IMG/VR virus record: IMGVR_UViG_3300045999_006308
Coordinates: 1-23,070 of that record
Length of the DNA: 23,070 bases
Reading direction: 5' to 3' (one strand)
Source of the DNA: a virus
Position 1 is the first letter of the stretch; each line of letters starts with the position of its first letter. Both the position numbers and the translations under genes were made by a program. The notes under the pieces were generated by a model. It searched no databases and was not told where the DNA came from. It worked only from the letters and a program-made list of their open reading frames with translations. Shown here in pieces: positions 1-23,070 of the stretch.

Positions 1-32
1 GGCTTGATGGTCTTGAGGGGGGCTGTCTTCAT
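1..32 (-). CDS. 5' end of the gene downstream of the deacetylase (truncated by window edge)
   Basis: Only the first ten codons are visible, reading MKTAPLKTIK from an ATG at 32-30. The gene follows a portal and an inserted deacetylase gene. In lambda-type head clusters the head protease/scaffold gene follows the portal, so that is the likeliest identity, but this is inferred from position only. No strong Shine-Dalgarno sequence is visible. The perfect 25-bp element at 60-84 ends 28 nt from the start codon, the same spacing as at the other copy. A terminator lies further upstream, so this gene probably has its own promoter or relies on readthrough. Confidence 0.5.
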   Translation of the reverse strand, partial: MKTAPLKTIK

Positions 33-59
33 GGCCCTGATGTTGGGCCTGGTGGGGGG

Positions 60-84
60 AAAAGTTCAGGGGGAAAAATGGCAC
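60..84 (-). repeat. 25-bp upstream element, copy 1
   Basis: This stretch is identical over 25 bp to 3788-3812. On the minus strand it begins GTGCCATTTTTC and ends CTGAACTTTT, with a pyrimidine-rich centre. It directly follows the terminator at 85-106. Its proximal edge is 28 nt from the ATG at 32, exactly as copy 2 is 28 nt from the ATG at 3760. Flanking sequence is not conserved. It could be a promoter or protein-binding site, a leader element, or a module-boundary linker used in recombination. Confidence 0.85.
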
Positions 85-106
85 AAAAAAGCCACCCGGG
101 GGTGGC
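85..106 (-). terminator. Rho-independent terminator after the deacetylase gene
   Basis: On the minus strand a perfect hairpin (GCCACC, 4-nt loop, GGTGGC; 91-106) is followed directly by six T residues (plus-strand A tract 85-90). It lies 31 nt past the deacetylase stop codon. This is textbook intrinsic-terminator form. It would stop or attenuate transcription between the deacetylase and the next head gene, as is common for independently acquired phage genes. Confidence 0.85.
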
Positions 107-137
107 TGATTTGGATGCCTACTGGCGGGGGATGGGA

Positions 138-1622
138 TTACTTGCCGTAGGGCACGCCAGCTAGATCGGCATACCACTGGCCCCACGATTTGATGTCGCA
201 AACTCCAGCAGTGCGCTGTGCGTCGAGCCACCCCATGAACTCCGTCATCTTGTCGAAGCTCCATGTCGGCGGGCTGGCAGCGTCCGCTACAGCAAAGTCG
301 TGCGCGTTAACGTGCGTGACACCGTAGCCCTCTGTCGTGCAAGCCGTGGTCACCGCCGTTTGCGCCTGTCCAAGACTCAATCCGGTGGTAAGCGTGCAGC
401 AATTGACAAGCTGATAAACACGCTTTTCGTCCCCTGTTGACATGAACGAGTCGTGCATCGAAAGGGGCGTCGACGCGCCCATGCGAGCCGACAAGAATCC
501 GGCAGCTTTCATGGCATCCTGCGCGGCATTGCTGTAAAGACTCTGAACCCACGGGTGGTGATTTGGGCCGTCGCCACGAATGCCAAGTGACCGCAGGTAA
601 TTTCTGGTGTCAACCTGCTGCTGCACATATGCCGTCGCAGAACCGGCGGCGGTCAGATTGGTGTTGTTAAAGCCGTGGGTGACGAACTCAAACAGATTGC
701 TAGGATCGGCATGCAATTCTTGTATCTGCGCAGCGGTGAAGTAATTGCCAGACCCAACATACGCCCGGTCAATCCCAAAGCTCACCGGGATTTTGTAGTA
801 GCGGGCAAGTGGCGCGACAAACGAATAACCGCTGGCGTACCCGTCATCAATAGACAAAATCACGGTTGGTTTCTTGGATGCAGCGGCCCCAACAAAGCCG
901 ATCCAGATTTGCGTGGCAGTGCCAACGCTTGATATGGTGAAGTTGATTCGCAGCCGCTTTTGCCCAACGAATGTGCCCGACGCCGTCTGCGTTGCAACGG
1001 TGCCGCGTGAAATAATCCAATCACCGGCAACCCAATTGGCCTGCGGTACGTTGGCTGCGTTGCGCTGCCCCGTGAACGTGTAGAAGTTTGTGAAACTAGC
1101 ATCGCCAAGCAATACGCCGGTAACGCCATCGCAGGCTGTCATGTTGGATGACTTGACCGCAACAGCCAGTTGCTTGCCGTCCCACAGGTAAGGCATGTTT
1201 AGCGTCGCCAGCGTGGTGCCCACCCGGTACGTGCCGCTAGAACTTGCCGGAATATCAAGGCGCAGCGTTGGCTGCCCATTAAACAGCACGGCGGTATCAA
1301 CTGCGAGGGTAAGCCCGGTGCCAGCCTGATCGTTCCACGGCGTAGTGCTGGCAACGGTTATGAATTCCATCCATCGTTTGTGCTGTTGAGTCAGCGTCAA
1401 AGGCAAGGATTTCCCATCCCCTGACACCAGGGATGTGCCATCAGTTGATAGGCGCACTGGCTCGGAGTCCGGCGGCGTCAGCGCGCCATCGGTGTCCGTA
1501 GCATACCCGGCGCCCACCATGGCCGCGCCAAACGCATCGGAGACCGTGTTTGTGCTGCCTGCCGTCAGCAGGCTCCCAGACTCGCCCATGCGGGCCTGGT
1601 TCATCGTGATACGCATTGTCAT
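138..1622 (-). CDS. Virion-associated NodB-like polysaccharide deacetylase / tail-spike-type protein
   Basis: 494 residues. Residues 1-50 (MRITMNQARMGESG..., ...AFGAAMVGAGYATDTDG) resemble a short N-terminal module of phage structural proteins and may be a virion anchor. Residues about 80-250 are beta-rich with a carbohydrate-binding look. Residues about 250-490 resemble the NodB fold of CE4 deacetylases: motif 1 is SIDDGY with D259 and D260, motif 2 is THGFNN with H316, and H441 lies in VNAHDF. The usual second histidine of motif 2 is N320, so metal binding may differ. The likely role is modification of a host surface polysaccharide during adsorption. The gene starts 3 nt after the portal stop and ends before a strong terminator, so it looks like an inserted accessory gene in the head cluster. 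Confidence 0.8.
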   Translation of the reverse strand: MTMRITMNQARMGESGSLLTAGSTNTVSDAFGAAMVGAGYATDTDGALTPPDSEPVRLSTDGTSLVSGDGKSLPLTLTQQHKRWMEFITVASTTPWNDQAGTGLTLAVDTAVLFNGQPTLRLDIPASSSGTYRVGTTLATLNMPYLWDGKQLAVAVKSSNMTACDGVTGVLLGDASFTNFYTFTGQRNAANVPQANWVAGDWIISRGTVATQTASGTFVGQKRLRINFTISSVGTATQIWIGFVGAAASKKPTVILSIDDGYASGYSFVAPLARYYKIPVSFGIDRAYVGSGNYFTAAQIQELHADPSNLFEFVTHGFNNTNLTAAGSATAYVQQQVDTRNYLRSLGIRGDGPNHHPWVQSLYSNAAQDAMKAAGFLSARMGASTPLSMHDSFMSTGDEKRVYQLVNCCTLTTGLSLGQAQTAVTTACTTEGYGVTHVNAHDFAVADAASPPTWSFDKMTEFMGWLDAQRTAGVCDIKSWGQWYADLAGVPYGK

Positions 1623-1625
1623 GCT

Positions 1626-3197
1626 CTACTCTTTTGGTGTTGCGTTGGCTTGGCCCGCAGCGGCTCCAGCTGCTGCGGCAAGTTGTTGGGGGTTGGGCGT
1701 GCCGGCCAGCTCGACGCCCAGGCGCTTGCGCATGTCGGCGGCGGCCTTGATCTCGATCAGCAGGTCTTCGTAGTCCAGGCCGAGCTTGGCTGCCACGGAC
1801 TGGGGGGACTTCAGGCCGGCGTTGATGGCGTTGATGTCTGCCTCGATGTCGGCGCGGGGGTCGACCCACTCCCAGCGGCGGCCCTGGAAGGTGTGGGCCA
1901 TGAACTTTTCACGCTTGGCCAGCGGCAGCGCGCTGCCATTGGGCATGGTGATCTGGCCAAAGCTCAGCGCAGCGGCCATGAACTCGGTGTGGATGCGCTC
2001 CATCACCGCGCCGACAAACCATTCCTGGATCACCATCCAGCTGTCGCGCTCCTCGAGCGTGCCGCTGCGGATGCTGGAGAAGCTCACGCCCTCCAGGTCG
2101 TTGGCCAGCGCGTGGTAGGCCACACCCAGGCCGGATGCGGTGCCGCGCAGGTTGGCCTTGATGAAGTCGGCGAACATCGCCGTGGGGTATTCCGGGTTGA
2201 ACGGCGTGAACTGGACGCCCTCGGGCAGGCTCTGGAAGGTGCCAGCGTCTGCGTCCATGGCCAGCGGCTGTTCGTCGCCCTCGGTGCCGTCGTCGATCTT
2301 GCCGGTGCTCAGCACCTCAGCCTGGCCGTCTGGTGTGGTGAAAAACCCCATTTTGCTCGCGCCTACACGCGCGGCGATGATGGCGGCCTCTTCATACCCG
2401 CCGCGGTTGTTCAGGCGCATCATGGCAGCATGGGCCCATGGCACGCCGCGCACCTGCTCGGCGTCGTCGCTGATGAAGGCGTGGATGATGTCGGCCGCGT
2501 CGAAGCGCTCATGGGTGGAAAGGCTGGCGCCGGCGACCACACCGCCGTACACATCGCCCGGGTTCTTGATGCGCAGCCAGTAGGCCAGCGGGCGGTTGTA
2601 GCGGTTGACCTCGATGCCCATGCGGATGGCGTTCACGCCAGGCGCCTCGGGGCGCTGGAGCTGGGTGTCCAGCCGGTTCACGTCGAGCAGCTGCAGGGCC
2701 AGGCCGAAGGGGTTGCCGGCCTCCGCGCCGCGCACCAGGTGGATAAGGCATTCGCCATCACGGGCGACGGCCTTGATGTTGATCTGCAGCAGGTCGATGA
2801 GCCGGCTGCGGCCTGCCACGTCGCAGACCTTGGACCAGCGCTGCCAGGCGGCCTCGATGGCGTCATTGCCCAACTGGTCGGGCTGGCCTGGGCTGTTGTA
2901 CACGCGGGCCTGGAAGCGAAAGCCGGCCGGGCCCACGACGTTGGTACAGACCATGCTGAGCCAGCGTTTGACGTACTCATCATTTTGCGCGAGCAGGCGT
3001 GATCGGGCGCGCAATTTGTCCAGGCTGCGGAAAATGTCGGCGTTGGCGCTGGAGTTGTGCACCGACCAGCCGTGCGTCAGCCTGTTGACTTGGGCGGCGG
3101 CGTAGTTGCGCTGCTGCACCTGGCGCGGCGCTGGCTTGGCGACCAGAGCGCGCATGATGCGCGACACGATGCCCGGGCGCTGGGTGGTTGGCATCAT
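1626..3197 (-). CDS. Phage portal protein, lambda family
   Basis: 523 residues from the chosen start. The product resembles lambda gpB-type portals, which form the dodecameric DNA entry/exit ring of the head. Visible family features are the N-terminal region NRLTHGWSVHNSSANADI, the segment LLAQNDEYVKRWLSMVCTNV, the ARDGECLIHLVRG region, and the late GVSFSSIRSGTLEERDSWM region. An upstream in-frame ATG at 3302 would overlap the previous gene by over 100 nt and add a low-complexity Arg/Pro/Gln tail. I therefore chose the ATG at 3197, whose ATGA overlaps the stop of the upstream gene. The C terminus is Ala/Gln-rich. Family identity is confident and the exact start less so. Confidence 0.93.
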   Translation of the reverse strand: MMPTTQRPGIVSRIMRALVAKPAPRQVQQRNYAAAQVNRLTHGWSVHNSSANADIFRSLDKLRARSRLLAQNDEYVKRWLSMVCTNVVGPAGFRFQARVYNSPGQPDQLGNDAIEAAWQRWSKVCDVAGRSRLIDLLQINIKAVARDGECLIHLVRGAEAGNPFGLALQLLDVNRLDTQLQRPEAPGVNAIRMGIEVNRYNRPLAYWLRIKNPGDVYGGVVAGASLSTHERFDAADIIHAFISDDAEQVRGVPWAHAAMMRLNNRGGYEEAAIIAARVGASKMGFFTTPDGQAEVLSTGKIDDGTEGDEQPLAMDADAGTFQSLPEGVQFTPFNPEYPTAMFADFIKANLRGTASGLGVAYHALANDLEGVSFSSIRSGTLEERDSWMVIQEWFVGAVMERIHTEFMAAALSFGQITMPNGSALPLAKREKFMAHTFQGRRWEWVDPRADIEADINAINAGLKSPQSVAAKLGLDYEDLLIEIKAAADMRKRLGVELAGTPNPQQLAAAAGAAAGQANATPKE

Positions 3198-3760
3198 CGG
3201 GCGGTGAACCTTGTGAATAGCAGGTTTTTGGGCGCCAGGCCGGCCTTGAGGCGGGCGACGTTGTCTTCGCGGGCGACTTCGGCCCTCAGCTTGTCGCGCC
3301 ATGCCATGAAACTGGACGGGTCGGCAAAGCGCTGGCGGCGGTCGCCAATCTGGTACTCCTGCAGGTAGGCTTTGGCACCGTAGGTGGCCAGGGCAAGATC
3401 GGCAGCGTCCAGGGCCTTGCGGGCAGCGCTGCGGGTGTCGAGCAGGGTGGCGGCGGCCAGGTTCTGCAGGATGGTCATGCGGCCCTGGTTGATGGTGTAG
3501 CGCTCCGCGCCCTTGGTAACTGTCGACTGCCAGGTATACGTGCCTGGAGCCCAGGCGGCGGTGGTGCTGGCTGCGACGCTGACGGAGTGCTCTGCGCCGC
3601 TGGCGGTGGCGGTGATGGTGATCTTGCTGGTGGCGTTGATCAGCGTGTAGGCCAGGACCCAGGAGTCATTGGCAGGGTAGTCGCCGAGAGACTTTGTCCA
3701 CGCCGCAGTGTCACCGGCGGTGATGGACTGCGGCTCGATGGTAGGGATGGCTACGGTCAT
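3194..3760 (-). CDS. Conserved phage structural protein upstream of portal (possible head-tail or fibre connector)
   Basis: 188 residues in two parts. Residues 1-95 are beta-rich and Ig-like (ESITAGDTAAWTKSL-type opening, then APGTYTWQSTVTKGAERYTI). Residues 100-188 are helical and charged, with DTRSAARKALDAADLALATYGAK and FMAWRDKLRAEVAREDNVARL. I know this arrangement from proteins beside portal genes in Burkholderiales prophages, but no function is firmly established. It overlaps the portal by ATGA and follows the fibre-tail adaptor. The 25-bp element at 3788-3812 lies just upstream and no convincing Shine-Dalgarno sequence precedes the ATG. A connector between surface and head modules is an inference. 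Confidence 0.8.
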   Translation of the reverse strand: MTVAIPTIEPQSITAGDTAAWTKSLGDYPANDSWVLAYTLINATSKITITATASGAEHSVSVAASTTAAWAPGTYTWQSTVTKGAERYTINQGRMTILQNLAAATLLDTRSAARKALDAADLALATYGAKAYLQEYQIGDRRQRFADPSSFMAWRDKLRAEVAREDNVARLKAGLAPKNLLFTRFTAR

Positions 3761-3787
3761 GGTGGCAAGGGTGCACCAGGCGGCGCC

Positions 3788-3812
3788 AAAAGTTCAGGGG
3801 GAAAAATGGCAC
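3788..3812 (-). repeat. 25-bp upstream element, copy 2
   Basis: This is the second perfect copy of the element at 60-84, in the same orientation. It begins 2 nt after the stop codon of the fibre-tail adaptor gene (3815-3817) and ends 28 nt from the ATG at 3760. The 27 nt between element and start codon differ from those at copy 1 apart from short matches. I do not see a sigma70 -35/-10 pair within or just after it. Confidence 0.85.
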
Positions 3813-3814
3813 CG

Positions 3815-4123
3815 CTACCGGTTGACGATCTGCAGGTAGACGGTGCGTTCGTCGGTTCGCCCGCCTGCGGTGGTGATCCGGCAGGACACTGGCGCTTTTG
3901 ATCCCACCTGGCCGCCGGAAATAAAGGCGGTTGCCACGGTGGTCGTGTTGCTCTGGCTGTCCTTGGTCAGGCCGGTGCCGAGCGTCCAGGTCGGGGTGCC
4001 GGTGATCGTGTCGCTGATGGCGGACAGCCAGGCAGACCAGTCGAAAGCATAGTCCAGCACGGCCTGGGGGTCTTTGTCGATCGTGAGAAGGCCATCGGTG
4101 TCGGTGTAATAGGTGTCTGCCAT
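3815..4123 (-). CDS. Phage fibre-tail adaptor-like protein
   Basis: 102 residues, beta-rich. Visible features are DPQAVLDYAFDWSAWLSAISDTI near residues 18-40, then TWTLGTGLT, a central ATAFISGGQVGSKAPVSCRITTAGGRTDERTVYLQIV segment, and a terminal NR. This pattern matches a small phage family often annotated as fibre-tail adaptor or head/tail hypothetical protein. It probably joins a surface fibre to the particle. It starts 8 nt after the stop of the repeat-rich fibre gene, with AGAGGC just upstream of the ATG, and ends at the 25-bp element. Confidence 0.75.
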   Translation of the reverse strand: MADTYYTDTDGLLTIDKDPQAVLDYAFDWSAWLSAISDTITGTPTWTLGTGLTKDSQSNTTTVATAFISGGQVGSKAPVSCRITTAGGRTDERTVYLQIVNR

Positions 4124-4131
4124 TTCTGCCT

Positions 4132-5307
4132 CTATACGGTGTGGGCGCGGTTTTGGCGCGGGACGGTGAGCACGCGGCGTTCGCGGGGGATTGCGGCCAT
4201 GCGGTTTTGTAGAGTTACCAGGTGCGTGCGCTGGTTGGGCACGAATGCGCCTGCAGGCGGATAGAGTACCGCGCAGCTTGCAACGCCAGCCGCGGCCGCA
4301 ATTGCGGCCCGGGCCGTGGCGCTCGCCACCATCGTCTGCGCTGACGATGCACCAGCCGCCGCGATCGCCACCGATGCGGCCACGGCACTGGCGGCGAACG
4401 TGGCGGCGGTGGTGGCCCCGGCTGCGGGCGTCATGGACCCCGAGACGATGGTCGACGACCCGCTGGCCATCGTCGATGCCGCAGCCGCGCCTGCCGCCGG
4501 GGTAATGGAGGCCGACGCCGTTGATGCTGCGCCGAGAGCGCTGGCCGTGGCAGCACCAGCGGCTGGGGTGATTGCAGCAGAGGCCGTCGCCGATGCGGCA
4601 AGCGTGCTGGCCACCGTCGAGCCAGCCGCCGGAGTGATCGCCGATGCGCCTGCGGTCAGGCCTGTGCCGACCATGGTGCTGGCCGTTGTCGACCCGGCGG
4701 CGGCGGTGATGGATGCTGCTGCCGTTGCCGCCGCAGTCAACGTGCTGGCCGTGGCAGCACCAGCGGCTGGGGTGATCGCCGCCGCAGTAGCAGACCCCGA
4801 CGCCATGGTCGAGCTGGTGGCGACACCAGCCGCTGCCGTCAGGGATGCGGCGGCGGTGGAGCTTGCGGCCAGTGTTGCGGCGGTTGTTGCTCCAGCCGCT
4901 TGGGTGATTGCAGCAGCGGCGGTAGCCGATCCGACCAGGGTGCCTGCAGTCGAGGTGCCCGCTGCCGGGGTGATTACGCTTCCCGCCGCATCTGTCGTGA
5001 CATCGCCGACGACGACATTGCTATATGTGTCCGCAACGCTGTCCCAGACCACCCACGCTAGGGTGTACGCTGTGCTGGCCGACAACCCGGTGATCGCCGT
5101 GACCTCATCGATTGTCCGTGTGCCCGTGCTGCTGTCGGTGACAGGCTCGCTGCCGCTGTAGCTCGCCGGCGACGAGTTGGAGAGGTTGCCAGCCTTAATC
5201 TGTGCGCCGGTTGGCACACCCGGCCAACTAGCGGCAACGTGCGCGATCCAGTATGCCTGGTATTGCGCGGAGGACTGCAGGTTGAGCTGCAGTAGCGTGA
5301 GCAGCAT
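4132..5307 (-). CDS. Repeat-rich virion surface protein (FN3-like head, Ala/Thr/Ser tandem repeats)
   Basis: 391 residues. Residues 1-110 look like a fibronectin-III-like domain (WPGVPTGAQIKAGN, ITGLSASTAYTLAWVVWD). Residues about 112-350 consist of eleven tandem units of mostly 22 residues with the pattern ITPAAGAATASTLAASATAA. The last 40 residues contain three short units of the form R..aiPRErR / RvltVPRqnR / RahtV. This looks like an extended or beta-helical shaft or display protein. Ala/Ser/Thr make up most of the repeat region. The plus-strand complement stays open over this region only because of the repeats. It starts 3 nt after the stop of the 53-residue gene. The function is inferred. 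Confidence 0.8.
   Translation of the reverse strand: MLLTLLQLNLQSSAQYQAYWIAHVAASWPGVPTGAQIKAGNLSNSSPASYSGSEPVTDSSTGTRTIDEVTAITGLSASTAYTLAWVVWDSVADTYSNVVVGDVTTDAAGSVITPAAGTSTAGTLVGSATAAAAITQAAGATTAATLAASSTAAASLTAAAGVATSSTMASGSATAAAITPAAGAATASTLTAAATAAASITAAAGSTTASTMVGTGLTAGASAITPAAGSTVASTLAASATASAAITPAAGAATASALGAASTASASITPAAGAAAASTMASGSSTIVSGSMTPAAGATTAATFAASAVAASVAIAAAGASSAQTMVASATARAAIAAAAGVASCAVLYPPAGAFVPNQRTHLVTLQNRMAAIPRERRVLTVPRQNRAHTV
4540..4776. repeat. Direct DNA repeats inside the fibre gene
   Basis: The 33 bp at 4540-4572 recur perfectly at 4744-4776, 204 bp apart, which is exactly 68 codons. This is the DNA counterpart of the ~22-residue protein repeats. Shorter near-copies occur throughout about 4270-4975. 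Such in-frame repeats allow gain or loss of units by recombination, so fibre length could vary between isolates. Confidence 0.85.
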
Positions 5308-5310
5308 GGC

Positions 5311-5472
5311 TTACAGCGTTTCTAGCGCGGCAAGGGTGTTCTGCGTTTCCGCGATTTCCGCGTCGATGATGGACACCCGGTCTAAGTCGCCCAAGTCGGC
5401 GGCACTGGTCCGAAGCTGGCTCAAGTTGACCAGCCTGCGCTTGAGCATCTCGATGATCTGAGCAATAGTCAT
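5311..5472 (-). CDS. Small conserved phage protein, 53 residues
   Basis: The ATG at 5472-5470 opens a frame beginning MTIAQIIEMLKRRLVNLSQL and ending AEIAETQNTLAALETL, with TAA at 5313-5311. It is predicted as helical, probably an alpha-hairpin or coiled coil. I recognise the pattern (a short helical protein with a D-AEIAETQxTL segment) from fibre clusters of related prophages, without a known function. It starts 1 nt after the upstream stop codon and ends 3 nt before the next start, so it fills the gap with operon spacing. Without it the 166-nt gap would be unexplained. Confidence 0.8.
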   Translation of the reverse strand: MTIAQIIEMLKRRLVNLSQLRTSAADLGDLDRVSIIDAEIAETQNTLAALETL

Positions 5473-5473
5473 G

Positions 5474-6916
5474 TCACACCACCTGTGCTCGCAGCAGCAC
5501 GGTGCTGGTGTTCAGCACCATGTACACGTAATCGATCTCTGTCGCGCCGTCGGTGTAGACGGCATCAAACGCCGTGTCCCCGGCGATGGCCGCGCCCTGC
5601 GTGTACATCATCACCGACCAGCCGTCCTGCTCGCCCGTGACGACGTTGTAGCGGAACCATCGGCCCGTGGCGTCCTTTTGCGCGTAGATGTAGTCCTTTC
5701 GGTAAACGTACTTGCTTCCCGCGCCAAAAACCTCTGTTGCCGGTGCGTAGGTCAAGGCGCTGGCCCACGTATTGAGCGCAATGTCGTACCGGTCAAGCAC
5801 GGCACCAGCGGTTCCCCGGAAGCTGTAGATGAACCGCCCGTTGCGGATGTCCGATTCGTTCGTCCACGCGGCGTCCGTCGCCTCATGAACCCAGTGCCCT
5901 GACATGCCGACGCCAGGGGCTGCGGCACGGGCGGCGGTCGGGGACAAGGTTGTCCAGGTGCCGCCGCTAATGCTGTAGCGAAACAGCGTGACGGCGTTGC
6001 TGCCCATGTAGTAGATGAAGTCGTCATTGCCCTCGATGTTGTACACGCTCGTAGCGTCGGGCTGCGTTGTCCACGCCGCCGAAGTCGTCAACTGGGTGCC
6101 GGTGTTGCTGGCGATGGTGCGGATCTGGCCTGCGCCCGTGCCCGACACGATGCGGACCTGATAGTTCGCCCACTGGTTCGTCGTCCAAGTCTTCGCTGAG
6201 TTGGTCAACGTCGACGCGCCGCCCGCAGTGGCCGTGCCGGTGGCAAATGCCTTGTAATCAGAGCCGACCCAGGATGGCGTGGCAATGAGTTTGGAGTCCG
6301 TGCCGATCACTGCCGCCGGAGCAATACCGTCCGTCGCGCCGGTCTCGGCCGATGTCCAGGTGTTCAAGGCGAAATCGTAGAAGCGGAACACCGCCGCAGT
6401 CGTGGTGCCCGCCGCCGTGATGGCATTGAGGACGTACCACCTTGGGGTGATCAGCCGATAGGTGGTCGAGGCTGTAAACGCGGATGCCTGCGTTGCGACG
6501 GTGATCACCGAGTTCGTGCCGACCGTGTTGGACAAAATCGGCAGCGTGACGCCAGCGTTCGGGCCGCCTGTGATGTGGATGCTGTAGCCGCGCAGGTCAC
6601 GGGCCAGCGTCAAATTGGTCGTGATCGTCGAGGTCGTACCCGCTGTCGCAGTACCCGAGGGGCCGACTGACGTTGATGTGCCACATGCCCCAACGGCAAA
6701 GGTTCCGGCAAGAGCGCCCGACGGGATTTGCACAAACGCATCTTCCAGCGGGCTGAACAGGTAATGCACCGTGGCGCTTGCGACATACAGCTGCTGCTGC
6801 CGGTAGTGGCGCGACGATGCGATAAACGCCCCGGCGGCGGTTGCCGTCGGGGCAAGAGCGCAGAACTCCCAGCGCTTCTGGTCAAGGATTTTTCTATTTC
6901 CGTTGGTAGTTGGCAT
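5474..6916 (-). CDS. Kelch-like virion protein with duplicated beta module
   Basis: 480 residues. Residues 1-60 contain a conserved opening (KILDQKRWEFCALAPTATAAGAF). Two homologous beta-rich modules follow, at about 88-160 and 228-298, each with a GTATAG...-type opening and an (I/V)xGxxAG...L.SNT core. Kelch-like blade motifs appear at 178-190 (FRFYDFALNTWTS), 310-326, 373-388 (LDRYDIALNTWAS) and 420-436. The likely fold is a beta-propeller with inserted modules, consistent with a receptor-binding or baseplate surface protein. It starts 1 nt after the stop of the 143-residue gene. No catalytic motif was recognised. Confidence 0.75.
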   Translation of the reverse strand: MPTTNGNRKILDQKRWEFCALAPTATAAGAFIASSRHYRQQQLYVASATVHYLFSPLEDAFVQIPSGALAGTFAVGACGTSTSVGPSGTATAGTTSTITTNLTLARDLRGYSIHITGGPNAGVTLPILSNTVGTNSVITVATQASAFTASTTYRLITPRWYVLNAITAAGTTTAAVFRFYDFALNTWTSAETGATDGIAPAAVIGTDSKLIATPSWVGSDYKAFATGTATAGGASTLTNSAKTWTTNQWANYQVRIVSGTGAGQIRTIASNTGTQLTTSAAWTTQPDATSVYNIEGNDDFIYYMGSNAVTLFRYSISGGTWTTLSPTAARAAAPGVGMSGHWVHEATDAAWTNESDIRNGRFIYSFRGTAGAVLDRYDIALNTWASALTYAPATEVFGAGSKYVYRKDYIYAQKDATGRWFRYNVVTGEQDGWSVMMYTQGAAIAGDTAFDAVYTDGATEIDYVYMVLNTSTVLLRAQVV

Positions 6917-6917
6917 G

Positions 6918-7349
6918 TCAGGTCACCGAAATGTTACGGCGCAATGAGTCAGCGCCAAGCCGCATAAGCGACGGGATTTGCTCGGTAGCCGCGAGGCCGC
7001 CGATCAAGGTTTGATTGGTCATCGTTGCCACGGTGGTGACGGTGCCGACTGTCGTGACGGTGGGCAGGGTCCCGGCTTCGATGTTGACCCGCATGCGGTT
7101 TGCAGTGTCGGGCAGCATCTGGCCGATTGAGCGGGTGAGCGACTGCACGGCGAACCGCATGGCCTCGATGGCCTCGATCAACTCGCCATAGGCCGCCACC
7201 GGCAGCGGGGTGTCCGAGTTAACCAACAACTCGCCCGCCGACCCGCCGATGTCGATCTGTGCGACCTGAGTGTGAACGTCGCTGCCGCGATCCAGGGTTC
7301 GGGCCTTGTTCGGCCCGCCGCCTGTGTTTAGAAAAAGGTTGTCTGCCAT
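6918..7349 (-). CDS. Phage structural protein of unknown function, 143 residues
   Basis: The product begins MADNLFLNTGGGPNKARTLD, has a helical centre (GELIEAIEAMRFAVQSLTRSIGQMLPD), then a Thr/Val run (TVTTVGTVTTVATMTNQTLIGG) and a helical end. The centre plus the TVT run resembles a trimerising linker of fibre-associated proteins, but I do not recognise a defined family. GGAG lies 7 nt before the ATG and the gene starts 3 nt after the LamG-like gene's stop. It is part of the fibre operon. Confidence 0.7.
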   Translation of the reverse strand: MADNLFLNTGGGPNKARTLDRGSDVHTQVAQIDIGGSAGELLVNSDTPLPVAAYGELIEAIEAMRFAVQSLTRSIGQMLPDTANRMRVNIEAGTLPTVTTVGTVTTVATMTNQTLIGGLAATEQIPSLMRLGADSLRRNISVT

Positions 7350-7352
7350 GCG

Positions 7353-8195
7353 TTAGCTCCAGGTTGCGGTAACTCGCGGACGAAACGCCGAGGATGTCAG
7401 CGAGCCGGGGACGTAAGTGGGGAGCGAGAGGGTCGGGTTGAAACTGGCCGCCGCAGTTGCGGGGATCCAGATTTGCCGGGGGGCGAAAATTTGCCAGATG
7501 TTTTGGTAGCATTTCTGCCACTCCGACCCAGAAAGGGCGCGCTTAAAAACTCTTGCCGCATGGATGCGGCCGTCAAATGGCAAACCAAATCCAATAGCAG
7601 CGCCAAAACTTCCGAGCGCCAATACCTGCTGCGCCCCTGGAGATGTCGCGCTTGTTGTAGACCCATCAGACTGGCCATTCAAATACACCGTGACAGTGCG
7701 TGTGCCAGTCGCACCCGATCTTGAAAATCCGACTAGGTAGGTAGTCCCGCTTGTAAGGGTTGTTGCCCCCTCCACAATGACAGCGCCCCCGTAATACACC
7801 CCTATTTTGTCTTTGATGCGTATCGCACCCTGACCTTGCGATGCCGCAGAATTGCCGCTACCCATAACATACTGACCAGCAGCGCCACCACTAGCGTTAT
7901 CTGGCGTTATAAGCGCCATTAAAGTCAGTTCGCCAGAAAGGTCGTAAAGCGGGTTTGTTCCGTCGTCAATTTGCAGTAAGCCAGTTGCTGCACAGTCTAG
8001 CGAACGGCCATACGCCGTCGGCACCGAGGAAAAATCTAATGCGCTTAAAACTCCGCGTGCGTTACCAACCGCGTTAATGACCCCGTTGCTTGCGGGCAAG
8101 TCGGCAAAAATTAGGCCGGGGTTAATGGGGTTTTCCCAATCCACCTCCACCGCATCTTGCGGTTGCTCGGTCCACGGTCTGCGCAGTATCAGCAT
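7353..8195 (-). CDS. LamG/concanavalin-like virion protein
   Basis: 280 residues. The central region (about residues 50-230) has the pattern of a laminin-G-like jelly roll: LSGELTLMALITPDN, VYYGGAVIVEGATTLTSGTTYLVGFSRSG, VTVYLNGQSDG, and FDGRIHAARVFKRALSGSEW. The segment YQNIWQIFAPRQIWIP is a familiar ending in phage LamG proteins. Such domains usually bind glycans or decorate the particle. The start codon overlaps the preceding stop as TAATG, showing translational coupling. The last 30 residues (PTLSLPTYVPGSLTS...) are an extra tail. Base composition looks less GC-rich here than in the terminase genes, which may reflect transfer. Confidence 0.8.
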   Translation of the reverse strand: MLILRRPWTEQPQDAVEVDWENPINPGLIFADLPASNGVINAVGNARGVLSALDFSSVPTAYGRSLDCAATGLLQIDDGTNPLYDLSGELTLMALITPDNASGGAAGQYVMGSGNSAASQGQGAIRIKDKIGVYYGGAVIVEGATTLTSGTTYLVGFSRSGATGTRTVTVYLNGQSDGSTTSATSPGAQQVLALGSFGAAIGFGLPFDGRIHAARVFKRALSGSEWQKCYQNIWQIFAPRQIWIPATAAASFNPTLSLPTYVPGSLTSSAFRPRVTATWS

Positions 8196-8704
8196 TACGC
8201 GATGTCGTACTTGATGCCGACGAACTCAAAGCTGTTGGTGTTGACTGCCGTGTTTCGCAGGTTCACGCCAGTGTTATGGCTCACAAACAGCCCCCAGAAT
8301 TTTGGCATCACGCCGCCAAAACGAGCCGCAACGCTGAAAGGCAGCACGGGGTACTGGAAATCGCTGGTTGCCACCGGCACCGCAACGGCAGCGCCGAACC
8401 GCAGCGCACCCAAAACGCCAGCGTTCGCCAAGGTTTCCGCCGAATCGGTGCCGTCAAGCACATCAATCGGGGTGGTTGCCAAGGACGTATCTGCGCCCCA
8501 GACATAGACCGAGATTGTGGTGTTTGCTGTCGGAGTCGTGCCCACGGACACAAACCCAGACACGATGCAATCCATGTACTTGTTGCTGGTGTTATCGATC
8601 TGGCTCGACTCCCGACCGGCCAGAAACGTGCTGGATGTGGCCAGGTTGGCCAGGTCCATGGTGATCGCCGTGTTGGCGCTGTAATTGGGCGTTGCGACTG
8701 CCAT
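8195..8704 (-). CDS. Conserved phage structural protein, 169 residues
   Basis: A beta-rich protein opening MAVATPNYSANTAITMDLANLATSSTFLAGRESSQIDNTSNKYMDC and ending FEFVGIKYDIA. The middle contains ISVYVWGADTS and LPFSVAARFGGVMPKFWGLFVSHNTG. The composition and ending resemble phage surface or decoration proteins that form a single beta-sandwich. No function can be assigned. The start overlaps the upstream stop (TGATG) and the stop overlaps the LamG gene start, so the three genes are translationally coupled. Confidence 0.75.
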   Translation of the reverse strand: MAVATPNYSANTAITMDLANLATSSTFLAGRESSQIDNTSNKYMDCIVSGFVSVGTTPTANTTISVYVWGADTSLATTPIDVLDGTDSAETLANAGVLGALRFGAAVAVPVATSDFQYPVLPFSVAARFGGVMPKFWGLFVSHNTGVNLRNTAVNTNSFEFVGIKYDIA

Positions 8705-9138
8705 CAGACCTCCCGGACCGCACGCTCGACATCGGCGACGGTGATTTCATATGCGACTGTGGCCATGGCTCGCAGACCGTTGCGCTCGGTCTGCGTGATG
8801 ACATCAATTGAGAGCAGGGCGTCGATCAGGCCCTGAGTCACTGGCGATCCAATATCCAGGCCTTGGGCTTGCGCAAGGAATTTCAGCGCCCGGCGCACGA
8901 TGCTGGACATGGGGTGGGTGGTGAGGGCAAATGCCTCCAGCTTGGAGATCAGCGCATCGGCAGCAAGAGGGCCACCGGGGAAACGCTCCAGCACGCCGCG
9001 CTCACTTGCAAAATGGCTCGCCAATTTGGTGCGACCAATGCTCAAAGCGGTGGCAATGGGTCCGAACGAACCTGCGACAGCGAGCGCCTGCAGCTCGGGG
9101 GACGCCGCAATGGCGGCTCGGATTTCCTGCAGTGTCAT
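8704..9138 (-). CDS. Conserved phage protein, 144 residues
   Basis: A helical protein, MTLQEIRAAIAASPELQALA at the N terminus, then GPIATALSIGRTKLASHFASERGVLERFPGGPLAADALISKLEAF, and ITQTERNGLRAMATVAYEITVADVERAVREV at the end. I chose the ATG at 9138 because it overlaps the upstream stop as ATGA. A longer reading from 9294 would run through the neighbouring gene. The RxIRxxIxxxxELxxLA start and the late QTERNxLRxMA segment resemble small structural proteins in related prophages, but no function is known. It is coupled on both sides. Confidence 0.75.
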   Translation of the reverse strand: MTLQEIRAAIAASPELQALAVAGSFGPIATALSIGRTKLASHFASERGVLERFPGGPLAADALISKLEAFALTTHPMSSIVRRALKFLAQAQGLDIGSPVTQGLIDALLSIDVITQTERNGLRAMATVAYEITVADVERAVREV

Positions 9139-9422
9139 TGCGATCTCACTTTCACAATCAGCGCGGCCCGCTCTACTTCCTGGGTGTAGTGCCGCTGGCA
9201 GTGGTCCAAACGCCATGTCTGCCAAACGAACAGCAGGTCGATCAGCGGGCGGGTGATCCTGCCAAAGGGCCTTCCGTAGACCCACGCCCGCCATGCGCGG
9301 GACGACAGAGTCTCGTGGTGCCAGCCCCGCAGCAACGCGTTCAGCAGACAGTCGACCGCGAGGAGCACCTGGACGCTCCAGCGGTAGTCGTCTCCAGGCA
9401 GCTCACGCGGCGCGAGGTTCAC
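9135..9422 (-). CDS. Conserved phage protein, 95 residues (GTG start)
   Basis: The likely start is GTG at 9422-9420, preceded by GAGGA six bases upstream and 2 nt after the fibre-family gene's stop. The protein reads MNLAPRELPGDDYRWSVQVL at the start, then contains ETLSSRAWR, RPLIDLLF and LDHCQRHYTQEVERA. The spacing of Asn, ETLSSR and HC is a conserved pattern I have seen in unnamed phage proteins near fibre genes. The function is unknown. It overlaps the next gene by ATGA. Confidence 0.7.
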   Translation of the reverse strand: MNLAPRELPGDDYRWSVQVLLAVDCLLNALLRGWHHETLSSRAWRAWVYGRPFGRITRPLIDLLFVWQTWRLDHCQRHYTQEVERAALIVKVRSQ

Positions 9423-9424
9423 GA

Positions 9425-9862
9425 TCAGTCCTCGGTCACCACGTTGCCAGCGGTCAGTTGCGGCGTCACCCCGGAGCCGCACACGATGCTTGGGCTAATC
9501 GCGCCGTAGTAGAGCAGCAACCCGGCACCGGTGGAGGAGGTGCCAAGGCCCCAGTGGGTCGCAGTGCCCGAGCCGCCAGTGCCGGCCGGAAAGGTGACGT
9601 TCGCATCGACCGCGGTGGTGTTGCCGGTGACCGTCCAGCCAGCAGAAGATCGGGCCACAGCCACGCGGGCGTAACTGGTGTAGGCGACCTCACTGGTAGT
9701 CTGGTCGCCCGCCTCGCCCGGGGACGCTGTATGCAGGCTGAAGTACAGACTGCCCGCCGTGGTCGTGGCTCGCAGGCCTGCTGCGTCTCCGACGTTGGCG
9801 ATGGCCGTATTCTCGAAGACCAGGCCCTGCAGGGCGGTCTCGAAGGCGTTTGACTTGGACAT
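9425..9862 (-). CDS. Phage tail-fibre family protein
   Basis: 145 residues with a strongly recognisable pattern: MSKSNAFETALQGLVF, then SLYFSLHTASPGEAGDQTTSE, YTSYARVAVARSSAGWTVTG, TFPAGTGGSGTATHWGLGTS, and GLLLYYGAISPSIVCGSGVTP, ending TED. This belongs to a common family of small tail-fibre or virion proteins in proteobacterial siphophages. It is the first gene of the fibre block. TAGGAG lies about 10 nt before the ATG. It is separated from the terminase-side gene by about 105 nt, the largest gap in this late region, which could hold a promoter. Confidence 0.85.
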   Translation of the reverse strand: MSKSNAFETALQGLVFENTAIANVGDAAGLRATTTAGSLYFSLHTASPGEAGDQTTSEVAYTSYARVAVARSSAGWTVTGNTTAVDANVTFPAGTGGSGTATHWGLGTSSTGAGLLLYYGAISPSIVCGSGVTPQLTAGNVVTED

Positions 9863-9967
9863 TTGGTGGGCTCCTATGCGGCGATCACCGCGAGTGTGTT
9901 GGCGGGATCATTGAGATAACCGGATGTTGCCCGGCGTGCGACAAATTTTTTAGGGGTAATTCCGTCA
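9863..9967 (-). other. Intergenic gap before the fibre block
   Basis: 105 nt with no open reading frame of note. On the minus strand it carries the Shine-Dalgarno TAGGAG for the fibre gene and an AT-rich stretch (TACCCCTAAAAAATTTGTC) near 9940-9960. I saw no strong hairpin terminator and no convincing -35/-10 pair. It marks the junction between the packaging genes and the surface-protein block. Confidence 0.5.
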
Positions 9968-10228
9968 CTAGAACTTGGTGTTCAGGAGCCGGTAGGCATG
10001 CCGGCGGCTAATTCCGGCCTCTTGAAACACTTGACCCAGTGACTTCTGGGACCGTAGCCCTTCTCCCATCCTCACGCTGCGCTGCAGCGCCGGCCGCTTT
10101 CCGACGTACGGCTCCGTGCCTCCCCACGCCTGGCGGGTCTGGGCCTCGAGCTGCTGCATTTTTTGAGCCGGGATCTCGGGCGCGATCGTGCGCAGCCGTT
10201 GAAGAAAGTCGTCGACGATGTCTGCCAT
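9968..10228 (-). CDS. Small helix-turn-helix protein downstream of TerL
   Basis: 86 residues. The second half reads GGTEPYVGKRPALQRSVRMG, then LRSQKSLGQVFQEAGISRRHAYRLLNTKF. The last 25 residues fit a helix-turn-helix, and the W-GG-x-x-YVGKR lead-in resembles the Mor/MuC type of small phage activators. It occupies the position of lambda W but does not look like gpW. GAGGGG precedes the ATG at a good distance, 9 nt after the terminase stop. It could be a late-gene regulator or a structural connector with an HTH-like fold. Confidence 0.7.
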   Translation of the reverse strand: MADIVDDFLQRLRTIAPEIPAQKMQQLEAQTRQAWGGTEPYVGKRPALQRSVRMGEGLRSQKSLGQVFQEAGISRRHAYRLLNTKF

Positions 10229-10237
10229 GGATACCCC

Positions 10238-12355
10238 TCACCACCTTTTGACCCAGCCACTGCGGCGGGGAAAGTTACGGGCTCGCACGGGCTTGGGTGG
10301 GCTTTTTGGAGACACCTGTGCCGGGCTGGCCTGCGCCTGGTCGGGTGTGGGTGCCGTGTCTGACGGCGGTGGATTCTCGGGGTGTTCTTCGACCGCGACG
10401 GCATTCATTGTCGCAGACTGCGTGTCAAGTGGCAAGGGGTCTTTTGGAGCGGGGGCATCGAGCATGTCGCGCTGGCGCAGCCTGGCTTCGATGCGCGCCC
10501 AGTGGTGGTCGGCGTACTTCGGAATGCCCAGGTAATATTCGGCGGCGCGGCTGTAGACGCAGCAGTCCAGCGCCTCGTTGCGCCGGCCGGCAGGCTTGAG
10601 CCATTCGAGCTTGGGGCGGCCCTTGTGGTAGCGGGTGACCAGGCGCTCGGCGGTGAGCTGGTCGTACACATAGCTGGGCGTGTGCCGGCTGAAATGCACA
10701 TAGCCCGGGCCCACCTGGAGCACGCGCAGCTCGGCGTAGATCATGGCCTTGGCGGTGTCGGTGCCCACCGGCCACACCCGGGCGCCGCGCTTGATGCGCT
10801 GGCCGCGGTAGGTGACCTCCACGTCGCTGGGCTTGCCCAGCACCGGCTTGGCGGCGATGCTGGAGCCCTTGACAGCCAGAACGTGCTCTGCCTGGTGGCG
10901 GCGCGCGTAGTGGTAGACCTGCTGCGTGTGGTGGCCGCCGGAGTCCACCGCGCAGGCGCTCAGGGTGATCAGGGCCCCGCTGGCGTGCGTGAATGGGCGG
11001 CGGCGCCACTCGGTGAGCAGCTTCCACGGGCTGTTGGGCTGGTCTTCCGGCGTGGCCGGGTCGCCGTAAAACACCTGGTGGTCGACCATCCAGCGCTCGT
11101 TGCCGCGCCCCACGGCCCAGGCGTACGCCTCCAGGCGGTCGCCCTGCACGTCTGCGCCAGCGGTAACGACCAGGCCGCCCCAAGGGATGGTGGTCAGCGC
11201 GTAGTCCTCCGCACGGCGGGCCAGTTCGTGGGTGGCGATCTTGTCGCCCTGCTCCTCCCAGGTCTCGGCCAGCACCGTGTTGGTGAAGGTCTTGAGCTTG
11301 CTGATGTCGCCCTGCTTGGCGGCCAGCGCGGCCTCGGTGAACTGCTGCACCAGGTCGGCCCAGCTCACCCAGCCCAGCGGCGCATACAGGGCGTTCAGGT
11401 GGTAGCCGGTGAGCTTGCCAGGGCGCGCGCTGTCGCGCGAGGGCTGCCAGTCGCCACCGGAGAGCATGGCGGGCTTGTGGTGCTCGAGGATCTCGCAGCC
11501 GTGGGCGGCGCAGACATAGCGCACGGTGGTTAGCAGCGGAGCGCCCTGGTCGTCCTTGTCCCAGCGCAGGCCGTGGGGTTTGTCGGTGCCCCACTCCAGC
11601 ACCTGGCGCTCGCCGCAGTGCGGGCAGGCTACCTGGTAGCGGCAGGCGTCCGAGGTGTCGAAGGCGCTCTCGATGCGGCTGAAGTCCCGGGTGGTGGGCG
11701 TGCTGACCTTCAGCACCTTCTTGCGAGCGAAGGTGCTGGTGCGCTTTTCGGCCAGGGCCACCGGGTCGCCCTCGCCGTCCACGTCCAGCGGGTAGGCGTC
11801 GATCTCGTCCAGGAACAGGTAGCGCACCGGCATCGAGCGCAGACTGGCGGCCGAATTGGCCCCGCTGACGACCAGGACGCCACCGGCAAAGTCCTTCATC
11901 AGGGTGGTGTTGGCGTCGTCCCGGGATCTGTTGTCGCGCACCTTGCGCCGCAGCGCAGGGGTTTCCTCCAGCATCGGGGTGATGCGCTGGCGGCTGAAGC
12001 GCTTGCCCATGTCGGTGGTGGGCTGCACGATCATGGTCGGGCCCGGCTCGTTGTCGATGATGTAGCCCAGCCAGTTGTTGCCGGTCTCGCTTTTGCCCAG
12101 CTGCGCGGCGAACATCACCACCACCTCCTGGACGGTTGATCGGGCGCTGAGGTCGTCCATGATCCTCCGCAGGTAGGGCGTGCGGTCTGTGCGCCACGGG
12201 CCCGGCTCGCTGGATGCCTTGCCCGACAGCATGCGGTTCTGGTCTGCCCACTCGCTCACCGTCAGGTCCGCCGGCGGGCGCGCAAATTCGGCAACAACTT
12301 TTCCTACAAGTTCTGCCGCAATGGCCAAATGATGCGGCAAATCTCTCGCAGTCAT
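10238..12355 (-). CDS. Terminase large subunit, GpA family
   Basis: 705 residues, slightly longer than lambda GpA. The N terminus (FARPPADLTVSEWADQNRML, then EPGPWRTDRTPYLRRIMDDL) is diagnostic. The ATPase has a Walker A-like AAQLGKSE at 83-90, Walker B YLFLDEIDAYP at 179-189 and an STPT coupling motif at 218-221. A Cys-rich zinc-type insertion follows (CPHC at 244-247, C282, C287). The nuclease domain has TAGADVQGDRLEAYAW with D402 and a later AVDSGGHHTQQVYHYA. It packages concatemeric DNA and cuts at cos. The start overlaps the 75-residue gene as ATGA. The Pro-rich C-terminal tail (residues about 660-705) ends in a basic segment. Confidence 0.96.
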   Translation of the reverse strand: MTARDLPHHLAIAAELVGKVVAEFARPPADLTVSEWADQNRMLSGKASSEPGPWRTDRTPYLRRIMDDLSARSTVQEVVVMFAAQLGKSETGNNWLGYIIDNEPGPTMIVQPTTDMGKRFSRQRITPMLEETPALRRKVRDNRSRDDANTTLMKDFAGGVLVVSGANSAASLRSMPVRYLFLDEIDAYPLDVDGEGDPVALAEKRTSTFARKKVLKVSTPTTRDFSRIESAFDTSDACRYQVACPHCGERQVLEWGTDKPHGLRWDKDDQGAPLLTTVRYVCAAHGCEILEHHKPAMLSGGDWQPSRDSARPGKLTGYHLNALYAPLGWVSWADLVQQFTEAALAAKQGDISKLKTFTNTVLAETWEEQGDKIATHELARRAEDYALTTIPWGGLVVTAGADVQGDRLEAYAWAVGRGNERWMVDHQVFYGDPATPEDQPNSPWKLLTEWRRRPFTHASGALITLSACAVDSGGHHTQQVYHYARRHQAEHVLAVKGSSIAAKPVLGKPSDVEVTYRGQRIKRGARVWPVGTDTAKAMIYAELRVLQVGPGYVHFSRHTPSYVYDQLTAERLVTRYHKGRPKLEWLKPAGRRNEALDCCVYSRAAEYYLGIPKYADHHWARIEARLRQRDMLDAPAPKDPLPLDTQSATMNAVAVEEHPENPPPSDTAPTPDQAQASPAQVSPKSPPKPVRARNFPRRSGWVKRW

Positions 12356-12579
12356 TTCAGCACGAATTCACCGCACCAATCGTCAGCAACCACGACGGTA
12401 AAGTCATATGCCTCTATAGATCCGCCTGCGTTAGGAATTTGCAGCAGTGGCGGGTACCTATGGCAGCGGCCTCCGTGGTAGTCGCCTAACAACGGATTTT
12501 TGTCTATCGGATGCGGGCCGATGCCTCGAAAATCACGAAAAAATTTGCAATTTCTACATGTATTCGTTTGGGTTTGCAT
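12352..12579 (-). CDS. Cys-rich small zinc-binding-type protein between terminase genes
   Basis: 75 residues from the ATG at 12579, with AAAGG seven bases upstream. A further ATG at 12594 would put this signal inside the coding region. Cysteines lie in TCRNCKFF near the N terminus, GRCHRYPP in the middle and DWCGEF near the end. This is the CxxC...C...C pattern of a small zinc-ribbon family common in phages. It overlaps the small terminase gene by 26 nt and the large terminase gene by 4 nt (ATGA). The role is unknown; the position suggests packaging or late regulation. Confidence 0.75.
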   Translation of the reverse strand: MQTQTNTCRNCKFFRDFRGIGPHPIDKNPLLGDYHGGRCHRYPPLLQIPNAGGSIEAYDFTVVVADDWCGEFVLK

Positions 12580-13102
12580 TGAGTGACCTTTCATTGTTTG
12601 CGTAGGTGGATATTTGCTCTAGTGCCTGCCTTATCTCGCTATCGATAAGGCGAGCAATTTCAGCCTGGTCATTGGTTGCGGCTAACTGCGGGGACAGACG
12701 ACTGGATATTTGCAAGAAGCTGTCACGCATTGCCGAAACCTTCGAGGACAGGGCATGTCGCACAGCGTCGGCGCGGATCAGATCGCCGGCCAACTCGGCC
12801 TGCTTCATCTCGGCGATCGACGCCTCGGCCAGCTCGCGGCGGCGGCGGGCTTCCTCGTAGCTGATGCGCGGCTCGGCGTCATTGGCCACGATGGGCGCCG
12901 GTGCGACCGGCGCCACCTCAGGCGCTGCGTTGCGAATCCGGGCCCGGGTGTTTGCCGCCCACTGGATGTCGGCGACGTTCGGGTCGATCTTGCCGTCGAT
13001 CAGCATGATGCGCTCCCCCTGGATGGCCTTGTGCACGGCTACGCGCGACACACCTCGGTGTTTCGCGTACTCCGCCTGGGTCATCAGGGTAACTTTTGCC
13101 AT
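12554..13102 (-). CDS. Terminase small subunit, Nu1-like
   Basis: 182 residues. The N terminus, LMTQAEYAKHRGVSRVAVHKAI then DGKIDPNVADIQWAANT, is a winged HTH of the Nu1 type that recognises the packaging site. The centre, SYEEARRRRELAEASIAEMKQAELAGDLIRADAV, is the long coiled coil that joins the holoenzyme, followed by the helical C-terminal domain. It lies directly upstream of the GpA-type large subunit, as expected. The ribosome site before the ATG is weak (ACGGAC). In lambda the cos site lies immediately before this gene. Confidence 0.93.
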   Translation of the reverse strand: MAKVTLMTQAEYAKHRGVSRVAVHKAIQGERIMLIDGKIDPNVADIQWAANTRARIRNAAPEVAPVAPAPIVANDAEPRISYEEARRRRELAEASIAEMKQAELAGDLIRADAVRHALSSKVSAMRDSFLQISSRLSPQLAATNDQAEIARLIDSEIRQALEQISTYANNERSLNANPNEYM

Positions 13103-13229
13103 GTCCGTAATGCGCCTGTTAACTATTTGGAAACCTGTTCACTAGTGAGATTTCGCGCTCGTTTCGACCCGCAATGGGGAGGTCTCTGGAAGTACCTTTG
13201 AGGGGGGGGGGAGGGGGGGTGTCAAGCTG
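13103..13229 (-). other. Gap before small terminase with C/G tract; candidate cos or late control region
   Basis: 127 nt without a gene. On the plus strand 13202-13211 are ten consecutive G, then A, then seven G (13213-13219). On the minus strand a perfect TTGACA (13225-13220) is followed by that C tract, but no TATAAT-like hexamer follows at the right distance. Downstream lie GGTACTTCCAGAGACCTCCC and CATTGCGGGTCG. Position just before a Nu1/GpA pair is where lambda-type phages keep cos. I cannot locate a nick site from sequence alone. Confidence 0.45.
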
Positions 13230-13832
13230 TCAGGCACGGTTGAACCTCGCGACGAAGAAGCGCGCCTCGGACTCGAACAGCCGGGCGAAGTTTTCACGGA
13301 TCGAGGCCACGACCTTGGCGTTGATGCGCTTGGCGTTGAACATCTGCGCCACGTCCACTGTGCTGATCGCCTTGATAGGCAGGCGCTTGTCGGTGGTGCG
13401 ACGGAAGACTGTGCGCCCCTTGTTGCCGATGAAGGCGCCAGGGATCGTGCGCTGCCCGCCAGTCCTGCGGATCTTGAACCGCAGCTGCTTGAGCGTACCT
13501 GTGCTGGCTCTCTTGCGTGCTTGCGCCAGGCTGACAGATCGCTCGAGGAAGCGGATCACGTTGGCACTGCGCTTGCGCCCATCGCCACCAGTCAGAGCAG
13601 CCTGCAGCCTGAACTGCCCATTGCGGAAAGATGCACGGCGCACCTGGAGACGCTCGCGCACGTACGCTGCCGTGACGTTGAACTCCTTGGTGATCTCCCG
13701 ACCCATGCGTGTCTTGGCCTGGGCCATTGTCTTGTTCATGGCCGAGGTCAGGGCCCTGATGCGGACATCGGCGGCCAGGGTATCCAGGCGCTTGGCGATA
13801 TCGGGGAAGTTGGTTGTGACGCTGATCTGCAT
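13230..13832 (-). CDS. Minor tail protein Z-like (tail completion) protein
   Basis: 200 residues. The sequence runs from MQISVTTNFPDIAKRLDTLA through LTSAMNKTMAQAKTRMGREI and AAYVRERLQVRRA, to FNAKRINAKVVASIRENFAR and FESEARFFVARFNRA at the end. This resembles the prophage gpZ family, which completes the tail terminus for joining to the head. The ATG at 13832 has GGGGAGGGG five bases upstream. A longer frame from 13928 would overlap the 45-residue gene. In lambda, Z lies after the head genes, so its position before the terminase genes is unusual. Confidence 0.8.
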   Translation of the reverse strand: MQISVTTNFPDIAKRLDTLAADVRIRALTSAMNKTMAQAKTRMGREITKEFNVTAAYVRERLQVRRASFRNGQFRLQAALTGGDGRKRSANVIRFLERSVSLAQARKRASTGTLKQLRFKIRRTGGQRTIPGAFIGNKGRTVFRRTTDKRLPIKAISTVDVAQMFNAKRINAKVVASIRENFARLFESEARFFVARFNRA

Positions 13833-13834
13833 GA

Positions 13835-13972
13835 TCACCCCTCCCCACCAGGTACGTCGATCAACCCAAGCCAGGGCATCATCCCGTGATACCACTTGAG
13901 CGACTTGGCCGCATACGCCTGATCCCATTGCGCCATGAATGCCACATGCGCCAGCACCTGTTCGCGTGTCAT
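13835..13972 (-). CDS. Small phage protein, 45 residues
   Basis: The frame opens MTREQVLAHVAFMAQWDQAY and ends LGLIDVPGGEG, with TGA at 13837-13835. The start overlaps the stop of the upstream gene as ATGA. The stop is 2 nt from the gpZ-like ATG, and its last codons contain the gpZ-like Shine-Dalgarno sequence. It fills the space between the neighbours at operon spacing. The composition is Trp/Met/Ala-rich and looks helical. I do not recognise a family. Confidence 0.65.
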   Translation of the reverse strand: MTREQVLAHVAFMAQWDQAYAAKSLKWYHGMMPWLGLIDVPGGEG

Positions 13973-14151
13973 AGGCATGCCTCGTACACGCTGCGGCGTT
14001 GGCGTTTGGTCCTTCTGATCAACCGGTATTCCATCAACCGTTCGATCGCTGACCGCACGGCGTTCTCAGACCATCCGGTGATCGTGGCGATCTCCGGCCT
14101 GGTGAGTGCTCCATGCTCCAGCAGGCGCTTGAGGGCATAGCTGCGCGTCAT
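13969..14151 (-). CDS. Small winged-HTH protein, 60 residues
   Basis: The protein reads MTRSYALKRLLEHGALTRPE, then IATITGWSENAVRSAIERLM and EYRLIRRTKRQRRSVYEACL. This fits a minimal winged HTH: a recognition helix near residues 25-40 and a basic wing at 45-55. It is coupled by ATGA to both the replication gene and the 45-residue gene, with AAGGTG before the ATG. It could be a DNA-binding partner of the replication protein or a late regulator. The function is inferred from fold and position. Confidence 0.7.
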   Translation of the reverse strand: MTRSYALKRLLEHGALTRPEIATITGWSENAVRSAIERLMEYRLIRRTKRQRRSVYEACL

Positions 14152-14960
14152 GCTGGCACCTTTGCCATGCGTGCCTTGACCCTTGCCCTGTAGGCATGCC
14201 ATGGCTCCCGCATCTCGTCCCACTTGCCCACCCCGATGGACATGCCAACCGCCTCGACTGATGCCCTGCTGTCCGGATCCGATGCGCGTGCAGTGGCCTT
14301 GGCCGGACTTCGCTCGTCCGCCACCCATTGCCGCCAGGTGACCAGCGTTCGCTGAGCTGCCGCCTTGTGCCCGCAGAACTTCCCGTAGACCAGCGCGGCA
14401 TCGAGTTCTGGCCTCAGGCTGTTGATGACTTCGCGGTATTCGTCTGGCAGTGTGTGTGCTGTCGGCCCGCCTCCGGAATCGGGGGCGGATGCTCCACACT
14501 CAGGATTCAGAGAAGAGGGATTCAGAGAATCAGGATTCAGGGCGTTGCGACCCCCTCTTAATGAGGGGTGTTTTCCGGAGTTCTCCGGAGTTCCTCCGTT
14601 ATCAGGGGGGTCATCATGACCACCAGTTTCCAGGTTTTTGGGTGGCTTGATGACGCTGGGGCGCTCGGAATAGTGGGGCTTCTGGTGCGCAGAAAACTTC
14701 AGTATCTGGATGAATGCACCATCTTCGTTCTGATACCGCAGCAGGAAGCCGCGGCGCTCAAGCTCGGCCAGCAGCGGCTCCACGTCCTGGGCGTCGAAGG
14801 GCAGCAGCTCGCCCTTGATGCGCTTGGGCCTGTCCTCCAGGCGGCCATCCCGATCCGCCAGCATCCAAAGCCCTGGGAAGATCAGCCGCGCCCACACCGT
14901 GCATTCGGCCAGGTCTTCGTTCTTGTAAAACCCTGGCTTGATGTTTCTCGCCCTTGCCAT
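14148..14960 (-). CDS. Phage replication initiator (O-like) protein
   Basis: 270 residues from the ATG at 14960, which has AAGGGGAG eight bases upstream. Residues 1-100 (ARNIKPGFYKNEDLAECTVW, LADRDGRLEDRPKRIKGELL, ILKFSAHQKPHYSE) form a conserved winged-helix region found in replication proteins of Burkholderiales phages. A Pro/Asn-rich linker follows, with tandem LNPDSLNPSSLNPE at 141-154. A helical C-terminal domain (about 165-270) follows. The linker DNA holds 15-bp iterons, as lambda O does. The place after a CII-position regulator also fits O. Likely it binds the origin and recruits the host helicase. Confidence 0.75.
   Translation of the reverse strand: MARARNIKPGFYKNEDLAECTVWARLIFPGLWMLADRDGRLEDRPKRIKGELLPFDAQDVEPLLAELERRGFLLRYQNEDGAFIQILKFSAHQKPHYSERPSVIKPPKNLETGGHDDPPDNGGTPENSGKHPSLRGGRNALNPDSLNPSSLNPECGASAPDSGGGPTAHTLPDEYREVINSLRPELDAALVYGKFCGHKAAAQRTLVTWRQWVADERSPAKATARASDPDSRASVEAVGMSIGVGKWDEMREPWHAYRARVKARMAKVPA
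14503..14588. repeat. Candidate replication origin: 15-bp iterons and two dyads
   Basis: GGATTCAG recurs at 14503, 14518 and 14533, exactly 15 bp apart. The first two units share 12 bases (GGATTCAGAGAA). Immediately beyond are two perfect dyads: CCCCTC-TTAAT-GAGGGG (14552-14568) and CCGGAG-TT-CTCCGG (14575-14588). The whole sits in the linker region of the O-like gene. In lambda the origin is also iterons within O, followed by a melting region. Here the flank is only locally AT-rich. Confidence 0.6.
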
Positions 14961-14964
14961 CGTG

Positions 14965-15315
14965 TCAACTCCCCTTCTTTGCTTTGCTGTGAGCGCACGC
15001 GGCACTGGCTGGTGGCGCTTCCCGGTACTTGTCCATGAACTCCGGAAAAGCTTCCACCATCCTGGCGATCACCGTCTCCCTGCCGCAACCCATCGTCTCG
15101 GCAATGGATATCCAACTGCGGCCTTCCTCGCGCATCTTCTTTATGCGTGCCGTGTCCAAGGTGACGCGGGGGCCGGTGTGGTATCGGCGGGTCCGCTTTT
15201 GATCGGACGACGGCCCGGGCTCGGGCTGAACGCCTCGCGGCTTGACATCCGCAAGCCAGATCGACGGCGCATGGTCGTGCCGCCCATAGTTGGTCGGCCA
15301 TGGTGGCTGGTTCAT
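14965..15315 (-). CDS. HTH protein between regulator and replication gene
   Basis: 116 residues. The N-terminal 50 residues are polar and Pro-rich. Residues 50-90 (RVTLDTARIKKMREEGRSWI then SIAETMGCGRETVIARMVEA) look like a resolvase-type or homeodomain-like helix-turn-helix. It ends 4 nt before the replication gene start and the replication gene's ribosome site lies in its last codons. It follows the CII-position gene by 22 nt. A DNA-binding accessory protein is likely; no specific role can be assigned. Confidence 0.7.
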   Translation of the reverse strand: MNQPPWPTNYGRHDHAPSIWLADVKPRGVQPEPGPSSDQKRTRRYHTGPRVTLDTARIKKMREEGRSWISIAETMGCGRETVIARMVEAFPEFMDKYREAPPASAACAHSKAKKGS

Positions 15316-15337
15316 ATCGTTGTGTTTTCCTTCGGGG

Positions 15338-15706
15338 TCATGCTTTGCTGGCCATCAGCACCCGGCGCAGCGCCGCGACTTCCTCGCGAAGGAGCCGGTT
15401 CTGCGCTTCGGTCTCGCTCTCCAGCTTGCGCACACTGTGCAGGTCGTACCCTCGGGCGTGCAGCATCCACAACAACGGGGCATCGTTGCCGCAGGCGTCC
15501 ATCAGAGCCACCAGCTTGGGCCACATGACGCCCTCGCCGCCACTTTCCCACCGACTGAACTGGGCCTTGTCCAGGTGCAGCTGATCCTGCAGCTGCTTGG
15601 CCTCCAGGCCGGCTGCCTTGGCGCACAAGGCGATAGCGCCGCCCAGGCTCTTTTCGCGTGAAACTTCCTGCGCGCTGATGTCGACTTGGATAGCCGTCTG
15701 GTGCAT
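15338..15706 (-). CDS. XRE-type regulator in the CII position
   Basis: 122 residues from the ATG at 15706, with GAGAGG upstream. Residues 30-75 (AIALCAKAAGLEAKQLQDQL then HLDKAQFSRWESGGEGVMWP) are an HTH of the XRE kind. The C terminus (ESETEAQNRLLREEVAALRR) is a coiled coil suited to oligomerisation. It lies between the Cro-like and O-like genes, which is where lambda has cII. An activator of lysogeny is therefore plausible, but sequence alone does not prove it. An upstream in-frame ATG at 15760 would overlap the preceding gene and lacks a ribosome site. Confidence 0.75.
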   Translation of the reverse strand: MHQTAIQVDISAQEVSREKSLGGAIALCAKAAGLEAKQLQDQLHLDKAQFSRWESGGEGVMWPKLVALMDACGNDAPLLWMLHARGYDLHSVRKLESETEAQNRLLREEVAALRRVLMASKA

Positions 15707-15720
15707 CTTGTTGGTGCCTC

Positions 15721-15933
15721 TCAAAACTCTTGTGTGGTGTTGAGAGGCATGCCGACGCAAAAATTAGCGCCATGAAACACCATCAAGAAAAAAGGGACCT
15801 GATCCAGCACAGCCCTTTCGAGGCTTCGGAGGAGACACGTCATTCGCGCCGGATCGGTGCTCTGCACACCAGGAAGGCCCAAAGAGTTACCGGCCACGCG
15901 TGTCAACTCTGCCGGCAACTGCAATTTGTTCAC
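15721..15933 (-). CDS. Possible 70-residue phage protein (GTG start)
   Basis: The frame opens with GTG at 15933-15931, 3 nt after the Cro-like stop, and ends 14 nt before the CII-position start. It reads MNKLQLPAELTRVAGNSLGL and ends FHGANFCVGMPLNTTQEF, with a hydrophobic patch VLDQVPFFLMVF. Operon spacing on both sides and a protein-like composition support it. No clear Shine-Dalgarno sequence precedes the GTG and no family is recognised. If it is not a gene, the 230 nt between the regulators is untranslated. Confidence 0.45.
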   Translation of the reverse strand: MNKLQLPAELTRVAGNSLGLPGVQSTDPARMTCLLRSLERAVLDQVPFFLMVFHGANFCVGMPLNTTQEF

Positions 15934-15936
15934 GGA

Positions 15937-16197
15937 TCACACACCCGCCGCAGCGGGCTCCGTGCTTGGGTTGGTGGTGGCCAGCTCGGGCCAGATCTCT
16001 TGCCAGTCGTCAGGGCGCAGGTCTTTGCGGGTGACCGCGCCGTTGGTAGCGCGTTCGATGGAAGCACATCGCTCGACAGGCACGCGCTTCTTTCCGGTGC
16101 ACCAATCGGACACAGTTGGCTGTGATACCTGCAAAGTCTTCGCAAGCGCGATGCCGCTGCCGCGTTTGCTTGTGGTGATGAATTCAATCAGCGTCAT
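15937..16197 (-). CDS. YdaS/Cro-like transcriptional regulator
   Basis: 86 residues: MTLIEFITTSKRGSGIALAK, then TLQVSQPTVSDWCTGKKRVP and VERCASIERATNGAVTRKDL, with RPDDWQEIWPEL after. This is the YdaS/Cro-type HTH pattern (SQPTVSDWCTGKKRVPVERC with R-x-DL-RPD-W). It is divergent from the CI-like gene across a 73-bp operator region. The predicted promoter ends about 7 nt from the ATG and there is no Shine-Dalgarno sequence, so its mRNA may be leaderless or nearly so. It is probably the first gene of the lytic operon. Confidence 0.85.
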   Translation of the reverse strand: MTLIEFITTSKRGSGIALAKTLQVSQPTVSDWCTGKKRVPVERCASIERATNGAVTRKDLRPDDWQEIWPELATTNPSTEPAAAGV

Positions 16198-16203
16198 GCG
16201 CCA

Positions 16204-16233
16204 AATATAGCTTATGGCTTTAATTCTAGTCAA
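16204..16233 (-). promoter_or_regulatory. Lytic promoter (PR-like) for the YdaS/Cro-like gene
   Basis: On the minus strand TTGACT (16233-16228) and TATATT (16209-16204) are separated by 18 nt, a good sigma70 match. Transcription would begin close to 16197, at or next to the ATG. The -35 overlaps the right half of the operator dyad, so repressor binding would block it. Confidence 0.7.
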
Positions 16234-16240
16234 TAGCCAT
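16214..16240. promoter_or_regulatory. Operator dyad in the cI-cro control region
   Basis: ATGGCT at 16214-16219 is mirrored by AGCCAT at 16235-16240 with 15 bp between. The right half, CAATAGCCA at 16231-16239, recurs as its complement TGGCTATTG at 17299-17307 next to the other early promoter. This sharing suggests both sites are bound by the CI-like or Cro-like protein. Confidence 0.55.
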
Positions 16241-16248
16241 TTGATATT
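16220..16248 (+). promoter_or_regulatory. Weak candidate promoter for the repressor gene
   Basis: TTAATT (16220-16225) and GATATT (16243-16248) are 17 nt apart on the plus strand. The match to sigma70 is poor, as expected for a maintenance promoter needing activation. Transcription would begin just before the Shine-Dalgarno AGGGGAGGA at 16252-16260. Confidence 0.35.
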
Positions 16249-16270
16249 TTCAGGGGAGGACAATTTTTGT

Positions 16271-16648
16271 ATGTCCCCAGAACGCCAGAAATTTGTCGAA
16301 CGTCTCAAAGACGTTGTCACTAGACTGGGGTATGCCGAGCGCGGCCGGCAAACCAAACTTGCCGAACGCTACAACCTTGCGCAGCCATCAGTGCGCAAAT
16401 GGTTCACTGGCGAGGCCATGCCCGCGTATGAGATCGCCGTCGACCTGTGCCGACGCTCACAGACCTCCTATGAATGGTTCATGACCGGACGCGGAGAAAA
16501 GATGGTGCAAGGTCGTGAGGCGCTGGACCCACAGATCGCTGCCGCAGTACGGGTGATGGAGAACATGACGCCCTATCAGGTTTCCCAGGCCGTCAAAATT
16601 CTTGATACGATCGCTCAACCAATGCCCGGCAACGGGACCGGCCAATAG
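16271..16648 (+). CDS. CI-like repressor, short form without peptidase domain
   Basis: 125 residues from the ATG at 16271, with AGGGGAGGA ten bases upstream. A longer frame from 16214 would begin inside the operator and has no ribosome site. Residues 20-65 (GRQTKLAERYNLAQPSVRKW then FTGEAMPAYEIAVDLCRR) are an XRE/CI HTH, followed by TSYEWFMTGRGE, typical of phage repressors. The C terminus (PQIAAAVRVMENMTPYQVSQ then AVKILDTIA) is a short helical dimerisation-type segment. No LexA/CI S24 peptidase domain is present. Divergent orientation to the Cro-like gene supports the repressor role. Confidence 0.8.
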   Translation: MSPERQKFVERLKDVVTRLGYAERGRQTKLAERYNLAQPSVRKWFTGEAMPAYEIAVDLCRRSQTSYEWFMTGRGEKMVQGREALDPQIAAAVRVMENMTPYQVSQAVKILDTIAQPMPGNGTGQ

Positions 16649-16708
16649 CTCACGCCGACCCGGCTTGGTATTGCGGTTTATTCGACGCCACACCAGGAAA
16701 GGCGATCC

Positions 16709-17287
16709 ATGAAATTTTACAGACGACTGTGCGCCGCTGCGGCGCTTTTGTTGTTTGCTCACGCAGCGATTGCTCAAGACTGGCTAGGAGAACCTGAAGC
16801 CGTCATGGGCATCAAGTTGGGCGCGCCACTTAGTGCCAGCTCCATGTCTCGGTGCTCTGCAGCCGACGCGAAAATTGAAGATCCGTGCCTGGACAAACAG
16901 GGCGGGCTTGAGGAAGCACCAGCTCGTTTCATTGTCAAGCGCCAACCATTTGGATACGCTGACTTTCATGTCATCGTGGATGGGACTGGAATCGTCTCTC
17001 AGCTGATGGTGATCCTCCCACAAAAGCAATTTGACGACTTCGCGGCCGTGCTGGTCGAGCGATATGGCCGGCCAACCAGGTCTGAGACTCAGCAATGGCA
17101 GAACCGACTCGGCGCCACCTTCCCATCGAAGAAATTGGAGTGGAGCGGCAAACGAGTTCGAATACTTGCCATGGAGAGAGGCAGCTCAATTGATCGGTCC
17201 GTTGTGAGCATTCAGGACATTGCAGCAGTCGACAGAGATATGCAACTGGAACGCGACAAGCTCAAGAACTCAGCATCGAAACTTTGA
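16709..17287 (+). CDS. Exported protein of unknown function in the rexAB position (candidate lysogenic-conversion gene)
   Basis: 192 residues. A signal peptide is clear: basic MKFYRRL, hydrophobic AAALLLFAHAA, with likely cleavage near AIA/QD at residue 22. The mature part is soluble and mixed alpha/beta (GIKLGAPLSASSMSRC, GYADFHVIVDGTGIVSQLMV, ILPQKQFDDFAAVLVERYGR), with two cysteines near 49 and 60. It looks like a small periplasmic protein. It lies directly after the repressor gene and before the leftward-type promoter, so it would be expressed in the lysogen, as rexAB are. AGGAAAGG precedes the ATG. Superinfection exclusion or a host-surface effect are possible but unproven. Confidence 0.75.
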   Translation: MKFYRRLCAAAALLLFAHAAIAQDWLGEPEAVMGIKLGAPLSASSMSRCSAADAKIEDPCLDKQGGLEEAPARFIVKRQPFGYADFHVIVDGTGIVSQLMVILPQKQFDDFAAVLVERYGRPTRSETQQWQNRLGATFPSKKLEWSGKRVRILAMERGSSIDRSVVSIQDIAAVDRDMQLERDKLKNSASKL

Positions 17288-17298
17288 AAAATATCTTT

Positions 17299-17333
17299 TG
17301 GCTATTGCGTAGAAAATAGCTTTTAGGTATATT
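17299..17333 (+). promoter_or_regulatory. Early promoter (PL-like) with overlapping operator
   Basis: TTGCGT (17305-17310) and TATATT (17328-17333) are exactly 17 nt apart. An inverted repeat GCTATT (17301-17306) / AATAGC (17315-17320) overlaps the -35 and spacer. TGGCTATTG (17299-17307) matches the operator half-site at 16231-16239 in reverse complement. This would place the plus-strand early operon under the same repressor as the Cro-like gene. Confidence 0.7.
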
Positions 17334-17371
17334 TCACTCCAACCCGGCACCCCGCCGGCAAGGAGTGAAGG

Positions 17372-17701
17372 ATGCAGCTTCTCAGAGACGTAGCCCAGCA
17401 GGCCCGGCGCGCGGCCATGCAGCCGGGCCAGATCACCCAGCATTTCCGCGAGCAGGACGCTGACCTGCAGGCGTTCGAAAGCGCCGCCGCATACGCCGCT
17501 GCCGCGCTGGCTTTTCGGGCGGTCAAGTCGATGGGCGGCTGCCGCCTTCACACGCCAGGGGATTGCGAGGCGCGCGCCCGTAAAGCTGAGCGCGCGATCC
17601 GCGAGATCGCCCTGCAGTCCGAGATCATCCTTCAGCGCCGGGCGGAGTTGGCCGATGCCGACCGCGCAATGCTGCGAGCCATGATGGCGGAGGCGGCATG
17701 A
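17372..17701 (+). CDS. First early-operon gene, 109-residue helical protein
   Basis: AAGGAGTGAAGG lies just before the ATG. The protein (MQLLRDVAQQARRAAMQPGQ, ITQHFREQDADLQAFESAAA, ...LQSEIILQRRAELADADRAM) is almost entirely helical and Ala/Arg-rich, with two cysteines (GGCRLHTPGDCEARA). It is the first gene behind the operator-controlled promoter. I do not recognise the family. It overlaps the next gene by ATGA. Confidence 0.75.
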   Translation: MQLLRDVAQQARRAAMQPGQITQHFREQDADLQAFESAAAYAAAALAFRAVKSMGGCRLHTPGDCEARARKAERAIREIALQSEIILQRRAELADADRAMLRAMMAEAA

Positions 17702-17961
17702 TCAAGACCACCATCATTGCCGTGGCCATGGTCGGCGCCCTCTGCTGGCTCGGCCCCTCCCTCGATGACCACAGCGCAGAGTGGGACCAGGCCGTCACCC
17801 TCCAGGACGCCATCAACGCAGCCATCGCGCAGGAAAAGTTTGCCCTCGCCGCTCAGGCCTTGTGCGGCCCACAGGCAGCCTGGGCACAGCTCAATGACGG
17901 ATCGGTGCAGTGCCGCACCAAACACGGCAAGCCCACCATCACCGTGCAGGTGTCGCCATGA
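17698..17961 (+). CDS. Small exported or membrane-anchored protein, 87 residues
   Basis: The N terminus MIKTTIIAVAMVGALCWLGP is a signal peptide or membrane anchor. The rest is short and soluble, with two cysteines (LCGPQAAWAQLNDGSVQCRT) that could pair in the periplasm. It overlaps the previous gene (ATGA) and the next (ATGA). The function is unknown; an envelope-located early phage protein is the most that can be said. Confidence 0.7.
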   Translation: MIKTTIIAVAMVGALCWLGPSLDDHSAEWDQAVTLQDAINAAIAQEKFALAAQALCGPQAAWAQLNDGSVQCRTKHGKPTITVQVSP

Positions 17962-18215
17962 TCGCCACCCTGTGGGACATGGCCCTGGCAAACCCATGGT
18001 GGGCAGCGCTGATCGTGCTGATGTTCTTGTGCTGCAGCACCGGCCTCGCGCTGTGCATCGTGGGCCTGGCGCGCCCCGAGCTGCCGCTGCATCAGTGGGA
18101 GGACGACGACGATCAGCACCGCGCCGTCACACGCCCGGCCGCACTGGAGAAGCCAGCGCACCAGGTGCACATCCAGCCGGCCAGCAACGTGATCCCTTGG
18201 GGGCGGCGGCAATGA
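17958..18215 (+). CDS. Small single-pass membrane protein, 85 residues
   Basis: The chosen ATG at 17958 overlaps the upstream stop as ATGA. Residues about 13-36 (NPWWAALIVLMFLCCSTGLA then LCIVGLA) form one membrane helix. The tail is acidic then polar (HQWEDDDDQHRAV) and ends in VIPWGRRQ. A longer frame from 17910 would overlap the neighbouring gene. No family was recognised. Together with the preceding gene it forms a small envelope pair. Confidence 0.7.
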   Translation: MIATLWDMALANPWWAALIVLMFLCCSTGLALCIVGLARPELPLHQWEDDDDQHRAVTRPAALEKPAHQVHIQPASNVIPWGRRQ

Positions 18216-18559
18216 TTGGCCAGCACAGATCCGGCCGGTTGACGGCCATGGGCACGCTGTTTCTGTCCGCACCGGTGTATCAGCAGATGACCAGCGGCGG
18301 CAGCCAGCAGTACGTGCTGCCCATGGTGCAGCGCGACGGCATGGGCGTGATGAGCGTCGTGGGCATCTGGCTGGGCCCGGCGGCGGACAGCTTCATGGCG
18401 CAGTACCGCGGCGAGCTCAAGCCTGGCAAGGCGCTGGATGTGACCTTCGAGCGCGTCTTTGTGCACCGCAACGAGCTGCACGGAATTATTCTTTCCTGCG
18501 TGCTGGCGCCAGATCGGTGGCCGGTGCGCGTTCAAACCAGAGAGGCACAAGCAGCATGA
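18212..18559 (+). CDS. Conserved-looking soluble protein, 115 residues
   Basis: The ATG at 18212 overlaps the upstream stop as ATGA, so I do not use the much longer open frame before it. The sequence (MIGQHRSGRLTAMGTLFLSA, ...GMGVMSVVGIWLGPAADSFM, ...GKALDVTFERVFVHRNELHG, IILSCVLAPDRWPVRVQ) is beta-strand-rich and could be a small OB-fold or similar barrel. The function is not recognised. It overlaps the dNMP kinase gene by ATGA. Confidence 0.7.
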   Translation: MIGQHRSGRLTAMGTLFLSAPVYQQMTSGGSQQYVLPMVQRDGMGVMSVVGIWLGPAADSFMAQYRGELKPGKALDVTFERVFVHRNELHGIILSCVLAPDRWPVRVQTREAQAA

Positions 18560-19266
18560 GCACGTCCATCATCATCGGCCTGACCGGGTTTGCCGGGGCA
18601 GGCAAGGACACAGTGGCGGACGCTCTGGTCACGCATGCCGGATTCCGCAAGATTGCCTTCGCCGACACGCTGCGCCTGGAGGTGGCCGGCGGCTACCAGC
18701 TGGGCGACCGGGCCCACCTGCTGAGCGACCGCGCCACGAAGGAGGTGGCCACAGACGCCCTGGCCTTCTGCCGCTGCCACCATGAGCCGTTCGTCGAGCG
18801 CATGATGGCCCTGCAGAGTGCCGAGCAGCCCGACTTCGACTGGGAAGCATGGGCCTATGCGCCGCGCTCGCCGCGCCAGATCATGCAGTGGTGGGGTACG
18901 GAATACCGCAGGGCGGAGTCGGCCAACTACTGGAGCACCAAAACTGCGGTGCATATCGCCGCCAACAGCGACGAGGACGCGCGCTGGATCATCACCGACT
19001 GCCGCTTCGACAACGAGGCCCAGGCCGTGCGCAAGTTGGGCGGCGAGATCTGGCAGGTGCAACGCCCCGGCCACCAGACGCCCGAGGGCGGCCACGCCAG
19101 CCAGACCGACGGCATGCGGTTTCGCCCGGAGCGGGTGCTTATCAACGGCCTGGACATCCCGGCCCTGATCCGCACGACGCTGCGCGCCCTGCAGGCCAGC
19201 CATGGCGGCATGGTCATCAACGTGACGAATCTAGGAAGTCTTGTTCATTGTGGCGGGGGAGCATGA
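18556..19266 (+). CDS. Deoxynucleoside monophosphate kinase
   Basis: 236 residues from the ATG at 18556, which overlaps the upstream stop as ATGA. The N terminus STSIIIGLTGFAGAGKDTVA contains a Walker A loop GFAGAGKDT at 10-18. The body has FRKIAFADTLRLEVAGGYQL, RSPRQIMQWWGTEYRRA and WIITDCRFDNEAQAVRKLGG. This matches phage dNMP kinases related to T4 gp1, which phosphorylate dNMPs to feed DNA synthesis. It lies in the early operon, as expected for nucleotide metabolism. The last 20 residues appear to be a non-conserved tail. Confidence 0.88.
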   Translation: MSTSIIIGLTGFAGAGKDTVADALVTHAGFRKIAFADTLRLEVAGGYQLGDRAHLLSDRATKEVATDALAFCRCHHEPFVERMMALQSAEQPDFDWEAWAYAPRSPRQIMQWWGTEYRRAESANYWSTKTAVHIAANSDEDARWIITDCRFDNEAQAVRKLGGEIWQVQRPGHQTPEGGHASQTDGMRFRPERVLINGLDIPALIRTTLRALQASHGGMVINVTNLGSLVHCGGGA

Positions 19267-19267
19267 A

Positions 19268-19870
19268 ATGGTCAGACGGCAGTGGACTGATGCAGAAATA
19301 GACGTTGTACGAGACAGGTATGAGGCCGGCGATGCAAAGGGCATAGCTCGAGAGCTTGCTCGTTCTGTGTGCAGCGTGCATTGCAAGGCTTTCAAACTAG
19401 GTCTTAGGAAAGAGCGCATGCCTGCAAGCAAGGTTTGCCCACGTTGCGGAGTAATCAAGCCCCGCAAAACGGAGTTTTACGAACGCGCAAATGGGTCACG
19501 CGGCAAGCGAACCGAAAGTTATTGCAAGGCATGTTGCCGCGAAAGCCGGAAACTAAATCCGCCCCCACCAGAACGCAGCCGTGCAAATTACTACAAGCAC
19601 GGCGAAAAACGGCGGGCCGAGATGAGAGCCAAGAGCAAAAAAGAGGCTGGAACACTGGACCCCACCTACATAGCCAAGGCACTTAGGATGCGACGCGTCG
19701 AGGTACCGCAAGAACTATTTGAAATGAAACAGCAACAACTAACTATCTTCCGCATGGCTAGAAATTTTAGAAAGGCTACCAATGAAAGCAGCAAAGACAC
19801 TAACCGAATCTCTCAACAACATGGACGAGGTCGCAACACAGGGCGACCTGCGCAGGATCGTGGCGAATAG
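19268..19870 (+). CDS. Myb/HTH plus zinc-ribbon phage protein (possible nuclease-related)
   Basis: 200 residues. The ATG at 19268 has GGGGGA seven bases upstream. Residues 3-50 (RRQWTDAEIDVVRDRYEAGD, AKGIARELARSVCSVHCKAF) resemble a Myb/SANT-like HTH. Residues about 55-95 hold a four-cysteine ribbon: CPRCG and later YCKACCRE. A basic region follows (NYYKHGEKRRAEMRAKSKKE). The pattern resembles small phage proteins with endonuclease VII or HNH-like zinc ribbons, but no catalytic His was assigned. Base composition is visibly less GC-rich than the neighbours, suggesting recent acquisition. The last 30 residues overlap the next gene by 89 nt. Confidence 0.7.
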   Translation: MVRRQWTDAEIDVVRDRYEAGDAKGIARELARSVCSVHCKAFKLGLRKERMPASKVCPRCGVIKPRKTEFYERANGSRGKRTESYCKACCRESRKLNPPPPERSRANYYKHGEKRRAEMRAKSKKEAGTLDPTYIAKALRMRRVEVPQELFEMKQQQLTIFRMARNFRKATNESSKDTNRISQQHGRGRNTGRPAQDRGE

Positions 19871-20072
19871 CCTGCTGGCACTGGCCAGAAAAGAGATCAG
19901 CGCCACAGACGTGGAGGCGATGGCCAGGGGCTTGGAATCGATTAGCAACAGCCTTAACGCTGAAATCAAGGTGGCGAAAACCAGCATTGAATTGCGCGAG
20001 AAAGGCGGACAGCTTGGGCAGGTGGTGCACCTTGGTCAATTAATCATCGGGAATGCCCCGCAGAGCAACTAA
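19782..20072 (+). CDS. Small helical phage protein, 96 residues
   Basis: AGAAAGG lies 6 nt before the ATG at 19782. The protein (MKAAKTLTESLNNMDEVATQ, GDLRRIVANSLLALARKEIS, ATDVEAMARGLESISNSLNA, EIKVAKTSIELREKGGQLGQ) is helical and looks like a real domain. The overlapping end of the upstream gene looks like low-information sequence instead. I do not recognise a named family. It is followed by a short spacer and the 18-residue leader frame. Confidence 0.7.
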   Translation: MKAAKTLTESLNNMDEVATQGDLRRIVANSLLALARKEISATDVEAMARGLESISNSLNAEIKVAKTSIELREKGGQLGQVVHLGQLIIGNAPQSN

Positions 20073-20087
20073 CTGAGGAAGACCGCC

Positions 20088-20144
20088 ATGAAGAACTACA
20101 GACCCGGCGATGGCACCATGGCGCGCCCGGCGGTGGCGCTGTGA
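20088..20144 (+). CDS. 18-residue micro-ORF coupled to the HNH gene
   Basis: ATG at 20088 with GAGGAAG six bases upstream opens MKNYRPGDGTMARPAVAL and stops at TGA 20142-20144. The stop overlaps the GTG start of the HNH gene as GTGA. The ribosome site is better than any at the GTG itself, so this frame may serve to deliver ribosomes. It could instead be the remnant of a longer gene cut by the HNH insertion. Confidence 0.5.
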   Translation: MKNYRPGDGTMARPAVAL

Positions 20145-20830
20145 CCCGTCGCCACCCATTGCAGCCCAGCGACCCGCAAGTCGCCGAGGTCATGCGAGAG
20201 CTGTATCCCCACTACCCCACCGAGCATGTGGCGCAGGTGCTGCAGACCACAGTGATGCGTGTGTATCAGTTGGCCAACCGGCTGAAACTGCACAAGACCG
20301 AGGCTTACCTGACCGGCGAGACCAGCGGGCGCATCCTGCGGGGCATGCAGCACGGCAAAGCGAAGCTGAGCCGCTTCAAGCCGGGCCACCAACCATGGAA
20401 CAAGGGCGAGAGTTTCGACGCCGGGGGCCGGTCGAAAGAGACGCAATTCAAGCCTGGCCAGAAGCCTCACACCTGGAAGCCGATCGGCACCTTGCGCATC
20501 AGCGGCGGGCAGCTCGAACGCAAGACCAGCGAGCGCAAGGGCGCGAACCACATGCGCTGGACGCCGGTGGCCCGCCTGGTGTGGGAGGCAGCCAACGGCC
20601 CCGCGCCGGCCGGCCACCTGGTCGTGTTCAAGCCCGGCACCAAAACGACGGTGCTCGAAGAGATCACCCTAGACCGCCTGGAGTGCATCAGCCGCGGCGA
20701 AAACGGCAGGCGCAATGTCGCCTGGAACAGCCAGCCGGAGACCGCGCCCCTTGTGCACCTGCGCGGCCAGATCCAGCGCCAGGTGAACCGCATTTGCAGA
20801 GAAGACGAGGAACCTACAGGAAAGACATGA
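20141..20830 (+). CDS. HNH endonuclease (phage, HNH_3-like) with GTG start
   Basis: 229 residues. The N terminus (LYPHYPTEHVAQVLQTTVMR then VYQLANRLKLHKTEAYLTG) is an HTH. Two KPGHQPWNKGE / KPGQKPHTW type segments follow at about 84-114. The catalytic region has HMRWTPVARLVWEAANGPAP then AGHLVVFKPGTKTTVLEEIT, LDRLECISRGENGRRN, as in HNH_3 homing-type enzymes. It starts as GTG within the stop of the micro-ORF and ends with ATGA overlapping the next gene. A free-standing homing-type endonuclease is likely; the target is unknown. Confidence 0.85.
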   Translation: MTRRHPLQPSDPQVAEVMRELYPHYPTEHVAQVLQTTVMRVYQLANRLKLHKTEAYLTGETSGRILRGMQHGKAKLSRFKPGHQPWNKGESFDAGGRSKETQFKPGQKPHTWKPIGTLRISGGQLERKTSERKGANHMRWTPVARLVWEAANGPAPAGHLVVFKPGTKTTVLEEITLDRLECISRGENGRRNVAWNSQPETAPLVHLRGQIQRQVNRICREDEEPTGKT

Positions 20831-21105
20831 TGAAGAAATCAGTAACACCCCACATCGACCAGGTGCGCGAACACCTGATGCAAACCCTGGCCGACCTGCG
20901 AAACCGCGAGCAGCCCATGGACGTGGACCGCGCCCGCGCTGTAGCCCATGTTGCCAGCGTGCTGGTGGACACGGCCAAGGTCGAGGTGGACTATCTGAAG
21001 CAGATCGGCGAGGGCAGCCGGTTCCTGGCCGGTGACGACCAGGACGACGTCACCCCGCGTATCACCAACACGCCCACGGGTGTGCTGCACAGGCTCAAGG
21101 GGTGA
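20827..21105 (+). CDS. Conserved phage protein, 92 residues
   Basis: The chosen ATG at 20827 overlaps the HNH stop as ATGA. The protein (MMKKSVTPHIDQVREHLMQT, LADLRNREQPMDVDRARAVA, HVASVLVDTAKVEVDYLKQI) is helical and resembles small proteins frequent in early regions of Burkholderiales and enterobacterial phages, with the pattern ARA...VA..LVDTAKVEV.YLK. No function is established. The longer open frame before it is the wrong frame of the HNH gene. Confidence 0.75.
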   Translation: MMKKSVTPHIDQVREHLMQTLADLRNREQPMDVDRARAVAHVASVLVDTAKVEVDYLKQIGEGSRFLAGDDQDDVTPRITNTPTGVLHRLKG

Positions 21106-21110
21106 CGGTC

Positions 21111-21368
21111 ATGCAAAAGCCCGTGAACTTGGAACTGAACAACAGCGGCTCTTGGAAGAAGATCGGCTCTTTTGATGCTGCGGACGATGAGCAGACATCT
21201 CTGGTGCTGGACGCAGCCGAGACGCTGGTGCAGACGCTGCACAACAGCGAGAACCCGAAGGGGTGCCCTACCCTGCGCGTGGCGATCGCGGACAGCCTGC
21301 AGGAGGTGCTGTATCGCTGGGACATTACGCGCGGCTGGCATGAGGCGCACACGGGAGTTCCGGTATGA
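21111..21368 (+). CDS. Small phage protein, 85 residues
   Basis: ATG at 21111 with AAGGGG eight bases upstream. A GTG at 21102 overlapping the upstream stop is a possible alternative start adding three residues. The sequence (MQKPVNLELNNSGSWKKIGS, FDAADDEQTSLVLDAAETLV, ...LRVAIADSLQEVLYRWDITR) looks like a small alpha/beta domain. No family was recognised. It overlaps the next gene as ATGA. Confidence 0.65.
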   Translation: MQKPVNLELNNSGSWKKIGSFDAADDEQTSLVLDAAETLVQTLHNSENPKGCPTLRVAIADSLQEVLYRWDITRGWHEAHTGVPV

Positions 21369-21550
21369 GTAACACCTCCACCTGGCCCGACGGCACCCCG
21401 CGCAGCCAAGGCAATGCGTTCGACTGGCGGCGCTGGGATCTGGACGAAGAGACCCGCAAGGCGCTCAACAAGATGAGCGACGCCACCAAGGGCGGGCTGA
21501 CGACCGCGCCCCGGGTGATGCACTATTTCCAGAAAGCGGTGGCGTCATGA
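21365..21550 (+). CDS. Small phage protein, 61 residues
   Basis: The start overlaps the previous stop as ATGA and the stop overlaps the next start as ATGA. The protein (MSNTSTWPDGTPRSQGNAFD, WRRWDLDEETRKALNKMSDA) is polar and Trp-containing, with no membrane segment. Its function is not recognised. Tight coupling on both sides is the main evidence that it is a gene. Confidence 0.65.
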   Translation: MSNTSTWPDGTPRSQGNAFDWRRWDLDEETRKALNKMSDATKGGLTTAPRVMHYFQKAVAS

Positions 21551-21906
21551 ATGCGTCACCCTGGGACGCACTGATGCGGCGGCCGGTCGTGCGTCGGCTG
21601 CCGCAGCCCACTGCAGAGGCCGCGGAAATCTCCAAGACGCAGATGCTGCTCGATGCGATCGACCAGCTGCGGCACGTCACCACCATGCGGCTGTGCCTGG
21701 AGACCGATTTGGACAGCCGCGCGGTGTGGGGACTGCTGAAGCAGCACCGCAAGTCGGGGCGGGTGCGGTTCATGTGTGGGGAATGGTCGCCGGGGGTGTC
21801 GGCGGCCAGCATCAAGGCTGAGCAGGCGGCGGCGTTGCTGCGGTCGCTGGGGTGGACGGTGGTGGAGCCGGCAGGAGCTGCAAAGAAAGGATCGCGCGAT
21901 GACTGA
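21547..21906 (+). CDS. Winged-helix-like small protein, 119 residues
   Basis: Residues about 28-75 (ISKTQMLLDAIDQLRHVTTM, RLCLETDLDSRAVWGLLKQH, RKSGRVRFMCGEWSPG) fit a winged-HTH: helices, then a two-strand wing. The C terminus (AEQAAALLRSLGWTVVEP) is helical. A DNA-binding early regulator is plausible. It overlaps its neighbours by ATGA at both ends (21547 and 21899, the latter by 8 nt). Confidence 0.65.
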   Translation: MNASPWDALMRRPVVRRLPQPTAEAAEISKTQMLLDAIDQLRHVTTMRLCLETDLDSRAVWGLLKQHRKSGRVRFMCGEWSPGVSAASIKAEQAAALLRSLGWTVVEPAGAAKKGSRDD

Positions 21907-22369
21907 ATGGGATTTGGCGTATATGCGCCGCAGCGTGCAGCCGACGGACGCCGACATCGACCGCATTGCAGACGCAGTGCCCATAGACAATCGCGCGACG
22001 ACATGGCATCGCCGCTTTGCACGCGCAGTCCTGGCAGCACAGCCCCTGCACGAACAACTGCGCGAAATGGGAGAGGCGCATGCAGCACAGCCCGCCCCTG
22101 CCGAGCCGGAATACTGGCAGTGGCGCAGGAAGGGCGAACAATGGGACATCGAGCAGATTTACCGGCATGAGGTTCATGCGACAACCGACGACAGCGAAGT
22201 CCGCAAACTCTACACCCACCCTGCCGCCCCTGTGCCTGTGCCGCTGACGGATGAGCAGATTGACGCGCTCTACATCAACGGCACCAAGCACTGGATCGGA
22301 AAACGCCATATTGCCCGCGCCATCGAAGCCGCCCACGGCATCGCAGCCTCCCCGGAGGTGCTCAAGTGA
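21899..22369 (+). CDS. Phage protein of unknown function, 156 residues
   Basis: ATG at 21899 with AAAGAAAGGA upstream. Sequence features are TDADIDRIADAVPID, a central WRRKGEQWDIEQIYRHEVHA, then LYTHPAAPVPVPLTDEQIDA and HIARAIEAAHGI. The LTDEQIDAL...H...ARAIEAAHGI part is familiar from many betaproteobacterial phage proteins of unknown role. The repeat of DxxID(A/R)I-type helices at both ends may indicate duplication. It ends overlapping the next GTG. Confidence 0.7.
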   Translation: MTEWDLAYMRRSVQPTDADIDRIADAVPIDNRATTWHRRFARAVLAAQPLHEQLREMGEAHAAQPAPAEPEYWQWRRKGEQWDIEQIYRHEVHATTDDSEVRKLYTHPAAPVPVPLTDEQIDALYINGTKHWIGKRHIARAIEAAHGIAASPEVLK

Positions 22370-22821
22370 CCCTATCCGCCGTTCCCGTCAAGTTGGCCGA
22401 AGCAATCGAATTTGTGCGCAACTTTCACCGGCACAGCAAACCACCGGCTGGCGGGCTGTTTGCTGTCGGCGCGTCAGATGGCGCGGCGCTGGTCGGTGTT
22501 GCCATCGTGTCGCGTCCTGTCGCCCGCAAACTGGACAACGGAGAAACCGCCGAAGTCACGCGCTGCTGCGTTCACGACGATGCACCCAAGGGCACATGCA
22601 GTTTTCTCTATGCGCGTTGCTGGCAAGCTGCCAAGGCACTCGGATGGAGAAAACTTATCACGTACACGCTGCAAGCAGAATCAGGCGCAAGCCTGCGCGG
22701 TGCGGGTTGGCGCACCGTTGCCGAACTTCCGCAGGGCAAACCCGGCGACTGGCAAAGTAGGCCGGGGCGCGAGTGGCAGAGTGTCGTCGGTCAGGCTAAG
22801 TTTCGATGGGAAGCACCATGA
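22366..22821 (+). CDS. XF1762-like GNAT-fold acetyltransferase (phage)
   Basis: 151 residues. GTG start at 22366 overlaps the upstream stop and has GGAGGT about 7 nt before. The sequence (AIEFVRNFHRHSKPPAGGLF, AVGASDGAALVGVAIVSRPV, CSFLYARCWQAAKALGWRKL, ITYTLQAESGASLRGAGWRT) matches the XF1762 phage family, which has a GNAT-like fold. The Q/RxxGxG/A acetyl-CoA loop is not obvious. A modification enzyme is possible; the substrate is unknown. Confidence 0.8.
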   Translation: MTLSAVPVKLAEAIEFVRNFHRHSKPPAGGLFAVGASDGAALVGVAIVSRPVARKLDNGETAEVTRCCVHDDAPKGTCSFLYARCWQAAKALGWRKLITYTLQAESGASLRGAGWRTVAELPQGKPGDWQSRPGREWQSVVGQAKFRWEAP

Positions 22822-23070
22822 GTGACCTAACCGACCGCCTGCGCAAGAACACCGAGAACTCGCGCCTGTGGTGGGCGAAACTACACACTGAAGCCGCCGA
22901 CACGATTGACCGGCTGCAGGCCACGGCAGACAACCTACGCAAAGCTGCTGAAATGCGAGTGCGCGCACATGCCAACGAAATCGACCGCCTGCGCGTTACC
23001 ATCAAGATGCTGCAGGACGACAAGGCTGCGCTGCGCGAAACACAAGCCAAATTCGGGCAAGTCCAGCATT
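22818..23070 (+). CDS. Coiled-coil protein, truncated at right edge
   Basis: ATG at 22818 overlaps the upstream stop as ATGA. The visible 84 residues (MSDLTDRLRKNTENSRLWWA, KLHTEAADTIDRLQATADNL, RKAAEMRVRAHANEIDRLRV) are predicted as a long coiled coil. The frame stays open to the end of the window, so the gene is incomplete. The function cannot be judged. Confidence 0.65.
   Translation, partial: MSDLTDRLRKNTENSRLWWAKLHTEAADTIDRLQATADNLRKAAEMRVRAHANEIDRLRVTIKMLQDDKAALRETQAKFGQVQH

Follow-up and report, generated by a model that had tools for sequence, protein, structure and literature searches.

The DNA analysed here (the window), 23,070 nucleotides or 23 kb long, is a virus fragment from a tailed phage whose putative host is taken from its relatives (Rhodoferax, Tepidimonas). 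At 16271–16648 (+) it encodes a CI-type HTH repressor of 125 aa, recognised by HTH_3 (E 1.5e-4, just under the Pfam cut-off) and by PHROG 2967 (E 4.7e-10), annotated "transcriptional regulator". The repressor has no S24 peptidase domain, so RecA-driven self-cleavage is not expected; in this it is unlike the S24 repressors found beside the homologues discussed below. Divergent from it lies a YdaS/Cro-type regulator (15937–16197, −; YdaS_toxin E 4.7e-21, P22_Cro E 6.7e-10), followed by a CII-like HTH regulator (15338–15706, −; HTH_31 E 6e-7, PHROG CII-like E 3e-4, with homologues), which is kept in the relatives L067, L119 and L120, and then by a replication initiator. On the other side, the gene of interest occupies 16709–17287 (+) and is followed by the first genes of the left early operon (17372–18215, +), which encode 109, 87 and 85 aa and are syntenic with L119. 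Two of these left-operon proteins (17698–17961 and 17958–18215) are small, have hydrophobic N-terminal stretches and are conserved in L119, and a deoxynucleoside monophosphate kinase is encoded further along the operon at 18556–19266 (PHROG 139, E 1e-42).

The repressor and the gene behind it are enclosed by two near-copies of a 27-nt operator-like element, at 16224–16250 (right copy) and 17288–17314 (left copy). The pair is the best inverted repeat of the region, matching at 22 of 27 positions, a level reached in 0 of 500 dinucleotide-shuffled segment pairs, and its copies thus fall in the Cro/CI and left promoter regions, like lambda OR and OL. A consensus scan placed a PR-like promoter, TTGACT-18-TATATT, at 16204–16233 (−; 10 of 12 positions), and a PL-like promoter was read from the sequence at 17305–17333 (+), with a weak −35 box (TTGCGT), a 17-nt spacer and TATATT. 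We considered whether the weak −35 box made the latter imaginary and rejected this, as L119 has a consensus promoter, TTGACA-17-TAATAA, in the corresponding position ahead of this operon. The same type of scan gave no promoter match in the 60-bp gap between the repressor and the exported gene.

The product of 16709–17287 is a 192-aa protein in an open frame, with a good Shine–Dalgarno sequence, AGGAAAGG, ahead of its ATG. It begins with MKFYRRLCAAAALLLFAHAAIA, continues with QDWLGEPEAVMGIKLGAPL and ends in SASKL. Read by eye, its first 22 residues (codons 16709–16774, +) form a leader with a basic n-region, a hydrophobic core and an A-x-A signal peptidase I site, with predicted cleavage between AIA and the Q of QDW; no lipobox was seen in this leader, and the homologues have leaders of the same kind. 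The product is thus probably a secreted periplasmic protein carrying a predicted Sec signal peptide. These results bear out the sequence-only reading, which had placed a gene with a signal peptide between the repressor and a PL-like promoter: the HTH and PHROG matches identify the repressor, and the 27-nt repeat and the L119 promoter mark the far end. Its remark that the gene is less GC-rich holds numerically, at 53.9% against 62.4% for the window and 68.8% for the next gene, but the repressor is low as well (57.4%). A terminator-like hairpin lies within the signal-peptide codons, with six G–C pairs at 16731–16745 followed by TTTTGTTGTT (span to 16755). It could attenuate expression of the gene, although such sites are expected by chance in the window and the folding is not unusual (z −1.45).

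Among the relatives of the window phage, the nearest one carrying this region is L119, from the viral record behind L025, whose TerL is 92% identical. Its gene order is the same as that of the window. The DNA similarity stops inside cro (window position 16076) and is back, at 90%, from 17329, inside the −10 box of the PL-like promoter, where the conserved left-operon DNA starts. Between the breakpoints L119 has a different repressor and operators of a different type (AAGCGnnnCGCTT, judged by eye), and its slot after cI (about 13655–13905, −) encodes a protein of 81 aa that appears to have two transmembrane segments. As the gap in similarity spans repressor, operator and slot gene, the immunity cassette has been swapped as a unit, exported gene included; and as the slot of L119 holds a different gene, for a small membrane protein, the exported gene behaves as an accessory gene ("moron") linked to the repressor. 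In L120, which is more distantly related, an unrelated secreted protein and one resembling a lipoprotein appear to take this place (5525–5938 and 6215–7258), and envelope proteins may be common at this position among the relatives of the window phage. Searches for DNA matches found none for the immunity cassette among plasmids and none for the structural half of the window among phage records. That the gene is a rex-type accessory gene is well supported: it follows cI on the same strand, precedes the left promoter and is replaced in L119.

The exported protein had no match in Pfam (up to E 1), NCBIfam or PADLOC, and PHROG 16676 matched its C-terminal half (residues 93–192, E 2.4e-6). In pairwise phmmer comparisons the window protein matched its homologue in L067 at E 2e-29, those on plasmids at about 1e-12 and those of Pseudomonas at about 1e-8, and because homologues of this significance exist we consider the gene real. 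The earlier statement that no family could be recognised therefore stands for named families only: judged from its sequence, the protein belongs to a real but unnamed and undescribed family. Identity to the window protein is 38% for the homologue of a Burkholderiales prophage, which likewise follows the repressor, and 22% for the Pseudomonas one, which has the same length. A tblastn search of plasmid records found homologues on plasmids of Acidovorax and Variovorax and in a 57-kb record from Pseudomonas aeruginosa, NZ_CP124637.1 (L022). Deposited as a plasmid, this record contains integrase, repressor, capsid, tail and holin genes and is a phage genome.

Homologues are rare: of 401 genomes in the related bacterial family, 4 have one. 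A wider profile reached 20 of 399 Burkholderiales genomes and 2 of 369 of the class, mostly with distant exported proteins, many of them amid housekeeping genes, and for this reason we rejected the idea that the entire family is a prophage family. The profile A1 found no member in 25 TerL-related viral contigs and 5 TerL-related genomes; a peptide-pattern search of IMG/VR and GTDB gave no close relative of the window protein, L067, A2, L073 or P0003; and tblastn of phage records with the window, Pseudomonas or L067 protein gave none. Across 17 aligned members (A8), C49 is invariant and C60 nearly so. The final residue is L, F or M in all 17, mostly as xDL or SKL, while the remainder of the protein has drifted to about 20% identity, and the free C-terminus may be recognised. 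In the Pseudomonas branch dN/dS is 0.08–0.17, indicating purifying selection with no sign of an arms race.

The genomic context of the homologues, with ORFs called mechanically, was compared across loci. A 43.6-kb phage contig (L067/L071), with a terminase different from that of the window phage, has the order CII-like gene, Cro, S24 repressor, exported gene (4 bp past the repressor stop) and left operon. In Pseudomonas prophages a same-strand upstream S24 repressor was found at all 16 assessable loci, 15 by homology and one (L017) by inspection; a seventeenth locus, L020, ends at a contig edge and was left out. The repressors upstream of the exported gene are of several types. In a Mu-like prophage with a MuA transposase (L073), an S24 repressor is again followed by the exported gene, and the genes after it look by eye like lysis genes; no lysis genes are near the exported gene in the Pseudomonas loci or L067. 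Phages that are not related to each other thus share the exported gene in this position behind their repressors.

The stretch that separates the repressor from the exported gene is hypervariable in Pseudomonas, where at least eight gene sets occur in this interval across L006–L018 and L118. The interval gene of L010 is BstA (PADLOC, E 4.6e-118), and that of L011 looks alike by eye. DUF6978/DUF1828 pairs matching the PADLOC models PDC-M24A/B, PDC-M24 being a candidate defence pair, occupy others, as do a PIN-domain pair, an HTH-peptidase (M78) gene, a ParA-like ATPase and genes without assigned function. Uncharacterised interval proteins, such as those of 278 aa in L006 and 304 aa in L012, are candidate new defence genes. 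The exported gene forms the fixed edge of this hypervariable slot, which makes it a place to seek new defence systems.

The structure search of the mature part proposed by the sequence-only reading was made with AlphaFold2 models and Foldseek. The models, with pLDDT 71 for the mature window protein and 81 for the mature Pseudomonas homologue, consist of beta-strands, a central helix, further strands and a long C-terminal helix. The search of the PDB gave no significant match, nor did sequence and profile searches of the PDB find any, and a viral model library gave one match, A0A8S5T817, an uncharacterised siphovirus protein (E 2.3e-4). PsbP, DcrB, Mog1, SciW and similar proteins recurred as weak, non-significant matches of both models (E 0.0075 at best, TM no higher than about 0.34), although the two modelled proteins are 22% identical. 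PsbP, DcrB and Mog1/SciW-type proteins share the Mog1/PsbP-like fold class. Membership in the DcrB family (PF08786) was rejected at the sequence level, there being no Pfam match and an hhalign probability of 0.3% against E. coli DcrB.

The placement of the exported gene is well supported; its function we infer. Anti-phage genes are well established at the site behind the repressor: the genes behind cI in lambda (rexAB) and BTP1 (bstA) are lysogen-expressed and anti-phage, and the cI-to-n interval is recognised as highly diverse, a hotspot (PMC7067206, PMC8585504). Given its location behind cI in the immunity cassette, transcription of the exported gene from the repressor promoter, together with cI and while the prophage is silent, would be expected. 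The rex-like position and likely lysogenic expression claimed by the sequence-only reading agree well with the operators on both sides, the exchange of the whole cassette and the homologues behind unrelated repressors. Since its relatives lie behind such repressors, often beside known anti-phage genes, the exported protein probably alters the envelope of the lysogen, perhaps so that other phages are excluded. Our preferred reading, put forward tentatively at slightly less than even odds, is that the gene is a lysogen-expressed moron of a Burkholderiales temperate tailed phage and its product a secreted, envelope-level exclusion factor in the periplasm. The product would be exported by Sec and its signal peptide removed, as the leader suggests, and with its two conserved cysteines the mature form may be a small disulphide-bonded periplasmic protein. 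There it could obstruct the tail tip, the tape measure protein or the DNA of an incoming phage crossing the periplasm, or alternatively act on a host periplasmic factor that incoming phages need. Protection against phages is suggested by association, as the Pseudomonas homologues share their repressor-linked slot with BstA and PDC-M24. In favour of exclusion we count the flanking operators, the exchange as a unit, the unrelated repressors, the BstA/PDC-M24 neighbours and the purifying selection, and against it the lack of a defence-model match, the relatives on plasmids and, more distant ones, at stable chromosomal sites, the dN/dS values without an arms race and the hairpin in the first codons.

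Because related proteins occur outside phages, the main rival is an envelope function other than defence. The periplasmic protein, acquired from a host periplasmic family, would then aid the fitness of the host by countering, say, envelope stress, lysozyme-like enzymes or contact-dependent toxins, a lysogenic conversion that does not exclude phages. The plasmid homologues of Acidovorax and Variovorax have no adjoining phage genes, the distant relatives sit amid Burkholderiales housekeeping genes and amino-acid change is slow, all of which fit this account; the recurrence behind phage repressors, with BstA and PDC-M24 as neighbours in Pseudomonas, does not, and we regard conversion as possible but on balance doubtful. 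We think it improbable that the gene is carried along neutrally in the immunity cassette or stays unexpressed: its rarity in the bacterial family, its absence from other TerL-related phages and the terminator-like hairpin at its start would agree with this, whereas the intact frame, the good Shine–Dalgarno site, the purifying selection in the Pseudomonas branch and its retention behind repressors of unrelated phages speak against it. A role in the phage's own cycle, such as periplasmic regulation of lysis or of the lysis–lysogeny decision, has a precedent in periplasmic lysis regulators such as T4 RI and a hint in the lysis-like genes that come next in the Mu-like L073, but we give it the least credence, as the gene sits in the lysogeny module, is replaced by unrelated genes in relatives and has no lysis genes near it in Pseudomonas or L067.

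Returning to exclusion at the envelope, a secreted family recurring behind unrelated repressors would make it a possible partner of intracellular systems, and the exported protein is small and testable. In a bolder form, to which we assign little probability, temperate phages as unrelated as lambdoid and Mu-like ones would share a widespread and undescribed periplasmic family that forms the envelope side of a defence module linked to the repressor. This family may derive from periplasmic proteins of the host with a PsbP/DcrB-like fold, and it may stop the entry of phage DNA by imitating a host factor on which phages depend, such as DcrB.

Among known proteins, DcrB, annotated as a periplasmic bacteriophage sensitivity protein, resembles the exported protein through the recurrent fold matches of two models, but none of the matches to DcrB or the Mog1/PsbP-like fold is significant and there is no sequence relation to DcrB. 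PHROG 16676 shares the length of 192 and matches the C-terminal half significantly; the N-terminal half lies outside the match, and the PHROG has no assigned function. Prophage envelope proteins that block DNA entry exist, and P22 SieA, HK97 gp15 and TP-J34 Ltp, prophage-expressed and acting on DNA injection (PMC10883804), represent the mechanism proposed here. Of these, SieA and gp15 reside in the inner membrane and Ltp is a lipoprotein of a Gram-positive host, whereas the exported protein carries a leader for signal peptidase I, lacks a membrane anchor and matches nothing in the family libraries. BstA of BTP1 and relatives likewise lies downstream of the repressor, and in Pseudomonas prophage L010 it sits between the repressor and the exported gene, but it is a cytoplasmic abortive-infection protein (PMC8585504). 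The exported protein has no match to the BstA model or any other PADLOC family, while the gene next to its homologue in L010 matches BstA, and identity with BstA was rejected. Identity with a Rex protein was rejected as well, since no Pfam family, RexA and RexB included, was matched. In position the likeness to lambda rexAB is close, both lying behind cI, before OL/PL and on the strand of the repressor; lambda has two genes in this place, for the DNA-binding protein RexA and the membrane protein RexB, and the window has one, with a secreted product.
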